In this document: in pieces, positions 1 to 64,000 of the stretch
Position numbering within the stretch: position 1 is the first letter of the stretch
Layout: the number at the start of each line of letters is the position of its first letter
Assembly: GCF_005780165.1 (NCBI RefSeq)
Contig: NZ_VAUV01000013.1
Coordinates: 124,001-188,000, forward strand
Reading direction: 5' to 3'
DNA: 64,000 nt
Source: Phragmitibacter flavus
GTDB taxonomy: Bacteria > Verrucomicrobiota > Verrucomicrobiia > Verrucomicrobiales > Verrucomicrobiaceae
Program-made: the position numbers and the translations under genes
The notes under the pieces: model-generated
Seen by the model: only the letters and a program-made list of their open reading frames with translations
Databases searched by the model: none
Told to the model about the DNA's origin: nothing

Positions 1-749
1 ACGTGCAGTCCTTTGGGACTGATCCTCTCCGGCTTGCCCGCTTCCAGATCAAGATCAGCTTTCATCAGGCAGTTCGATGGCCCCTGGATGTCTTTGATCT
101 CGTCCTCCATCACTACAAAATTGCCCACCACGGTTTTCCCATCCGGCAACACCCAAAAGTTGCAGTCGCTCGCCGCATAAGGCTGCCCAAACAAATCCTG
201 CAACCCCTTGCTCCATGCCACCGCGCCATCGAGTTTCAGTTGCACCAGCGCCTTCATGTCATGCGCCATGGGTTCACCCGTTTTCAAGTTCCATCCTGCG
301 AGATACAAATCTTCGTCCGCCTTCAACCCGTCTCCCAAAAGCCTGAATCCCGTGCCGTCCGGTTTGATGACGCCCACCTTCCAGTGCTTCGCCCCGAGGT
401 GATGAAACGCAATCAAATCACCATCTGGCGACCAGCTTCCCCCATAAACTTCACGACCCTCAATCGGCAACTGGCGCTGTTCTCCCGTCGCCAGGTCCAC
501 GATCGCCAGCTTGCGACCTTCTTTGAGAAACAAGGTGATCAGCAACTGCGTCCCGTCTGGTGAAAGCGCGGGATCATTCCCCCCTTTGACCTTGGCCACC
601 AACCCCTCCTTCTCGCCCTTTTCCGTAACCACCCGGGCATCGTGATCTTCCCCTGCATCATACGGCACATAGGCATACCGCGTCTCGGCCAGCACCGGAG
701 TCGATATCAACCCGGCCAACAAAACAACTTTACTCAATTTTGCGATCAT
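1..749 (-). CDS. Exported TolB/WD40-like beta-propeller protein (partial, C-terminus outside window)
   Basis: The reading frame is open from an ATG at 747-749 on the minus strand to the window edge (about 249 codons, no stop reached). The N-terminus has a short basic start and a hydrophobic run ending in PVLAE, a plausible Sec signal peptide. Two blade-like repeats, DPALSPDGTQ and GSWSPDGDLI, about 50 residues apart, resemble the SPDG motifs of TolB/WD40-like (PD40) propellers. Family knowledge: such proteins are periplasmic scaffolds or propeller domains of larger enzymes; no catalytic domain is visible in this part. G-ending codons fit the local strand bias. It is divergent from the DUF4412 gene. 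The exact function is unknown. Confidence 0.75.
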   Translation of the reverse strand, partial: MIAKLSKVVLLAGLISTPVLAETRYAYVPYDAGEDHDARVVTEKGEKEGLVAKVKGGNDPALSPDGTQLLITLFLKEGRKLAIVDLATGEQRQLPIEGREVYGGSWSPDGDLIAFHHLGAKHWKVGVIKPDGTGFRLLGDGLKADEDLYLAGWNLKTGEPMAHDMKALVQLKLDGAVAWSKGLQDLFGQPYAASDCNFWVLPDGKTVVGNFVVMEDEIKDIQGPSNCLMKADLDLEAGKPERISPKGLH

Positions 750-939
750 AATAAAACCATTAGAACATGGATTGTTTATCCTTCCATGTGAAAGTGTGAC
801 GAGAAAAAAAGATCAATTCATTTGTCACGGCGATGATGAATGGCACATCCGCTTTTCAACCGATCCATGACTCGCTCAGATGTTCGGACCAGACACTCCA
901 TTGAAAATCAAACTGAACCATAGATACTTCCCGCTCTTC

Positions 940-1560
940 ATGAAAACCAAACTTCTCCTCGGCCTTGCGCTTGCCTTTGCCGCCACCTCCATTGCCCATG
1001 CTGACATCGTCATCGAGCAAACCATCGAGAGCTCCGTGCAGCCGACCTCCAAGATGACCATGAAGATGAAGGGCAGCAAACTTCGCACCGATATCGGCGA
1101 CCAGATGACCTCCATTCTTGACACCGAAACCTTCGACAGCATCACCCTGATGCACCCCAACAAAACCATCATCAAGGGCGATGGTGCCCAGCTCAAAGCC
1201 GCAGCCGCCACCGCCACGGAGGACCTCTCCATGAAACCTGTCGACACCGGCAAAACCGAAAAAGTCGGCGGATACAACTGTTCCGTTTGGACCGTCGACG
1301 TCGCCGGTTCTAAAATCACCATCTGGGCCACCAAAGACTACCCCGACTACGCCGCCATCAAGGCCGAACTCGATGTTCAAACCAAAGCCAGCGGCCAACC
1401 CAATCCCATGGCCGCCATCGACGGCATGGTCATGAAAACCGTCGCTGAAATCGCCGGCACCAAAATGACCACCACCCTTGATTCCGCCAAAAAAACCCCG
1501 GTGGACGATTCCGAATTTGCCACTCCCGCTGGCTACACCGAAATGGTGATGCCTAAATAA
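940..1560 (+). CDS. Exported DUF4412-like protein
   Basis: 206 residues from the chosen ATG. An upstream in-frame ATG at 880 would put 20 polar residues before the signal peptide, so 940 is preferred. Residues 1-22 form a clear signal peptide (MKTKLLLGLALAF, cleavage after AHA). The rest is a beta-rich domain with alternating strands: an MTMKMKG segment, a LMHPNKT turn, a central YNCSVW and a late TKDYPDY, the layout of DUF4412 proteins. That family is periplasmic or outer-membrane associated and possibly lipid-binding like LolA; the role here is not known. No Shine-Dalgarno sequence precedes the start. The gene ends before a strong hairpin terminator and converges with mqo. Confidence 0.7.
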   Translation: MKTKLLLGLALAFAATSIAHADIVIEQTIESSVQPTSKMTMKMKGSKLRTDIGDQMTSILDTETFDSITLMHPNKTIIKGDGAQLKAAAATATEDLSMKPVDTGKTEKVGGYNCSVWTVDVAGSKITIWATKDYPDYAAIKAELDVQTKASGQPNPMAAIDGMVMKTVAEIAGTKMTTTLDSAKKTPVDDSEFATPAGYTEMVMPK

Positions 1561-1597
1561 CCAGACAAATCACGCCAACACTTATATTTGCCTCAAG

Positions 1598-1634
1598 CGG
1601 CATTCGAGCGTCCCTCGAATGCCGTTTCTTTTTT
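1598..1634 (+). terminator. Rho-independent terminator after the DUF4412 gene
   Basis: Perfect 11-bp stem CGGCATTCGAG / CTCGAATGCCG with a 5-base loop, followed by TTTCTTTTTT on the plus strand. It lies between two convergent genes. The T-run serves the plus-strand gene; the other face lacks a T-tract. Confidence 0.85.
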
Positions 1635-1651
1635 GCCGACGTGTCGTCGGG
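1635..1651. repeat. Palindromic GCCGACGTGTCGTCGG repeat, single copy
   Basis: A lone copy of the short dispersed palindrome (core CCGACG-TGT-CGTCGG) directly abuts the terminator T-tract between two convergent genes. It belongs to the family at 3456, 4800, 8566 and 26800. Confidence 0.7.
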
Positions 1652-1671
1652 CCACAGGAACCAGGTCCCTC

Positions 1672-3198
1672 CTAAAGTCCCAGCACCGCACTCGTCCACG
1701 CATGCATCTGATTCAGCAACTGCGGATTCTGCGACATCGATTCCCCCCTCGTCGGCACCATCGCCTTCACCTTCTCCTGCCACTCGGCCGACTCAAACTT
1801 CTCTTCAAAACACTGTTTGATCAGCGTCAGCATGATACTCACCGCCGTCGAAGCTCCTGGTGAAGCCCCCAACAATGCCGCGATGCTGCCATCCCCCGCC
1901 GCCACCACTTCGGTGCCAAACTGCAAAATGCCTCCTTTCACCGGGTCCTTCTTGATCACCTGCACCCGCTGCCCCGCCTCCTCCAATCGCCAGTCCGCCC
2001 CATCCACCTTCGGCAGGTAAACCTTCAGCGCCTTCAGCCTTTCCTCCGGTGACTGAACCACTTGACCAATCAAATATTCCGTCAGCGGAATGTTGCCCAT
2101 CCCCGCCGCAATCATCGGAATCAAATTGTCCGGACGGAATGAAAACGGGAAATCCAGCGGCGAACCGTTTTTCAAATACTTCGTCGTGAATCCCGCATAC
2201 GGACCAAACAACAACGACCGCTGACCATCAATCACCCGCGTGTCCAAATGCGGCACCGACATCGGCGGCGCCCCCACTGAAGCCTTGCCATACACCTTGG
2301 CATCATGCCGCGCCGCCAGCACCGGATTGTCGCACCGCAACCACTGTCCGCTCACCGGGAACCCACCGAAACCTTTGCCCTCGGGAATGTCCGACATCTG
2401 CAACAAAGGCAACGCCCCGCCACCCGCGCCGAGAAACACAAATTTCGCGCTCACCTTGCGACGCTTCCTCGTGGCCCGCTCCTTCACACTGACCCGCCAG
2501 CGTTTGTCCCGACTGCGCTTCAAATCCGTCACCACATGACCCAGATTCACACTCACTCCCGGCATTGATTTCAAATGCGCAATCAACGCCCGCGTCAGTG
2601 ATCCAAAATCCACATCCGTCCCGCCCAACATGCGCGTCGCTGCCACCGGCACCATCGGATCGCGCCCCTCCATCACCAGCGGCATCCACTCCGTCAACAC
2701 CTTGACATCCTCCGAATACTCCATCTCACCAAATCCCGGATGCACCCGCAACGCCTCCCAGCGCTTGCGCAAAAACGCCACATCCTTCTCCCCCGATACA
2801 AAACTGATATGCGGCACCGGCTGAATGAAGGTGTCCGGGTCCTTCACTATCCCCCGCTCCACCAACCACGCCCAGAATTGTCGCGACTCATTGAACTGCG
2901 CATTCACCTCCAGCGCTTTCGACACATCAATCGATCCATCCGCCTTCTCCGGCGTGTAGTTCAGCTCACACAACGCCGCATGCCCCGTCCCAGCATTGTT
3001 CCAACCATTCGAACTCTCCGCCGCAATGCTGTCCAAAGTCTCGAAAATCTCAATCGTCAGCTCCGGGTGCAGCTCCTTCAACATCACCCCCAAAGTTGCA
3101 CTCATGATGCCGGCTCCTACAAGAACAACGTCAGGCGACTGGGTAGATAAATTAACAACGGTGGAATTAGATGACTTCGAAGTAGTGACAGTGCTCAT
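1672..3198 (-). CDS. mqo: Malate:quinone oxidoreductase
   Basis: 508 residues from the ATG at 3198. The open frame extends 40 codons upstream, but that part lacks family sequence and there is no better start. Mqo oxidises malate to oxaloacetate at the membrane and passes electrons from FAD to quinone, an NAD-independent TCA step. Residues 24-36 carry the FAD dinucleotide-binding motif VVLVGAGIMSAT. It is followed by SSNGWNNAGTGHA and later GGTDVDFG, FGPYAGF and FGTEVVAAGDGS near the C-terminus, all typical of Mqo. Length is as expected (about 490-510). The gene stands alone, convergent with the DUF4412 gene and divergent from the SGNH hydrolase across about 290 bp that must hold both promoters. 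Confidence 0.95.
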   Translation of the reverse strand: MSTVTTSKSSNSTVVNLSTQSPDVVLVGAGIMSATLGVMLKELHPELTIEIFETLDSIAAESSNGWNNAGTGHAALCELNYTPEKADGSIDVSKALEVNAQFNESRQFWAWLVERGIVKDPDTFIQPVPHISFVSGEKDVAFLRKRWEALRVHPGFGEMEYSEDVKVLTEWMPLVMEGRDPMVPVAATRMLGGTDVDFGSLTRALIAHLKSMPGVSVNLGHVVTDLKRSRDKRWRVSVKERATRKRRKVSAKFVFLGAGGGALPLLQMSDIPEGKGFGGFPVSGQWLRCDNPVLAARHDAKVYGKASVGAPPMSVPHLDTRVIDGQRSLLFGPYAGFTTKYLKNGSPLDFPFSFRPDNLIPMIAAGMGNIPLTEYLIGQVVQSPEERLKALKVYLPKVDGADWRLEEAGQRVQVIKKDPVKGGILQFGTEVVAAGDGSIAALLGASPGASTAVSIMLTLIKQCFEEKFESAEWQEKVKAMVPTRGESMSQNPQLLNQMHAWTSAVLGL

Positions 3199-3455
3199 GT
3201 AAAAGGTTCTTGATCCAACCCCAGCCAGAATCGTGCGATCCCGGACGAGAATCTTCACCAAATTGCCCAACCATGACCACAAATCAAACCCTTCCCACGC
3301 CCCCTCGTGACCGCGCATGCAGAAATGCCGTGATTCTCACGAACCTCGAATTGACCACTCCCCACTCCCGCAACCTTGACGATTCATCCCCGCCACGGGA
3401 GAGTGCCTCCAGCATGACACTCACCACTCAATATCGAATCGCCCCTCCAAGGAAC

Positions 3456-3510
3456 GCCGACGTATCGCCGGTCATCATTTACCCCATGGAGTGCCGACGT
3501 TACGTCGGCC
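3456..3510. repeat. Two copies of the GCCGACG palindromic repeat
   Basis: A degenerate copy (GCCGACGTATCGCCGGTC, 3456-3472) and a second copy at 3486-3510 in its full form ATGGAGTGCCGACG..CGTCGGCC. The ATG of the second copy is the only sensible start codon of the following SGNH hydrolase, so the repeat overlaps coding sequence. Confidence 0.75.
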
Positions 3511-4793
3511 ATCAGTTCCTCATCATCGTAACCCTCCTCCTGTCCTTTCTCCCCCTCGCCCTTCCCGCCCAGAAACCCGAAGAAAAACTCGCCCCCGCCG
3601 TCGAACTCACCCCTCGCAACGGCCTCCCCAACGTCCTCGCCAAACTCAACACCGGTGGCGAAGTCCGCATCGGCTATCTCGGCGGCAGCATCACCGCCGC
3701 CCCCGGGTGGCGCGTCAAAACCCTCGCCTGGTTCCAAAGCCAATACCCCAAAGCCCAAGTCTCCGAAATCAACGCCGCCATTGGAGGCACCGGCTCCGGC
3801 CTCGGCGTCTTCCGCGTCGGCGAACACGTCCTCAAACATCAGCCCGACCTTCTCTTCGTCGAATTCGCCGTCAACGACGCCGGCACCGACCCCGCCACCA
3901 TCCATCGCAGCATGGAAGGCATCGTCCGCCAAACCTGGCAGGCCAACCCCAACACCGACATCTGCTTCGTCTACACCTTCAGCGCCCCCATGCTCGAAGA
4001 CCTCAAAAACGGCAAGTTCTCCCGCTCCGCCACCGCCATGGAAGACATTGCCAACCACTACCACATCCCCAGCATCCACATGGGACTCGAAGTCGCCCAA
4101 CTCGAAAAAGACGGCAAACTCGTCTATCAATCCACCGACAAAAATGCCGACACCGCCGCCGGCAAAATCGTCTTCTCCACCGACGGCGTTCACCCCCTTG
4201 TCGAAACCGGCCACGAACTCTACGCCGCCGCCGTCATCCGCAGCCTGGAAAAAATCAAACCCATCGGCAAACCCGCCCCGCATGAATTGATCGCCCCCCT
4301 GCGCGCTGACAACTCCGAAAAAGCACGCCTCATCCCCATCCAAAAATCCATGCTCAAAGGCAACTGGACGCTGCTCGATCCCACCCAGGACAACCCCGGC
4401 AAACGCCACGCCGCCCGCGTCCCCTCTCTGTGGAAAGCCAACGATCCCACCGCCTGCCTCGAAATCACCGTCAACGGCTCCATCCTCGACATGTATGATC
4501 TCGTCGGACCCGACGGCGGCCAGCTCAATATCACCGTCGATGGCGAACTCAAAAAACCCGTCAACCGCATCGACGCCCATTGCACCTACGACCGCCTCTC
4601 CAGCTTCCGCGTCCTCACCGCCCCCGAAGGCGGACTCCACAAAATCAAAATCCAACTCAGTGCCAGCGCTCCCGACAAAAAGAACATCCTTTTCGAGCGC
4701 AACCGCCCCGATCTCGAAGCCAACCCCGCCAAATACGCCAATAATCATTGGTATTTGGGCGGACTCCTGCTCATTGGCGAAGTGCTTCCCTAG
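3486..4793 (+). CDS. Secreted SGNH/GDSL-family hydrolase
   Basis: 435 residues. The N-terminal residues MECRRYVG are encoded by a copy of the dispersed palindromic repeat. They supply the basic N-region of a signal peptide whose hydrophobic core (FLIIVTLLLSFLPLALPA) follows directly; no other ATG, GTG or TTG lies close to that core. SGNH blocks are visible: GGSIT with the nucleophile Ser68, Gly-rich GGTGSG near 101-105, the block III-like FAVND (Asn130), and DGVHP near 233-237 giving the Asp/His pair. Residues about 270-435 form a separate beta-rich domain. The family contains carbohydrate esterases and lipases; the likely target is an acetylated polysaccharide, but this is not shown. Downstream lies another repeat cluster. 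Confidence 0.85.
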   Translation: MECRRYVGHQFLIIVTLLLSFLPLALPAQKPEEKLAPAVELTPRNGLPNVLAKLNTGGEVRIGYLGGSITAAPGWRVKTLAWFQSQYPKAQVSEINAAIGGTGSGLGVFRVGEHVLKHQPDLLFVEFAVNDAGTDPATIHRSMEGIVRQTWQANPNTDICFVYTFSAPMLEDLKNGKFSRSATAMEDIANHYHIPSIHMGLEVAQLEKDGKLVYQSTDKNADTAAGKIVFSTDGVHPLVETGHELYAAAVIRSLEKIKPIGKPAPHELIAPLRADNSEKARLIPIQKSMLKGNWTLLDPTQDNPGKRHAARVPSLWKANDPTACLEITVNGSILDMYDLVGPDGGQLNITVDGELKKPVNRIDAHCTYDRLSSFRVLTAPEGGLHKIKIQLSASAPDKKNILFERNRPDLEANPAKYANNHWYLGGLLLIGEVLP

Positions 4794-4799
4794 CGAACC

Positions 4800-4956
4800 A
4801 TGGAGCGCCGACGTGTCGTCGGCAAAGGCAACCACTCACCCAGCGTCCCCACTCCGCTCCTCGATTTCAATCATCTCCTCCCTTTAGTCGGACCACCGAC
4901 GTGTCGTCGGTCATCAGTTCATCACCACATTAAGCCGACGACACGTCGGCACTCCC
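4800..4956. repeat. Cluster of three palindromic repeats, one inverted
   Basis: Copy 1 at 4800-4823 (ATGGAGCGCCGACG..CGTCGGC), copy 2 at 4887-4912 (GTCGGACCACCGACG..CGTCGGTC), and copy 3 at 4934-4956 in the opposite orientation (its reverse complement begins GGAGTGCCGACG). They fill the gap between the SGNH hydrolase and the Kef-type antiporter. The two flavours (GGAGYGCC and GGACCACC lead-ins) alternate here as in the other clusters. Confidence 0.85.
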
Positions 4957-4960
4957 AGTC

Positions 4961-6775
4961 ATGCATCACTCCTTCCTCGCCCAGGCCTTCATCTACCTTC
5001 TCGCCGCCATCATCGCGGTGCCGGTCGCCAAACGCCTCGGCCTCGGATCTGTTCTCGGCTACCTCATCGCCGGAGCCGCCATTGGCCCCTTCGCCCTCCA
5101 GTTCATCGGTGACGAAAGCGGCGACGTCATGCACTACGCCGAATTCGGCGTCGTCATGATGATGTTCGTCATCGGCCTCGAACTCCGCCCCAAACTCCTC
5201 TGGCGTCTGCGCGGCCCCATCCTCGGCACCGGCGGCTCCCAAGTTCTCGCCACCGCGGTCATCATCGCCGCCGCCACCCTCCTCATTGGCACCACTTGGA
5301 AGGAAGCCATCGCCATCGGCCTCATCCTCGCCCTGTCGTCCACCGCCATCGTCCTGCAATCCCTCGCCGAGCGCGGCCAGCTCAAAACCGAAGCCGGCAA
5401 ATCCGCCTTCGCTGTCCTCCTCTTCCAGGACATCGCCGTCATCCCCATCCTCGCGATTCTGCCCATCCTCGCCTCACGCCAAATCGCCGCCACCTCCGAC
5501 CACCACGGACCCCAGCTCGCCAACTGGCAGCACGCCCTGCTCGTCCTCGGTGCCGTCGCCCTCATTGTCGGCGGTGGACGCTACCTCGTCCGCCCCATCT
5601 TCCGCTACATCGCCGCCACCAAACTCCGCGAAGTCTTCACCGCCACCGCCCTCACCCTCGTCATCGGCATCGCCCTGCTCATGCAGAGCGTCGGACTCAG
5701 CCCCGCCCTCGGCACCTTCCTCGCCGGCGTCATGCTCTCCGACAGCGAATACCGCCACGAACTCGAAAGCGACATCGAACCCTTCAAAGGCCTCCTCCTC
5801 GGCGTCTTCTTCATCGCCGTCGGTGCCAGCCTCGACTTCGCCCTCATTGCCGCACAACCCATTCAAATCGCCACCTGGGTCACCGCGCTGATCCTCCTCA
5901 AAATGCTCGTCCTCTTTACCCTCGCCCGCATCAGTCGCATGCCCGGACAGGACATCAGCCTCTTCACCCTCGCCCTCGCCCAAGGCGGCGAATTCTGCTT
6001 CGTCCTCCTCTCCTTCGCCCACTCCAACCACGTCCTCAGCGATACCCTCACCAAACCCCTCACCGCCACCGTCGCCCTCTCCATGGCCATCACCCCTTTC
6101 CTGTTGATGGCCCACGAAAAACTCCTTCTCCCCCGACTCCAGCGCAAGGAAAACGAACGTCCCATGGACTCCATCGAATCCGAGGAAAGCCAGGTGATCA
6201 TCGCCGGATTCGGACGCTTCGGCCTCACCGTCGGCCGACTCCTGCGCATGTCCGGACTCAAAGCCACCGTGCTCGATCTCGACTCCGAACAAATCGACTT
6301 CCTCCGCCAGATCGGCTTCAAAGTCTTCTACGGCGACGCCTCACGCGTCGACATGCTCACCGCCGCCGGAGCCGACTCCGCCAAGCTCTTCGTCCTCGCC
6401 ATCGACGATGAGCCCAAAGCCCTTGAAATCGTCGACACCGTCAAAAAACACTTCCCCCATCTCACCATCATCGCCCGCGCCGCCGACCGCACCCAAACCT
6501 ATGAAATGATCCAGCGCGGCGTCCCCCACGTCTATCGCGAAGCCAGCGGCACCTCCCTCGAGATGGCCACCAAAACCCTCTCCCTCCTCGGCATCCCCGA
6601 AGCCGAAGCCCAACGCGCGTCCCAGCATTTCCACGAACTCGACGAACAAAGCATTCACACCATGGTCGAAATCTGGAAGGAGCACGAGTTCGGCGAAGTT
6701 TACATCACCACCGCCCGCCAGCAGATCGCCGAAATGGAACGCCTCTTCCGCACCGACACCGCCGCCAGTCGGTAA
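4961..6775 (+). CDS. kefC: KefB/KefC-type monovalent cation:proton antiporter with TrkA-N domain
   Basis: 604 residues, inner membrane. The first ~390 residues are a 12-13-helix CPA2 antiporter domain with landmark segments GSVLGYLIAGAAIGP, FVIGLEL, LALSSTAIV, FAVLLFQDIA, FLAGVMLSDSEYRH and ESDIEPFKGLLLG, all typical of Kef systems. A linker leads to a TrkA-N (RCK) nucleotide-binding domain with GFGRFG near residue 412 and a YGDAS motif. Family role: ligand-gated K+ efflux that protects against electrophiles; some homologues transport Na+ instead. It is not certain whether KefB or KefC is the closer match. No KefF/KefG quinone-reductase partner is adjacent. The start lies 4 bases after an inverted palindromic repeat. 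Confidence 0.88.
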   Translation: MHHSFLAQAFIYLLAAIIAVPVAKRLGLGSVLGYLIAGAAIGPFALQFIGDESGDVMHYAEFGVVMMMFVIGLELRPKLLWRLRGPILGTGGSQVLATAVIIAAATLLIGTTWKEAIAIGLILALSSTAIVLQSLAERGQLKTEAGKSAFAVLLFQDIAVIPILAILPILASRQIAATSDHHGPQLANWQHALLVLGAVALIVGGGRYLVRPIFRYIAATKLREVFTATALTLVIGIALLMQSVGLSPALGTFLAGVMLSDSEYRHELESDIEPFKGLLLGVFFIAVGASLDFALIAAQPIQIATWVTALILLKMLVLFTLARISRMPGQDISLFTLALAQGGEFCFVLLSFAHSNHVLSDTLTKPLTATVALSMAITPFLLMAHEKLLLPRLQRKENERPMDSIESEESQVIIAGFGRFGLTVGRLLRMSGLKATVLDLDSEQIDFLRQIGFKVFYGDASRVDMLTAAGADSAKLFVLAIDDEPKALEIVDTVKKHFPHLTIIARAADRTQTYEMIQRGVPHVYREASGTSLEMATKTLSLLGIPEAEAQRASQHFHELDEQSIHTMVEIWKEHEFGEVYITTARQQIAEMERLFRTDTAASR

Positions 6776-6820
6776 CACAGGCTTCCAGCCTGTGCCGTGC
6801 AACGGACATCCTGTCCGTTG
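6775..6820. repeat. Tandem pair of palindromes (AGGCTTCCAGCCT type)
   Basis: ACACAGGCTTCCAGCCTGTG is followed after 6 bases by AACGGACATCCTGTCCGTTG. Both are short near-perfect inverted repeats just after the Kef gene stop. The same paired design recurs at 18540-18582. It could act as a hairpin terminator, although no T-tract follows. Confidence 0.7.
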
Positions 6821-6903
6821 TCAGTCCCCCTCATTCCCTCCTCCCCGACAACCCCATCCCGCCCACGACCCTTGCTTAAAGCGTATCTCCTTCACAAGCT
6901 CTC

Positions 6904-6936
6904 ATTTAGCCTTTATCCTTTAGCCCTTATCCTTTC
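6904..6936 (+). repeat. Pyrimidine-rich heptamer tract upstream of uvrC
   Basis: Degenerate tandem units of the form YCTTTA(G/T)C (ATTTAGCCTTTATCCTTTAG...) end 3 bases before the GTG start. Similar tracts precede ligA (24754-24784) and gudD (33801-33840). Function unknown. Confidence 0.5.
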
Positions 6937-6939
6937 AAA

Positions 6940-8553
6940 GTGTCCTTACGTCGCGAAAAGCCCGACCTCAACGCCCGCCTCCACGACGTGCCGCATCAGC
7001 CAGGCGTCTACGTCATGCGCGACCGCTTTGGCAAGGTGATCTACGTCGGCAAAGCCCGCGATCTTCGCAAGCGCCTCAGCAACTACTTCACCCCCTCCCG
7101 CGCCCGTCATTCCGACACCAAGACCCGCGCGCTCATCGAATCCATCTGGGACTTCGAATTCCACACCGTTCGCAACGAAGGCGAATCCCTCATCCTCGAG
7201 ATGCGCCTCATCAAGGACTTCCGACCCAAATACAACGTCAGCTTCAAGGACGACAAACGCTACCTCCTCGTCAAAGTCCAGCCCGCCGACCCCTTCCCGC
7301 GTTTCAGCCTCACCCGACTCAAAAAAGACGACAACGCCCGCTACTTCGGGCCCTTTGCCCATAGCGGTGCCCTGCGCACCACCCTCAACTGGATGAATCG
7401 CGAGTTCGGCCTGCGCGTCTGCCGACCCGCCAATCCCGACGCCAACGACTACAAGCACTGTCACAACGACATCATCAAAAACTGCTCCGCCCCCTGCATC
7501 GCTCGAGTCACTCCCGACGAATACCGCATCCGCATCAGCCAGGCTTGCGACTTCCTCGACGGCAAATCCAAAGGCCTCCTCAACGCCATTGAGGAGGAGA
7601 TGAAAAAAGCCGCCGCCAAACTCGACTTCGAACGCGCCGCCGAACTGCGCGACATGTTCGAGCACCTGCAAAAAACCCTCAAACCCATGCGCACCTTCGA
7701 GCGCGCCCCCCACCTCCGACTCGCCTCCACCATCGACCCCATGGCCGATGTCAAAGAGCTTCAGGAATACCTCGGACTCGAACGTCCCCCGCTGGTCATG
7801 GAATGTTTCGACATCGCCAACATCGGCACCGCCCACTGTGTCGCCAGCATGGTCCGCTTCAAAAACGGCGTCTCCGACAACGCCAAATACCGTCGCTACC
7901 GCATCCGCATCGTCGACGGCCAGAACGACTTCCTCGCCATGTCCGAAGTCGTCCAGCGTCGCTACTCCCGCGTCCTCCTCGAAGCCCGCGACCAACTCGG
8001 TGCCGAAGCCGCCGAATTCACCCAGGAAAATCCTCTCGACGCCCTGCGCCGACTCGAATCCGAGCATCCCGAAATCGAATCCGAAATCGTCTCCAAAAAT
8101 CCCAAGTGGGTCTCCCTTCCCGACCTCGTCATCATCGACGGAGGCAAAGGCCAGCTTGGAGTCGCCGTCGCCCAGCTCAACAAACTCGGCCTCCACGACC
8201 TCCCCGTCATAGGCCTCGCCAAACAGGAAGAAGAAGTCTACCGCCCCGGCATCGAAGAACCCATCCGCATCCCCCACGATCGCGGTGCCTTAAAACTTCT
8301 CCAGCGCATCCGCGACGAAGCCCACCGTTGGGCCAACGGCTACCATCAACTCCTCCTAAAACGACGCGTCGCCGAAAGCATCCTCGACGACTGCACCGGA
8401 ATCAGCCAGGCCCGCCGCACCACCCTTCTCCGCGCCTTCGGCTCCGTCGCCCGACTCCGCAAAGCCAGCGTCGAAGACATCGCCAAACTCCCCGGCATCA
8501 GCAAAACTCTCGCCCAGGACATCCTGAAGTTCCTCGACGACCGCAGCAGCTAA
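6940..8553 (+). CDS. uvrC: Excinuclease ABC subunit C
   Basis: 537 residues with a GTG start; the first residues SLRREKPDLN lead straight into the conserved domain. UvrC makes both incisions around a lesion in nucleotide excision repair. An N-terminal GIY-YIG nuclease domain (PGVYVMRD, YVGKARDLRKR, about residues 20-90) is followed by a UVR motif (LDFERAAELRD, about residue 227). The RNase H-like domain has CFDIANIG, VIIDGGKGQLG and RDEAHRWA, supplying the acidic/His catalytic residues. Two C-terminal helix-hairpin-helix motifs follow (DDCTGIS, LPGIS). It is somewhat shorter than the E. coli protein (610) but complete. The gene stands alone, with repeat elements on both sides. Confidence 0.96.
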   Translation: MSLRREKPDLNARLHDVPHQPGVYVMRDRFGKVIYVGKARDLRKRLSNYFTPSRARHSDTKTRALIESIWDFEFHTVRNEGESLILEMRLIKDFRPKYNVSFKDDKRYLLVKVQPADPFPRFSLTRLKKDDNARYFGPFAHSGALRTTLNWMNREFGLRVCRPANPDANDYKHCHNDIIKNCSAPCIARVTPDEYRIRISQACDFLDGKSKGLLNAIEEEMKKAAAKLDFERAAELRDMFEHLQKTLKPMRTFERAPHLRLASTIDPMADVKELQEYLGLERPPLVMECFDIANIGTAHCVASMVRFKNGVSDNAKYRRYRIRIVDGQNDFLAMSEVVQRRYSRVLLEARDQLGAEAAEFTQENPLDALRRLESEHPEIESEIVSKNPKWVSLPDLVIIDGGKGQLGVAVAQLNKLGLHDLPVIGLAKQEEEVYRPGIEEPIRIPHDRGALKLLQRIRDEAHRWANGYHQLLLKRRVAESILDDCTGISQARRTTLLRAFGSVARLRKASVEDIAKLPGISKTLAQDILKFLDDRSS

Positions 8554-8565
8554 ACCACTCACAGC

Positions 8566-8654
8566 TCCATCGACGTTTCGTCGTCAGACCATGGAGCGCC
8601 GATGTGTCATCGGCCAGGCCTCCTCTCAGTCGGACCACCGACGTTTCGTCGGTC
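8566..8654. repeat. Cluster of three palindromic repeats after uvrC
   Basis: A degenerate copy at 8566-8588 (ATCGACGTTTCGTCGTC), a copy at 8591-8614 (ATGGAGCGCCGATGTGTCATCGGC) and a copy at 8629-8654 (GTCGGACCACCGACG..CGTCGGTC). The 8591 copy has compensating changes on both arms (CCGATG/CATCGG), so pairing is kept. This hints at selection on hairpin structure. Confidence 0.8.
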
Positions 8655-8746
8655 TCAGGTTCTCCCAACTCACATCGTGTTAAAACGCATCATCACTCCA
8701 CACATGACTTGATGACATCCCTCTCATTTTTAGATACCCTCGAAAA

Positions 8747-9283
8747 ATGAATGCCGCTTTAAGAATCCTCACCCTCACCTTGTGCCTCCTCCTCACCCAC
8801 CTCGCCCACGCCGGTGAATCCGCCGTCGTCACCACCTACCAACCCATCATTACCGGGAGTGAATCTCATCCAAAAGGCTTCTCCATCATGCCCATCCCAT
8901 TTCTCGTCTACCATTTCCACGGCAAACCACCCTACGCCGCCGTCGCCCATTCCCACGAACTTCTCACCGACGCCCCCCGCAACATCCGCTCCGACGACGC
9001 CAACTTGATCTCCGCCTCCGGCATCCGTATCTCTCAATCCATCGACGACAACATCGTCTACATCCACCTCGAAGACTTCCGCCCATCCACCGGCCTCGAC
9101 CTCCATATCGACATCGTCGCCACCGCCACCCTTGAATGCATCCGCCGCATCGCCCACGAAGCCAAAGATCGCCCAGAATTAGTCATCACCGGCAAACCCG
9201 CCGACGAAGCTAAATGGCAACGCTGGCAGGAAATTTTCTCCAACCACGACCTGTCCCAACCCTTCAAACAACCCGATGCATGA
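8747..9283 (+). CDS. Exported protein of unknown function
   Basis: 178 residues. A classical signal peptide (LRILTLTLCLLLTHLAHA, cleavage before GES) is followed by a soluble domain of about 155 residues with no family I recognise. A His-rich stretch near residues 55-70 (YHFHG, AHSHE) could bind metal, but this is speculation. Codon use follows the local C-ending bias, supporting a real gene. It ends 18 bases from the convergent CNNM-type transporter. Confidence 0.7.
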   Translation: MNAALRILTLTLCLLLTHLAHAGESAVVTTYQPIITGSESHPKGFSIMPIPFLVYHFHGKPPYAAVAHSHELLTDAPRNIRSDDANLISASGIRISQSIDDNIVYIHLEDFRPSTGLDLHIDIVATATLECIRRIAHEAKDRPELVITGKPADEAKWQRWQEIFSNHDLSQPFKQPDA

Positions 9284-9301
9284 CATGATCCAGCGAAACC
9301 A

Positions 9302-10630
9302 TCAGGCACTCTCCGCTTTCTCTGCAAGCTCAGCCACCACGCGTGATGCCATCACCTTGTCCACGCGTGCGCCATCCATGTCCATGATCTCAAAACGCCA
9401 GCCGCTCTGCTCCAGCGTGTCCCCCTCTTTCGGCATCCGCACCAGCACATGCGCAAACCATCCCGCCACCGTCCGATAATCATAACCCGCCTCCTTCGGT
9501 GCCACAAAATCCTCAATATGGTCAGGCAGCTTTTCGATCTCATAGTGACCATTGATCACCCATGAACCATCCGGCCGTTTGCGAAGCGGCATCGTCGACC
9601 TTTCCTCCTTCGACATCACATCTCCCACGATTGACTCCAGCAAATCCATCACCGTGACCATTCCGATCACCGTTCCAAATTCGTCAATCACAAATGCCGC
9701 CCGCTGTCCCGTGCTGCGGAAACTTTCCAGCAACTCACTCGCCTTCTGCGTCTCCGAAACCATCAACGGCGGATGAGTCAGTTCACCAAACTTGATCTCC
9801 GCACCCGCCGCCATCTGCGCATACAAATCCTTGATTGATACCACCCCGAGCAGCTCGTCGCGCTTCTCGTAATACACCGGGAAGACCTCCTGCGTGCTCT
9901 TCACGATCATCGGCCAGATCTCCGCATGCGTCGCGTCGCTTTCGATCCACATCATCCTCGGACGCGGAATCATGATGTCATACGCCTCCAGCTCCCCAAA
10001 CTCAAACACCCCTTGAATCATCCGTGACTCAGCCCGTCCGATGTTGCCCATCACCAGTCCCTCGCGCACCATCACAGTGAACTCCTCACGCGACATCCGG
10101 TTGTTTCCCTCGTCCTTCACTCCAAAAATTTTCAGTAACCAGCCCGTCGAAACCGACAACATCACCACCGCAGGCGACGCAATCGTCGACAACCAGGACA
10201 TCGGAACACTCATGGTGCTCGCGATCGGCTCAGGAAACCGCATCGCCAGCCGCTTCGGCACCAGCTCCCCCAACACCAGCTGAAGATACGTAATCACACC
10301 AATCACCACCGCCAGCGAAATCTGCGTCGCATAATCCCCAATAAACGGCTGCGTCTCCAACACCGCCGCCAGTCGTTTCGCGATGCTCGCCCCACCAAAC
10401 GCGCCTGCCACGATTCCTACCAGGGTAATGCCAATTTGCACCGTCGACAAAAAACGGTTCGGATTATCCGTCAACTCCAGCGCCTTTGCCGCGCCACGAT
10501 GCCCGCCATCGGCCATCGACTGCAACAAGCTCCGCCGGGACGATACAATGGCGATCTCCGTCATCGCGAAAATGCCGTTGACGCCCAGCAGCACCATTAT
10601 AAAACCTATCTCAATCAACAGTGGATTCAT
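9302..10630 (-). CDS. CNNM/CorC-type (hemolysin-related) membrane protein with CBS domains
   Basis: 442 residues. An N-terminal DUF21/CNNM membrane domain of about 190 residues (hydrophobic stretches FIMVLLGVNGIFAMTEIAIVSS and VGIVAGAFGGASIA) is followed by tandem CBS domains (IMIPRPRMMWIESDA, FPVYYEKRDELLGVVSIKDL, FVIDEFGTVIGMVT) and a C-terminal CorC_HlyC domain. Family role: Mg2+/Co2+ transport or efflux; the name hemolysin is historical. It is last of a minus-strand operon with TerC (31-base gap) and DUF2062. The grouping suggests membrane metal or ion homeostasis. Confidence 0.9.
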   Translation of the reverse strand: MNPLLIEIGFIMVLLGVNGIFAMTEIAIVSSRRSLLQSMADGGHRGAAKALELTDNPNRFLSTVQIGITLVGIVAGAFGGASIAKRLAAVLETQPFIGDYATQISLAVVIGVITYLQLVLGELVPKRLAMRFPEPIASTMSVPMSWLSTIASPAVVMLSVSTGWLLKIFGVKDEGNNRMSREEFTVMVREGLVMGNIGRAESRMIQGVFEFGELEAYDIMIPRPRMMWIESDATHAEIWPMIVKSTQEVFPVYYEKRDELLGVVSIKDLYAQMAAGAEIKFGELTHPPLMVSETQKASELLESFRSTGQRAAFVIDEFGTVIGMVTVMDLLESIVGDVMSKEERSTMPLRKRPDGSWVINGHYEIEKLPDHIEDFVAPKEAGYDYRTVAGWFAHVLVRMPKEGDTLEQSGWRFEIMDMDGARVDKVMASRVVAELAEKAESA

Positions 10631-10661
10631 CGTCTAAAAACTTTCGCTGACACCAGGTCTC

Positions 10662-11774
10662 CTAGACCTCCTCTTCCTTCGGTCCAGCCACCAACGATGC
10701 CACCACGCCTGCGGTCAAAATCGCCAGAATCAAGCCCAGCACAATCACGTTAAACGAATCGCCCAACCACAATTTCAGCCACTTCGCCGCCAGCATCTTC
10801 ACGCCCACCAGAATCAGAATCACCGACAACGCCGGCTTCAAATACCGGAACTTCGCAATCATTCCCGCCAGCGCGAAATACAGGGACCGCAGCCCCAAAA
10901 TCGCAAACACATTGCTGGTGAACACCAGAAACGGATCCGCCGTGATCGCAAACACCGCCGGAATCGAATCCACCGCAAAGATCAAATCCGTGACCTCCAC
11001 CAAAATCAGCGCCACCGCCAGCGGCGTTAGCAACCACTTCCCGTCAGGCGCCGAAGCCACCACCGGATCAATTCCGCCACCAGGCGCCTCGGTCTCCTTC
11101 GACCACGCGCCCCCTGCCCTCACCATGAAATGCTGACCATGAAAATCGCGCGTCACCGGGAAAAATTTGCGCACCCATTTCACCACCGGATTTCTCTCCG
11201 GATGCGCCTCCTCCTCATGCTTCGCCAGCAGCATCTTCACCCCCGTGAACACCAAAAACAAACCGAACAAATACAAGATCCAATGGAAATTTTGCACCAG
11301 CAAGGCCCCCATCCCGATCATCGCCCCACGCATCACCAACGCCCCCAAAATGCCCCAAAACAAAACCCGGTGCTGATACTTCGCCGGCACCGCCAGAGCC
11401 GTAAACACCATCGAAATGACGAAGATGTTGTCCACACTCAGCGACTTCTCCACCACGTAAGCCGTCAGGTATTTGGTCGCCGCCAGTGTCCCGTCATTGA
11501 TCTTCTTGTCCACCGCATCCGTCATCAACCCCAGACCAAACCAATGGCCCTCATAAGCCTGATAAACCAGCAACGAAAACGCCAGTCCCATGCTGATCCA
11601 CACCGCCGACCAGCTGAGCGACTCCTTAAATCCCACCACGTGCGACTTGCGGTGAAACACCCCAAGATCAAGCGCCAGCATCGCAATCACAAAACCAATG
11701 AAAATCAGCCAGGGCCAGAAAAGACCCGAAGCCTGAATCTGCGCGAGGAAAGAAAAAGACAACCCATTCATCAT
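10662..11774 (-). CDS. TerC/Alx-family integral membrane protein
   Basis: 370 residues with about nine membrane segments. Family signatures are VVEKSLSVDNIFV, LFWGILGALVMRG, LFGLFLVFTGVKML, DLIFAVDSIPAVFAIT and FAILGLRSLYFAL. TerC/Alx proteins export Mn2+ (Alx) or contribute to tellurite resistance in ter operons; no other ter genes are present, so the Alx-type role is favoured. Alx genes often follow a yybP-ykoY riboswitch, but only 24 bases separate this start from the DUF2062 stop, leaving no room for one. A second in-frame Met at codon 2 is equally possible as the start. Confidence 0.9.
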   Translation of the reverse strand: MMNGLSFSFLAQIQASGLFWPWLIFIGFVIAMLALDLGVFHRKSHVVGFKESLSWSAVWISMGLAFSLLVYQAYEGHWFGLGLMTDAVDKKINDGTLAATKYLTAYVVEKSLSVDNIFVISMVFTALAVPAKYQHRVLFWGILGALVMRGAMIGMGALLVQNFHWILYLFGLFLVFTGVKMLLAKHEEEAHPERNPVVKWVRKFFPVTRDFHGQHFMVRAGGAWSKETEAPGGGIDPVVASAPDGKWLLTPLAVALILVEVTDLIFAVDSIPAVFAITADPFLVFTSNVFAILGLRSLYFALAGMIAKFRYLKPALSVILILVGVKMLAAKWLKLWLGDSFNVIVLGLILAILTAGVVASLVAGPKEEEV

Positions 11775-11798
11775 AAAATAAAAATCAATATCAATCGT

Positions 11799-12386
11799 TT
11801 AACCCTTAATCACTGAAACTTCTGAAGCAACCTGTTCACGCCGCCTTTTGAACAATGGCCGCGTCGGCAGGTATCTCGGCATCAACAGCGCAAAACCATG
11901 CGTCAGCACAAAGGCAGCCAACGCCATCAAGCAACCCGACGCCACCGACCCGACCACAAATCCGCCGGCATTTACCTGACCCAATCCTGGCAACGTCGTC
12001 TCCATGCGGTTTAGAATCGCAGGCATCGGCACCGTCAGATGTGCCTGAATCAAATTCCCCAGCCACATCTGCGCCGACCAGATCGGAACGCTGGTAAACG
12101 GATTCGTCAAAAAACAAGCCCCGACTGCAAACGGCACATTGCCACGCCAACCCATCGCCAAAATTGACGCCATCAACGCCTGTCCCGGCATCGGCATCAG
12201 CGCAAAAAACGATCCAATCGCCAGCCCCTTCGCCACTGAATCCCGGCACGGCACCCACAACGCCCGGTCAAAAAGCGGCTTTGTCAGCTTCTGCCACCAG
12301 ACATGCCGACGTAGTTTCCGATGCCTCAAGGCCCGAAAACTTTTTTTGACCAGCCATAAATATCGTTCCTTCATACGTTGATGCAC
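11799..12386 (-). CDS. DUF2062 membrane protein
   Basis: 195 residues; Met5 (12374) is an alternative start. The basic N-terminus (LRHRKLRRHVW) is followed by the DUF2062 core: RDSVAKGLAIGSFFALMPMPGQ, NVPFAVGACFLTNPFTSVPIW and two further hydrophobic segments, then a basic tail. Family function is unknown; it is an inner-membrane protein often fused to glycosyltransferases, here free-standing. It appears to be the first gene of the DUF2062-TerC-CNNM operon. Confidence 0.88.
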   Translation of the reverse strand: MHQRMKERYLWLVKKSFRALRHRKLRRHVWWQKLTKPLFDRALWVPCRDSVAKGLAIGSFFALMPMPGQALMASILAMGWRGNVPFAVGACFLTNPFTSVPIWSAQMWLGNLIQAHLTVPMPAILNRMETTLPGLGQVNAGGFVVGSVASGCLMALAAFVLTHGFALLMPRYLPTRPLFKRRREQVASEVSVIKG

Positions 12387-12519
12387 GGCATCCCCAGCTC
12401 AAACAAAACACTCCATTCATACGCCACCCGAGTTCCCACCATCGCATTCATTTCGACGGTCCGGGATCCACAGCCCCCTCCGGATGCCGGGTGAAACCTG
12501 CCACCCGCACCACCACCAT

Positions 12520-12888
12520 TCAGGCCGCTGTGATTGGAGGCGCTCGCCCAAGGATCTGCCCCCGTCTGCCGGCATTCGACCAGTCCACCGAGACCAGGTC
12601 CAAAAAGATAACCTCTTTCACATCCTCGATCCAAACCCTCACCCAAAAATCCACGGGAGCCTTCGGCATCCATCCCCCAATCCGACCAACCAGCTGCACA
12701 TCTGCATCGGCCTCACAAATCGCCGTCTCTCCCGCCACCGCCGGGCGATCAGCCTCTAGAACTGGCGCAAACGACGCGCCTGCCGCCAGCGAAAAAGCAG
12801 CGAACCAAACGATCACCAAGGATCGGTTCAGGAAAAAGAAAGCAGTAATCGCAGCAGGCAAGCCGCCCATGTTCATCGAAATGCCCAA
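12520..12888 (-). CDS. Small putative exported protein, unknown
   Basis: 122 residues. The N-terminus holds a hydrophobic stretch (LVIVWFAAFSLAAGASFA) consistent with a signal peptide, followed by a short beta-rich part (VQLVGRIGG, DFWVRVWIEDVKEVIFLD). Codon use is compatible with coding. It lies 20 bases downstream of the TonB receptor stop, on the same strand and possibly in the same transcript. The C-terminal ~20 residues (SNAGRRGQILGRAPP) look less protein-like, so a frameshifted or shortened gene is possible. A competing plus-strand ORF overlaps the receptor and is judged a shadow. Confidence 0.45.
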   Translation of the reverse strand: MGISMNMGGLPAAITAFFFLNRSLVIVWFAAFSLAAGASFAPVLEADRPAVAGETAICEADADVQLVGRIGGWMPKAPVDFWVRVWIEDVKEVIFLDLVSVDWSNAGRRGQILGRAPPITAA

Positions 12889-12908
12889 AAAGTCAAATCA
12901 CTCGCCCG

Positions 12909-15068
12909 TCACCAATCCCACTTCATCCGCAACCCCACCCATCGCGGTGCACCAATGCTCACCACCCCATCCGCCGAACGCCCCGTCTCCACCATTCGAT
13001 CAAACACATTCTCCACCACCAGACCAACGCTCAGTTGCTGCGTCATCTGATAATTCAGCGCCGCATCCCAAACCACATACGACTCCAGCGTGATCGAATT
13101 CAGATCATCCTCAAACTGCTCGCTGCCATAACGCGCCTGCAACACCGCCTCCCATTGCTTATGTGGACGCCACGCCACTGCCCCCGTCACCACATGCGCA
13201 GGGGCCTGCGCCAGTTCGCGACCATCCAATTGCGAAGACGAATCACGCAGCTCGGTATTGGTAAAGAGATAAGCCAGCGACATCTTCAAATGGTCCAACG
13301 CCTGCCACTGACCGCTCAACTCCAGCCCACGCGTGGTGACCGACTCCACATTTTGCCGCTGCCGAAACACCCCGCCCGCCGGAATCATCGTGCCATCCGG
13401 TGCCGTCCCAGGCCCCTCCAGCACCGTCACATTCGCCACCGCATCGTTCAGCCGATTCCAAAACAACACCGCACCCAACTTCACCTCCTCCACCGGTCGC
13501 CACTCCATCCCCGCCTCCGCTCCCAAAAGCTTTTCCGGTTCCAGTTCATCATTCGCCCCCGTCACATCATTGCGCACCCGAAAAGGACGATACAGTTCAT
13601 TCAACGTCGGCACCCGAAATCCGCTGTAACCCGCCGCCCTCAACGTCAACCGGTCCAGCGCATCCCAAGAAATCCCCAATCTCCCGTTGGTTGCCACTCC
13701 ATCGCGATCATCAAACGACTCATCCAAAAACGTCGCCCCCGTCGACCTCACCCGTTCCACACGCCGTCCATCCGTCACACTCCAGTAATCTGCTCGACCT
13801 CCCAAGGTCACTTTCACGTCCTCCCCCATCGCCCAATTCTGCTCGGCGAACACCCCAAAAAAACTCTGCATTCCTCCCGCCTCGCGCTCGTTCAAAAACC
13901 CACCGTCATCGAATCGGAACCGCTCACGCGTCTCCCCCTCAATCCAGCGGCCATCCACCCCAACAATCAATTTCGACTCATCCCGCCCGGCTCCCGCCAT
14001 CGGCAATCCTCCCACAAAAGTCGTCGTGAAACTGAACCCCAACGAATGAGCTGGCACCGCATACTGATCCAACGCCGGAACCTCCATCGTCCGCTCCTCA
14101 TTCACCGAACTGAACGTGCTCTCAAACCTCCGATCCTGAAAATACAACAAGCCCTCCCATTGCACCTCGCCCTCAGGCCCGCGAATCCCCAGGCTCAGAT
14201 CCAACGCCTCGCTCCGATTTCCCGTCAATGGCGTTCCATTGCCGCGCTCCTCTTCAAACCACGAAGCCCGCACAGAAACTCTTACTCCCGACTCCAGTGT
14301 TGTCGCCACTCCCGACTCAAACAACATCGACCGCGAATCCGCATCGATATCAACCGGACCTCTCTGATCCTCCCTCACCACCGGATGACCTCCCGTGTGC
14401 TGCGCCTGCAAAGCTGCGTCCACCTCCCAATTCCCCCACGCAGAACTCAACAACAACACCCCCTCTGCGGTTTCTCTTTCGCCCCCCATCAAACTCGCCG
14501 ACACCGTGTGTCCGTTTCGACGCGACAAATAAATTGTCCCGCCCAGTGCATTGTTTCCAAACAATCCCGCTCCTCCACCTTGAACTACCGTCACATTGCC
14601 AAGCAAACCCGGCGGCAGCCGCTGCCAGTAAACCCAACCCCCAAACGGATCGTTCTGCGGCACCCCATCCAAAAGCACCAAGGTCCTCCCTGCGCCATTC
14701 GGACCCAGATTGCGCAAACTCGCCCCCTGCGTCGTAGGATTCGCCGTCGCACTGCTGCTGCGCCTGAACAAACTAAAGCCCGGAACAATCGATCTGATCA
14801 CATCATCAAGGCGCGCCTGAGGTGCCGAGCCCAACTCCTCCTGATTTATTGAAGTCGTGCTAAAACCACCTCCCCCTTCTTCCACCGTCGGATATCTCGA
14901 TGAAACCACGGTGGTAGTTTCCAGCTCTATGACCGGCTCCTGCCCATAAACGAGTTGAGGACAAAACATCCATCCCACGAGCAAGAGCACCGCCCATTCG
15001 CGACAAAGTTGAAATCGCCGAAGCAACTTCGACTCGGCTAATTCAACCTCTCTTTCTGATAACTCCAT
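12909..15068 (-). CDS. TonB-dependent outer-membrane receptor
   Basis: 719 residues. The signal peptide is preceded by a 20-residue polar N-terminus (hydrophobic core WAVLLLVGWMFCPQLVYG). The plug domain runs from about residue 50 to 180 (TSINQEELGSAPQARLDDVIRSIVPG, LDGVPQNDPFGGWVYW, GGGAGLFGNNALGGTI). A 22-strand barrel follows, with GFRVPTLNELY and terminal aromatic residues (GLRMKWDW). Layout is like BtuB/vitamin B12- or sugar-type receptors; the substrate is unknown. Its ATG overlaps the stop of the PQQ-type dehydrogenase (TAATG), so the two are translationally coupled. That suggests a shared substrate or cofactor, perhaps uptake of PQQ or of the sugar product. Confidence 0.92.
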   Translation of the reverse strand: MELSEREVELAESKLLRRFQLCREWAVLLLVGWMFCPQLVYGQEPVIELETTTVVSSRYPTVEEGGGGFSTTSINQEELGSAPQARLDDVIRSIVPGFSLFRRSSSATANPTTQGASLRNLGPNGAGRTLVLLDGVPQNDPFGGWVYWQRLPPGLLGNVTVVQGGGAGLFGNNALGGTIYLSRRNGHTVSASLMGGERETAEGVLLLSSAWGNWEVDAALQAQHTGGHPVVREDQRGPVDIDADSRSMLFESGVATTLESGVRVSVRASWFEEERGNGTPLTGNRSEALDLSLGIRGPEGEVQWEGLLYFQDRRFESTFSSVNEERTMEVPALDQYAVPAHSLGFSFTTTFVGGLPMAGAGRDESKLIVGVDGRWIEGETRERFRFDDGGFLNEREAGGMQSFFGVFAEQNWAMGEDVKVTLGGRADYWSVTDGRRVERVRSTGATFLDESFDDRDGVATNGRLGISWDALDRLTLRAAGYSGFRVPTLNELYRPFRVRNDVTGANDELEPEKLLGAEAGMEWRPVEEVKLGAVLFWNRLNDAVANVTVLEGPGTAPDGTMIPAGGVFRQRQNVESVTTRGLELSGQWQALDHLKMSLAYLFTNTELRDSSSQLDGRELAQAPAHVVTGAVAWRPHKQWEAVLQARYGSEQFEDDLNSITLESYVVWDAALNYQMTQQLSVGLVVENVFDRMVETGRSADGVVSIGAPRWVGLRMKWDW

Positions 15069-16375
15069 TACTTGTTACCTTCGTAAGTGATCCGCCAAAT
15101 GCAATTGGCTCCATCATCACTTACCAACATTGAGCCATCCTTGGCAACCGTTACTCCCACCGGCCTTCCCCACACATCGCCATCGGCTGTCACAAATCCC
15201 GTCATAAAATCCTCATATTCCCCCGTTGCATTACCACCGTCCACCGGAATGCGAATCAACTTGTAACCGGTCCGCCGTTCCCGGTTCCACGAACCATGCT
15301 GCGCCGCAAACGCATGATTTTTATACTCGGCCGGGAACATCGCTCCATCATAAAACGTCATGCACAAAGACGCCGTGTGTGACTGCAACAATACATCCGG
15401 CACAATCACCTGATCCTTCAACTCCGCCTTCTTGCCAACATGCGAAGGATCTTCATTTCCCCCGATGTAAAACCACGGCCACCCATAAAACCCGCCATCC
15501 TTCACCTTCGTCACATAGTCCGGCGGCAGATTGTCCCCCAACTCATCGCGCTCGTTCACCGAGGTCCACAAATCACCCGTCTCTGGATGAATCGCCAGCC
15601 CCACTGGATTCCTGACGCCCCACGCATAGACCCGCTTGTTTTTTCCATCTGGATCACATTCAAAAATTCGTGCCCGATCAGCCTCCTCCTCGTTGTCATC
15701 CACGTTTGACTTCGAACCGATCGAAATGAACAACTTCGTGCCATCCTTGGAAAAAACAATGTCCCGGGTCCAGTGCCCTCCTCCCGTCAACTGGCCCCCG
15801 CTCGACAACTCCGTGATCACTTCCGGTTTCCCCTCCACTTTCAGCTGGCCGTTTTTATAAGGAAACCTCACCACCTCGTTGGTGTTGGCGATGTAGATGA
15901 ATTTTGGATCGTCTCCCAGAGGATAAAATGCAATGCCAAATGGCTGTTTCAAGTCCGTTGCAAAAACCTGGTTCAACTCCGGCTTGCCATCACCATCTTC
16001 ATCCCGCAGCACACTCACCCTGTCCGACTTGCTCTCCGCCACAAAGATGTCTCCGTTCGGTGCCGTCACGATCACCCGCGGCTCCTTCAATTTCTCTGCA
16101 TATAGTTCCACCTTGAATCCGGCTGGAACTTTGGGCCATGCGTCTTCAGGCCGGTCCACCATTTTCGGACGATTCTTGCTCGAAGGCACCTCATGGGGCT
16201 TGGGCAAATCCTCGACCGTGATCTTGCGCCGCACCCCCGGGGCATCAGAGGTCCAGTCTCCAAAGGCCGCACGTCCCGTCAGCACTTCAGCCGATACGGT
16301 TGTTATGGTTAACACGGCCAACAGTCCGGCCATGGTTGCTGAACTTCTTCCTGGTGTGCGACGATAGGTTTTCAT
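15068..16375 (-). CDS. Exported PQQ-dependent sugar dehydrogenase (sorbosone dehydrogenase-like)
   Basis: 435 residues. After a signal peptide (ATMAGLLAVLTITTVSA) comes a six-bladed propeller typical of soluble glucose/sorbosone dehydrogenases: PAGFKVELYAEKLKEPRVI, GDIFVAESKSDRVSVL, GGHWTRDIVFSKDG, YAWGVRNPVGLAIHPETGDLW, FAAQHGSWNRE and WGRPVGVTVAKDGSMLVSDDG. The GGHWTRD and GVRNP segments carry the His/Arg residues expected near the active site. Family role: periplasmic PQQ-linked oxidation of aldoses. Many verrucomicrobial members are annotated by similarity only. It is coupled to the TonB receptor downstream. Confidence 0.9.
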   Translation of the reverse strand: MKTYRRTPGRSSATMAGLLAVLTITTVSAEVLTGRAAFGDWTSDAPGVRRKITVEDLPKPHEVPSSKNRPKMVDRPEDAWPKVPAGFKVELYAEKLKEPRVIVTAPNGDIFVAESKSDRVSVLRDEDGDGKPELNQVFATDLKQPFGIAFYPLGDDPKFIYIANTNEVVRFPYKNGQLKVEGKPEVITELSSGGQLTGGGHWTRDIVFSKDGTKLFISIGSKSNVDDNEEEADRARIFECDPDGKNKRVYAWGVRNPVGLAIHPETGDLWTSVNERDELGDNLPPDYVTKVKDGGFYGWPWFYIGGNEDPSHVGKKAELKDQVIVPDVLLQSHTASLCMTFYDGAMFPAEYKNHAFAAQHGSWNRERRTGYKLIRIPVDGGNATGEYEDFMTGFVTADGDVWGRPVGVTVAKDGSMLVSDDGANCIWRITYEGNK

Positions 16376-16439
16376 GATGGTTCATCATGAATCGCAGATC
16401 GCGCGAAAACCGGACGTCACTTAACCACCCTCATCAACA

Positions 16440-16604
16440 TCACGCCGCTGGTGCAGGAGGCGCAGGCGCTGGTGGTGCCGGAGTAGGATCCGTCGGTTCA
16501 GGCTGCCCGGGAGGTGGCGTTGGCTGTTGTGGTGGCGTAGGCACAGGATCGCCTGGATTCGGGCCAAGCGGTTCAGGCAATGATGAGTTGGTGGTATTGA
16601 TCAT
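16440..16604 (-). CDS. Proline-rich microprotein (54 residues)
   Basis: A short ORF from ATG at 16604 to TGA at 16440. Fewer than ten residues (MINTTNSSL) precede a run in which roughly half the residues are proline, with PTPP, PPGQPEPTDP and PAPPAPAPPAPAA motifs. There is no signal peptide or membrane segment. It lies 38 bases after the Hsp70 stop on the same strand, with a small hairpin (GATCGC-CCCT-GCGATC, 16612-16627) between. It may be a disordered peptide co-expressed with the chaperone. Low-complexity composition means it could also be noncoding. Confidence 0.4.
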   Translation of the reverse strand: MINTTNSSLPEPLGPNPGDPVPTPPQQPTPPPGQPEPTDPTPAPPAPAPPAPAA

Positions 16605-16642
16605 GTTAATAGATCGCCCCTGCGATCATCAACGGACCCGGC

Positions 16643-18454
16643 CTAACTCAACTTCCGCTCAATCGCCTCTTCCATCGCACGCTCCACCAACATCACCGCC
16701 AGCGTCTGCGTCGCATCATCCAATTCCTGGTTGGCCTGCTTCAACACCCGCGCATCATGCACCCCCGACTTCAAAACCGCTTCCACATTTGCCGCGCATT
16801 GACGAATCCCTTCCACCTCGTCGGCTTCCACCATTCCTTCGCACAACCCCAGCGCCTCCTCCACCGCCCCCAGCAACTCTTCTGCCTTCAACCTCGCCTC
16901 CGTCCACACCCGCTCATTCATGTCTTCAAACGCATGATCCACACTTTCCGAAATCATTTTTTCCACCTGCGCGTCATCCACATCCACCGCCGCGCTTTGA
17001 ATCTCCAGCACCGTATCCGTCTGCGTTGCCGTGTCACGTGCCAGCACCTGCAAGATCCCATTCGCATCCAAAGCAAACTGCACCCCCACCCGCGCACTGC
17101 CTTTCGGACCCGGCGGAAACGGCACCGCCACCTTGCCCAACTCCCAGTTGTCTTTCGCCAGTTCGCGCTCGCCCTGCAACACGCGAATCAACATCGCGTC
17201 CTGAAAATTCACTGCATTGGTAAACATCTCACCCGCCTTGCACGGGATCGTCGTGTTGCGCGGAATGATCACATTCATCAATCCACCAAACGTCTCAATT
17301 CCCAATGACAACGGTGTCACGTCCAGCAACACCACATTCCTCAGCGCTCCGCTCAAAATGCCCGCCTGAATCACCGCGCCCAGCGCCACGGCCTCATCAG
17401 GATTCTGCGAAAGATTCGGCTCCCGCGAAAACCACTGCGCCACCTTCTCACGCACCAGTCTCATTCGCGTCGAACCACCCACCAAAATCACCTCGTCCAA
17501 ATCCTCCGTCTTCACTCCGGCATCCGACATCGCCCGCAAACAAAAAGCGCGGGTTCGATCAATCAACGGCGTCGCCAGCTTGTTAAAGTCCGCCAGATTA
17601 ACGATCACCTGATAACTCTTTTCTCCCTCAAAAAACGGCAGATCAACGGTCACCTCATCCTGAACCGACAACCGCTTCTTCGCCTCCTCCGCCGCTGTCA
17701 TCAATCGCGACTGTTTCGACACCCCTATCATCTCAAATTCTTCATCCGAAACCTTCATCTGTCTCCAGATCCACGCCGCCAATGCGCGGTCCACATCATC
17801 CCCACCAAGCCGCGTGTCGCCTGCCGTCGCCAGCACCTGAAACACGCCATCCCGCATTTCCAAAATCGAAACATCAAAGGTGCCGCCACCCAGATCATAA
17901 ACGGCAATCCGTCGACGCTCCTCCATCTTGTCCAATCCATAAGCCAGCGCCGCCGCTGTCGGTTCGCTGACAATGCGCTCCACCTTCAACCCTGCCAGTT
18001 CCCCTGCCTGCTTCGTGGCCTGCCGTTGTGCATCATTAAAATAAGCCGGCACCGTGATCACCGCCCGGTTCACCGTGGTCTCCAACGCCCTTTCGGCGAT
18101 GCCCTTCAAGTGCTTCAAAATCTCACTCGAGACCTGCACCGCATCCACCCCCAACGCTTTCAAATCATAAGCCGGCTGCCAGCCATCCTGATTCTGATCA
18201 ACCTCCCCTTCGCGCCTTCCCATAAAACGTTTCACTGAAGTCACCGTCCTCGCAGGTTCCAAAGCCCGCCGCCGCAACGCCGCCGCCCCGACCATCACGT
18301 TCCCATCCCCATCATAAAACACCGCCGATGGCGTCAATCGTGAACCCTCCGCATCCGCCAGCAAAATGGGAAACCCACTGTCCACCACCCCCACCAACGA
18401 ATTCGTCGTCCCAAGGTCAATTCCCAAAATGTAGTCGGTCTCAATTTCGTTCAT
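16643..18454 (-). CDS. Hsp70-family chaperone (HscA/DnaK-like)
   Basis: 603 residues from the ATG at 18454, which has a GGAG Shine-Dalgarno 8 bases upstream; the frame extends to a TTG at 18472 without one. The ATPase domain shows phosphate-1 GIDLGTTNS, NRAVITVPAYFND, VSEPTAAALAYG, phosphate-2 YDLGGGTFDVS and the adenosine motif LVGGSTRM. The substrate-binding domain follows (DVTPLSLGIETFGG, IPRNTTIPC). The lid is helical and the protein stops without the EEVD-like tail of major DnaK, so it resembles HscA or a specialised paralogue. No dnaJ, grpE or isc genes are nearby, leaving its client unknown. Confidence 0.9.
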   Translation of the reverse strand: MNEIETDYILGIDLGTTNSLVGVVDSGFPILLADAEGSRLTPSAVFYDGDGNVMVGAAALRRRALEPARTVTSVKRFMGRREGEVDQNQDGWQPAYDLKALGVDAVQVSSEILKHLKGIAERALETTVNRAVITVPAYFNDAQRQATKQAGELAGLKVERIVSEPTAAALAYGLDKMEERRRIAVYDLGGGTFDVSILEMRDGVFQVLATAGDTRLGGDDVDRALAAWIWRQMKVSDEEFEMIGVSKQSRLMTAAEEAKKRLSVQDEVTVDLPFFEGEKSYQVIVNLADFNKLATPLIDRTRAFCLRAMSDAGVKTEDLDEVILVGGSTRMRLVREKVAQWFSREPNLSQNPDEAVALGAVIQAGILSGALRNVVLLDVTPLSLGIETFGGLMNVIIPRNTTIPCKAGEMFTNAVNFQDAMLIRVLQGERELAKDNWELGKVAVPFPPGPKGSARVGVQFALDANGILQVLARDTATQTDTVLEIQSAAVDVDDAQVEKMISESVDHAFEDMNERVWTEARLKAEELLGAVEEALGLCEGMVEADEVEGIRQCAANVEAVLKSGVHDARVLKQANQELDDATQTLAVMLVERAMEEAIERKLS

Positions 18455-18539
18455 GCTCACTCCAAGGTCCAACCATCAACCATTAATCCCCTTCAACCAA
18501 CTTGAATCAATCGACTGACGGCCTTGTGTATCCCCGTGA

Positions 18540-18582
18540 CACAGCTTGCAGCCTGTGGGTGTGACAGGCATTTTGCCTGTCA
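18540..18582. repeat. Second tandem palindrome pair (CAGCTTGCAGCCTG / GACAGGCATTTTGCCTGTC)
   Basis: CACAGCTTGCAGCCTGTG and, 3 bases on, TGACAGGCATTTTGCCTGTCA. Same paired architecture as 6775-6820, located between the start of Hsp70 and the end of the DUF1592 gene. Confidence 0.7.
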
Positions 18583-18634
18583 TCCGAGCGTCTCCGTGCC
18601 TACATCACACCATAGACTACAAGTTCCGCATCCC

Positions 18635-21472
18635 TTACTTCTGCGCCGTCTCCTGCTTCGGAGCAGCGGGAGTCACCGGTGCCGACGGAGTCGCCGGTGT
18701 CGGTGCTGCTGGTGCCGGAGCCGCCGCGACCGTCGCCCGCATTTTCTGGAACGGCACACTCTCCACCACCGAAACAATCAAATCCTGCAGACGATACTCA
18801 CCCTCTGCCGCCTTCTCCTTCAACTGCCTGACAAACAGCTTGTCGGGATAATCCAACCCGCGGCCCAGCGAATAAATCAAAAGATTCTCAATCAAGGTCC
18901 GCGTGAAGTCATCGCGTTTCAGATCCACCAACAGCTTGCGCAACTCCGCCGCCCCGTTGAACTTCTCCCCCGTCAGCAGCTTGCCCGTCGCATCCACCGC
19001 CTCCTTGTTGTCCTGATCGCGCCAGCGTCCGATCGCATCAAAGTTCTCAAACGCGAAACCAAACGGATCAAGGAATGCGTGACAGCTGGAGCAGCTCGGA
19101 TTCGCACGGTGCGCCTCAAAACGCTGACGCAACGTTCCCTCCACCTTGGCCCCGCGATCCTCGCCAAACTCTGGAATGTTCTGAGGCGCCGGCGGCGGCG
19201 GTGTGCCCAGCACGTTCTCCAACAAAAACTGACCCCGCTTCACCGGCGACGTTCTTGTTGGATGCGACGTCAGCGCCAAAATCCCCGCCTGCGTCAACAA
19301 CCCGCCACGCGGCGTGCCTTTCAACGACACCTTCTGGAACTTGGAACCCTTCACGCCCTCAACGCCATAAAACTTCGCCAGCGTCTCGTTCATGAACGTG
19401 TAGTCGCTGTCGAGGATCTCCAAAGCGCTGCGGTTGTCGCGCAGGATGTGATCAAAAAACAACTCCGACTCCTTCTTCATGTCGCGACGCAGACTGCCCT
19501 TGTAAAATTCCGGAAAACGCCGCTGATGGGGCGACATCAACTCGATGTCACGCAGCCGCAGCCACTGACCCGCAAAATTTTCCGTCAACGCCCATCCCTT
19601 CCAATCACCGATCATGCGCTTGACCTCGGCTTTCAAATTGGCCCGCAGCTGACCCTTGCCCGCCAGCTCCAGCAACTGATCATCAGGCGCACTGCTCCAG
19701 ATGAAATAAGACAAACGCGATGCCAGCGTGAACTCATTCACCAACGCCGATCCTTTCCCCACGGGTCCCGCCACATCCGGGGCACCATTGAACAAAAACT
19801 TCGACGATCCCATCATCGCCTCCAACACCAGGCTGATCGCTTCCTGCCGTGAAGCGCCTTCTTTCTGCGCCATCACGACCAGCCCCATCAGCTTGTTGAG
19901 ATCCCCCGCTTCAACAGGACGCCGAAACATCTTCAATCCCATGCGGCTGATCCATTCGCGCGCAAACGCAGGCTCAAACACCTGGGCCGTCTCCGAGCCG
20001 GTGGGTCCCACGATATACACCTCTTCCAAATAGGCATTGCGATCCTTGCCATTCAGATAAAAATCGTTCACAAAACCTACCACGATGGTGTTTTTGCCTG
20101 CCTTCAGTTTTTTCGTCGTGAATGACAGCGTTTGATTCTTGCCATCCGGCTCCGTGATGTCCAGCGTGCGCACCTCATCGCCCACCTTCACCGACAACCG
20201 CGCCCGTTCATCCCCAGCCTGGTTCGCATTCGCCACCAACATCACCCGATACTCACCGTCCGACGGCAGCTCAAACTCGCGCTTCACGCTTCCATTGCTG
20301 GCGAACACCGCCCGCTTGTTTTGCAAAAACACCCCGCCACCATCAAGCTTCTCAAAGTCGTCACCCTGAATCTCCAGCTGCGCAGGACTAATCTTCTTGC
20401 CCTGCATCAGCCACTCCAGAAATGGCGACTGCGCCACCGCCTTCATTTTGATCGGCCCTTCCACATGAGCCGACCTCAGCAACAGGTTGCGATCACGACG
20501 ATGTTTGTCCGGCGCGTTGTCATCAAAATGATCATTCAAAAACCGCACCGCCAGACTGCGCTTGCCTTTCTCCAAGTTCAAATCAAACGCCACCCGCTCC
20601 AGGCTGCCATCAATGTCCTTGCCATCAAACTCCTTCTCCACCTCGCCATTGAACACTTCCTTCCCATCCACCAGCACCGCATACTTCGCGTTTTCATCCC
20701 CCGATTTGTTCGACGAAAGCAACAACGTCACCCGATACAAACCCGGCTCTTTGATCTCCGTCGTTCCCACCATTTCGCCATTGCCAAACAGTGCCATCAT
20801 CCCATAGCGCTCCGAACCACTGCCGCTGCTCACCTTGAACTCATCCCCGCTCAACTCATCCTCAAAACGCCCCGCCGGACGCACCCACACCGCCTCCGCA
20901 GCGACCTCGCGCGCCGACCGCAAATACTTCTCCATCAACATCGGTGAAAGGCTCAACACCGACCCAATGTTGTCATAACCATAACCCGTGTCATCCGGCG
21001 GAAAATTACGCGCCGGACGTGAGTTCACCTTCAACACATCGCGCACCGTGTTGTTGTATTCCGTGCGATTCATTCGACGCAACGTCACATGCCCTGGATC
21101 AGGCTTCGTGGGGTCCACCCAAAACACCTCGTCTTCAATCCACTTCAACACCAGTTTCCGCTCCTCCAATGTCGGCTGATCCTTGTCCTCCGGAGGCATC
21201 ACATGCGTGCTCATGATCTCCCGCACATGATCCCACATCTTCTTGTCGCTCAGCGCCTCCGCATAATCCTTGTGCCCGTCCATCGCAAAATCGCCCTTGT
21301 CCATCCCATCCCCATGGCAGTCGTAACAAAAGGTCTGCAACACCGGCAGCACACTCTTTTCAAACGTCTGGTGACCACGCAGCTCTCCCGCCGCAAACAC
21401 AGGTTTCACCATCGCCATCCCCACGGAAGACAAACTCACAACAACAAAAGTAACCAGGCGACGCAATTTCAT
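18635..21472 (-). CDS. Large exported DUF1592/DUF1588-family protein with heme-binding motifs
   Basis: 945 residues. A signal peptide is followed by a cytochrome c-like segment with the heme motif CYDCH at 49-53 and a VMPPED loop (the Met of an axial ligand). DUF1587 comes next (LRRMNRTEYNNTVRDVL, FPPDDTGYGYDNIG), then two carbohydrate-binding-like beta domains (about 200-480). DUF1592 (LASRLSYFIWSSAPDDQLLELA), DUF1588 (RTSPVKRGQFLLENVLG, second CSSCH at 794-798) and DUF1585 complete the family order. The last ~30 residues are an Ala/Pro-rich tail. Family function is unproven; a secreted redox enzyme acting on polysaccharide is suspected. The usual DUF1552 partner gene is absent. Confidence 0.9.
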   Translation of the reverse strand: MKLRRLVTFVVVSLSSVGMAMVKPVFAAGELRGHQTFEKSVLPVLQTFCYDCHGDGMDKGDFAMDGHKDYAEALSDKKMWDHVREIMSTHVMPPEDKDQPTLEERKLVLKWIEDEVFWVDPTKPDPGHVTLRRMNRTEYNNTVRDVLKVNSRPARNFPPDDTGYGYDNIGSVLSLSPMLMEKYLRSAREVAAEAVWVRPAGRFEDELSGDEFKVSSGSGSERYGMMALFGNGEMVGTTEIKEPGLYRVTLLLSSNKSGDENAKYAVLVDGKEVFNGEVEKEFDGKDIDGSLERVAFDLNLEKGKRSLAVRFLNDHFDDNAPDKHRRDRNLLLRSAHVEGPIKMKAVAQSPFLEWLMQGKKISPAQLEIQGDDFEKLDGGGVFLQNKRAVFASNGSVKREFELPSDGEYRVMLVANANQAGDERARLSVKVGDEVRTLDITEPDGKNQTLSFTTKKLKAGKNTIVVGFVNDFYLNGKDRNAYLEEVYIVGPTGSETAQVFEPAFAREWISRMGLKMFRRPVEAGDLNKLMGLVVMAQKEGASRQEAISLVLEAMMGSSKFLFNGAPDVAGPVGKGSALVNEFTLASRLSYFIWSSAPDDQLLELAGKGQLRANLKAEVKRMIGDWKGWALTENFAGQWLRLRDIELMSPHQRRFPEFYKGSLRRDMKKESELFFDHILRDNRSALEILDSDYTFMNETLAKFYGVEGVKGSKFQKVSLKGTPRGGLLTQAGILALTSHPTRTSPVKRGQFLLENVLGTPPPPAPQNIPEFGEDRGAKVEGTLRQRFEAHRANPSCSSCHAFLDPFGFAFENFDAIGRWRDQDNKEAVDATGKLLTGEKFNGAAELRKLLVDLKRDDFTRTLIENLLIYSLGRGLDYPDKLFVRQLKEKAAEGEYRLQDLIVSVVESVPFQKMRATVAAAPAPAAPTPATPSAPVTPAAPKQETAQK

Positions 21473-21575
21473 TTCGATTCAATTCAGAAAAGCCGCGGCA
21501 GCAACCCATGCGCCACGTCCTCTTATAGGACTACGCGCTTCACCCCCCTGCGGCTTTCCGCAAAATAGGTCGAAA

Positions 21576-21983
21576 TCAGGAATCTGCACCCTGCTTCTTG
21601 GATTCCTCCACCCCTTTGCCCTTCCGCGCTGCCTGCCATTCCCGATATTTGCTCAACTCGGTCTCTACCAGCTTCAAACAAAACGCCAGCACTGTCGCAT
21701 CATCCAGATACCCCAGTCCCGGCACGATGTCCGGAATCGCATCCACCGGATTCAACACATAAAACAAGGCCAGCGCCGCTGCTCCAATCGCCCAATACGG
21801 CACCTCACGATAGTTCCCTTGGAAATAATCCTTCACCATCTGCAGCAGCAATATCCCATGCTCCAACAATGCCTTTAGCGCCTTCTGACCCGTTAATTTC
21901 TTCTCAATTTCACGTTCCTTGTCCACCACCGTGGAAATCGTGGCATCATGACGCTGATCGGGAGGGGATGATTTTTCAGACAT
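21576..21983 (-). CDS. YkvA/DUF1232-family membrane protein
   Basis: 135 residues. A charged N-terminal half contains an amphipathic helix. One hydrophobic segment (YWAIGAAALALFYVLNPVDAIPD) then flows into the DUF1232 signature NPVDAIPDIVPGLGYLDDA. Family function is unknown. The gene is divergent from the SpoIIE-type phosphatase with only 36 bases between the starts, so the promoters must overlap. Confidence 0.88.
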   Translation of the reverse strand: MSEKSSPPDQRHDATISTVVDKEREIEKKLTGQKALKALLEHGILLLQMVKDYFQGNYREVPYWAIGAAALALFYVLNPVDAIPDIVPGLGYLDDATVLAFCLKLVETELSKYREWQAARKGKGVEESKKQGADS

Positions 21984-22019
21984 GGCTTAAATTTTCCTTA
22001 CGATTGCCAAACAGCAAGC

Positions 22020-23858
22020 ATGGCAACAACCTTGGATGATCAAGCTTCAGGAACGTTGCAAAAAAACTTCATCTGTCCTCCTCCCGTCGCATCTCCCATG
22101 TCCAGCAGCCTAAATCTTGAAATCGACGCCCAATCCTGGCCCCTTCAATCTGGCGACATCATTGGCCGGTTCGGCACCGTCGCCCTTGATGCCCTCAAAA
22201 CCTGCGACGTGCTCTCCCGCCATCATCTTCGCGTCGATCTCGTCCAAAACCTCTGGCACCTCACCGTCCTCCCCAACGTCCGCAACGCCACCCGGCTCAA
22301 CGGCAAACTCCTCACGCCCGAAGAATCGGTGCCCCTCACCGCCATCAACGACCTCACCATCCACACCCTTCACCTGCGCCTTCGTCAAACCTTTCAAGAA
22401 TCCTCCCCCAACACCCTTACCAATCACCCGGTCGCCCTGCTCACCATCGACCCGCTGCTCCAGATCCAGCTCCTCAACCCCAGCGCCCAAACCCTCCTCG
22501 GCACCACCCTCACCATCGGCAGCAACCTCGCCAGCTTCATCGATCCGCAAAGCATCATCCGACTCCGCCTCGCCCTCGACCAATTGCAAAACCAACAAAC
22601 CACCAGCATCGACCTCCAATCCCCGCCGCCCCGCGAACTCCATCTCCGCACCCTCCTCCGACGCGACAACGCCACCAACACCTTCCTCCTCGCCCTCCAC
22701 GACATCACCGACGAACACCAGCAAAACCTCCATCTTCAAACCAGCCTCAAGGCTCACACCACCCATCTCCACCAGCTCAGCGCGTTGCTCTCCTCCCCCG
22801 CCCTGCACACCGGCGACCTGCCCGTCATTCTCCCCCTCATCGCCCAATACACCGCCGACCTGCTACCTGAAACCCACGTCGCCCTCTCCATTCTCCAATC
22901 CGACCAATCCCTTCACCCCGCCGCCATCGCCGGCACCGTCTACCAACACGCCACTCCCCATTTCTCCAAAACCCACCCCGGCGGCGAAATCCAACTCACC
23001 CGCCCGCCCCACGCGCTCTGGACTGACTTCGACGAACAAACCGCCCACCTCAGCTTCCACCTTTTCTCCCTCGCCCTCGACAACGCCCGCCGCGCCCAGG
23101 ACCTCGAACGCCTCCAACTCCACGAAGACTCCCTCAAAGTCGAATTCGCCCAGGCCACCCGCTACCTTTCCCGACTCCTTCCCGCCCCCGTGACCACTGG
23201 ACCTGTTCACCTCCACTGGCAATACCAGCCCAGCGGCGGACTCGGCGGTGATGTCTTCGGTTACGACTGGCTCGATCACGACCACCTCTATCTTTTTGTC
23301 GTCGACGTCGCCGGTCACGGCATCGGAGCCGCCCTCCTCGCCGTCTCACTCATCAACCACCTCCGCCTCAGCATCGAGCGCAAAGAACCCTGGCTTCGCG
23401 ACCCCGCCGACTGGCTCACCCACCTCAACCAAACCTTTCCCATGGAAAAACACGGTGGACTCACCTGGACCCTGTGGTGCGGCATCTACAACACCACCAA
23501 AAAGGAGCTTCACTACTCCAGCGGCGGTCATCCACCCGCCATCCTCCTTGATCGCGGCCAGGTCAAAGAACTCACCACCAACGGACCCGTCCTCGGAGCT
23601 CTTGCCGACATCACCTTCCAGTCCGCCAAAACCAAAGTCCATCCCGGAGCCAAACTCTTCCTCTACACCGATGGCGTTTTCGAGTTCCCCCTCGCCGACG
23701 GCACCACCGGCACCAGCGCCAGTTTTGTGAGCACCGTCGCCGGCACCGCCAACATGACCAGCGGCGAATGCGACTTCCTCCACCATCACGCCGCCGCCCT
23801 CTGCGGCAGCAGCGAATTCCCCGACGACTTCACCCTCCTCTGCGCCAAATTCACCTGA
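22020..23858 (+). CDS. PP2C/SpoIIE-type serine phosphatase with FHA-like and PAS-like sensor domains
   Basis: 612 residues, cytoplasmic. Residues about 30-125 look like an FHA-type domain (GDIIGRFG, CDVLSRHHLRVD, NATRLNGKLL). A PAS-like domain follows (about 140-240, LLTIDPLLQIQLLNPSAQTLLG, FLLALHDIT), then a GAF-like or helical linker. The C-terminal PP2C domain runs from about 395 (QYQPSGGLGGDVFGY, FVVDVAGHGIGAALLA, YSSGGHPPAILL, LFLYTDGVFE), with the Asp residues that bind two metals. Family role: dephosphorylation of anti-sigma-factor antagonists in partner-switching pathways. No such partner is adjacent, so the target lies elsewhere. Confidence 0.87.
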   Translation: MATTLDDQASGTLQKNFICPPPVASPMSSSLNLEIDAQSWPLQSGDIIGRFGTVALDALKTCDVLSRHHLRVDLVQNLWHLTVLPNVRNATRLNGKLLTPEESVPLTAINDLTIHTLHLRLRQTFQESSPNTLTNHPVALLTIDPLLQIQLLNPSAQTLLGTTLTIGSNLASFIDPQSIIRLRLALDQLQNQQTTSIDLQSPPPRELHLRTLLRRDNATNTFLLALHDITDEHQQNLHLQTSLKAHTTHLHQLSALLSSPALHTGDLPVILPLIAQYTADLLPETHVALSILQSDQSLHPAAIAGTVYQHATPHFSKTHPGGEIQLTRPPHALWTDFDEQTAHLSFHLFSLALDNARRAQDLERLQLHEDSLKVEFAQATRYLSRLLPAPVTTGPVHLHWQYQPSGGLGGDVFGYDWLDHDHLYLFVVDVAGHGIGAALLAVSLINHLRLSIERKEPWLRDPADWLTHLNQTFPMEKHGGLTWTLWCGIYNTTKKELHYSSGGHPPAILLDRGQVKELTTNGPVLGALADITFQSAKTKVHPGAKLFLYTDGVFEFPLADGTTGTSASFVSTVAGTANMTSGECDFLHHHAAALCGSSEFPDDFTLLCAKFT

Positions 23859-23971
23859 TCGACTTCCTCAAGTCGAAGCCGCAAAGCCTGCACCGAAACC
23901 CTGGAACTCCAAAGATTTTGCAGCTCCTCAACACCACCGCTCCACGATCGATTGATTTGGGTAATTTTGAA

Positions 23972-24142
23972 TCAGGCCTTTCGGAACATGCATCCAATCG
24001 TCAAGAGCGCATAAGCTCCGACGACCAGCCAGAAGCTGTATTGGCTCAGATATTTGACCGACTCAAAATGACCGATCAGTCCCAGCACCGCTAGGATCAA
24101 TGACACGACAAACAACTTCTGGGTGGGGGCGCTTAATTTCAT
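23972..24142 (-). CDS. Two-helix membrane microprotein (56 residues)
   Basis: ATG at 24142 to TGA at 23972. A short basic start (MKLSAPTQK) is followed by two hydrophobic helices, LFVVSLILAVLGLIG and FWLVVGAYALLTIGC, joined by a short loop (HFESVKYLSQYS), and a basic end (MFRKA). Composition and topology are those of a real inner-membrane microprotein; the function is unknown. No Shine-Dalgarno is obvious. It is convergent with the phosphatase gene and divergent from the VanZ-like gene. Confidence 0.75.
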   Translation of the reverse strand: MKLSAPTQKLFVVSLILAVLGLIGHFESVKYLSQYSFWLVVGAYALLTIGCMFRKA

Positions 24143-24353
24143 AAGGGTTTTTTACGGAGAAGGGATGCAACAACTCCGCTTCTCCCTTCGCCATCCAATC
24201 GTGCAACGTCAAACGTTCAATTGCCAAATCCAGACGATTCACCAACATTCATGCTCGCGACGAATCTCTTAGCGTCTTATCGCCGTCGACCAATTCACCA
24301 ACAATTCATACCGACTTCATCCAACTTTCACCCACCCGGGCTCCCTCTCTCTC

Positions 24354-24749
24354 ATGTCCATCCTCTCCCGTCCCCTCTCTTGGTTCCTCGCCGTCGTCGT
24401 CTGGTATGCCGCCCTGCTCTACCTCTCCTCCCAATCCCAACTCGAGGCCCCCGTCCCCGAATTCATGCATCGCGACAAAGTCATGCACCTGACCTACTTC
24501 GCTCTCGGCGGCATCTGTCTCTATCTCGCCCTACGATTTTCGCGACCCCACTTTACCCACGCCCGAATCTCCCTATTCGTCATCCTATTCTGCGCCAGCA
24601 TCGGAGCCCTCGATGAATTCCGTCAATCCTTCACCCCCAACCGCAGCGGCAACGATCTCGGCGACTGGATCGCCGACACCCTCGGAGGCGTGGTCGCCTG
24701 TTTCGTCAGCCCCTATCTCCTCCCCCTCATCAAAAAACTCAGCCGATAA
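24354..24749 (+). CDS. VanZ-like membrane protein
   Basis: 131 residues with four predicted membrane helices. Family marks are the early WYAALLYLSSQ, the polar HRDKVMHLTYFALGG, and the conserved DEFRQSFTPNRSGNDLGDWIADTLGG near the C-terminus. VanZ-like proteins are of uncertain function (VanZ itself gives low-level teicoplanin resistance). The gene precedes ligA by 39 bases and may share its transcript. Confidence 0.88.
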   Translation: MSILSRPLSWFLAVVVWYAALLYLSSQSQLEAPVPEFMHRDKVMHLTYFALGGICLYLALRFSRPHFTHARISLFVILFCASIGALDEFRQSFTPNRSGNDLGDWIADTLGGVVACFVSPYLLPLIKKLSR

Positions 24750-26783
<2,034 letters not shown>

Positions 26784-26799
26784 CGATTCGTCCCCCACC

Positions 26800-26941
26800 A
26801 TGGAGTGCCGACGTGTCGTCGGCAAAAACCCAAAATCGGACCACCGACGTTCCGTCGGTCTCAACCCACCACCAAGTCACAATCCGCCCAACGCACCCTC
26901 TCCCGCCGCTCCCCAAGTCGGACCACCGACGTGCCGTCGGT
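26800..26941. repeat. Cluster of three palindromic repeats after ligA
   Basis: Copies at 26800-26823 (ATGGAGTGCCGACG..CGTCGGC), 26836-26860 (TCGGACCACCGACG..CGTCGGTC) and 26916-26941 (GTCGGACCACCGACG..CGTCGGT). The gap lies between the convergent ligA and beta-lactamase genes. The ATGGAGTGCCGACG form is the same version that starts the SGNH hydrolase. Confidence 0.85.
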
Positions 26942-26961
26942 TTCGCCCCCTCTCACCCCCA

Positions 26962-27753
26962 TCAAGGCAGCGCACCCACCTCACGCAGCACCGCCCGCGT
27001 GATCCCCTCCCGCTTCGGCAAATCCTCCATCCGCCCCGGCGTGTCGATATTCAGCGCAAAAAACCCCGGCCCCGTTGGCCACTCCACCCATCCCACCCCC
27101 CCCCCAATCTCCCCGCTCCAGCCTGTCTTCGCCCGCAAGATCCAATCCCTCCCCGCCTCCACAATCATCACATCCTTCACCAACCGCTGATGCTCCACCT
27201 TGAACGGCAACTCATTCCGATAAAGCCGCTTCAAAAACGCCACCTGCTCCACCGCTGAAATCGCCAAATCCCCCTCCACCCAAAACGGCTTCATTCCCGT
27301 CACCTCCTCATTCCCATAACCCACCTTCTTCAAATACTCTATCTCCGCCTCATCCCCAATCTCCCGCGCAAATTTCTCATAAACCCAAACCACCGAATTC
27401 CGCATCGACGAACGCAAATCCTGATCCCGGTTCCAGGTTTCAATCGGCCTCTGCTCTCCATCCCATTCAAAGACCTGAAACTCATCCCGCACCACTCCCG
27501 CGTCCAACGCAAACAACGTATGCGGAATCTTGAACGTTGAAGCCGGCGTCAACCGCTTCTTCGCCCTCTCCCCATCATAAACTCCCGACGCTCCTCCACC
27601 TTCCCCCCGTTCATCCAACACCACCACCGTCCCCTCCGCTTTCGCTTCCTCAAAAAAACGCCCCCACTCCGCCCGCTCCACCAGCGCATCCTCCGCCCAG
27701 CCTGAACTGCAAACAAAAACAAAGACACCAAAGCTCCACCACGGATTTCTCAT
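26962..27753 (-). CDS. Class D (OXA-type) beta-lactamase
   Basis: 263 residues from the ATG at 27753, which gives a good signal peptide (WWSFGVFVFVCSSGWA). The longer frame adds 24 polar residues and is unlikely. Class D hallmarks are all present: STFK with Ser72/Lys75, SVV at 120-122, YGN at 146-148, the FWVEG segment with the Trp that stabilises carboxy-lysine, and KTGW at 209-212. It hydrolyses beta-lactams in the periplasm; some homologues act only as penicillin sensors. There is no mobile context, and codon bias equals that of its neighbours, so it looks resident rather than newly acquired. Confidence 0.92.
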   Translation of the reverse strand: MRNPWWSFGVFVFVCSSGWAEDALVERAEWGRFFEEAKAEGTVVVLDERGEGGGASGVYDGERAKKRLTPASTFKIPHTLFALDAGVVRDEFQVFEWDGEQRPIETWNRDQDLRSSMRNSVVWVYEKFAREIGDEAEIEYLKKVGYGNEEVTGMKPFWVEGDLAISAVEQVAFLKRLYRNELPFKVEHQRLVKDVMIVEAGRDWILRAKTGWSGEIGGGVGWVEWPTGPGFFALNIDTPGRMEDLPKREGITRAVLREVGALP

Positions 27754-27825
27754 CCCATTGGTTCTACACCCACCCGGCCTCCAAGATCGATCAAAAAATT
27801 TGAATCGCCAATCATCCATCACCAA

Positions 27826-28253
27826 CTAAGCGACACGCTCCCAACGAAACTTGCGATCTTTCTCTTCTATCGGCTGATCATTGATGCTCGCAAACCTCCG
27901 CGCCATGTAACCATTCTCATCAAACTCCCAGTTTCATTGCCATGACTGCGCCACCACTGGTCGCTGTCATCATGCCATTCATATTCAAATCGCACCGCAA
28001 TGCGATTCCCCGTGAAAGCCCACAGCGTTTTCTTCAAACGATAGTCCTGTTCCCTCTCCCATTTGCGCGTCAGAAACTCGACCACCTCAGCCCGACCACG
28101 AAGAAAGTGGGATCGGTTGCGCCACTCCGTATCCTCCGTGTAGGCAAGCGAGACCCGTTGCGGATCACGACTGTTCCAGGCATCCTCCGCAGCTTGAACT
28201 TTTTTAATGGCGGTTTCTTCAGTAAAAGGAGGGAGTGGTGGGCGCGGGTTCAT
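27826..28253 (-). pseudogene. DUF1348 (NTF2-like) gene with a single-base frameshift
   Basis: The frame from ATG at 28253 reads as a DUF1348/SnoaL-like protein ([59 protein letters not shown]) and then becomes nonsense. Restoring one A in the AAA run at 27932-27934 (plus-strand TTT) turns GAA-AC-TGG into E-N-W. The frame then continues with the family sequence [30 protein letters not shown] to a stop at 27826, about 142 residues in total. Without the repair the ORF stops at 27867. It may be a real mutation or a homopolymer sequencing error. It overlaps the PNPOx-family gene (ATGA), as in an operon. Confidence 0.85.
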
Positions 28254-28861
28254 GATTCGGATTGATAGGTTTTCAGTTGAGCTTCCAGTTCCGCAATGCG
28301 GTTTTTCAATGGCACGATGGCCGTTTCAATCTCAGCAGGCGTAAATCGCGGCGTGATGAACTTCGGACAGTTCCAGTCATAAGACAAAACATCGATCACC
28401 ATGATCCGCTCAACCTTCGCCGCATGACCTCCCGGCGGAGCAATGCGCTCCACCAAGTCGGGATGTTCACGCGCATCCAACACCTTCGCATGACCAAGAA
28501 TCTTCAGCCGTTCCCGCGCAGGATAATCCATCAGAAACAAACTCACCCGATCATTCACCGCAAGACTGCCAACGCTGATCATCTGCCGGTTGCCCCCATG
28601 ATCCGCAAACATCAGTTCATTCTCTCCGGTAACCTTCAAAAACCCCTTCCGTCCACCGCGATGTTGCAAATAAGGCCAGCCGTTTTCCGTGATGGTTGCC
28701 ATGTAAAAGGAGTCGCGATCTTCAATAAACGCCACCTCCGATGCGGTCAGCGCATCGACCTTTGGAGCCCCTTCAAAGTCGGGATAAGTGCGACCATAAT
28801 AATGACGCTCCGCTTCCAGAACCGCAGGCGTCAGCACCGTATGCATGTATCGATCAGCCAT
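28250..28861 (-). CDS. Pyridoxamine 5'-phosphate oxidase-family (FMN-binding) protein
   Basis: 203 residues. A split-barrel flavin-binding fold spans about residues 40-165 ([59 protein letters not shown]), followed by a C-terminal coiled helix ([14 protein letters not shown]). The family includes general flavin-dependent reductases or oxidases of unknown substrate; it is not PdxH itself. Its stop overlaps the start of the DUF1348 gene. The gene is divergent from a LysR regulator, a layout that usually means the regulator controls this pair. Confidence 0.87.
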
Positions 28862-28968
28862 GGCAAAATTAGTTATAAGTTACAAACCCATCATGCCCCC
28901 TCACCAACCTCACGGGTAATGCTGCTTTCCTGTTGCGGTTATGCACCACCAACATAACCTCCCGCCTC
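28862..28968. promoter_or_regulatory. Divergent promoter region between PNPOx-family gene and LysR regulator
   Basis: A 107-base gap serves two divergent genes. It holds an AT-rich stretch with a small dyad (GTTATAAGTTAC) close to the PNPOx start that could overlap a -10 element (TATAAC on the minus strand). LysR regulators usually bind T-N11-A dyads here. The site is inferred, not proven. Confidence 0.35.
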
Positions 28969-29862
28969 ATGATTGACCTCATCCGCGCATTGCTGGTTGT
29001 GATCGAAGAAGGAAGCATCAATCGCGCCGCCCTTCGCCTGCGCCTGTCCCAGCCCGCCCTCAGTCGGCAGATGAAAGCGCTTGAGGAACAAATCGGCGGC
29101 CGCTTGCTGGAACGTGAAACCGGTGGCGTCAAACCCACCAACCTTTGCCACACGCTGATGAAATCCATGCGTCCCCTGATGGAAGCGTATGACCTCAACC
29201 TCGCCAACCTGCGCCGTCAGGCCCGCGGCGAACGATCGGAACTGCGCGTGGGATATCTCATCTCCGCCGCTCAAAGCATCCTCACCCCGGCACTCACCCG
29301 ATTGCGCAAAGCCCATCCCGACGTCAAACTTTTGCTGCACGACCTCTCGCCACGCGAACAAATCGATGGACTTCGTGCTGGTGAACTCGACCTCGCCCTC
29401 ATCGGCCAGGAAGGCAGTGTCGCCGCCAGCGAATTTCACAGCACCAAACTCGGCTCATTCCGGGTCTGCGCCGCTCTTTCCGACAGCGATCCCCTCGCCT
29501 CAAAAACCAGGATCACCCTCAAAGACCTGAAAGGACGCGACTTCATCGGCATTGATGAACACCACATGCCGGGTCGCAACCGCTGGCTCACCTCCCTCTG
29601 CCGCACCGCCGGATTCAAACCCCGCTTCGCCGCCATCGTCGATGGCATCACCAACGTCCTCTCCCTAGTCGTGTCCGAATCCGCCGTCACCCTGCTGCCC
29701 GACTACTTCCTTCAGTTCCAACACCCGGGCGTCACGTTCGTGCCCATCAGCGATGAACAGGCACGCTGGGACTTCATCGTCCTCACCCAACGTGGCCGCA
29801 CCTCCACCGCTGCCAGAACCTTGCTAGAGGCGCTCAAACAAGTCGTCGCCAAAGACAAATGA
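28969..29862 (+). CDS. LysR-family transcriptional regulator
   Basis: 297 residues from the ATG at 28969; the open frame reaches upstream to a TTG at 28933 but the winged helix starts at IDLIRALLVV. The N-terminal HTH is INRAALRLRLSQPALSRQMKALE (about 18-40). The effector-binding domain covers about 90-290 (LRVGYLISA, LRAGELDLALIG, VVSESAVTLLP). It probably controls the divergent PNPOx-DUF1348 pair. It also sits 102 bases before the glucarate cluster on the same strand, so a role there cannot be excluded. Confidence 0.92.
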   Translation: MIDLIRALLVVIEEGSINRAALRLRLSQPALSRQMKALEEQIGGRLLERETGGVKPTNLCHTLMKSMRPLMEAYDLNLANLRRQARGERSELRVGYLISAAQSILTPALTRLRKAHPDVKLLLHDLSPREQIDGLRAGELDLALIGQEGSVAASEFHSTKLGSFRVCAALSDSDPLASKTRITLKDLKGRDFIGIDEHHMPGRNRWLTSLCRTAGFKPRFAAIVDGITNVLSLVVSESAVTLLPDYFLQFQHPGVTFVPISDEQARWDFIVLTQRGRTSTAARTLLEALKQVVAKDK

Positions 29863-29964
29863 TCGACGCCAACTCTCGACTGCCATCATAAAAAAACCTT
29901 GGCATCCCCCGCCTGCCCGATAGGCTCTCACTCTCTCTCCGCCCAACACCCTTTCGATCCCGTC

Positions 29965-30741
29965 ATGAAAAATCTCAAACAACGCATCAAAGCCGGCGAA
30001 ACCGTCAACGGCTGCTGGCTTAACCTCGGCTCCCCGCTCACCGCCGAAATCGTCGGCCTCGCCGGCTTCGACTGGGTGCTCATCGACCTCGAACACGGTG
30101 CCGGTGGCGAAACCGACATCGCCGCCCAGCTCCAGGCCCTCCAGCACACCCCCACCACCCCCATCGTCCGCGTTGAAAGCGCCGCCAGTCAGCGCATCCA
30201 CCGTGTCCTCGACATGGGAGCCCAGGGGATCATGTGCCCCAAGGTCAACAATGCCGCCGAAGCTCAAACCGTCGCCAGCGGCATGCACTACCCACCCCAC
30301 GGCACCCGCGGCGTCGCCAAAATGGTGCGTGCCACCGCCTTTGGACGCGACTTTGCCGACTACTACCGCGACGCCCGCGAAAACCTCCTCGGCGTCATCC
30401 AAATCGAAACCATCGAAGCTCTCAGCCACCTCGATGAAATCGCCGCCCTCGACGGCGTCGACGTCCTCTTCATCGGCCCCGCCGACCTCACCATGGAGCT
30501 CGGCATCTTCGGCCAGTTCGACCACCCCAAATTTCTCGAAGCCGTCCACGCCATCGTCAAAGCCGCCAACAACGCCAACAAAGCCACCGGCATCCTCTTC
30601 TTCAATCCCGACGACTACCAAAAATACCACAACCTCGGCATCCGCATGATCGCCTGCGGAGCCGACGCCACCTTCGTCGCCGACAGCGCCCGCACCATGG
30701 CCGCCAAGCTCCAGTCCGCTCGCGACGTGCCTCAATCGTAA
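29965..30741 (+). CDS. garL: HpcH/HpaI-family aldolase, probably 2-dehydro-3-deoxyglucarate aldolase
   Basis: 258 residues from the ATG at 29965; the longer frame from 29899 adds 22 residues with no family similarity. TIM-barrel class II aldolase: GCWLNLGSPLTAEIVGLAGFDWVLIDLEHG with the catalytic/metal-site residues, VLDMGAQGIMCPKVNN, GTRGVAKMVRA, VIQIETIEAL (metal-binding Glu) and FIGPADLTMELG (metal-binding Asp). Relatives cleave 2-keto-3-deoxy acid sugars; beside gudD and garR, cleavage of 5-keto-4-deoxyglucarate to pyruvate and tartronate semialdehyde is the likely reaction. It is first in the cluster, 12 bases before the permease. The symbol rests on context as well as sequence. Confidence 0.85.
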   Translation: MKNLKQRIKAGETVNGCWLNLGSPLTAEIVGLAGFDWVLIDLEHGAGGETDIAAQLQALQHTPTTPIVRVESAASQRIHRVLDMGAQGIMCPKVNNAAEAQTVASGMHYPPHGTRGVAKMVRATAFGRDFADYYRDARENLLGVIQIETIEALSHLDEIAALDGVDVLFIGPADLTMELGIFGQFDHPKFLEAVHAIVKAANNANKATGILFFNPDDYQKYHNLGIRMIACGADATFVADSARTMAAKLQSARDVPQS

Positions 30742-30753
30742 ATCAAAGCCGCC

Positions 30754-32193
30754 ATGCCTCCCTTCCTCGCCGACCCCATCGTCATCATCATCTGCGGCGT
30801 CATCCTCGTCGTCGGCGGCATCATCTGGCTGCGCCTCCATCCCTTCCTCGCCCTCCTCCTTGGCGCGTTCGCCGTCGCCATGATGACGCCCGCTGCGGCC
30901 ATCGAACAGTTCGCGATCGACCGCGGCATGTCCGCCCAGGCCGCTGCTCAAATGGCCGACCGCCATGTCGGCGAACGCATCGCCGAAGCCTTCGGCAAAA
31001 CCGTCGGCACCATCGGCATCCTCATTGCCATGGCCTCCATCATCGGCAAATGCCTGCTCGACAGCGGCTCCGCCGAAAAAATCGTCCGCTCCCTCCTCCG
31101 CCTCACCGGTCCCAAAAACGCCCCCGCCGCCTTCTTCGGCGGCAGCTTCTTCCTCGGCATCCCCGTCTTCTTCGACACCGTCTTCTACCTCATGGTCCCC
31201 CTAGCCAAAGCCATGGCCGCCCGGCTCGGCAAAAACTACATCCTCCTCATCATGGCCATCACCGGCGGTGCCGCCATGTCCAATTCCCTCGTCCCCCCCA
31301 CCCCCGGCCCGCTCTTTCTCGTCAGTGAAATGAAAATCCCCATCGGCATGATGATGATCGGCGGCACCATCGTCGGCCTCTTCACCATCGCCGCCGGTTA
31401 CGGTTACGCCGTCTGGGCCAACCGCCGCTGGCCCATCCCCCTGCGCGACTCCATTGACGCCCCCCTCGAAAAAATCCACGCCCTCGCCGCCCAGGACGAG
31501 TCGCGCCTCCCCAACCTCTGGCTCGCCCTCCTCCCCGTCCTCATCCCCCTCGTTTTCATCAGCGCCAGCGCCACCATCGACAGCTACTACGCCGACGCCA
31601 ACCACCCACTCCTCACCCTCATCCGCTTCCTCGGCGAAAAAAACACCGCCCTGACCAGCGGAGCCCTCGCCGCCCTCCTCATCCTCGCCTTCCGCAACCG
31701 AGGCTCCGGCAGCAGCACCAATATCCTTGAACCCGTCAGCGCCTCCCTCATGAGTGCCGGCGTCATCATCCTCATCACCGCCGCAGGAGGAGCCTTCGGC
31801 GGCATGCTTCAGCAGACCGGCATCAGCACCCGCATCGCCGATCTGACCAGCGGCTATCAAATGGCCCTCATCCCCCTCTCCTTCTTCATCACCGCCATCG
31901 TCCGCACCGCCCAAGGCTCCGCCACCGTCGCCATGATCACCGCCGCCGGCATCCTCGCCGGTGTCGCCACCGACGCCAACCTCGACTACCACCCCCTCTA
32001 CCTCGCCCTCTCCATTGCCTGCGGCTCCAAACTCATCCCCTGGATGAACGACAGCGGCTTTTGGATCGTTGGCAAAATGAGCAACCTCACCGAAAGCGAA
32101 GTCTTAAAAACCTTCTCCCCCCTCCTCACCATCATGGGCCTCGCCGGCCTCCTCGTCATCATGATCGGCGCAAAACTGTTCCCTCTCATCTAA
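30754..32193 (+). CDS. GntP-family gluconate/sugar-acid:H+ symporter
   Basis: 479 residues, about 12 membrane helices. GntP-family features: IIWLRLHPFLALLLGAF at the start, GKTVGTIGILIAMASIIGKCL, FFLGIPVFFDTVFYLMVPLAKA, LVPPTPGPLFLVSE, QGSATVAMITAAGI, and SKLIPWMNDSGFWIVGKM near the C-terminus. Substrates of the family are gluconate and related sugar acids. In this cluster glucarate or a related aldarate is the best guess. It is co-directional with the aldolase, 12 bases apart. Confidence 0.92.
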   Translation: MPPFLADPIVIIICGVILVVGGIIWLRLHPFLALLLGAFAVAMMTPAAAIEQFAIDRGMSAQAAAQMADRHVGERIAEAFGKTVGTIGILIAMASIIGKCLLDSGSAEKIVRSLLRLTGPKNAPAAFFGGSFFLGIPVFFDTVFYLMVPLAKAMAARLGKNYILLIMAITGGAAMSNSLVPPTPGPLFLVSEMKIPIGMMMIGGTIVGLFTIAAGYGYAVWANRRWPIPLRDSIDAPLEKIHALAAQDESRLPNLWLALLPVLIPLVFISASATIDSYYADANHPLLTLIRFLGEKNTALTSGALAALLILAFRNRGSGSSTNILEPVSASLMSAGVIILITAAGGAFGGMLQQTGISTRIADLTSGYQMALIPLSFFITAIVRTAQGSATVAMITAAGILAGVATDANLDYHPLYLALSIACGSKLIPWMNDSGFWIVGKMSNLTESEVLKTFSPLLTIMGLAGLLVIMIGAKLFPLI

Positions 32194-32257
32194 GACTTAA
32201 ACCGCCCACAAATCAGACTTTCCTTGCCAATAAATCAGACAATGCTATTTTGAAATC

Positions 32258-32500
32258 ATGAAAATCTCCATCGATATTCCTGAAACCGAACTGGAGGAGA
32301 TTACCCGCCTCACCGGCATCACCAAAAAAGGCCCCGCCATCCGCAAACTGCTCGCTGATACCCTCACGATGCAACGCCGCGCCGAGATCGCCGCCAAATT
32401 CGTCTCGGGCGAGTGGTCTGCCGAACTCGAAGGCTACGAAGCCGCACAAGTTGCCGACCGCCAACACTCCACCACTCTCGCTGAACAATGGCGCGATTGA
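32258..32500 (+). CDS. vapB: VapB-type antitoxin
   Basis: 80 residues. The N-terminal MKISIDIPETELEEI strand-helix resembles the ribbon-helix-helix DNA-binding part of DUF2191-type VapB proteins. It is followed by helix TGITKKGPAIRKLLADTL and a C-terminal toxin-neutralising tail with a Trp (WSAELEGYE, AEQWRD). It overlaps the toxin gene by 13 bases, the classic antitoxin-first arrangement. The AT-rich stretch just upstream (CAGACAATGCTATTTTGAAATC) may hold its own promoter and operator. Confidence 0.88.
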   Translation: MKISIDIPETELEEITRLTGITKKGPAIRKLLADTLTMQRRAEIAAKFVSGEWSAELEGYEAAQVADRQHSTTLAEQWRD

Positions 32501-32886
32501 TCGACTCGTCCCTTTGGGTGGACTTCACCCGCCGCAAAACGCCGCCATCGCTCAAATCTCGCATCCAACCCTGGATCCTCGACACCCAGGCCGCGATCTG
32601 CGAGCCCATCGCTTTTGAAATCCTGCGCTACGCCACGCTTGAGGAGCGCCCGCAAATCAACGCCCAGTTCGCCACTCTCCCCCTCCTCTCCACGCCGCCT
32701 CGAATCTGGCGTGACGCCACCCGCCTCGGCCAGCAATGCCGCGACCAGCGCATCAACATCGGCGCACTCGACCTCCTCATTACCGCCATTGCCATCCATC
32801 ACGACGCCGAACTGGTCACCTTCGACAAGGACTATGCTCCCCTAGCAGACATCTTCCCCTTGCGTCTCATCTTCCTCACCCGCTAA
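32488..32886 (+). CDS. vapC: VapC-type PIN-domain toxin ribonuclease
   Basis: 132 residues. The PIN acidic set is visible: Asp6 in RLIDSSLW, Glu44 in EPIAFEIL, Asp95 in GALDLLITAIA and Asp113 in VTFDKDY. VapC toxins cleave tRNA or rRNA and are held inactive by VapB. Length is typical (about 130). The pair lies between the permease and garR genes of the glucarate cluster, breaking an otherwise continuous metabolic operon. Confidence 0.9.
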   Translation: MARLIDSSLWVDFTRRKTPPSLKSRIQPWILDTQAAICEPIAFEILRYATLEERPQINAQFATLPLLSTPPRIWRDATRLGQQCRDQRINIGALDLLITAIAIHHDAELVTFDKDYAPLADIFPLRLIFLTR

Positions 32887-32923
32887 TTCCCTTCACTTAA
32901 GACTTTTACTCACACACAATAAC

Positions 32924-33796
32924 ATGGAAAAAATCGGATTCATCGGACTCGGCATCATGGGCGAACCCATGGCACTCAACCTAATCAAAGCCGGCCACCC
33001 TGTCGCCGTCCTCGCCACCAGCGCCGCCGCCAACACCCTCACCGCCGCCGGAGCCCAGTCCCATCCCGACTCCGCCTCCCTCGCCGCCGCCTCTGACATC
33101 ATCATCACCATGCTCCCCGACTCCCCCGAAGTCGAAGCCGTCGCCGCGCAAATCATCGACACCATCCGCCCCGGCTCCCTGTTCATCGACATGTCCACCA
33201 TCGCCCCCACAACCGCGATCGCCCTGCACCAACTATTCGCCGCCAAATCCGTCGAAGCCCTCGACGCCCCCGTCTCCGGCGGTCAGGTCGGAGCCCAAAA
33301 CGCCGCCCTCTCCATCATGGTCGGCGGCAGTGCCGACGCCTTCACCCGCGCCCAGCCCCTCTTCGCCGCCATGGGCAAAAACATCGTCCACATTGGTGCC
33401 CCCGGCGCAGGTCAAACCACCAAGACCTGCAACCAGATCATCGTCGCCATGACCATCCAGGCCGTCGCCGAAGCTTTCACGCTCGCCCAAAAAGCCGGCG
33501 TCGACCTCGTCAAAATGCGCGAAGTCCTCCTCGGCGGTTTTGCCCAAAGCCGCATCCTCGACCTCCACGGTCAGCGCATCATCGACCGCAACTTCAAACC
33601 CGGCTTCAAGGTCAAACTCCACCGCAAGGACATGAACATTGCCCTCGCCACCGGCAAACAATTTGAAGTCCCCCTCGACGGCAGCGCCCAGGTCACCGCC
33701 CGCATGGAACAACTCATCGCCGACGGTCACGGCGAACTCGACCACAGCGCCCTCGCCCTCCTCCTAGAACAACTCTCCGGGATCACCCCCGCCTGA
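32924..33796 (+). CDS. garR: 2-hydroxy-3-oxopropionate (tartronate semialdehyde) reductase
   Basis: 290 residues, typical length. The N-terminal NAD(P)-binding motif GFIGLGIMGEPMALNL is followed by the substrate motif APVSGGQVGA, catalytic Lys167 in GQTTKTCNQ and a C-terminal helical domain (GFKVKLHRKDMNIAL). It reduces tartronate semialdehyde to D-glycerate, the step after the aldolase. It begins 37 bases after VapC and precedes gudD by 47 bases. Confidence 0.93.
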   Translation: MEKIGFIGLGIMGEPMALNLIKAGHPVAVLATSAAANTLTAAGAQSHPDSASLAAASDIIITMLPDSPEVEAVAAQIIDTIRPGSLFIDMSTIAPTTAIALHQLFAAKSVEALDAPVSGGQVGAQNAALSIMVGGSADAFTRAQPLFAAMGKNIVHIGAPGAGQTTKTCNQIIVAMTIQAVAEAFTLAQKAGVDLVKMREVLLGGFAQSRILDLHGQRIIDRNFKPGFKVKLHRKDMNIALATGKQFEVPLDGSAQVTARMEQLIADGHGELDHSALALLLEQLSGITPA

Positions 33797-33800
33797 GCCG

Positions 33801-33840
33801 CTTCATCCTTTCGCCTTTAGCCTTTATCCTTTCGCCTTTC
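33801..33840 (+). repeat. Pyrimidine-rich heptamer tract upstream of gudD
   Basis: CTTCATCCTTTCGCCTTTAG continuing as CCTTTATCCTTTCGCCTTTC: near-tandem 6-7-base units ending 3 bases before the gudD ATG. This is the clearest of the three tracts in the window. Confidence 0.55.
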
Positions 33841-33843
33841 GAT

Positions 33844-35169
33844 ATGTCCTTTCACCTCAACCTGCGCACCCCCATCACGAGCGGCCCGAAAATCGCCGAA
33901 ATGCGCATCACCCCCATCGCCATCGTTGACCCCCCGCTGCTCAACGCCGCCGGCCTCCACGCCCCCTACGCCCTGCGCACCGTCATCGAACTCATCACCG
34001 ATGACGGCATCACCGGCATCAGCGAAATCCCCGGCACCGTTGCCATCAACCAATCCCTCGAAGAAACCCGACCGCTCATCCTCGGCAAAGATCCCTCCAA
34101 TCTTCCCGACATCATGGCCGCCATCCAGGGCCACTTCGGCGAGGAATCCATCGCCAACCGCGGCGCCACCCCCTGGGACCAGCGTAAACTCGTCCACATC
34201 TTCAGCGCCATCGAAGTCGCCTGCCTCGACATCATCGGCAAAATCACCAACCAACCCATCGTCGACCTCCTCGGCGGCAAAAAACGCGACCTCGTCCCCT
34301 TCGCCGCCTACCTCTTCTACAAATACGAAGGTGCCGGCGGCCCGCTCGAATTCAACATCGACCCGACCGCCACCGGCTGGCCCGCCGCCCGCCAGGCCGC
34401 CGCCCTCGACCCCGCCGGCATCGTTGCCCAGGCCCACGCCATGGTCGCCGAATTCGGTTTCCAATCCCTCAAACTCAAAGGTGGCTGCTTCGAACCCCGT
34501 CTGGAAGTCGATGCCATCATCGCCCTGCGCGAAGCCTTCCCCAACACCCCCCTGCGCATCGACCCCAACGGCGTCTGGACCGTCGAAACCGCAATCAAGT
34601 ATGGTCGCGAACTCGAACCCTACCTCGAATACCTCGAAGACCCCGTGCGCGGCCAAAAAGACATGGCCACCGTCCGTCGCGCCCTCAAAACTCCTCTCGC
34701 CACCAACATGTGCACCACCTCCTTCGCCTGCCTCCCCGGCAGCGTCGAGCACCATTCCGAAGACATCATCCTCAGCGACCACCACTTCTGGGGCGGCCTC
34801 ACCGCCTCAATGAAACTCGCCGCCAAATGCCAGGAAATCGGCCGCGATCTCTCCATGCATTCCAACAGCCATCTAGGAATCTCCCTCGCCGCCATGGTCC
34901 ATCTCGGCGCCGCCCTTCCCAACTTCACTTCTGCCCTCGACACCCACTACCCCTGGCAGTCCGACGAGATCATCAAAGGCGGCCGCCTCCCCTTCGAAAA
35001 CGGCTCCGTCCGCGTCCCAGATGGACCCGGCCTAGGCGTCGAACTCGACCACGAAGCCCTGGAGAAGCTCCACCAAAACTTCCTCACCTGCGGACTAACC
35101 CACCGCGACGACCTCGTAGAAATGCGCAAAAAAGTCCCCGACTGGGAATTCCAAAACGTGCGCTGGTGA
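33844..35169 (+). CDS. gudD: Glucarate dehydratase
   Basis: 441 residues, enolase superfamily (mandelate racemase subgroup). It dehydrates D-glucarate to 5-keto-4-deoxyglucarate. Active-site motifs: Lys210-x-Lys212 in LKLKGG, metal ligands Asp240 (RIDPNG), Glu265 (LEDP) and Asn288 (ATNM), and catalytic His339 (SMHSNSHLG). Length and spacing match GudD closely. It is last in the glucarate cluster and is preceded by the pyrimidine tract. Confidence 0.95.
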   Translation: MSFHLNLRTPITSGPKIAEMRITPIAIVDPPLLNAAGLHAPYALRTVIELITDDGITGISEIPGTVAINQSLEETRPLILGKDPSNLPDIMAAIQGHFGEESIANRGATPWDQRKLVHIFSAIEVACLDIIGKITNQPIVDLLGGKKRDLVPFAAYLFYKYEGAGGPLEFNIDPTATGWPAARQAAALDPAGIVAQAHAMVAEFGFQSLKLKGGCFEPRLEVDAIIALREAFPNTPLRIDPNGVWTVETAIKYGRELEPYLEYLEDPVRGQKDMATVRRALKTPLATNMCTTSFACLPGSVEHHSEDIILSDHHFWGGLTASMKLAAKCQEIGRDLSMHSNSHLGISLAAMVHLGAALPNFTSALDTHYPWQSDEIIKGGRLPFENGSVRVPDGPGLGVELDHEALEKLHQNFLTCGLTHRDDLVEMRKKVPDWEFQNVRW

Positions 35170-35237
35170 AGAGCAGCATATGAGCCGAAGGTTCAATCAG
35201 GTGAGCTCCAAGGGAGATTCAGCAGAAACCATCGGCC

Positions 35238-35681
35238 ATGAAATCATCCCTGCAATATACCTTCCTTTTATCTTTCCTGCTTCTTGGCGCAGTCCGCGGA
35301 TCCCCCGTCGACACCGCGCATGATTGGGAAAAGAACCCTCTGTTAAATTCGATAAGCATTTCGGCCCAGGGGATCATGGGCGAATACGAAGCGTGGTCAA
35401 ATGACTGGTCGAAAAGTGATCGAAAGCCCACCGAAAAAGATCAGATAATCAACCGGATCACCGAGTCATTCTTCATCAGTTTCATCAATTGTCTTGCAGT
35501 CGCTCGCAATCCCCAACTGCTAACCCAAGGCGCACGCTTTTTAGATACTCAAGTTCCATCCGAATTCGATCATTTGTGGAAATTCGTATTCATCGAATTC
35601 GTCAACGCAGCCCGGGATGCAGACGGAAAACTTCTTCAATCCGAACACCTCATCAATCTAAAGAAAAGAGCCACAAACTAG
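35238..35681 (+). CDS. Small exported protein of unknown function
   Basis: 147 residues. Signal peptide (YTFLLSFLLLGAVRG) followed by a helical domain with many Trp and Phe residues (EYEAWSNDWSKSD, FFISFINCLAVA, LWKFVFIEFVNAARD). I recognise no family. Base composition is less C-skewed than the glucarate genes next door, which may point to separate origin. Confidence 0.65.
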   Translation: MKSSLQYTFLLSFLLLGAVRGSPVDTAHDWEKNPLLNSISISAQGIMGEYEAWSNDWSKSDRKPTEKDQIINRITESFFISFINCLAVARNPQLLTQGARFLDTQVPSEFDHLWKFVFIEFVNAARDADGKLLQSEHLINLKKRATN

Positions 35682-35820
35682 CCACAATCAGGCCGCCATT
35701 CTTCCCGACAAGTGCACAGCCAAGCTATCACTATGACCCCAGCACGATCCGTTCCCCCGAAACACGCGGCTCGGGATCTGGCAGCCCGCAAAAAACTGAT
35801 CACCCGCCGACACCTCCCCT

Positions 35821-36102
35821 TCAGACCCTGGCACCGATATCAAGATGATACCGCGTGCCCTTAAGCTCTCCTCTGCGCTTAAGGGCATTCTTCTCAACCA
35901 GATCATTCAAATCCCGGGTAGCTGTGGCACGCGACGCACCGGTGATTCGAATGTATTTTTCAGCACTGAGACCACCCTCGAATCCTGATGGACCTTCCCT
36001 CAGAACACGCTGGATGGCCTTTGCCTGACGTTCATTAAACTGCCCCTCGAAACGGTCATAGATTTTAATTCGGCAATCAGGAAGTTCAGATTTCTCAGGC
36101 AT
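35821..36102 (-). CDS. Small winged-helix protein resembling the C-terminal domain of Fic proteins
   Basis: 93 residues. FNERQAKAIQRVL, GFEGGLSAEKYIRITGASRATATRDL and LVEKNALKRRG match, by eye, the winged-helix tail that follows the Fic/DOC domain in DUF4172-type Fic proteins. The Fic catalytic HxFx(D/E)GNGR motif is absent, here and upstream, so this is either a remnant of a deleted Fic gene or an independent DNA-binding protein. A strong palindrome (36120-36156) lies 18 bases upstream of its ATG, which favours a functional autoregulator. Confidence 0.6.
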   Translation of the reverse strand: MPEKSELPDCRIKIYDRFEGQFNERQAKAIQRVLREGPSGFEGGLSAEKYIRITGASRATATRDLNDLVEKNALKRRGELKGTRYHLDIGARV

Positions 36103-36119
36103 GAGCTATTGCCGCTCTT

Positions 36120-36156
36120 TTTATGCCTCACAAAACAGCATATTTTGAGGCATAAA
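36120..36156. promoter_or_regulatory. Strong inverted repeat upstream of the winged-helix gene (possible operator)
   Basis: Arms TTTATGCCTCACAAAA and TTTTGAGGCATAAA are near-perfect complements around a 7-base centre (CAGCATA). Its position 18 bases before the start of a DNA-binding protein suggests an operator; it could also form a 5'-UTR hairpin. The rest of 36103-36381 shows no credible gene; an 83-codon ORF there (36121-36372) covers the palindrome and looks spurious. Confidence 0.55.
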
Positions 36157-36381
36157 CCACCAATTGTTATTCAATCTCCGTTGTTCGGATGCTCTTCTTG
36201 AATAGCCGACGCAATCCTGCTTCTCCACGACAGCAGCATTGAATCCGTGGTCGCACAATTCCCCAAAACCATCGGTCAACGGCTGCAGGAGCGGAACGTT
36301 GTCGACCGAGTTCTCTGTCGAATCTCTACAACCTGCAGATCCCTCTGAAAGTTCAAAGCCGTGCGCTGGCAATGTGCCCCA

Positions 36382-37260
36382 TCAAGGCATCCGCGCCTTC
36401 TTCACGCGCTGATCCCACAACACCTTCTGCCGACCGGTTGCCGTAACGGCGTCGCCGACCTCGGCTTTGGTGGTCAATAACACCCGGCCTTCGAAATCGA
36501 CTTCCACCAGCAACTTCGCCAGCGCATCATAAGCTTCGACATCACCCTCTTCCTGCATATCCACCAAGACGACGGATCCAAGATAGTCCTGCACCAGCTT
36601 GAACTCCTCCTCCACCCCTTTGGCCGTCAGAGCGCCATTGCCCACGCCGAAGGCGGCCCGCACCTGGTCCTGATCCACCGCTTTCAACACCGCGATCAGA
36701 TCCGCCACATTTCCCGTTCCCGCCTGCGCTTCCACGCGGATCTCCTGACCAAATCCCACGGCAAAATCCCCCAATTCGCGCAGCATTTTCACCGTCTGTT
36801 CGATCAATGCCTCATCGCCTTTAAGATCCCCAAGACGAACCCTCACGCCGCTGCCGCCCACATCATGCCCCAGCCGCACATGCTGTTTCACCTGATCAAC
36901 CGCCGTCGCCAGTGCCGCCTTGTCCACGGCATCAAACGCCACATCCACCCGCATGCCCACCACCGCAACTCCTGCTTCTTCAAACTGCTCCCGCAAAGCC
37001 GTTCTTTCCTCTGGACTCAACACCGGCAGCACTCCATGGCCATGTCCCGCGCCAAGCTCCACCTGCTTGACTCCCGCAGTCTCCAAACTCTCCACGAGTT
37101 GCAACAAATCCCACTCTCGTCCCCATTCCACCGTGCTCAAGGCAAACGTCATGTATTCGCCCTGCGGCTTCAGCGTCTGCCCCATCAAACTAGCACCAGT
37201 TGAACTCACCACGCCAACCATCATCGCCTGAACCAACGTCAATTTACTCCAGATCATCAT
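36382..37260 (-). CDS. Exported TIM-barrel protein, xylose isomerase-like (sugar isomerase/epimerase family)
   Basis: 292 residues from the ATG at 37260, which has GGGAGG about 9 bases upstream; the frame extends 10 codons further. A signal peptide-like N-terminus (MVGVVSSTGASLMG) is followed by an AP-endonuclease-2-type barrel: VESLETAGVKQVELGAGHGHG, REQFEEAGVAVVGMRVDV, FGQEIRVEAQAGTG. Family members bind a divalent metal and isomerise sugars; some verrucomicrobial secreted members have unknown substrates. It lies 26 bases downstream of an esterase-like gene on the same strand. Confidence 0.75.
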   Translation of the reverse strand: MMIWSKLTLVQAMMVGVVSSTGASLMGQTLKPQGEYMTFALSTVEWGREWDLLQLVESLETAGVKQVELGAGHGHGVLPVLSPEERTALREQFEEAGVAVVGMRVDVAFDAVDKAALATAVDQVKQHVRLGHDVGGSGVRVRLGDLKGDEALIEQTVKMLRELGDFAVGFGQEIRVEAQAGTGNVADLIAVLKAVDQDQVRAAFGVGNGALTAKGVEEEFKLVQDYLGSVVLVDMQEEGDVEAYDALAKLLVEVDFEGRVLLTTKAEVGDAVTATGRQKVLWDQRVKKARMP

Positions 37261-37286
37261 GCGGCCCATCCTCCCATGGTTTGCGC

Positions 37287-38120
37287 TCACCTGTCAACCA
37301 CCTTGCGTTGTTCGAACAACCATCGCAACGCCGCATGATCATCCTCACCCCACACCCGTTTCGCAATGCCGTGACCTCCTCCGGCATACTCCGTATATTT
37401 CACCCCACTGCCCTCCTTTTTCAGCGCCACCACCATGTCCCTGGTGCGTTGCACCGGCACCTGATCATCCTGGTCTCCATGAAACGTCCACACCGGCACC
37501 TTCGCTATCGCTACAGGCTTCGCGCGACGCACATCGCTTAGTCCGCACACCGGCACCATCCCTGCAAAACGATCGGGATCTCGCGACGCCCAGTTCCACG
37601 AGGCACTGCCACCCATCGAAACCCCTGTCAGATAAATCCGCGCAACATCCACCGGATATCTCGCCAGCACATCCTCCAAAGCTGCCATCGCCCCCAACAA
37701 CTGGTCACTCGCCTCTTCGTCGCTTTTCAACCAAAACGGCGGCTTCAACCGCTGATTGTCCCACTTCACCCAATTGTTGGGTCGCTCCCCACTGGCATCA
37801 TCGCCATCCTGACACTGCGGCACCAGCACAAAACAGCGGAACTTCTCGCGCAACTCCGGCGTCGCCAGCAACCGTGGCAACTCTTCCTTCAACGGCTTCG
37901 CACCATCCGTTCCTTTTGACCCACCCCCATGCATGTAAATCACCAGCGGATACCGGGCCTTGTCCTCAACTGTCCACCCCAGCGGCACCATCAACCCACA
38001 ACCACGATTCGCCGTCGGCGGAACCATCCGCTCCTCACCCACCTCTTCTCGAAAATAGGGTGAATCCTCCGCCGAAGTTTTCACCACCATCAACAGCAAC
38101 AAAATCACGAAAAACTTCAT
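37287..38120 (-). CDS. Exported alpha/beta hydrolase (prolyl oligopeptidase/PHB-depolymerase-like esterase)
   Basis: 277 residues. Signal peptide (FFVILLLLMVVKTSA), oxyanion-hole region YPLVIYMHGGGSKGTDG, nucleophile elbow TGVSMGGSASW, acidic residue in HGDQDDQVPV and His in GGGHG. This is the layout of secreted carboxylesterases/feruloyl esterases that act on polysaccharide substituents. It probably forms an operon with the TIM-barrel gene 26 bases downstream. Confidence 0.85.
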   Translation of the reverse strand: MKFFVILLLLMVVKTSAEDSPYFREEVGEERMVPPTANRGCGLMVPLGWTVEDKARYPLVIYMHGGGSKGTDGAKPLKEELPRLLATPELREKFRCFVLVPQCQDGDDASGERPNNWVKWDNQRLKPPFWLKSDEEASDQLLGAMAALEDVLARYPVDVARIYLTGVSMGGSASWNWASRDPDRFAGMVPVCGLSDVRRAKPVAIAKVPVWTFHGDQDDQVPVQRTRDMVVALKKEGSGVKYTEYAGGGHGIAKRVWGEDDHAALRWLFEQRKVVDR

Positions 38121-38167
38121 CTCTCATCCTACCCCCAAACCGGCCTCGCTGGCAACGTTTCAACCAC

Positions 38168-39100
38168 TCAGAAACCCATCTTCGACCGGATCAAATGCCG
38201 GTAGGTTCGCCCCACGGGTATCCGATCTGCCCAACCCTTCAGCGCCAAGTTCCAACCCGCTCCGGTTGCTTTTTCCACCCCCAAAATCCGGTCGGCCCGC
38301 ACCACAAACCTTTGATGCACCCGGACAAAGTCATCCCGCCCCAGTAACGCAATCCACGACCGCAAACTCCGCAACTCCATGAACCGTTTCCCGTTGATGA
38401 GGTGAATCCACGTGTAGTCTCCAAACGATCGCAACATCACGATCTCATCCTCCGTGATCGACACCCTCGTTTTTGCACTTTTCACGTTGATCACCCTCGA
38501 CAGGTTCGCAGGCTGCCCACCCGCACCAATATCAGCGCTTGCATCAATTCCTGAGACCGAGGGAACTCTCTCCCGCGCCAACAATCCCGCCAGATGCATC
38601 GCCACTTTCTTCTTGAACTCAACACGGTGGGCGCTCCACCCCTTGACGGGTCTTGGATGATCGTAACCGTGGAAACCAATCAGCCGTCCTCGATAAACCA
38701 AAGGAAAAACCAGGGTTGCCCCCACTTTCTGTCGCTTCAATTCTGCCCTCAAGCCCTTCGCCGACCGCGGCATCTTGTCCACATCGGGAATTTCGATCAC
38801 TTCCCGATTCACCAGCCGTTGATGCCCCCACGACATCATTTGCGACGAGGCCCCCTGCAAATCCATCACATGAGGCTCCACTCCTCGATTGGCCCATTCA
38901 TGAACATTCCAAAAACGGGTCAGGTCATCACTGTATCTCGCGATCCAAACCCTGTCCGCCTTCACCAATCGCCCCATCAACCTCAAGGTCTTATCGATGG
39001 CAACTTTAGAAGATCTCTCGCAGGCGTGTTTCGCCAACAACCGCCAAAAGACTGCTTCCTCGGATCGATCAGGGGGGGATTTTAACTTTGCAGTTGCCAT
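38168..39100 (-). CDS. GAF-domain LytTR transcriptional regulator
   Basis: 310 residues, cytoplasmic. Residues about 30-175 form a GAF domain (LMGRLVKADRVWIARYSDD, LVFPLVYRGRLIGFHGYD). Residues about 210-305 form a LytTR DNA-binding domain (RVSITEDEIVMLRSFGDYTWIHLINGKRF, LGRDDFVRVHQRFVVRADRI, IPVGRTYRHLI). There is no receiver domain, so the signal is probably sensed directly. It lies divergent from a PEP-CTERM gene across 618 noncoding bases that may contain its sites. Confidence 0.88.
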   Translation of the reverse strand: MATAKLKSPPDRSEEAVFWRLLAKHACERSSKVAIDKTLRLMGRLVKADRVWIARYSDDLTRFWNVHEWANRGVEPHVMDLQGASSQMMSWGHQRLVNREVIEIPDVDKMPRSAKGLRAELKRQKVGATLVFPLVYRGRLIGFHGYDHPRPVKGWSAHRVEFKKKVAMHLAGLLARERVPSVSGIDASADIGAGGQPANLSRVINVKSAKTRVSITEDEIVMLRSFGDYTWIHLINGKRFMELRSLRSWIALLGRDDFVRVHQRFVVRADRILGVEKATGAGWNLALKGWADRIPVGRTYRHLIRSKMGF

Positions 39101-39718
39101 GAAAATGCCACCATCAGCAAAAGATTAATGCCAAATCCTAGAATCCATGCCAGAAGCGACATCAAGTTCCTGAGACAATGGCTCAGATATACTAATGAAT
39201 GGGTGAAAATCGTCAATTCAATTCCCTAAAACTTTTCTCCATCCAACCATCAGATAGCATTGGAAATCAATCTCTTGCAGAGATAACCAAGCAATTGCCC
39301 CACGATTCCTTAAGATCGGTCTGGATGGATGAAAAATCGAAAACCCTCAATGCAGTGCTATCATCCAATTTATTGATTAGTTTAGCTAATTGACGCGCCT
39401 AAACAATTCGCATCGCCATCGCACGCATGCACAAAAATCGACCCCCACGGCAGAAAATCGATTTAAGCTGAAAACCCCCTGCAATTATCGACCCCAAATG
39501 TCGGAAATCTATGCGGGTTTGTGATTGGTCCAGTTCCCGCCATTACTGGGCTCGCTGGCCTTATGACCCTTTCACCATCCCCCGTCCCCCACTGGAAGAG
39601 TCACAAGTAACCTCCGCGATGCTCCCAACAAACATCGCAGCCAAACAACCGTTCTTGTGATCATATCCCCGGCTGATCCCAAGACGGTTGCTTCAAAACA
39701 AATCAACCTGAAATAGCC
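39101..39718. other. Long AT-richer noncoding stretch between GAF-LytTR regulator and PEP-CTERM gene
   Basis: No convincing gene. A 64-codon plus ORF (39199-39393) lacks any recognisable domain. Two imperfect direct repeats of the form ATCGACCCC-N7-GAAATC occur around 39438-39465 and 39488-39512. A bulged hairpin (CAACCGTTCTTG...CAAGACGGTTG) spans 39646-39690, in the probable leader of the PEP-CTERM gene. Base composition is less C-skewed than in flanking DNA. Confidence 0.5.
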
Positions 39719-40822
39719 ATGACATCCCCAACTCCCGACAAACCCCTCTCATCGTCGAATCGATTTCGTTCGATCTTCATCGTCCTTGGTGCCCTCGCTG
39801 CCGTCCTGTCTCCGGGAATGACAATAAAAGCGCAGACCACCCACTATCTTTACGGTTTGCACAATACATCTGGCGCTGCCGACGCGGCAAATTTCAATTT
39901 GGTGCAATTCGCCGTCGCGAATCCGTATGGTGCATCCACGGTCACATCAAGCACTAGGGTGGCAAATCTAGGATCTTATGTTTCCAACTACGGTGCCGCC
40001 GGTCGTTACCGCGAATACATCAACGGTCTCGCGATTGATATAACCACCAATGACGTTTATTTTAACTATACCTACAACGACAACAGTGCTAGCGCGACCG
40101 CTGGCAACTACACGTTTCAACTATACAAGGGAAATTTGAATGGCTCAGTCTGGGAAGTCGATCTTGTTCATTCCATTACTGCTGCCTTGGCTGGCGGTCT
40201 CCCGGATTCAGACAGCGCAGGCAGCGGTGCCTTTCCCCGTGGAGCTTTCGACCCGGTGTCGAACAGCTACTACACAGGAGGACAACTCACAGACAGCCTG
40301 ACTCGACTTAACTTGAATGCCAGCGGAACTGCCGTCACCAGCATTGACAACTTCAGCAACTTTGACCTTACCCCTTTCGGGGATTATGGCGGCGGAGATT
40401 TTGTCATTTCTAATGGAACTCTCTACACTTCGACCGTGGTCGACGGAGAGAACCGTCTGATCCGCAGAACCATCTCAGGTATTGAAAATGGAACAGGTTT
40501 CGCAGCAGGAGTTATTATGGATGACGACCTCTCGTTTGACGAATTTGGGGTGGTTCAGATTGCCGGACTAGGCGCGGCTGATCTTCTCTACGGACTTTCA
40601 AACAGTGGATCGCTATTTCGATTCACCAACCCTGGAGGTGGCACTGAGGCTGCCTTGGGCATTACTGAAATCGTCGATCTTAGTTCTTTTATAGGATTTG
40701 GATCCGTCGCCGATATCTCCGAAGCGTTGCTGGCCCCGATCCCCGTTCCCGAACCTTCGGGTGCGCTGCTGATTGGTGTCGCAGGCTGCCTCGCCATCCT
40801 CAGACGACGCCGCCAAAGCTAA
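39719..40822 (+). CDS. PEP-CTERM-sorted exported protein
   Basis: 367 residues. The signal peptide follows a 17-residue polar N-terminus (FIVLGALAAVLSPGMTIKAQ). A mature beta-rich domain of about 300 residues, rich in Gly, Ser, Asn and Asp (YLYGLHN, GAFDPVSNSYYTGGQL, GSLFRFTNPGGG), has a propeller-like feel. It ends in the sorting signal VPEPSG, a hydrophobic helix (ALLIGVAGCLAIL) and RRRRQS. PEP-CTERM proteins are processed by exosortase and linked to extracellular polysaccharide; no exosortase gene lies in the window. Confidence 0.88.
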   Translation: MTSPTPDKPLSSSNRFRSIFIVLGALAAVLSPGMTIKAQTTHYLYGLHNTSGAADAANFNLVQFAVANPYGASTVTSSTRVANLGSYVSNYGAAGRYREYINGLAIDITTNDVYFNYTYNDNSASATAGNYTFQLYKGNLNGSVWEVDLVHSITAALAGGLPDSDSAGSGAFPRGAFDPVSNSYYTGGQLTDSLTRLNLNASGTAVTSIDNFSNFDLTPFGDYGGGDFVISNGTLYTSTVVDGENRLIRRTISGIENGTGFAAGVIMDDDLSFDEFGVVQIAGLGAADLLYGLSNSGSLFRFTNPGGGTEAALGITEIVDLSSFIGFGSVADISEALLAPIPVPEPSGALLIGVAGCLAILRRRRQS

Positions 40823-40896
40823 TCATGGGAAATGAAAGTCGGGTAAGGCCCGCCATTGATCGCCTGCTCGCAACTTAGCTTTGCTTTTAAATCCTG

Positions 40897-40930
40897 GAGC
40901 ACACGCAATTTCGTTGCGTGTGCTCTGTTT
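40897..40930 (+). terminator. Rho-independent terminator after the PEP-CTERM gene
   Basis: A 12-bp stem GAGCACACGCAA / TTGCGTGTGCTC with a 5-base loop (TTTCG), followed by TGTTTCCGTTT. It separates the PEP-CTERM gene from the siderophore receptor. Confidence 0.8.
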
Positions 40931-41006
40931 CCGTTTACTGCTCCATCGCCAAACACTACCGCCTCGGCTCAACATTAAATACAACCTCCCATCAAGATTC
41001 ACTCCC

Positions 41007-43097
41007 ATGTCTCTTCGTTATTGCCTCCCCCTCGTTCAAAGTCTGCTGATCGTTTCTCCAGCCCTTGCCCAATCCCCACCCGACAGCACTCAAATGGAAA
41101 CCGTCACGGTCACTGCTTCCGCTCCTTCCGACGGATACCAAGCCACGGATTCCATCACTGCCCTTAAGTCCAACGCCCGGTTGCTGGAGACGCCCCAGTC
41201 GGTCACCGTGCTTACCGACGCATTTATCAAAGACCGCGATTTCCATCGACTTGATGAAGTGTTGAGATACAGCGCTGGTGTTTCCACCGGAGGATTTTAT
41301 GACGTGTTGGACTCATTCCGTATCCGCGGTTTTGCCGCTGACGACGTCACGTATCTTGATGGATTAAAGATCACCGGCTTCTCCTCGCCGATGGAACTAT
41401 GGGGCCTCGAACGGGTCGAAGTAGTCAAAGGTCCCGCTTCAACACTCTACGGCGGAGCTTCCCTCGGCGGCCTCATCAACATGGTCAGCAAACGCCCCCA
41501 ACCCGATGCCTTCACCGAATTCACCCTCGGCGGCGGCTCCTACAACCTGTTCACCAGTGGCCTCGACGTGAATCGTCCACTCTCCAAAAACGTGTCCGCC
41601 CGCGTGAACGCCTTTTATCGGGAAAACGAATCATTCGTCGATCATGTCGAATATCAGCGAATCTTCGTCGCGCCCTCGCTCACTTGGAAAATGGGACCCG
41701 ACACCAGCCTGACCATCCTCACCAGTTACAAATACACCGACGAAATCTTCAGACTTCCTTTGGTGGCTCATGGCACCGTCCTCCCCAACAAGAACGGCCA
41801 GATTCCCCATGACCGATTCATCGGAATCCCTGGAAAATCCCAGGGTGTGCAAGGCTGGCTCGGCACCGCCGGATATGAGTTCAACCACCAGTTCAACGAC
41901 ATCGTGTCACTGCGCCAGAACCTGCGCGCCAGTTGGAGCAACCTGCATCGCATCGATATTCTCTACCCCGCCTATCTCGACGACAACCAACGCACCCTGT
42001 ATCTCATCCCACCGGTCAACGTCATTGATGACCACTTCAATTTCGCCGTGGACACCGCCGTGACTTTTAAATTCACCACCGTGAAGATCGACCATCATCT
42101 CACCACCGGAGTGGACTATAATTATGTCGACCGCAGTTTTGGTCTCGATGGATTTGGCGACGGCGAACTCATCCCCTTCGACCTCTTCTCCCCCAACTAC
42201 CAAGTTCCGTTCCGTCGCTCATCCGATCCCTTCACCATCTCTTACTCCGAGTTCAATCAGTTCGGCCTTTACATTCAAGAGCAGGCAAAATTTTTCGACA
42301 AGCTTACCCTGACCCTCGGCGTGCGATACGACACCACCACGCTCGATGACACCGACCTCGGCCACACCAAAGACAGTGCCACGACACCCCGTGTGGGTTT
42401 GACTTATGAGTTCATCCCTGGCGTCGCTGCGTATGCCAGCTACAGCCGATCGTTCAATCCCCAATGGACCTTCACCGACGCCGAAGGCAACGTCGTCGAT
42501 CCAGAAGAAGGCGAAAACTGGGAAGCCGGAGTCAAAACGTCCCTGCTGGACGGACGTCTCACCGCTTCCCTAGCCGTCTATCAACTCACCCGCGAAAACG
42601 CCGCCACCGACGATCTCTCCACGCCCTACCCGCTCGACTCCTTTGCCGCTGGCGAACAAAGAGCACGCGGCGTCGAACTGGAAAGCGCCATCAACCTCGC
42701 TCCTGGCTGGGACTTTATCTTTGCCTACAGCTATACCGAGACCGAAATCCTCAAGGACAGCCTTCTGCCTGTCGGTGGTCGCACCCTTGGCGTCCCCGAT
42801 CACAACATCAATGCCTGGCTAAAATACACCGTGCAAAGTGGGCCCCTGCGCGGATTTGGATTGGGCATCGGCGGACGCTATCTTACCTCCCAGGCTGGCT
42901 CCGCCTACAACACCTTTGATCTGCCCGCCTATGGCATCGTGGACGCCGCTCTCTACTATGAACGCAAAAACTTCAGCGCCCAGATCAACTTCAACAACGT
43001 CTTGGACAAGCGCCACTTCGTCGGTTCCTACGACGAACTCTACGTCCTTCCCGGTCAACCCTTCAACATGAGTGCCAGCATCACCATGAAGTTTTGA
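41007..43097 (+). CDS. TonB-dependent siderophore receptor
   Basis: 696 residues from the ATG at 41007; the frame is open 42 codons upstream without a signal peptide. Signal peptide LPLVQSLLIVSPALAQ; plug domain starting ARLLETPQSVTVLTDAFIKD, VLRYSAGVSTGG, SFRIRGF, GLERVEVVKGPASTLYGG. The barrel has typical repeats (FGLYIQEQAKFFDKLTLTLGVRYD, YASYSRSFNPQ, GENWEAGVKTSLLDGRLT) and ends with aromatic Phe (ASITMKF). Architecture matches FhuA-type ferric-siderophore receptors. No siderophore biosynthesis or ABC genes are adjacent, so it may take up foreign siderophores. Confidence 0.92.
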   Translation: MSLRYCLPLVQSLLIVSPALAQSPPDSTQMETVTVTASAPSDGYQATDSITALKSNARLLETPQSVTVLTDAFIKDRDFHRLDEVLRYSAGVSTGGFYDVLDSFRIRGFAADDVTYLDGLKITGFSSPMELWGLERVEVVKGPASTLYGGASLGGLINMVSKRPQPDAFTEFTLGGGSYNLFTSGLDVNRPLSKNVSARVNAFYRENESFVDHVEYQRIFVAPSLTWKMGPDTSLTILTSYKYTDEIFRLPLVAHGTVLPNKNGQIPHDRFIGIPGKSQGVQGWLGTAGYEFNHQFNDIVSLRQNLRASWSNLHRIDILYPAYLDDNQRTLYLIPPVNVIDDHFNFAVDTAVTFKFTTVKIDHHLTTGVDYNYVDRSFGLDGFGDGELIPFDLFSPNYQVPFRRSSDPFTISYSEFNQFGLYIQEQAKFFDKLTLTLGVRYDTTTLDDTDLGHTKDSATTPRVGLTYEFIPGVAAYASYSRSFNPQWTFTDAEGNVVDPEEGENWEAGVKTSLLDGRLTASLAVYQLTRENAATDDLSTPYPLDSFAAGEQRARGVELESAINLAPGWDFIFAYSYTETEILKDSLLPVGGRTLGVPDHNINAWLKYTVQSGPLRGFGLGIGGRYLTSQAGSAYNTFDLPAYGIVDAALYYERKNFSAQINFNNVLDKRHFVGSYDELYVLPGQPFNMSASITMKF

Positions 43098-43105
43098 GCA
43101 ACCCC

Positions 43106-43148
43106 CGTCCCAATTGGACGACTCATAAAACCCGGCACAAGATGCCGG
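43106..43148 (+). terminator. Two adjacent hairpins after the siderophore receptor
   Basis: CGTCC-CAATT-GGACG (43106-43120) and CCGGCA-CAAGA-TGCCGG (43132-43148). No long T-tract follows, so termination is only probable. They lie between convergent genes. Confidence 0.5.
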
Positions 43149-43241
43149 ATTCCGCCCCCGATACGCATTTCACTTTTCACTTTTCACTCTTTTAAACTCA
43201 TACCCATCCAACGTAAATCCCTCCGCCTCTTTCTGACCTTG

Positions 43242-44741
43242 CTAAAACCTAAAAACGGCTAGATCGGGCCATGTCAGCGCGCCTGGCCAGTCAAACATCA
43301 AGGTGTCTCCATCCCAGCCACGCAACACCCCCGACCACTGACCGGACTCCGTTCCCACGTTTAAAACAAATTCTCCTTTTGCCTCCGCATCGACCTTGAT
43401 CGTCCACTTCCCAAAAAGATCACTCACATACACTCCCGCATAGTTCACTGGCACATATCGCGGTGGATGGCCATCACTGGGTGGCTTGGGTTTGTTCGCA
43501 AGGATTTTGGCAATCTCGCCGCCCTGCTGGAAGATTCGTTCCTGAAGTTGCTTTGACTCGCCATCTTCTTTCTCTCCATTTGCCCCTTCAACTGCCTCCA
43601 GCAAAACCTTGGTCCTCACGGCTTCAGGAAACGTGGTGAGATGCAAATTAGCCAGCACCGCCACTCCCAACTCCTCCTCCGGCACCAGCATCACACTGGC
43701 TCGAATGCCCTCCAACGCCCCGCTTTTTTCCACCACGCGTCGATTTCCAGAATAATAGACATTCCAACCAGGACTGAAGAAAAAACCCGTGTCAGCTCCA
43801 ATCGGCGGCACCGCCGCAAAATCCATCTGACTTGCCAACACTGGCGAAAACATCGTTTCCACCGTCTCCTCCTTCAGCACCTGCCGATCTCCACTTTTCC
43901 CCTTCGCCAGCAACACGTTCATCATCTTCGCCAGATCATTCGCCGTTGAACTGAGTCCACTCGATGATGCGTAGGTGTCCGGCATTGACACCTCCACCGC
44001 CTTGGCCTGCCCGTCGACCACCCTGTATTGCCGCGATACATTCTTATCTTCATCAAAATCCCCCCAATATCCCGACCGCGACATGCCAACCGGAACCAAC
44101 ACCGATTCCGACAATAACTTTTCGTAAGTCGAACCCCATGCCGCAGCCGCCGCTTCGCCAGCCAGAAAGTAACCAATATTGGAATACTCGGCGTGATCAC
44201 GAAATGAATAAGCCGGATGAATGAAACGCAAACGCTTCAATAATTCCTCACGCGGAAATAGATGCCGCCAGTAGGGAGGAAATCCATAACTCACCAAACC
44301 CGTGCGATGCGTCAGCAGATCCCGCAACGTTACGTCTTGGGTGGCATGCTCATCCATCAATCGCAAGCCAGGCAACACCTCCACCACTGGTTGATCCCAC
44401 CCGAGCTTTCCAGCGTCTGCCACCGCCCCGGCCGCCATGGCCGTCAGCACCTTTGAAACACTGGCCAGATGAAAAATCGTGTCCGCATCCACCGGCGCCG
44501 CTGTCTCCAAATCCCGAAATCCAAATCCCTTCACCAACACCGACTTGCCGTCCTTGACCACTGTCACCGACGCTCCGGGAACCTGATAACGCTTCATCGC
44601 CTCTTCGATGAACTTTTCGAATTGTTCCGCAGAGATGCTCTCGCGCTCAGGCAATTCCTCTCCAATCGCGCCCACCGCGATCGTCAGCATCATTAACAAA
44701 CCAGCCCTCCAACCACGCGAAACAACGGAGCAGATTTTCAT
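43242..44741 (-). CDS. Exported serine hydrolase, class C beta-lactamase/esterase family
   Basis: 499 residues. Signal peptide (GLLMMLTIAVGAIG), beta-lactamase-fold domain with SVSK at 94-97, Tyr-Ser-Asn at 186-188 and LLTHRTGL. A C-terminal domain of about 110 residues (YVPVNYAGVYVSDLFGKWTIKVD) is lipocalin-like. Family members include D-aminopeptidases, esterases and penicillin-binding proteins; true beta-lactamase activity is unlikely from context. Confidence 0.85.
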   Translation of the reverse strand: MKICSVVSRGWRAGLLMMLTIAVGAIGEELPERESISAEQFEKFIEEAMKRYQVPGASVTVVKDGKSVLVKGFGFRDLETAAPVDADTIFHLASVSKVLTAMAAGAVADAGKLGWDQPVVEVLPGLRLMDEHATQDVTLRDLLTHRTGLVSYGFPPYWRHLFPREELLKRLRFIHPAYSFRDHAEYSNIGYFLAGEAAAAAWGSTYEKLLSESVLVPVGMSRSGYWGDFDEDKNVSRQYRVVDGQAKAVEVSMPDTYASSSGLSSTANDLAKMMNVLLAKGKSGDRQVLKEETVETMFSPVLASQMDFAAVPPIGADTGFFFSPGWNVYYSGNRRVVEKSGALEGIRASVMLVPEEELGVAVLANLHLTTFPEAVRTKVLLEAVEGANGEKEDGESKQLQERIFQQGGEIAKILANKPKPPSDGHPPRYVPVNYAGVYVSDLFGKWTIKVDAEAKGEFVLNVGTESGQWSGVLRGWDGDTLMFDWPGALTWPDLAVFRF

Positions 44742-44769
44742 TGGGGGTAATAATTAAAAAATGATCTGC

Positions 44770-45651
44770 TTACGTCGGCACCGCATTCACATCCACTGCC
44801 ACCGACAACTCATGGCTGCCCTCCCCAATCACAATCCCCCGCAGTGGACTCACATCGCGAAAATCCCGACCATGCGCGACGGTGATGTGCCGCGTTCCAG
44901 GAATGCAATTGTTCGTCGGATCAAGGTCCACCCAACCCAACTGCGTCCCGCACCACACACTCACCCAGGCATGCGAAGCATCCGCCCCAACCAGCTTCAC
45001 TTTCCCCGGGGGAGGCAACGTTTCCAGATAGCCACTCACATATTTGGCCGGCAACCCCAATGACCTCACACATGCAATCAACACATGCGCAAAATCCTGA
45101 CACACCCCTCGCCGTTTTTTGAACGCCTCATCCACCGGCGTCGCCACATCCGTTGCTGCTGGATCAAAGGCAAACTCCTTGTTGATCCGCGTATTCAAAT
45201 CCAATGCCGCCTTCAACATGCTGCGACCCGGCTGAAAACTGATCCTCGCATAAGCCGCAAATTCTTCCGACGGATAAATCAATCGCGATGGAAAACTGAA
45301 CTCACCCGCCATCACATCCTCGGTCAACCGATCCATCCGGCAACGCTGCTGCAAGACCTCCCACGACTCCGACTTGGCATGATCGATCCATCCTCCCACA
45401 TTGACCTCCACCTTGCTGCGAGCCGTCACCGTCAACCGACGATGCGCCCCGCGAATTGCAAAGAACAACGCTGGATTCCCAAAGTAATCCACATGCCCGG
45501 CCCGGTCCGTCGGCGGCGGTTCAATCGTCACCTCATGCTCCAGACAACGCTGGGTGTCCATCGCCCGCGGCGAAAGCCTCGCCATGTGATGCGAAATCGA
45601 CACCGGCTCGTCATACACATAGGTCGTTCGATGGCTAATCTCGTAAATCAT
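44770..45651 (-). CDS. Transglutaminase-like cysteine protease-fold protein
   Basis: 293 residues. The N-terminal bacterial transglutaminase-like domain (YEISHRTTYVYDEPVSISHHMARL) is followed by the transglutaminase core with Cys184 (RRGVCQDFAH), His227 (ASHAWVSV) and Asp242 (VDLDPTNN). It is the last gene of a conserved-looking trio with the CP-ATP-grasp/alpha-E protein and the DUF2126 transglutaminase. Such trios are widespread and their substrate is unknown; peptide or polyamide ligation/cleavage is suspected. Confidence 0.9.
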   Translation of the reverse strand: MIYEISHRTTYVYDEPVSISHHMARLSPRAMDTQRCLEHEVTIEPPPTDRAGHVDYFGNPALFFAIRGAHRRLTVTARSKVEVNVGGWIDHAKSESWEVLQQRCRMDRLTEDVMAGEFSFPSRLIYPSEEFAAYARISFQPGRSMLKAALDLNTRINKEFAFDPAATDVATPVDEAFKKRRGVCQDFAHVLIACVRSLGLPAKYVSGYLETLPPPGKVKLVGADASHAWVSVWCGTQLGWVDLDPTNNCIPGTRHITVAHGRDFRDVSPLRGIVIGEGSHELSVAVDVNAVPT

Positions 45652-45676
45652 TCCGTCAATCCTCCATCAAGTTAAA

Positions 45677-48187
45677 TCACCTCACCCGCGACAACGCATG
45701 CGCAAAATAATGCTGCGTCACCGATCTCGAAAAATTGGAAAGCGACGTGCTCATGTGTTCACAAAGCGACAACAGATTGCCCGGCTCCCGATCCTCCGCC
45801 TGCGCCAGCGCCGGGAAATGCGTGCTCGCAATGATCGACAACATCCCATCCACCTGCCGTTTCTCATCCCCGATGTTCCCTTCCTGACCATCACGCGGCA
45901 ACTGCGACGCATGACGGCTCATCTGCTGCAACTGCCACATCAACGAACGCGGATTCGTCTCATCCGCGATCAACAAATCCAGGATCGGCGCCAGTTGCGG
46001 CCTTGTGTGATACCGACGCCGGAACGTCATCGCACTGTCGCAAATCTCCAACAACGGACCCAGCACCGCCTCATTGCGCGGACCAGGATGCACCGCCGCC
46101 TTCACCCAGCTCATCAAGTTGTCCGCCCGCTCAACGCGCCGGCCAAGATCCAAAAACCTCCATCCATGACCACGCGTCATATTCTCCATCTCCATTCCCG
46201 AAAACGCCGCCAGATCTAACACCAGCTTGTTCAGCATCAGCAACGCCTCAGGCACACTGAAGCGTTGCGAACGCGGTTGCGAATCCTGCTCCAGCTGGTT
46301 GCACAAACGCCACGTGTCATCGGAAATCCGATCACGCAACGCAAACGCATTGTAACGCAAACGACCGAGCAAATCACGCACCCCGCCATCCTTCTTCCGA
46401 CTCAAAATCAACACCGCCAAACGAGCCAGCAATGCCTTGCCAACTGGCCCACTGCCAAAACGATCCGGCAAATAGCCCAAGCCCACCATCCACGGCACCA
46501 TCGCCTCCAGTTCACGCGTCTGATCCTCGTTCCCCTCCCCCGCCAGCCGCTGCACCACGGCACGTAACAACCTCACAAACCCTTCCAAGCGCTCCGCATA
46601 CCGACCCAGCCAGTAATAATGATCCGCCACCCGACTCGGCACCTCGCCCGCATTCTTCTCCGAACGCATCGACACCACCGGCGGCAACATCAAGGTCAGT
46701 TGCTCCACCGGTGAATCCGAAAGCACCCACGTGTCCTTGCTCACCCCGCCGTTCTGCATCGAAACCACCATGCCCTGAGGTGACGGACTCACCCGCGTCA
46801 ATCCACCCGGCATAACCGCCAGGTCATCGCCATTGGGCACAATGTAACAACGCAACACCAACGGACGCTGCTCCAGCCTGCCCCCGTAAAACACCGGTGC
46901 GGTCGAAAGATTCAACAACTCCTGCGCCGCGTATTCATGCGGAAACGCCCGCATCCTCGACAACAATTCGTCGCGCCGCGCCCCACTCAATTTCGCCCCG
47001 AATTCCGGACGTCCTGCGCCACTCAAAAACGCGCGTTTGATCACATAACGTTCCAGATTGGCCTCCACCTGCTGCAACACTTTCTGCTGCCCACACCACC
47101 ACGTTTCCGCATTCGGCAGCGTCAAATCCTGAGCCAGCAAATGTCGACAAAGACCCGGCAAAAACGGCAGCATCGCCGTCGTCTCCACCACTCCGGTGCC
47201 CACTCCGTTTGCAATTGCCACATTCCCCGCCCGCCAGGCCTCCATCAAACCAGCCACCCCCAACCACGTCTCGCTGCGCAATTCCAAAGGATCACAAAAC
47301 GTATCATCCACCCGACGCAAAATCACATCCACCTGACGCAACCCCTCGAGCGTCTTCAAAAACACCTTACGATCCCGCACCGTCAAATCCGCCCCTTCCA
47401 CCAGCGTGAACCCAAGATACCGCGCCTTATACGCATGCTCGAAATACGTCTCGTTGAGCGGACCCGGCGTCATCAGCACCACCAACGGATCATGCTTGTT
47501 CTGCGGAGCCAGCGACCGCAGGCTGTCCCGCTCAATCTGGAAAAATCCCGCCAGACGTTCCACATTCAGATCGCGAAACTCATCCGGAAACAAACTCGTC
47601 AAAACCACCCGGTTCTCCAAAGCATACCCTTTGCCGGATGGCGCCTGGGTCCGATCCGCCAAAACCCGCCAGCGACCACTCGAATCACGCGCGATGTCCA
47701 CCGCATGATGGAAAAGCGACATCCCGCCCGCCGGCTCAATGCCATGGGCCGCCCGCAGAAACCCCGGATTCGCAAACAGCATCCCCGGAGGCACCCAACC
47801 CTCCTTCAACAAGCGACGCGGACCATACAAATCGCGCACGATCATGCGCAGCAGCTTCGAACGCTGCTTCAACGCCTTCTCCAACCAGTCCCACTCCTTG
47901 GCACCGATCACCAACGGCAGAATGTCCAGCTTCCAATGCCGGTCCGCCGCCTGCGGATCATCATAAATGGTGTAGGTCGCCCCGTGCTCGCGCAGCAGTC
48001 GACTCGCCTCCTCCTGACGCACCGCCAGATCACTGACCTCCATCTGGGCCAGCCCCTCGAGAAAGCCCTTCCAGCTTGCACGCGGCAGTCCATCAGCGCC
48101 GCGAGCTTCATCGAAGCCCGAACCGGTCGCTCTGCACGCCGCCAGCAAAGCCGCGACACTGACATTGGCGGGTGGGGGTTGCATCAT
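45677..48187 (-). CDS. Circularly permuted ATP-grasp type 2 fused to alpha-E domain
   Basis: 836 residues from the ATG at 48187 (GGAAG about 11 bases upstream); a TTG-started frame adds 9. Residues about 60-500 are a CP-ATP-grasp domain (TYTIYDDP, LDILPLVIGAKEWDWLEKALKQRSKLL, ADLTVRDRKVFLKTLEGLRQVDVILRRVDD, NGVGTGVVETTAMLPFLP). Residues about 530-836 are an alpha-E helical domain (VADHYYWLGRYAERLEGFVRLLRAVVQRL, LGRRVERADNLMSWVK). In many genomes these are separate genes (DUF404/407 and DUF403). Proposed activity is ATP-dependent peptide-bond formation. It lies between two transglutaminase genes. Confidence 0.9.
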   Translation of the reverse strand: MMQPPPANVSVAALLAACRATGSGFDEARGADGLPRASWKGFLEGLAQMEVSDLAVRQEEASRLLREHGATYTIYDDPQAADRHWKLDILPLVIGAKEWDWLEKALKQRSKLLRMIVRDLYGPRRLLKEGWVPPGMLFANPGFLRAAHGIEPAGGMSLFHHAVDIARDSSGRWRVLADRTQAPSGKGYALENRVVLTSLFPDEFRDLNVERLAGFFQIERDSLRSLAPQNKHDPLVVLMTPGPLNETYFEHAYKARYLGFTLVEGADLTVRDRKVFLKTLEGLRQVDVILRRVDDTFCDPLELRSETWLGVAGLMEAWRAGNVAIANGVGTGVVETTAMLPFLPGLCRHLLAQDLTLPNAETWWCGQQKVLQQVEANLERYVIKRAFLSGAGRPEFGAKLSGARRDELLSRMRAFPHEYAAQELLNLSTAPVFYGGRLEQRPLVLRCYIVPNGDDLAVMPGGLTRVSPSPQGMVVSMQNGGVSKDTWVLSDSPVEQLTLMLPPVVSMRSEKNAGEVPSRVADHYYWLGRYAERLEGFVRLLRAVVQRLAGEGNEDQTRELEAMVPWMVGLGYLPDRFGSGPVGKALLARLAVLILSRKKDGGVRDLLGRLRYNAFALRDRISDDTWRLCNQLEQDSQPRSQRFSVPEALLMLNKLVLDLAAFSGMEMENMTRGHGWRFLDLGRRVERADNLMSWVKAAVHPGPRNEAVLGPLLEICDSAMTFRRRYHTRPQLAPILDLLIADETNPRSLMWQLQQMSRHASQLPRDGQEGNIGDEKRQVDGMLSIIASTHFPALAQAEDREPGNLLSLCEHMSTSLSNFSRSVTQHYFAHALSRVR

Positions 48188-48233
48188 CAGGCCATCATCT
48201 TCCAAGATCACCAACTACCCATGCCCAGAGTTC

Positions 48234-51200
48234 TCACTCGCGCAAATCAAGCGTGAAAGGAAATTCGCCCGACTTCACCGCCGCAGGCACTTCCAACGGC
48301 CCGCCCGTATGACCAATGGATTCAAAACGCGCCAGGCGACGGCTTTCCGCCTCATACGCATTCACCGGCAACGTCTCGTAACTGCGTCCACCCGGGTGCG
48401 CCACATGATAGCGACAACCGCCCATCGAACGCTGGTTCCAAGTATCCACCAGATCAAACGTCAACGGGGCATCCACACCGATCAGCGGATGCAAACAGTT
48501 CGGCGGCTGCCATGCGCGATACCGCACCCCGCAAACCCCTTCGCCATTGATCCCGGTAGGATGCAAAGGAACACGTTTCCCGTTCACCATCATGGCAAAA
48601 CGGTCGCCGATCATTCCCGAAACCTTCACCTGCAAACGCTCCACCGAGCTGTCCACATAACGCACCACCGATCCGGCCGAGGAATCTTCCCCCAACACAT
48701 GCCAAGGCTCCAGCGCACTGCGCAGTTCTACCTGCACCCCTCTTTGCACAAACTCACCAATGAATGGAAAACGGAACTCAAAGTGCGGCTCAAACCACTC
48801 CTTTTTCATGTGGAATCCACTGCCCTGAAGATCCGACATCACATCACTGAAATCGTCCCACAAAAAGTGCGGCAACATCCAGCGATCATGAATCTCCGTG
48901 CCCCATCTCACCGGCGAACCGCGATACGGTTTCTCCCAGAAATGCGCCACCAAAGCCCGCAAAAGCAACTGCTGCGACACGCTCATGCGCGCATGCGGCG
49001 GCATCTCGTAACTGCGCAACTCCAACAGCCCCAGACGACCCGTGCTCGAATCCGGCGAAAACATCTTGTCGATGCAGAACTCCGCCCGGTGCGTGTTCCC
49101 CGTCGCATCCACCAAAAGGTTGCGGAACAACCGGTCCACTGTCCAGGGCGGCAGATACGCCCCGCCCGGATCCGGCACCTGATTGAACGCCAACTCCAAT
49201 TCATACAAGGAGTCATTGCGCGCCTCATCCACCCGAGGTGCCTGACTGGTCGGCCCGATAAACAAACCGGTGAAAAGGTAGCTCAACGATGGATGATTCT
49301 GCCAGTAGCAAAGCAGCGACTTCAGCAAATCAGGACGACGCAGCACCGGCGAATCCGTCGGCGTCGCCGCACCAATGATGATGTGGTTGCCGCCGCCTGT
49401 GCCCGTGTGCCGACCATCCAGCATGAACTTCTCCGTGCCCAATCTCGTCAAGCGAGCCTCGTCATAAAGCGTCTCGGTCTTCTCGACCAGCTCATCCCAC
49501 GTGGATGAAGGATGCAAATTCACCTCAATGACCCCCGGGTCAGGCGTCACCTTCAAAACCTCAAGCCGCATGTCAAACGGCGGGGTTGAACCCTCAATAA
49601 TCACCGGAAGACTCAGCTGTTTTGCCGTCTCCTCAATCGCCGCCACCAACTCCAGGTAACCTTCCACCTCTTCCACCGGCGGCATGAAGATGTGCAGCCG
49701 ACCCTCGCGCGGCTCCACACACAACGCCGTCCTCACCACCCACGAGGCACTCTCATTCAATGCCGGATCACGACCATGATCCCGCTCCAACGGTGCAAGC
49801 TTCGCCACCTTGGCCAGCTTCGCCGCCACCTCACGAGCCTCCGCACTGCCCTCCACCGCCACATGCAACTGACGCTCCAACAACGGCTTCAACGCCGATG
49901 CCGCCTTGTCTTTGCCCGTTCCCTTAACCGCTCCTTGATTCACCGAAGACGGATGCGGACGCAGTTCGCCCAACGGCAATGGCTTCTCCAACGGATCCTT
50001 CTCATAGGCGATCTCCGCCTCCTCCGGTTTCACCCACGGCAGCGCATCCATCGGCAGGCGGTAACCCATCGGCGAATCACCAGGAATCAAAAACAAGTCC
50101 TTGTCGCGCACCTTCCATGGACCACTCACCCATTCAATCTCCTCACCCTCAGCCTGGCACTTCAGCGGCAATACATAACCCACCACATTTCCCAAACCTT
50201 TGGAAAACAAACGACGCAAACGCTCACGCTCCTGCTTGTCCTTCAGGCGCGCATCCGTCACCTCCACGTTGGCAGGCAACTTCCCTTCGCGCCACAGATA
50301 ATAATAAATGTCCTCATACGCCGGCGTCAGGAAACTCCCCTTCACGCCCAGCACATCCATCAAGCGGTCCGCAAACACTCGTGCCTCGCGCACACCATGC
50401 CCATAATCCTTGGTTTCATCCGCCACCAGCGACTCATCTTTCCAGATCGGCTGCCCATCTTTGCGCCACCAGCAACCCAGCGACCAGCGCGGCAACACTT
50501 CACCCGGATACCATTTGCCCTGTCCATAATGCAGCAGCCCCTTCGAAGGCGCATACCTCGCCCGCATGCGCTTCAGCAACTCTCCCGCCAAGGCCCGTTT
50601 TTTCGGACCCACCGCCGTGAAATTCCACTCCGCCCCGTCCATGTCATCAATCGAAATGAACGTGGGCTCGCCCCCCATCGTCAGGCGCACATCGCCATAC
50701 TTCAAACGTTTGTCCACCGCTCGACCCAACTCCACGATCTTCTGCCACTCCGCTTCCGAATACGGCATCGTCACCCGCGGCGACTCATGAATCCGCGTCA
50801 CGGTCATTTCGTGATGCATCACCGATTCACATTTTTCAATCGCCCCGCTCACCGGCGCGGCCGACATCGGCTCCGGCGTGCATGCCACCGGAATGTGTCC
50901 TTCACCAGCAAACAACCCCGACGTCGGATCAAGCCCGATCCACCCGGCTCCCGGCAGATAAACCTCACACCACGCATGCAAATCGGTAAAATCCACTTCC
51001 GTGCCGCTCGGTCCGTCCAGCGACTTCACATCGGCCTTCAACTGGATCAAATACCCGCTCACAAACCGCGCCGCGAAGCCCAGCCCACGCAACACATTCA
51101 CCAGCAACCAGCCCGAATCCCGACACGATCCGCTCGCCAATTTCAGCGTCTCCTCGGGCGATTGCACCCCGGGTTCCATGCGGATCAAATAACTCACCCG

Positions 51201-51665
51201 GTGCTGCATCTCCGAATTCAGCCCCACGAGGTAGTCAATCGTCCGCATCTTCGGCTTCGCCTTCCACTCCACAACCATCGCCTCCACCAGCGGCCCCACC
51301 TCCGCCATTTCCAAATACGGCGCAATGTCCTTCTTCAGCCACGCTTCATACACAAACGGCGACTCCTCCGCATACTCCTCGAGGAAAAAGTCGAACGGAT
51401 TGTAAACCGACATCTCCGCCACCAGATCCACCGTCACATCCAGACACTGCGTTTTTTCTGGAAAAACCAGCCGCGCCAGGTAGTTCGCATGGGAATCCTG
51501 CTGCCAGTTGATGAAATGTTTCGAGGGCTCGACCTTCAGCGAATAGCTCAAAATTTTGGTCCGACAATGCGGCGCAGGACGCAATCGGATCGTCTGGGGA
51601 CCCAGCGTCACGCTGCGGTCATAGGTGTAGGTGGTGCGGTGATGGAGGGCAGCGTGAATCGACAT
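48234..51665 (-). CDS. Large transglutaminase with DUF2126 domain
   Basis: 1143 residues from the ATG at 51665, which begins the family sequence MSIHAALHHRTTYTYDR; the frame runs 18 codons further upstream. Residues 1-300 are a transglutaminase N-domain and core with Cys181 (SGSCRDSGW), His230 (DLHAWCEV) and Asp246 (GLDPTSG). The remainder is DUF2126 (RLTMGGEPTFISIDDMDG, TGGGNHIIIGAATPTDSPVLRRPDLL, LPPWTVDRLFRNLLVD, GGRSYETLPVNAYEAE), which has a glutamine-synthetase-like feel but no known role. It is the first gene of the trio with the ATP-grasp/alpha-E gene (46-base gap) and the smaller transglutaminase. Confidence 0.92.
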   Translation of the reverse strand: MSIHAALHHRTTYTYDRSVTLGPQTIRLRPAPHCRTKILSYSLKVEPSKHFINWQQDSHANYLARLVFPEKTQCLDVTVDLVAEMSVYNPFDFFLEEYAEESPFVYEAWLKKDIAPYLEMAEVGPLVEAMVVEWKAKPKMRTIDYLVGLNSEMQHRVSYLIRMEPGVQSPEETLKLASGSCRDSGWLLVNVLRGLGFAARFVSGYLIQLKADVKSLDGPSGTEVDFTDLHAWCEVYLPGAGWIGLDPTSGLFAGEGHIPVACTPEPMSAAPVSGAIEKCESVMHHEMTVTRIHESPRVTMPYSEAEWQKIVELGRAVDKRLKYGDVRLTMGGEPTFISIDDMDGAEWNFTAVGPKKRALAGELLKRMRARYAPSKGLLHYGQGKWYPGEVLPRWSLGCWWRKDGQPIWKDESLVADETKDYGHGVREARVFADRLMDVLGVKGSFLTPAYEDIYYYLWREGKLPANVEVTDARLKDKQERERLRRLFSKGLGNVVGYVLPLKCQAEGEEIEWVSGPWKVRDKDLFLIPGDSPMGYRLPMDALPWVKPEEAEIAYEKDPLEKPLPLGELRPHPSSVNQGAVKGTGKDKAASALKPLLERQLHVAVEGSAEAREVAAKLAKVAKLAPLERDHGRDPALNESASWVVRTALCVEPREGRLHIFMPPVEEVEGYLELVAAIEETAKQLSLPVIIEGSTPPFDMRLEVLKVTPDPGVIEVNLHPSSTWDELVEKTETLYDEARLTRLGTEKFMLDGRHTGTGGGNHIIIGAATPTDSPVLRRPDLLKSLLCYWQNHPSLSYLFTGLFIGPTSQAPRVDEARNDSLYELELAFNQVPDPGGAYLPPWTVDRLFRNLLVDATGNTHRAEFCIDKMFSPDSSTGRLGLLELRSYEMPPHARMSVSQQLLLRALVAHFWEKPYRGSPVRWGTEIHDRWMLPHFLWDDFSDVMSDLQGSGFHMKKEWFEPHFEFRFPFIGEFVQRGVQVELRSALEPWHVLGEDSSAGSVVRYVDSSVERLQVKVSGMIGDRFAMMVNGKRVPLHPTGINGEGVCGVRYRAWQPPNCLHPLIGVDAPLTFDLVDTWNQRSMGGCRYHVAHPGGRSYETLPVNAYEAESRRLARFESIGHTGGPLEVPAAVKSGEFPFTLDLRE

Positions 51666-51750
51666 GGGCAATGCACTAAAGCACTCCTCATGCCGAATTG
51701 CCTGTTTCGATTTCGACAAATCGCATAAAAACCTGATGTGATCGTTCCAA

Positions 51751-54225
51751 TCAGCGGCCGTTTCCCAAAAGATGCCTCATCAAAAAGTTGGCGCGTTTCA
51801 TTTTGCCGAACGCTGTTTCTGCCGCGCCGTGACCTGTATTGATCACCGTCACCATCTCAAAATCCTTCCCGCCTTTCTGCAAAGCCCCCGCCAGTTGCAG
51901 AGTTGAAGCAGGATCCACATTGGAGTCCAACTCCCCTACGATCAGCATCAATTCGCCGCGCAGTTTCGACGCATGCACGACATTTGAACTGCGTTCATAA
52001 GCCTCATCGACGGGCCATCCCATCCAGGCTTCATTCCACCATATTTTGTCCATCCGATTGTCGTGACATCCACAGTCCGCCACGCCCACCTTGTAAAAAT
52101 CCCCATGATGCAACAAGGCTGCGACCGTGCTCTGCCCCCCGGCGCTTCCGCCATAGATACCAACCCGTTCAAGATCCATCCACGGACGCTCGCCCGCCGC
52201 AGCCTTTATCCAGGCTTTCCGGTCTGGAAATCCCGAGTCCGCCAAATTTTTCCAGGCCAAATCATGAAATGCCTTTGAGCGCCAGTTCGTTCCCATCCCG
52301 TCGATTTTCACCACCACAAATCCATTCTCCGCCATCTCCTGCATCCCCGACCACGCGTGGTGAGCCTTCGGCACAAAATGCCCATGAGGTCCCGCATAAA
52401 TTTCCTCCACCACCGGATACTTTTTCGCCGGATCGAAATTCGACGGCTTGATGATCGCCCCATAAATCGGCGTTTTTCCATCCCTGCCCGCCGCCACAAA
52501 CCGCTCGACTCTCCCCAACCCTAACTGGCGCAAAGCCGCATCATCGGCGCGGGCGATCTCTGCAATTCGATCACCTGTCTGTGCATCCCGCAGTTCCGTC
52601 ACCGGCGGCTGATCCACCCTTGACCACGTCGCCACCAATCGCTTTTTGTCGGGTGAAAACTCCACGCGCTGCGTCCCGTCTCCATCGGTCAACGCCACCC
52701 AATCCGAACCATCAAAATTCACTCTGGCCAGATGTTCATGATAAGGATCCTGCCCTTTCATCCCCACGATTTTTAACAACAATCGACGCCCCTCCTCGTC
52801 CACCTCCAAAACCTCGCGAACATTCCATTCCCCTCGTGTGATCTGCGTTTTGATCCCGCCCGCCGCCTCATCGATCAAATAGAGATGATTGAATCCATCC
52901 CGTTCTGAAGCCCAGATCATCTCACGAGTGTTCGCCAGATGCTTCAGAAAAAACTTCTGGGAATAATCAATGAACGTCCGGCTCGCCTCCTCATGAATCA
53001 ACCTCACCTTCCCCGACGTGGAATCCACGGAAAGCAACCGCATCACCTGATGCCCTCGCTGATTGTAAACGAATGAAAATGCCGATGAATCGGCCGTCCA
53101 TGCCAGTTCGCTGATCGACCACGGATTATCAAACCAACCATCACCCACTTTGATCTCGCCACGCCCCTCAATTTCAAACAATCGCGGTTTGGGCTGACTG
53201 ATCTCATCCCCTGCCTTCGCATAATCGACCGTTCGCAACTTCGGCTGCAGTTGATCCTTCGGCGAGGATTCCACCAGATGAATCTGACGCAGTTTTACCG
53301 GCTTCGCCCGAAATGCCACCAGGTGTTTTGAATCAGGCGACCATTTGAATGGACCCTGATAGCGATCTTCCGCCGCTCCATCGCGACTTAAAAAGATCAC
53401 CTCGCCTCCCTGCACCGGCTCAATCACCAGGTTATTCTCTCGAATCGACGCCCGCCATTGTCCATCTGGCGAAACATTTTCACGGCGCTCTTGCGGCTCC
53501 GTCACCTTGCCTGTGATTTTCGCCAGCCCTCGAAAATCAGGCGCACGCACCACCGCCAGTTCCTCCCCTGCATCATCCGTCATCAACCAGCGATGCCCCC
53601 CGAAGGTTTGCAAAACCCGCTCGCTCCCCGCTTCCACCTCCCCGTAGGAAACCTTGCCTCCATCACGCTTCAACCACCACAACTTGATCACCTCACTCAT
53701 CTCATTCCTCACCCTCAACAAGGTCGCCGGACCATCACGATGTTTCCCTTTCGCACCTTGTTTGGGAGCCTGTAGTATCAAGGGTTTTGGCGGTGTTTCA
53801 TCAACTGCCAGTTCCCCGCTTTGGACATCAAACACCCAAGCGCGTCCCAACGCCAGAAATTGCAACCGCCTTCCTTCCCGCCCCAGGTCCACTTGTTCCA
53901 GCGGAAGCTTTTTTGCCTCCACGGTTTTGCCCGTCGCCGTCGCCAGCAAACGCGCCAACAGGTCGTGATCGAAAGCCAGCCCCTTCCGTCCATTTATCAG
54001 ACCCACGGTAAAAAATTCATGCCCGTCCATCGAAGTGTCCAAGCGGCAGACCAACGGGCCCCCTTCACTTGACCAAAAACACCGCACCTCATCCCCCAAC
54101 ACTGCGCGCATCGCCGCTTTTTTCAATGCCTCCACCCTTTTACCCTTACCATGATCACGCAAGTCTACCTCCGCACCCAACGGCATCCCCCACATCATCA
54201 CGCCTACCCAGAGCAAAGTTCTCAT
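51751..54225 (-). CDS. Exported S9-family peptidase (DPP IV/prolyl oligopeptidase type)
   Basis: 824 residues. Signal peptide (LLWVGVMMWGMPLGA), N-terminal DPP IV-like propeller to about 560 (NVSPDGQWRASIRENNLVI, ISELAWTADSSAFSFVYNQRGHQ, IWASERDGFNHLYLID). The C-terminal hydrolase has Ser694 in GGSAGG, Asp767 or Asp771 in GELDSNVDP and His799 in NTGHGAAE. It probably releases dipeptides or degrades peptides in the periplasm. The gene stands alone. Confidence 0.92.
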   Translation of the reverse strand: MRTLLWVGVMMWGMPLGAEVDLRDHGKGKRVEALKKAAMRAVLGDEVRCFWSSEGGPLVCRLDTSMDGHEFFTVGLINGRKGLAFDHDLLARLLATATGKTVEAKKLPLEQVDLGREGRRLQFLALGRAWVFDVQSGELAVDETPPKPLILQAPKQGAKGKHRDGPATLLRVRNEMSEVIKLWWLKRDGGKVSYGEVEAGSERVLQTFGGHRWLMTDDAGEELAVVRAPDFRGLAKITGKVTEPQERRENVSPDGQWRASIRENNLVIEPVQGGEVIFLSRDGAAEDRYQGPFKWSPDSKHLVAFRAKPVKLRQIHLVESSPKDQLQPKLRTVDYAKAGDEISQPKPRLFEIEGRGEIKVGDGWFDNPWSISELAWTADSSAFSFVYNQRGHQVMRLLSVDSTSGKVRLIHEEASRTFIDYSQKFFLKHLANTREMIWASERDGFNHLYLIDEAAGGIKTQITRGEWNVREVLEVDEEGRRLLLKIVGMKGQDPYHEHLARVNFDGSDWVALTDGDGTQRVEFSPDKKRLVATWSRVDQPPVTELRDAQTGDRIAEIARADDAALRQLGLGRVERFVAAGRDGKTPIYGAIIKPSNFDPAKKYPVVEEIYAGPHGHFVPKAHHAWSGMQEMAENGFVVVKIDGMGTNWRSKAFHDLAWKNLADSGFPDRKAWIKAAAGERPWMDLERVGIYGGSAGGQSTVAALLHHGDFYKVGVADCGCHDNRMDKIWWNEAWMGWPVDEAYERSSNVVHASKLRGELMLIVGELDSNVDPASTLQLAGALQKGGKDFEMVTVINTGHGAAETAFGKMKRANFLMRHLLGNGR

Positions 54226-54279
54226 CTTCGAAATCGGTCTTCACTCAACGCGTTTCATTCCATCTCTCTTCCATTTCCA

Positions 54280-54326
54280 CCAAAACAAAACACCCTTGTA
54301 AGGACGAACATTCCTTCACAAGGGTG
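54280..54326 (-). terminator. Long hairpin, probable minus-strand terminator of the ompA remnant
   Basis: CACCCTTGTAAGGA-CGAACAT-TCCTTCACAAGGGTG (one bulged C) at 54291-54326. On the minus strand it is followed by TTTTGTTTTGG. It lies 42 bases beyond the stop of the ompA 3' remnant, so it probably terminated the original full gene. The remaining bases of the 54226-54575 gap show no gene. Confidence 0.65.
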
Positions 54327-54368
54327 CTTGAATCGATAACTCCGGCTAGACTGAACTAACCCCAACCC

Positions 54369-54519
54369 TTACTGCTCCACCAGCTCCACCCGACGGTTCT
54401 TGGCCCGGCCTTCTTCAGTCCCGTTCGTCGCCACCGGGCAATACAATCCGGAACCATGCGAGCGACGCGACCTGGGACGCATTGCCCCGTCCTGACTTTA
54501 CGAGTGGCATACTCACTCG
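54369..54519 (-). pseudogene. Truncated 3' end of an OmpA-family gene (copy of the 59638 gene tail)
   Basis: 54369-54461 encodes, on the minus strand, the last ~31 residues of the OmpA-family protein at 59638-60636 (SHGSGLYCPV...RRVELVEQ) with identical amino acids. About five bases differ, all silent, plus TAA instead of TAG. Beyond 54462 similarity breaks into scrambled pieces (GAGCGACGCGACC; GCATACTCACTCG at 54507-54519 matches the parent's next segment). There is no start and no OmpA core. It is the relic of a second, recently functional ompA paralogue. Confidence 0.85.
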
Positions 54520-54575
54520 ATAAATGATAGTTTCTCCGTGGAAAACACTTCACACCTAACCCCAGTAAAATTTGC

Positions 54576-55307
54576 ATGCTTGACCTCCGCTTTTTTCTTG
54601 CCGTCCCTACTATCTCGGCGGCATTGTCGGTGATCCAAGCCGAATCTCCCGCCCCATCTTTCAAGGTGCTGGAGCAAACACAAATCGTCGAACCCAGCGG
54701 GCGCAAAGTCACTTTCAAACGTGTGGAACCTCCTGTATCCCCGCCCCGCCCTGCCCCGGAACCGGCCCCCGTCATCAATCCGATGCAACCCTCCAAACCG
54801 ATGCACGTTTTGCTCGTCTCGTGCACGGTCTATCCCGGCCCCATTACTGAACTGCGCTGGGGTTCTGGTGACACCAAGCATCATGCTTTCAGTAATGTCG
54901 ATTTTTTGGACATTGCCGGTATCGGCCATTTTGAAACGACCGATTCCATTCACGGAGTGGTCCTTGGAATCGGCACCGACAAAGCATCGGCCCGTTCCGC
55001 TAATCAACCTGCGCTGCCAGCACTTACAGGATTTACCGGCAGCCACGCCCAATATCTTTTACTGCCAACCGACAAGAAACAAGCGCCGAATGATCCCGAC
55101 TTGGAGGCAATGGATGCCCTGCATGCATTTTACGATGCCAACAAGGCAGCCTTGAAACAGCAACGCAGCGAACGCGAAGCAGCTAATACGGTTCGCTTAG
55201 AGCAAGAACTGCTCCGACAAGAGGAGCCAAAACCCGACACCATCATCCATTTCTGGCCCATCAAGAGCCAAACACACCCCTCCACCTCTACGGAGGTGAA
55301 GCCGTGA
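54576..55307 (+). CDS. Exported unknown protein, first gene of a four-gene overlapping operon
   Basis: 243 residues. Signal peptide (FFLAVPTISAALSVIQA), a proline-rich linker (about residues 50-72: PPVSPPRPAPEPAPV), then a domain of about 110 residues (MHVLLVSCTVYPGPITELRWGSGD, FLDIAGIGHFETTD) and a charged coiled-coil-like helix near the end (LKQQRSEREAANTVRLEQEL). No known family recognised. Its stop overlaps the GTG start of the next gene (GTGA). Base composition is balanced between strands, unlike most of the window. Confidence 0.8.
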   Translation: MLDLRFFLAVPTISAALSVIQAESPAPSFKVLEQTQIVEPSGRKVTFKRVEPPVSPPRPAPEPAPVINPMQPSKPMHVLLVSCTVYPGPITELRWGSGDTKHHAFSNVDFLDIAGIGHFETTDSIHGVVLGIGTDKASARSANQPALPALTGFTGSHAQYLLLPTDKKQAPNDPDLEAMDALHAFYDANKAALKQQRSEREAANTVRLEQELLRQEEPKPDTIIHFWPIKSQTHPSTSTEVKP

Positions 55308-56269
55308 AAAGTCTGCCTCTCACCGTTCTGGTGAGCCTGGGTTTGGCCACCAATTTTCTGTTCAGCCAAACGCCCACCAATCCCAACGAAAGTTTTACGA
55401 TTTCAAATGAAGCCTCCACCGAAGCTTTCAGCATCTCGTGGTGGGGACGTTCAGAAAAAATCTACTATCTCCAGACATCCGAAAATTTGATCGATTGGGC
55501 TTATCTTCCTTTTCTGGAGGAAGGTGCCGACGAAACCCTCACTTGGGGGCTGGGCACAAACGCGGAACGCCAGTTCTTCCGCTTGATCATTAGGGATCAT
55601 CCTGGCGGTGATCCCAAACTATTTGATGGCGATGGCGATTCCTACAGCGACTGGGAAGAGCTGCTAGCAGGCACTGATTTGCGCGACTACTACAACGGGA
55701 TTCTCCCCACTTTGGAAATCATCGCAGGCGGTGGCCAATGGGGCAACGTTGGCGAGGTTCTGCCCATTCCTCTGTCGGTGCAGGTGTCATTTGGTCTGCA
55801 AAACGCTCCTGTTCAGTTTACCGTTCAGGGAGGCGGTGCCCTGCTTTCAGCCAATGGCACCAGCGACTGGAGTTCGACTCTCAACATCCGGTCTGCCATC
55901 GAATGGCCGACCGCAGCCATTGTGTATGTGAAGCTGCCCCAACAGGTGGGTGCAATAAGTTCTCTCCAGGCCAGCGTGACCGTCGCCGGACAAACCGTCC
56001 AAATTGCCACGTGGGCAGGAGTCTACGATCAGCAACTGGTTCCACCCACCAACCTTGTGGCCAAACCCATGGCCGCAGACCGCATTGATCTTACCTGGAC
56101 GCTCACCCATCCCGAACTGCCCACCACCGTCGAGTCGAGCCTTGACCACGGTGCCACCTGGGAAATGCTCGAAGTGGTGCCCGCAGGGGTGTCAGCGCAC
56201 AGTGTCACTGGCCTGGAAGAACACCGTCTGGTGAAGTTCCGCCTTAGAAGCGGAGGCACACTGCCATGA
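55304..56269 (+). CDS. Exported Ig-like/fibronectin III surface protein with calcium-type DGDGDS motif
   Basis: 321 residues, GTG start overlapping the previous stop. Signal peptide (LPLTVLVSLGLATNFLFSQ); an initial beta domain (YYLQTSENLIDWAYLP, as in many verrucomicrobial exported proteins); a thrombospondin-3/EF-hand-like DGDGDSYSDWEELLAGTD near residue 107; an Ig-like Big_1-type domain (VLPIPLSVQVSFGLQNAPVQFTVQGGG); and a C-terminal FnIII-like domain (PTNLVAKPMAADRIDLTWTL). There is no membrane anchor. It is probably a binding or adhesion protein acting with the next gene product. Confidence 0.8.
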   Translation: MKSLPLTVLVSLGLATNFLFSQTPTNPNESFTISNEASTEAFSISWWGRSEKIYYLQTSENLIDWAYLPFLEEGADETLTWGLGTNAERQFFRLIIRDHPGGDPKLFDGDGDSYSDWEELLAGTDLRDYYNGILPTLEIIAGGGQWGNVGEVLPIPLSVQVSFGLQNAPVQFTVQGGGALLSANGTSDWSSTLNIRSAIEWPTAAIVYVKLPQQVGAISSLQASVTVAGQTVQIATWAGVYDQQLVPPTNLVAKPMAADRIDLTWTLTHPELPTTVESSLDHGATWEMLEVVPAGVSAHSVTGLEEHRLVKFRLRSGGTLP

Positions 56270-58314
56270 ATCCCTCATCGATCAAAAACCTTTCCCTTGC
56301 ATTGGGCGTCACCGGGTTCGCCCTCATGCTGGCCTGCAGTTTCGCCACCCAGACTTCACCGCCAAGTCCCGAAGCACAAGCCATCCCTGCTGACTACCTG
56401 GGCCGCAACGTGAAGGTCGAGTCAAACGTCATCCGCGCCGGAGCCGCCAGCAGTGTCGCGAAGCATTTTGTGACGACCAACAGCAACGGACAAACGATCA
56501 CCACCTGGCGCAGGACCAGCAGCTGGGACCTTGGAGGCGATCCGCAAAGCAGTGAACCCGAATTGGTGGAAAGCTCGTCCATGCCCGGCTACCTGTCGAT
56601 TCCCGGCATGATCTCCGTGGAAACCATCCAAGCCGGGGAATATTGGCAGACCGGCATTCAGGAAGTCGTGCCGCCCCCTGAGGGATCATCAGGTGAGCCC
56701 CAAAAAATGGCCGAAGCCATCATGGCCGAAAGCAACGACAGCAACCCCAATAACAAATCCAAACGCTGGTGGCTAACTTCACAATACCTGCGCCTGCGAA
56801 GCGACACCCCGCTTTCCATCGACATCAAAAGACATTTTTTGGTCAGGATATGGGGAACCAGTCTATACAATATTGGCCCTTCCAACATGACTCATTCGAG
56901 TTTTGAAGAGAACCAGATTGAAAGCTACAAGGCGCTCACCCTTACCCTTCCGGCGGGAGCATTGCTCGGTGAAGAGCAAGTCGTTCCCATTACTGGCTCT
57001 GGCGACTATGGGCGTTGGGCCGACATTCACACCATCGGCTTTGCCATACCCGATGTCCCCAGCAGCCGACCTCACGGCGAAGTCCTCGTCCTTCCACTGC
57101 CAGGCGGAGATCCCATGGAGGAACCCATTGAAGACAACCCCTCCGGCCCTACCCCGTCCTCTCCTCCGGCAAGCCCTCCCCCAGGCACCGATTTTACCGA
57201 CCGGCAGCTTGCCCACGCCACCGAACTACGAGTCGCCAAACTGGAGAACTCCCTGCTTCCCCATCCAATTGACCCTGATGCGCCTCATGAAATTTGGCCT
57301 TCTCTTGATGAAGACTCCTTTCGCATTACCTTCACTGGTCTGAGAAGCGACAAGATACACTTCATTGAATTGGAAACCCGCAATGCCGATGGAACCGTGT
57401 GCGACGGCCCCAAAGAGATTCAACTACGCCCGCCATCGCCCGACAAGCCACATCTGAACTTCTGGGCTACTCCGTTGATGGTGCTGGTGTCCGACGACGA
57501 AGACAACCTGGCCCCCGTCGCAGTCCTGGCGAATGGCGTCACCCATCGCTATCCAGCAGGACATCCAGAGCGCCGCACCTACACCCACAAAGTCACTCTC
57601 GGGGGCAAAGTCGTGGTCAAAAGCCTGCGCACCGAAGGCAGCAGCGCGGTTCCTTTTGAAAACCTGGAACGCCAGGTGAAAATTCATGCTCGGTTCAACG
57701 CCAAAATCGGCATCCTCAGCGACGTGCATCCGAGTGTGGCAGCAGTGCGTCAAAAGGCTGAAGAAGAAGTCGTTGTTGCCAACGAACGCCTCGCACAGAT
57801 TGGAGCCGTCTTGGACGTGGAATACATCGACATTCCCCTCTCCTCAACCGGCCTGTCATCGTCAAATTTCTTTCAATCGGAGTTGCCCAATGCCCCCAAC
57901 ACCAGCGAAAGCAGAATCGCTGCCACCATTCCTACCGTAAAAGCCAGCGACATTCATGTCTTTTATTGCAACCGACTCAAAAAGCCTACAAACGACGGCA
58001 CCGACCGTGACATCAATGGTTATACCTTTCGGCCACCATCAGGCAAAGCCCACCGCGTCTTCATCAATTCAGTAAACCACACCATTTTTACCATGGTTCA
58101 CGAAATCGTCCATACCGCCGAAAAGTATCGTGGTCACTATGTAGGTTCGACACCGAAAGAAGTAGATCGAGACTACGATGATCCAACAGCTCTCCCGTAT
58201 AAACTCCAACACAATCTCATGAAAAGAGCAACGGATAACAACAAGCACCACAACTCCGGCAAACGCATTTTCAAAAAACAGGAAGAACAAATCTTCAAAA
58301 AAGCAACCCGATGA
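56266..58314 (+). CDS. Exported putative zinc metalloprotease (HExxH) of unknown family
   Basis: 682 residues. The N-terminus (LALGVTGFALMLAC) is a signal peptide with a weak lipobox, so it may be a lipoprotein. An N-terminal beta-rich region of about 470 residues includes a Pro/Ser-rich linker (about 285-308). It is followed by a metalloprotease-like domain: VVVANERLAQIGAVLDVEYIDI, DIHVFYCNRL, then HEIVH at 612-616 and GH at 623-624. HExxH is the catalytic zinc motif of many proteases, but the spacing to the next His does not fit metzincins. It overlaps both neighbours by ATGA. A fragment of a paralogue lies at 59286-59397. Confidence 0.8.
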   Translation: MNPSSIKNLSLALGVTGFALMLACSFATQTSPPSPEAQAIPADYLGRNVKVESNVIRAGAASSVAKHFVTTNSNGQTITTWRRTSSWDLGGDPQSSEPELVESSSMPGYLSIPGMISVETIQAGEYWQTGIQEVVPPPEGSSGEPQKMAEAIMAESNDSNPNNKSKRWWLTSQYLRLRSDTPLSIDIKRHFLVRIWGTSLYNIGPSNMTHSSFEENQIESYKALTLTLPAGALLGEEQVVPITGSGDYGRWADIHTIGFAIPDVPSSRPHGEVLVLPLPGGDPMEEPIEDNPSGPTPSSPPASPPPGTDFTDRQLAHATELRVAKLENSLLPHPIDPDAPHEIWPSLDEDSFRITFTGLRSDKIHFIELETRNADGTVCDGPKEIQLRPPSPDKPHLNFWATPLMVLVSDDEDNLAPVAVLANGVTHRYPAGHPERRTYTHKVTLGGKVVVKSLRTEGSSAVPFENLERQVKIHARFNAKIGILSDVHPSVAAVRQKAEEEVVVANERLAQIGAVLDVEYIDIPLSSTGLSSSNFFQSELPNAPNTSESRIAATIPTVKASDIHVFYCNRLKKPTNDGTDRDINGYTFRPPSGKAHRVFINSVNHTIFTMVHEIVHTAEKYRGHYVGSTPKEVDRDYDDPTALPYKLQHNLMKRATDNNKHHNSGKRIFKKQEEQIFKKATR

Positions 58315-59237
58315 GATTCTATCGTTCACAATACCCCGGCGTATGGCTGAAGTGGGTAGCCATGTGTTTTACTTGCGCCTGCTTGATCAGCCAATCAACC
58401 GCGTTCACCCCGCCTGAACAAACGGAAAAACTCGATCCGACTCTTATTAACGAGGTTTACGGACTTGTTGTTGGTGGCACCCCCTATACTTCAGAAATGA
58501 GCGAGTTAGAAAAAAATCCGGACAAAGCATACGTCAAACAGGCCCTCGAAAAACTACGCCAGGAACAACGGCGCATCAAAGACGAAGACATTCGCACGCG
58601 GCCTGGGTTAAAACCTTACATTTATTCTTTTTTGAGGGACCACTACAAGCCGCCCGATCGCGGCAACGAGGACGCTATACGGATTCTTAAAGCACTTGCC
58701 CTACGCGATGACCTCGATGTGAAGGATGTCGAGGCGATAAAACAGGAGGTGATCAAAAACCTTGGAACGCCATTTGAGGCTTTTAAATTTCTTCCTGCTT
58801 ACTTTCTGGAAGGAGCCGTCGTTGTGCTCGCCCGAGACTTTACCGAAGAAAACGAAGACTTGATCATTCGCGTCATGACGGACTACCCCTATTGGAATGC
58901 CAGTGTAGAGGCAGCACTTGTGTTGACAAATGCGGGAAGTGTGAAAGCATTACCTGCGATGGATAAATTCATCGAGCAATTGAAAGCCAAAAACGATGAA
59001 TCTGGAGCGGACAACATCAAGCGACTCAAAGCACGCCTAGAAGCGAAAATCGCTGCAGGTCAGGCGCTGACCCCTGACAGTCGCCCGCGTCTCAATTTTT
59101 CTCCAACTGTGGCATCCACGCCAAAGCCATCCAAACCGGCAACACCTTCCCAAAGCAATGAATGGTTTATCTGGCTGGCGGCAGCAATCGCTGTGGGCGG
59201 ATGCACTTGGCTGGTTTTTCGTAAGCTCCTAAAGTAG
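58311..59237 (+). CDS. Membrane-anchored exported protein with helical repeats, unknown
   Basis: 308 residues, ATG overlapping the previous stop. An N-terminal signal sequence (LKWVAMCFTCACLISQSTAF), a helix-rich middle of about 200 residues with HEAT-like character (DAIRILKALALRDDLDVKDVEAIKQEV, SVEAALVLTNAGSVKALPAMDKFI), a Pro/Ser/Thr-rich stalk (about 260-280) and a C-terminal membrane helix (WFIWLAAAIAVGGCTWLVF) with basic end. Type-I topology would hold the repeat domain outside the inner membrane. It is the last gene of the operon. Confidence 0.78.
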   Translation: MRFYRSQYPGVWLKWVAMCFTCACLISQSTAFTPPEQTEKLDPTLINEVYGLVVGGTPYTSEMSELEKNPDKAYVKQALEKLRQEQRRIKDEDIRTRPGLKPYIYSFLRDHYKPPDRGNEDAIRILKALALRDDLDVKDVEAIKQEVIKNLGTPFEAFKFLPAYFLEGAVVVLARDFTEENEDLIIRVMTDYPYWNASVEAALVLTNAGSVKALPAMDKFIEQLKAKNDESGADNIKRLKARLEAKIAAGQALTPDSRPRLNFSPTVASTPKPSKPATPSQSNEWFIWLAAAIAVGGCTWLVFRKLLK

Positions 59238-59285
59238 CCGAGACAGAGGAATGAGGCATTACAGTTTATGATGTCACGAACCCAA

Positions 59286-59397
59286 AATGCCGATGGGACC
59301 GTTTGCGACGGCCCCAAGGAGATTCAGCTACCCCCTCCACCGCCCGACAAGCCACATCTGAACTTCTGGGCAACCCCGTTGATGGTGCTGGTGTCCG
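59286..59397 (+). pseudogene. 112-base fragment of a paralogue of the metalloprotease gene
   Basis: Aligns without gaps to 57382-57493 inside the metalloprotease gene and keeps its frame (NADGTVCDGPKEIQL, DKPHLNFWATPLMVLVS). Most differences are silent; two change residues (R to P and S to P in the proline stretch). The sequence loses similarity abruptly on both sides and runs into tandem repeats at 59404. Within 59238-59637 nothing else resembles a gene. Confidence 0.85.
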
Positions 59398-59403
59398 TGC
59401 CGG

Positions 59404-59446
59404 GGGTCAGTCCGTGGGTCAGTCCGTCAGTCCGTGGGTCAGTCCG
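59404..59446. repeat. Short tandem repeat GGGTCAGTCCGT
   Basis: Units at 59404-59415, 59416-59427, a shortened CAGTCCGT at 59428-59435 and a final unit at 59436-59446. It begins 7 bases after the metalloprotease fragment and may mark a recombination scar. Confidence 0.8.
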
Positions 59447-59637
59447 CGCATTGCAACATTTTTCATCTGATTTTTTCTATGACGCATCGGGTCACTACCT
59501 GTGATCTTTGTTGGGCACAGCATCTTGATGTGAAGGGGCCGGGGACAGTTCTCGAATCGACACGCCCCTCGAGAAGAGCCGCATTCCTTTTGCACGGAAG
59601 CTCTTCCACTAAATCACAAGTCTAACGCGCCACCCGC

Positions 59638-60636
59638 CTACTGCTCCACCAGCTCCACCCGGCGATTCTTGGCGCGGCCTTCTTCAGTTCCGTTCGTCGC
59701 CACCGGACAATACAATCCGGAACCATGCGAGGCCAGACGCGACGCCGCGATGCCATACTCACTGCCAAGGGCTTTCACAATATGCGCCGCACGACGTTTG
59801 CTCAAATCGACATTGTATTCCGCCGATCCCTCATTGTCGGTGTGACCCACCACATACAGCTTCAGCGAAGGATTGGTCTTCAACAACTTCGCCACTTCTG
59901 CCAATGATGGCTTTGATTCCTCCTTCAACTCATCCTTGTCGGTATCAAAGTTCAGTCCATACAACGCAATGTGACCGCTCTTGTCCAGCGTCGACTTCAT
60001 CTCCTCCGCCTTTACAAACACCATCTTCTCCTCCATCACTGTCGGACTGATCACATCCAGTTGCACCAACGGCATTTTCTTCTTCAACACCCCGTCAAGA
60101 CGCGTCGGAATGATGCCGTCCGCATAAGACGTTACAAACAGCACATAATAAGTCGGCTCCGCATCCTTCGTTTTGGCGATCATCAACCGCTCTTCGTTCT
60201 CATTGTATTCGAGGATCTGTCCCAACTGCATCTTCGATGCGTAGTCTCCATAAGTCGGACCCGTCCAGCCATCCTCGTCCTGCCCCGGCGCATACACGGT
60301 TTCCAATCCCAGCCGCTTGAACTCATCGCGATAGTTCACAAACACCTCCAAGGTCGTTCTTTCAGCATCCGGCACCAGATAAGTCCAGCGTTCCACATGC
60401 CCCTCCAGTTTTAATGCCGATTCCCCAAAAGGATTGCTTTTGCCAAAGCTGCGTTCCTTCCCTTGTGGAGCAAAATACTCATCATATTTTGGAGTTTGAT
60501 GCGCGATCAACGTCGATCCCTCGTAGCGCTTCACGCCCTCAGGATCTTTGCCCTTGACCATGTCCGCCGCTGAAGCGGCCATCGCAAATGCCACCACACC
60601 AAAAGTAGCCACAACACACTGATTTACCGTTTTCAT
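59638..60636 (-). CDS. OmpA-family outer-membrane/peptidoglycan-binding protein with DUF4892-like domain
   Basis: 332 residues from the ATG at 60636, which begins a signal peptide (VATFGVVAFAMAASA); the frame extends 7 codons upstream. Residues about 30-200 resemble DUF4892 (LIAHQTPKYDEYFAP, RWTYLVPDAERTTLEVFVNYRDEF). The C-terminal OmpA domain (about 215-332) has LYGLNFDTDKDELKEES, LYVVGHTDNEGSAEYNVDLSKRRA and the terminal NRRVELV. It anchors to peptidoglycan non-covalently. It converges with the four-gene operon, and its 3' end is duplicated at 54369. Confidence 0.9.
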   Translation of the reverse strand: MKTVNQCVVATFGVVAFAMAASAADMVKGKDPEGVKRYEGSTLIAHQTPKYDEYFAPQGKERSFGKSNPFGESALKLEGHVERWTYLVPDAERTTLEVFVNYRDEFKRLGLETVYAPGQDEDGWTGPTYGDYASKMQLGQILEYNENEERLMIAKTKDAEPTYYVLFVTSYADGIIPTRLDGVLKKKMPLVQLDVISPTVMEEKMVFVKAEEMKSTLDKSGHIALYGLNFDTDKDELKEESKPSLAEVAKLLKTNPSLKLYVVGHTDNEGSAEYNVDLSKRRAAHIVKALGSEYGIAASRLASHGSGLYCPVATNGTEEGRAKNRRVELVEQ

Positions 60637-60756
60637 AGCTTTGAATTGAACTGACAAAGGACTCCAAAATGCGACGGCAAAAACACCGTCATATCACCTC
60701 CTTATTCCCCTTCACCAGCTCTTCGTGACCAAAAATCCGAAAATTTTTCTAATAGC

Positions 60757-62070
60757 TCACCAATCCGATCCGCCCTGCGCTTTCCAGATTTCAAAACACC
60801 GCACAAAACCCGGAGCAAAGTCTTCCGGCCTCGCTTTCACCCACGACTCCACCTGCTCTACACGGAAAAAACATCCCGTCCGAATTTCTTCCGGAGCAAA
60901 CGTCATCGCCCCGCTGTGACGCGCCTCATGCAACTCCACAAACTCCCAGCCCGTGCGCTCCGAAGCCTCGATCTTCGCCACCTTGCGCGTTTCCGTCTCA
61001 ATCCCGAGCTCTTCCTTCAACTCCCGCCGCACTGCCGATTCAAAGTCCTCTCCCGCATCCAGATGCCCCGCCGCGCTCGAGTCCCACGCCAGCGGATGTT
61101 TGTCCTTCAAATGCGACCGCTGCTGAAGCCACAAATCCCCATGCTTGTTCAACACAAACACATGGACCGCCCGATGTAACAAACCCTCGGCATGCACCCT
61201 CGCGCGCGGAGCCTGGCCAATCACCTCGTCCCGCTCATTCACCACATCAAACATCTCGTCCAGTCCCTGACCGCGATCCTCGCCGCTTCTCCCCTCATAA
61301 AATCGCGTCAGCTTCACCCAATCCACCAAAGACAACTCCTCCGCCCGCACACTCACATTTTTCCCCAGATGCTCCATCAAACTCCCCCAGCCGCCCGGCG
61401 CTTCGGGCAACAAATTCTTCAACTGCTTGCGCCTCTGCGAAAATCCCATCCTCACCAACCGGTCAAACAAACGCCGGTCATGCACCGCCAGTTCCCCCTC
61501 CGGACGCGGCGTCATGCGCACCACTGCCGAATCCACCCTCGGTCGCGGTTTGAACGATTCCGGCCCAACCACGCGCAAAACCTCCACGACCCAGTCATGC
61601 TGCACCAGCAGACTCAGCGCCCCATACTCATCGTCCTCCTGCCTCGCCGCCAGTCGCAAACACACTTCCTTTTGCAACATAAACACCGCCATCGACACCG
61701 GCGTCGGCGGCGTCATGAAGTGACGCAAAATCTCCCCACCCATCGAATACGGCAGATTCCCGATCAGCTTCACCGGTCCCTTTTCAAACAGTCCGCGCAA
61801 ATCAAATTTCGAAGCATCCCCATGCCAAAGCTCCACCTTGGCATCAAAGGCAAACTGCGCCCGCAGCCGTGATGCCAGATCATTGTCCTTCTCAATCAAC
61901 AACAACTTCTCCGGCCTGCCCGCCAGATACTGCGTCAAAGCTGCCTGACCCGGCCCCACCTCCACCACATACCCCGCGCCATCCGGCTCGATCTGGTCCG
62001 CAATCCAGCGCGAAACCTCCTCATCCTGGAGGAAGTTCTGACCCAGACTTTTCTTCGGTGCAAATGCCAT
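60757..62070 (-). CDS. rsmA: 16S rRNA dimethyladenosine transferase RsmA fused to a Nudix hydrolase domain
   Basis: 437 residues from the ATG at 62070 (AAGGA 5 bases upstream; ATGs at 62076 and 62100 are weaker). Residues 1-260 are RsmA/KsgA: PKKSLGQNFL, SAM motif VVEVGPGQ at 35-42, NLPY at 105-108 and FKPRPRVDSAVV near 173. It dimethylates A1518/A1519 of 16S rRNA. Residues about 272-437 are a Nudix domain with a perfect box G335-x5-E341-x7-R349-E350-L-x-E-E-x-G-I357 and an IPP-isomerase/YfcD-like start (DEMFDVVNERDEVIGQ). RsmA alone is about 270 residues, so this is a genuine fusion in one frame. Confidence 0.93.
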   Translation of the reverse strand: MAFAPKKSLGQNFLQDEEVSRWIADQIEPDGAGYVVEVGPGQAALTQYLAGRPEKLLLIEKDNDLASRLRAQFAFDAKVELWHGDASKFDLRGLFEKGPVKLIGNLPYSMGGEILRHFMTPPTPVSMAVFMLQKEVCLRLAARQEDDEYGALSLLVQHDWVVEVLRVVGPESFKPRPRVDSAVVRMTPRPEGELAVHDRRLFDRLVRMGFSQRRKQLKNLLPEAPGGWGSLMEHLGKNVSVRAEELSLVDWVKLTRFYEGRSGEDRGQGLDEMFDVVNERDEVIGQAPRARVHAEGLLHRAVHVFVLNKHGDLWLQQRSHLKDKHPLAWDSSAAGHLDAGEDFESAVRRELKEELGIETETRKVAKIEASERTGWEFVELHEARHSGAMTFAPEEIRTGCFFRVEQVESWVKARPEDFAPGFVRCFEIWKAQGGSDW

Positions 62071-62142
62071 CCCCATCCTTAAGGTAAAGCCACGCGCCAC
62101 GCCAAGGGCATTTTTGTCCCACCCACGAAAACCCGGTGGCGC

Positions 62143-63216
62143 TTACTCCTTTTCCTCCTTCAAATCTGGCACCGGCAACCCCCTGCCGGTCTGCTTGGCT
62201 GCCTCCTCGGCCGTCATCAAAAACGGTTTCACCACCGTTCGTTTCGGCCATGCCACCGCCCTGTCATCCAGCCAATGCTGCAGCAACGTCCAGGCCACAT
62301 CCACCAACGGCGGACGGTAGATGGTTGCCTCCAACTCCTCGCGCCTCACCCGCTCCATCCCCCCCTGCGATCCCGGCGCGCCATCCACTCCCATGACCAA
62401 AACCGCATCCCGCATTCCCGCCACCGTCAACGCCTTCGACGCCCCCACGGCCATCAAATCGTTTTGCGCAAACACCACGTCAAAGGTCTTTTGCAATCGA
62501 ATCGCCTCATTGATCCGCAATCCTGCCGACTCCTCAATCCAATCGCCAGGCGCATCGTGCACCAGTTTGATCCCCGGCTCTTTTTGCAACGCTTCCGAAA
62601 AGCCTGCCGCCATTGACTCCGAAGCCATATCTTCTTCACCGCCACGCAATTGCACCACCCGGCCCCGCACTTCCATAAATCCTTCGTCTTTTGCCTTCTG
62701 ACCTAACGCGCTCACCACAAAATCCCCTGCCAGACGTCCGATCAATTTTTCATCCGCCGCAATCTCCGCCGTGTAGGCGTCTCCAGGCAGATCCCCTCCA
62801 AAAACCACCACCTTCACCCCCTGCTGCTGCGCTCTTTGCAAGGCCTCCACCACCGCATCAGACAACAACGGAAACACCAACAACACATCCACCGACTCCG
62901 CCACTGCCTTGTCCAGCAATCCCGCCTGCAACAACGCGTCGCCACCTACATCCATCGCATTGAAATCCACTCCGGCACGGGAACGGATCAACCCCGCCAG
63001 CATCTGCACCTGATAGTTCCGAAAAGGCGTCACAAAACTATCCGTCACCATCAGAATCTTCGTGCGTCCTTCTGCACCTGTCCCCTCTCTGCCATCATCC
63101 TCAGCCCCGGCACCAGGATCGACTGGTCCACACCCTACCAAACCTAACACCAGCACCGCCACACACGCCGCCACCCGGGCAGGAGCAAAATTCATCAACT
63201 TCCATCGAAAAGGCAT
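62143..63216 (-). CDS. Sugar ABC transporter-type substrate-binding lipoprotein
   Basis: 357 residues; Met8 (63195) is an alternative start. The signal ends in a good lipobox (LGLVG-C). A periplasmic-binding-protein fold of the ribose/LacI type follows (KILMVTDSFVTPFRNYQVQML, VFPLLSDAVVEALQRAQQQGVKVVVFGGDLPG, VVFAQNDLMAVGASKALTVAG, VLVMGVDGAPG). It probably binds a sugar outside the inner membrane. No permease or ATPase gene is adjacent inside the window, so it may serve as an orphan sensor. Confidence 0.87.
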   Translation of the reverse strand: MPFRWKLMNFAPARVAACVAVLVLGLVGCGPVDPGAGAEDDGREGTGAEGRTKILMVTDSFVTPFRNYQVQMLAGLIRSRAGVDFNAMDVGGDALLQAGLLDKAVAESVDVLLVFPLLSDAVVEALQRAQQQGVKVVVFGGDLPGDAYTAEIAADEKLIGRLAGDFVVSALGQKAKDEGFMEVRGRVVQLRGGEEDMASESMAAGFSEALQKEPGIKLVHDAPGDWIEESAGLRINEAIRLQKTFDVVFAQNDLMAVGASKALTVAGMRDAVLVMGVDGAPGSQGGMERVRREELEATIYRPPLVDVAWTLLQHWLDDRAVAWPKRTVVKPFLMTAEEAAKQTGRGLPVPDLKEEKE

Positions 63217-63621
63217 CCTCCAGTGCTATCACAACCCTCTCACCCCCGAAAGCTTCACGCTCATATTTTTCAAAAATTTCAAATTCTCCCCCAGTGTCAC
63301 TTCAAGAAATTGCATACATCCACAAAAATTCATGAGATTTGCTAATTTGATGACTGTCTGCTTGAAGTTCTCCGAGAAACCCTGAATAGTTCAGAGCGTC
63401 CCTGGTCGATTCGGCGTTACTGGTTTTCGGGGGTTTATCCGTCGCGCCATGTTTTTGGCCAGGGGCGTATTTGTGTCGTCGTTTCGTGGGCGCGGCAGAC
63501 TGGCGGCTCATCTATTCAATAGGGCCACTCTACAGCGCCGGGTCCCCGCCTTCGCCAATCGGCATCCCGTGTCAGAGACAAAAACGGTCCTTTGAATCGA
63601 CTTAATAACTCATCCCGATTT
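63217..63621. other. Intergenic stretch of 405 bases without a convincing gene
   Basis: Divergent region between the binding-protein gene and the DUF4256 gene. A 69-codon minus-strand ORF (63302-63511) starts basic (MSRQSAAPTKRRHKY) and ends in AT-rich sequence; no domain is recognisable, and I do not call it. The AT-rich part near 63260-63360 may hold the promoter of the binding-protein gene. Confidence 0.5.
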
Positions 63622-64000
63622 ATGACTAAAAAACAGCCCAAGGATAAAAAGCACCTGACGCCCGATCAACACGAAGAATTGCTCAGCACCCTGCGGACAC
63701 GATTCGACAAGCACATGCACCGTCACCAATGTATTGAATGGGCACAGGTTCAGGCAAAGCTGGAAGCTCACCCCGAGAAATGGTGGTCGCTTCATCAAAT
63801 GGAACAATCCGGCGGTGAACCCGATGTCGTCGGTCACGACCAAAAGTCCGACGAATACCTGTTTTTCGATTGTTCAACAGAAACCCCAAAAGGCCGGACC
63901 AGCGTTTGTTATGACCGCGAAGGTCTGGAATCGAGGAAAGAACACCGACCCAAAACCAGCGCCATCGACATGGCGACCGAAATGGGCATTGAGCTTTTGA
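63622..64000 (+). CDS. DUF4256-family protein (partial, C-terminus outside window)
   Basis: 126 complete codons from the ATG at 63622 run to the window end without a stop. The family sequence is clear: LLSTLRTRFDKHMHRHQ, WAQVQAKLEAHPEKWWSL, MEQSGGEPDVVGHD, YLFFDCSTETPKGRTSVCYDREGL and the start of AIDMATEMGIELL. The function of DUF4256 is unknown; full proteins are about 185 residues, so the missing part should be about 60 residues. Confidence 0.9.
   Translation, partial: MTKKQPKDKKHLTPDQHEELLSTLRTRFDKHMHRHQCIEWAQVQAKLEAHPEKWWSLHQMEQSGGEPDVVGHDQKSDEYLFFDCSTETPKGRTSVCYDREGLESRKEHRPKTSAIDMATEMGIELL

What the first reader, a model, noticed from the sequence alone, without database searches (positions are those of the whole stretch)
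54576..59237. Four-gene, fully overlapping operon of exported proteins with an unclassified HExxH metalloprotease
Seen: each stop overlaps the next start (GTGA, ATGA, ATGA), all four products have export signals, one has an HEIVH motif, one has Ig/FnIII-like and DGDGDS modules, and one has a C-terminal membrane anchor. Known: such tight overlap usually means products are needed in fixed ratio. Inference: they could form an envelope complex, for example a surface protease with a binding module and an anchored accessory. I recognise no described system with this gene order.
Basis: partly seen in the sequence, partly recalled or inferred. Interest (0 to 1): 0.75.

Follow-up and report, generated by a model that had tools for sequence, protein, structure and literature searches.

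The report
Verrucomicrobial protease toxin and immunity operon
This four-gene block looks like one copy of a modular bacterial weapon: a conserved exported helper and front piece carry an interchangeable protein-cutting toxin, followed by a membrane-anchored protein that probably protects the producer, and related bacteria carry the same front end with many other toxins.

Summary
The four ORFs, their three 4-nt stop/start overlaps, the export-type N-termini, the HEIVH motif and the C-terminal anchor of gene 4 are all there. None of the proteins matches a Pfam or NCBIfam family above its cut-off. Comparison with relatives explains the block. Gene 1 (99 of 387 genomes of the order) heads operons whose next gene has a related N-terminus (35 of 35 complete cases in one cluster) but about 13 unrelated C-termini, some with YD/Rhs-core repeats. 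Each is followed at once by a small gene that changes with the C-terminus. In near-identical backbones the C-terminus and the partner are exchanged together (gene 1 95%, N-terminus 92%, C-terminus and partner about 21-26%). That is a polymorphic toxin-immunity system. In this window the toxin's N-module (gene 2) is split from the toxin (gene 3). The toxin ends in a new metzincin-like zinc-protease family (HExxH, later His, LM Met-turn; 42 of 387 genomes). Its partner, gene 4, is exported and usually anchored by one C-terminal helix, as expected for immunity to an envelope-acting protease. Toxicity, immunity and delivery route are inferred.

The parts
54576..55307 (+). gene 1: conserved exported accessory (243 aa) that heads the operon family
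   Evidence: Profile A5 finds it in 99/387 genomes of the order; overlaps the next gene by 4 nt in 35 of 39 loci
55304..56269 (+). gene 2: toxin N-terminal module (WWG..YYLQTS..L motif, DGDGDS), a separate ORF here; fused to the toxin in most relatives
   Evidence: phmmer E 5.6e-21 to the N-terminus of the fused 733-aa protein of G049 and 4.4e-9 to the 1249-aa protein of G463
56266..58314 (+). gene 3: exported toxin candidate (682 aa), own signal peptide, C-terminal metzincin-like protease
57262..57687 (+). FnIII/Ig-like beta-sandwich directly before the catalytic region of gene 3 (approximate limits)
   Evidence: AF2 model residues 19-160, pLDDT up to 81 in part; best Z 8.2 over 86 residues, rmsd 2.6; a common fold, weak evidence
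57688..58311 (+). metzincin-like catalytic region of gene 3 (approximate start)
   Evidence: Family-wide HExxH, later His, LM Met-turn; profile's best PDB matches are metzincins
58099..58113 (+). HEIVH zinc-binding motif
   Evidence: H298, E299 and H302 of A9 invariant in 30 sequences
58135..58137 (+). candidate third zinc ligand (His, GHY)
   Evidence: A His follows in every aligned member, most often 11-12 residues from the first His
58210..58221 (+). HNLM, candidate Met-turn
   Evidence: L and M in at least 90% of A9
58311..59237 (+). gene 4: candidate immunity protein, exported, helical body, C-terminal membrane anchor (308 aa)
   Evidence: Same position and layout in relatives; E 2.6e-8 to the G049 partner
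59163..59219 (+). C-terminal transmembrane anchor of gene 4
   Evidence: Hydropathy
59247..59397 (+). remnant of a second gene 3 (residues 360-409, 76% identical; 119 nt at 91%)
   Evidence: looks like a decayed extra toxin module
54370..54462 (-). copy of the 3' end of the ompA-like gene, upstream flank of the block
   Evidence: 95% identical over 93 nt to 59639-59731
59639..59731 (-). 3' end of the intact ompA-like gene, downstream flank (other member of the direct repeat)
   Evidence: OmpA domain E 6.4e-19

Best explanation
The block is one allele of a Verrucomicrobiota polymorphic toxin-immunity operon. Gene 1 is a constant exported accessory. Gene 2 is the constant N-terminal module of the toxin, split off here as its own ORF. 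Gene 3 is the toxin: it is exported and carries a beta-sandwich and then a metzincin-like zinc protease as its variable C-terminal effector. Gene 4 is the cognate immunity protein, exported and held in the membrane by one C-terminal helix so that its helical, HEAT-like body faces the compartment where the protease acts. Likely sequence of events: the proteins leave the cytoplasm by Sec, genes 1 and 2 assist presentation or transfer, the protease cuts an envelope protein of a neighbour that lacks gene 4, and gene 4 binds and blocks it in kin. Shown here: conserved front end, variable C-termini, pairing and co-exchange of C-terminus and partner, tandem extra modules, export-type signals. Inferred: toxicity, immunity, target, transfer route.
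For: (1) Gene 1 is commoner than the protease (99 vs 42 of 387 genomes) and heads operons with many C-termini: in 35 complete cases the N-terminal 150 aa form 1 cluster, the C-terminal 150 aa 17 clusters (about 13 once split or frameshifted cases are left out), the partners 26 clusters. (2) Proteins downstream of gene 1 in L138, L151 and L152 carry YD repeats and the Rhs-associated core; the L138 partner, which has no signal peptide, weakly matches the T6SS immunity protein Tdi1 (E 1.5e-4, below cut-off). (3) Exchange on near-identical backbones: G584 vs G591 gene 1 95%, N-terminal 200 aa 92%, C-terminus 21% over 110 aligned residues, partner 26%; in one genome, G049 C95 (protease) vs C16 (Rhs) 82 and 68% over the first two 50-aa blocks, 36% in the third, then about 20%. 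(4) C-terminus and partner body change together: G330a/G603C8 95 and 100%, G330a/G603C3 56 and 44%, G330a/G330b 41 and 31%, with the region before the C-terminus at 94, 94 and 80%. (5) Extra modules: G330 has a second protease C-terminus without N-terminal module or signal peptide, followed by its own partner; the window keeps a decayed gene 3 piece after gene 4. (6) 35 of 35 distinct partners of protease members have an export-type N-terminus and 30 of 35 a lone C-terminal helix, against 61 and 7 of 126 control ORFs. (7) Zinc-protease signature and metzincin matches. (8) Precedents: Tpe-Tpi periplasmic metallopeptidase toxins with envelope-located immunity (PMC6899460) and the sitBAI operon (PMC5562445).
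Against: No experiment. Metzincin assignment by sequence is weak (best E 0.0019 in the PDB; no member shown above a Pfam cut-off) and the AF2 model is poor in the catalytic part. Gene 4 is too divergent to align well and its model is poor. No secretion machine is identified: sheath families of T6SS and of contractile injection systems gave no hit in this genome. Signal peptides and helices were judged by simple hydropathy, the partner was taken as the longest downstream ORF, and the single N-terminal cluster may be helped by Asp-rich repeats. The window's copy of the domain is only 13-29% identical to other members, so its own activity is less certain than the family pattern.
Confidence: 0.8

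Rival explanations
1. A surface protease complex for nutrition or envelope remodelling: gene 3 digests external protein, gene 4 is an anchored accessory or regulator, genes 1 and 2 are binding or secretion parts.
For: All products exported, tight overlaps, partner anchored in the membrane. A secreted protease with a membrane-bound inhibitor would look similar for this single locus.
Against: The front end is shared with Rhs and other unrelated C-termini with other partners, and C-terminus and partner are exchanged together. A nutritional protease gives no reason for that, nor for partner divergence faster than the backbone.
Confidence: 0.1
2. An effector aimed mainly at eukaryotes (protists, algae) rather than at bacteria, with gene 4 protecting the producer from its own protease.
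For: Related metzincins in the PDB list include animal-directed ones such as fragilysin. Verrucomicrobiota often live with eukaryotes (general knowledge).
Against: Diversified, co-varying partners fit conflict between relatives better; systems lacking adjacent immunity genes are the ones proposed to aim at distant organisms (PMC3482391).
Confidence: 0.07
3. A decayed or inactive remnant of such a system in this particular genome (compatible with the best explanation for the family).
For: Decayed gene 3 piece and ompA repeat at the edges; toxin split into two ORFs here; no secretion machine recognised; a relative copy, G330a, is frameshifted.
Against: All four ORFs are intact, with signals, catalytic residues and overlaps kept; split N-modules also occur with Rhs toxins in L151 and L152.
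Confidence: 0.15

Closest known systems
Polymorphic toxin systems with Rhs repeats and metallopeptidase toxins (Tox-MPTase1-5), Zhang et al. 2012, PMC3482391
   Same: Constant N-terminus, exchangeable C-terminal toxins, adjacent partner genes, extra C-terminal modules; HEAT-repeat immunity (with Tox-REase-7) and Verrucomicrobia are listed there
   Different: Here a metzincin-like toxin without Rhs repeats, an exported and anchored partner, and a constant exported gene 1; none of these was found in the passages read
Tpe-Tpi / VgrG2b-PA0261 periplasmic metallopeptidase effector-immunity pairs, PMC6899460
   Same: HExxH protease acting in the periplasm; adjacent, fast-diverging immunity protein placed in the periplasm, inner membrane or outer membrane
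   Different: Those are T6SS cargo with thermolysin-like structure, often annotated DUF4157; here Sec-type signals, metzincin-like motif, no T6SS sheath gene in the genome
SitBAI operons of myxobacteria, PMC5562445
   Same: Order: exported accessory overlapping the toxin gene, exported toxin with conserved N-terminus and swapped C-terminus, immunity gene
   Different: SitA toxins are lipoproteins with cytoplasm-acting nuclease ends moved by outer membrane exchange; no sequence relation was tested
Metzincin metalloproteases (fragilysin, ADAMTS, matrixins, serralysins)
   Same: HExxH, a later His, conserved L-M Met-turn-like motif
   Different: Third His is mostly one or two residues later than in HExxHxxGxxH; only a few members show the canonical spacing; similarity is marginal

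Membership tests
Polymorphic toxin-immunity systems | Constant N-terminal region joined to variable C-terminal toxin domains | tested here: met
   1 N-terminal cluster vs 17 C-terminal clusters in 35 complete proteins; identity drop along paralogues and orthologues
Polymorphic toxin-immunity systems | Partner gene directly downstream that changes with the C-terminus | tested here: met
Polymorphic toxin-immunity systems | Displaced extra toxin modules with their own partner | tested here: met
   G330 second C-terminus plus partner; decayed piece in the window
Polymorphic toxin-immunity systems | C-terminus is toxic and the partner neutralises it specifically | not testable with these tools
   Needs expression assays
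Metzincins | HExxHxxGxxH/D zinc motif | tested here: inconclusive
   HExxH invariant; third His mostly at offset 11-12 instead of 10; three members have offset 10
Metzincins | Met-turn after the zinc motif | tested here: inconclusive
   L337 and M338 in at least 90% of 30 sequences, as sequence; the turn itself is not shown
Metzincins | Sequence profile match or fold | tested here: inconclusive
   Best PDB matches nearly all metzincins but E 0.0019 at best; Pfam M10/M12B/M43 hits in a few members, none for the window's copy; AF2 model poor there
Rhs toxins | YD repeats and Rhs-associated core in the toxin | tested here: not met
   No such match in genes 1-4; present only in sister operons
Tpe-Tpi | T6SS delivery | tested here: not met
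   No PF05943 match in this genome
SitBAI | Homology to SitA/SitB/SitI and transfer by TraA-dependent outer membrane exchange | not tested
   Only gene order and export compared

The most novel reading that the evidence does not exclude
Verrucomicrobiota have their own Sec-exported polymorphic toxin system, defined by gene 1 and the WWG/DxDxDG N-module, that hands envelope-acting toxins, including a new metzincin-like protease family, to neighbours by an undescribed transfer route independent of T6SS and contractile injection, with immunity proteins standing guard in the producer's envelope.
Probability: 0.45. Interest if true: 0.8.

Novelty: new variant of a known kind. Interest (0 to 1): 0.66.

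Why it matters
Little on antagonism in Verrucomicrobiota turned up in the papers searched. If right, about a quarter of sampled genomes of this order carry at least one operon of a recognisable, exchangeable toxin system marked by gene 1, with a large set of unnamed toxin ends and partners. It also gives a metzincin-like protease used as a toxin with an anchored immunity protein, and makes the delivery question directly testable: what do gene 1 and gene 2 do?

Tried and rejected
Pfam and NCBIfam on the four proteins: no match above cut-off. Single-sequence search of genome contigs with gene 3: nothing; the profile worked but found only three loci there. T6SS and contractile sheath genes in the own genome: none found. 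Empty-site comparison at ompA: the best ompA relatives found were at most 49% identical, so no close relative was available and it was not pursued. The exact start of the swapped region is not fixed: in G603/G330 identity falls gradually through the beta-sandwich, in G584/G591 it falls earlier. Considered and rejected: a fixed-ratio structural complex, because the front end and the protease/partner pair assort separately.

Full report
What is in the sequence. Four + strand ORFs (54576-55307, 55304-56269, 56266-58314, 58311-59237) overlap by four bases each. All four N-termini are export-like; gene 3 has HEIVH at 58099-58113; gene 4 ends in a hydrophobic helix. No Pfam or NCBIfam family matches above its cut-off. 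Upstream, on the other strand, is an S9 peptidase gene; downstream, on the other strand, an OmpA-domain gene. A 93-nt copy of the 3' end of that ompA-like gene lies on the far side of the block (54370-54462 vs 59639-59731, 95%), and after gene 4 there is a 119-nt, 91% copy of the middle of gene 3 (76% identical to residues 360-409). So the block looks like an inserted unit with a decayed extra module at its edge (inference).

Relatives of the locus. G049, another genus of the same family, has gene 1 (245 aa), a fused gene 2+3 (733 aa) and gene 4 (287 aa) in the same order, with unrelated flanks. Gene 2 matches the fused protein's N-terminus at E 5.6e-21 and gene 3 its C-terminal half at E 3.2e-15, so genes 2 and 3 correspond to one protein elsewhere. 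A profile of the C-terminal domain finds it in 42 of 387 genomes of the order, 19 of 50 genera, in proteins of very different length and N-terminus. Named loci are Verrucomicrobium sp. BvORR034, a Verrucomicrobiales MAG (UBA8040) and a Spartobacteria MAG; contig length and protein identify BvORR034 with G001, a member of the window's family, which places the window in Verrucomicrobiales.

The partner. At loci where a downstream gene could be read, the protease gene is followed on the same strand by a small exported protein, usually 200-325 aa. Of 35 distinct partners, all have an export-type N-terminus and 30 a lone C-terminal helix, against 61 and 7 of 126 control ORFs of similar size (crude hydropathy). 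The rest are lipoprotein-like or lack the helix. Two partners match HEAT repeats weakly. Partners are far more divergent than the proteases.

The front end goes with other ends. A gene 1 profile hits 99 of 387 genomes of the order, often several copies each. Reading on from further copies (40 regions fetched): gene 1 overlaps the next gene by four bases in 35 of 39 cases; that gene has a related N-terminus (WWG..YFLQ.S..L or LDTN.NGLSDLWE, then Asp-rich repeats) but many different C-termini, and is followed by a small gene. In 35 complete cases N-termini fall in one cluster, C-termini in 17 (some are split modules or a frameshift; about 13 real ones) and partners in 26. Three of the proteins carry YD repeats and the Rhs core. 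The L138 partner lacks a signal peptide and weakly resembles the T6SS immunity protein Tdi1. In L151 and L152 the N-module is a separate ORF before the Rhs toxin, as in the window.

Exchange. G584 and G591 share gene 1 (95%) and the toxin's first 200 residues (92%), but not the C-terminus (21% over 110 residues) or the partner (26%); G584 and G712, with the same kind of C-terminus, keep 76 and 72%. In G049 the protease protein and an Rhs protein share 82, 68 and 36% over the first three 50-residue blocks and then about 20%. In G330/G603, C-terminus and partner body move together (95/100, 56/44, 41/31%) while the region before stays at 94, 94 and 80%. G330 has a second protease C-terminus without N-terminal module or signal, with its own partner, directly after the first pair. 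This is what polymorphic toxin systems do (PMC3482391).

The protease. In 30 aligned domains H, E and H of HExxH are invariant and L-M of a Met-turn-like motif is kept in at least 90%. A further His follows, mostly 11-12 residues from the first, in three members at the canonical 10. The profile's PDB matches are nearly all metzincins (fragilysin and related, ADAMTS, matrixins, serralysin), at E 0.0019 or worse; a few members match Pfam M10, M12B or M43. I call it metzincin-like, not a proven metzincin. The region just before it models as a FnIII/Ig-like sandwich (best Z 8.2, rmsd 2.6 over 86 residues), which is weak evidence.

Mechanism. Best reading: gene 1 helper, gene 2 N-module, gene 3 protease toxin acting in the envelope, gene 4 anchored immunity protein. 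The partner's export is the main clue to the site of action. The same logic was shown experimentally for VgrG2b/PA0261 (Tpe-Tpi) pairs, where the immunity protein without its signal peptide no longer protects (PMC6899460). The operon plan resembles sitBAI of myxobacteria, where an exported accessory overlaps the toxin gene (PMC5562445). No T6SS or contractile sheath gene was found in this genome, so the transfer route is open.

Limits. No assay, weak structure models, hydropathy in place of signal-peptide software, one linking method for clusters, and only a sample of genomes. No paper describing this gene set turned up in two searches for Verrucomicrobiota with polymorphic toxins or YD repeats; the library holds only openly licensed papers.

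Noticed in passing
54370-54462 and 59639-59731: 93-nt direct repeat (95%) of the ompA-like gene's 3' end flanking the four-gene block, suggesting insertion or recombination at the end of ompA.
   Followed up: partly
59403-59445: Three GGGGTCAGTCC-like units (one exact, two with one mismatch) right after the gene 3 remnant, REP-like. In the second own-genome protease locus (L024) an ORF that by eye looks like a REP-associated Y1 transposase (3887-4903) sits between two partner-like genes.
   Followed up: partly
L024:2701-3441: 246-aa exported protein with the same type of C-terminal anchor, apparently without its own toxin: possible orphan immunity gene in the window's own genome (contig C3).
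   Followed up: no
L139:1-7175: A 72-aa fragment resembling the C-terminal end of the L134 toxin plus a partner-like gene follows a complete toxin-partner pair: another displaced module.
   Followed up: no
L142, L143, L155: A second group of HExxH C-termini after gene 1 (HEIGH..., clustered together) that does not match the gene 3 protease profile, with exported and anchored partners.
   Followed up: no
L128 (655-aa ORF): C-terminus swapped into the same backbone as the G584 protease contains DGHSNFG and a later Cys, by eye caspase-like; untested.
   Followed up: no
51751-54225: S9 prolyl oligopeptidase (minus strand) with a weak VHL beta-domain match (E 2e-4) ahead of the propeller.
   Followed up: no
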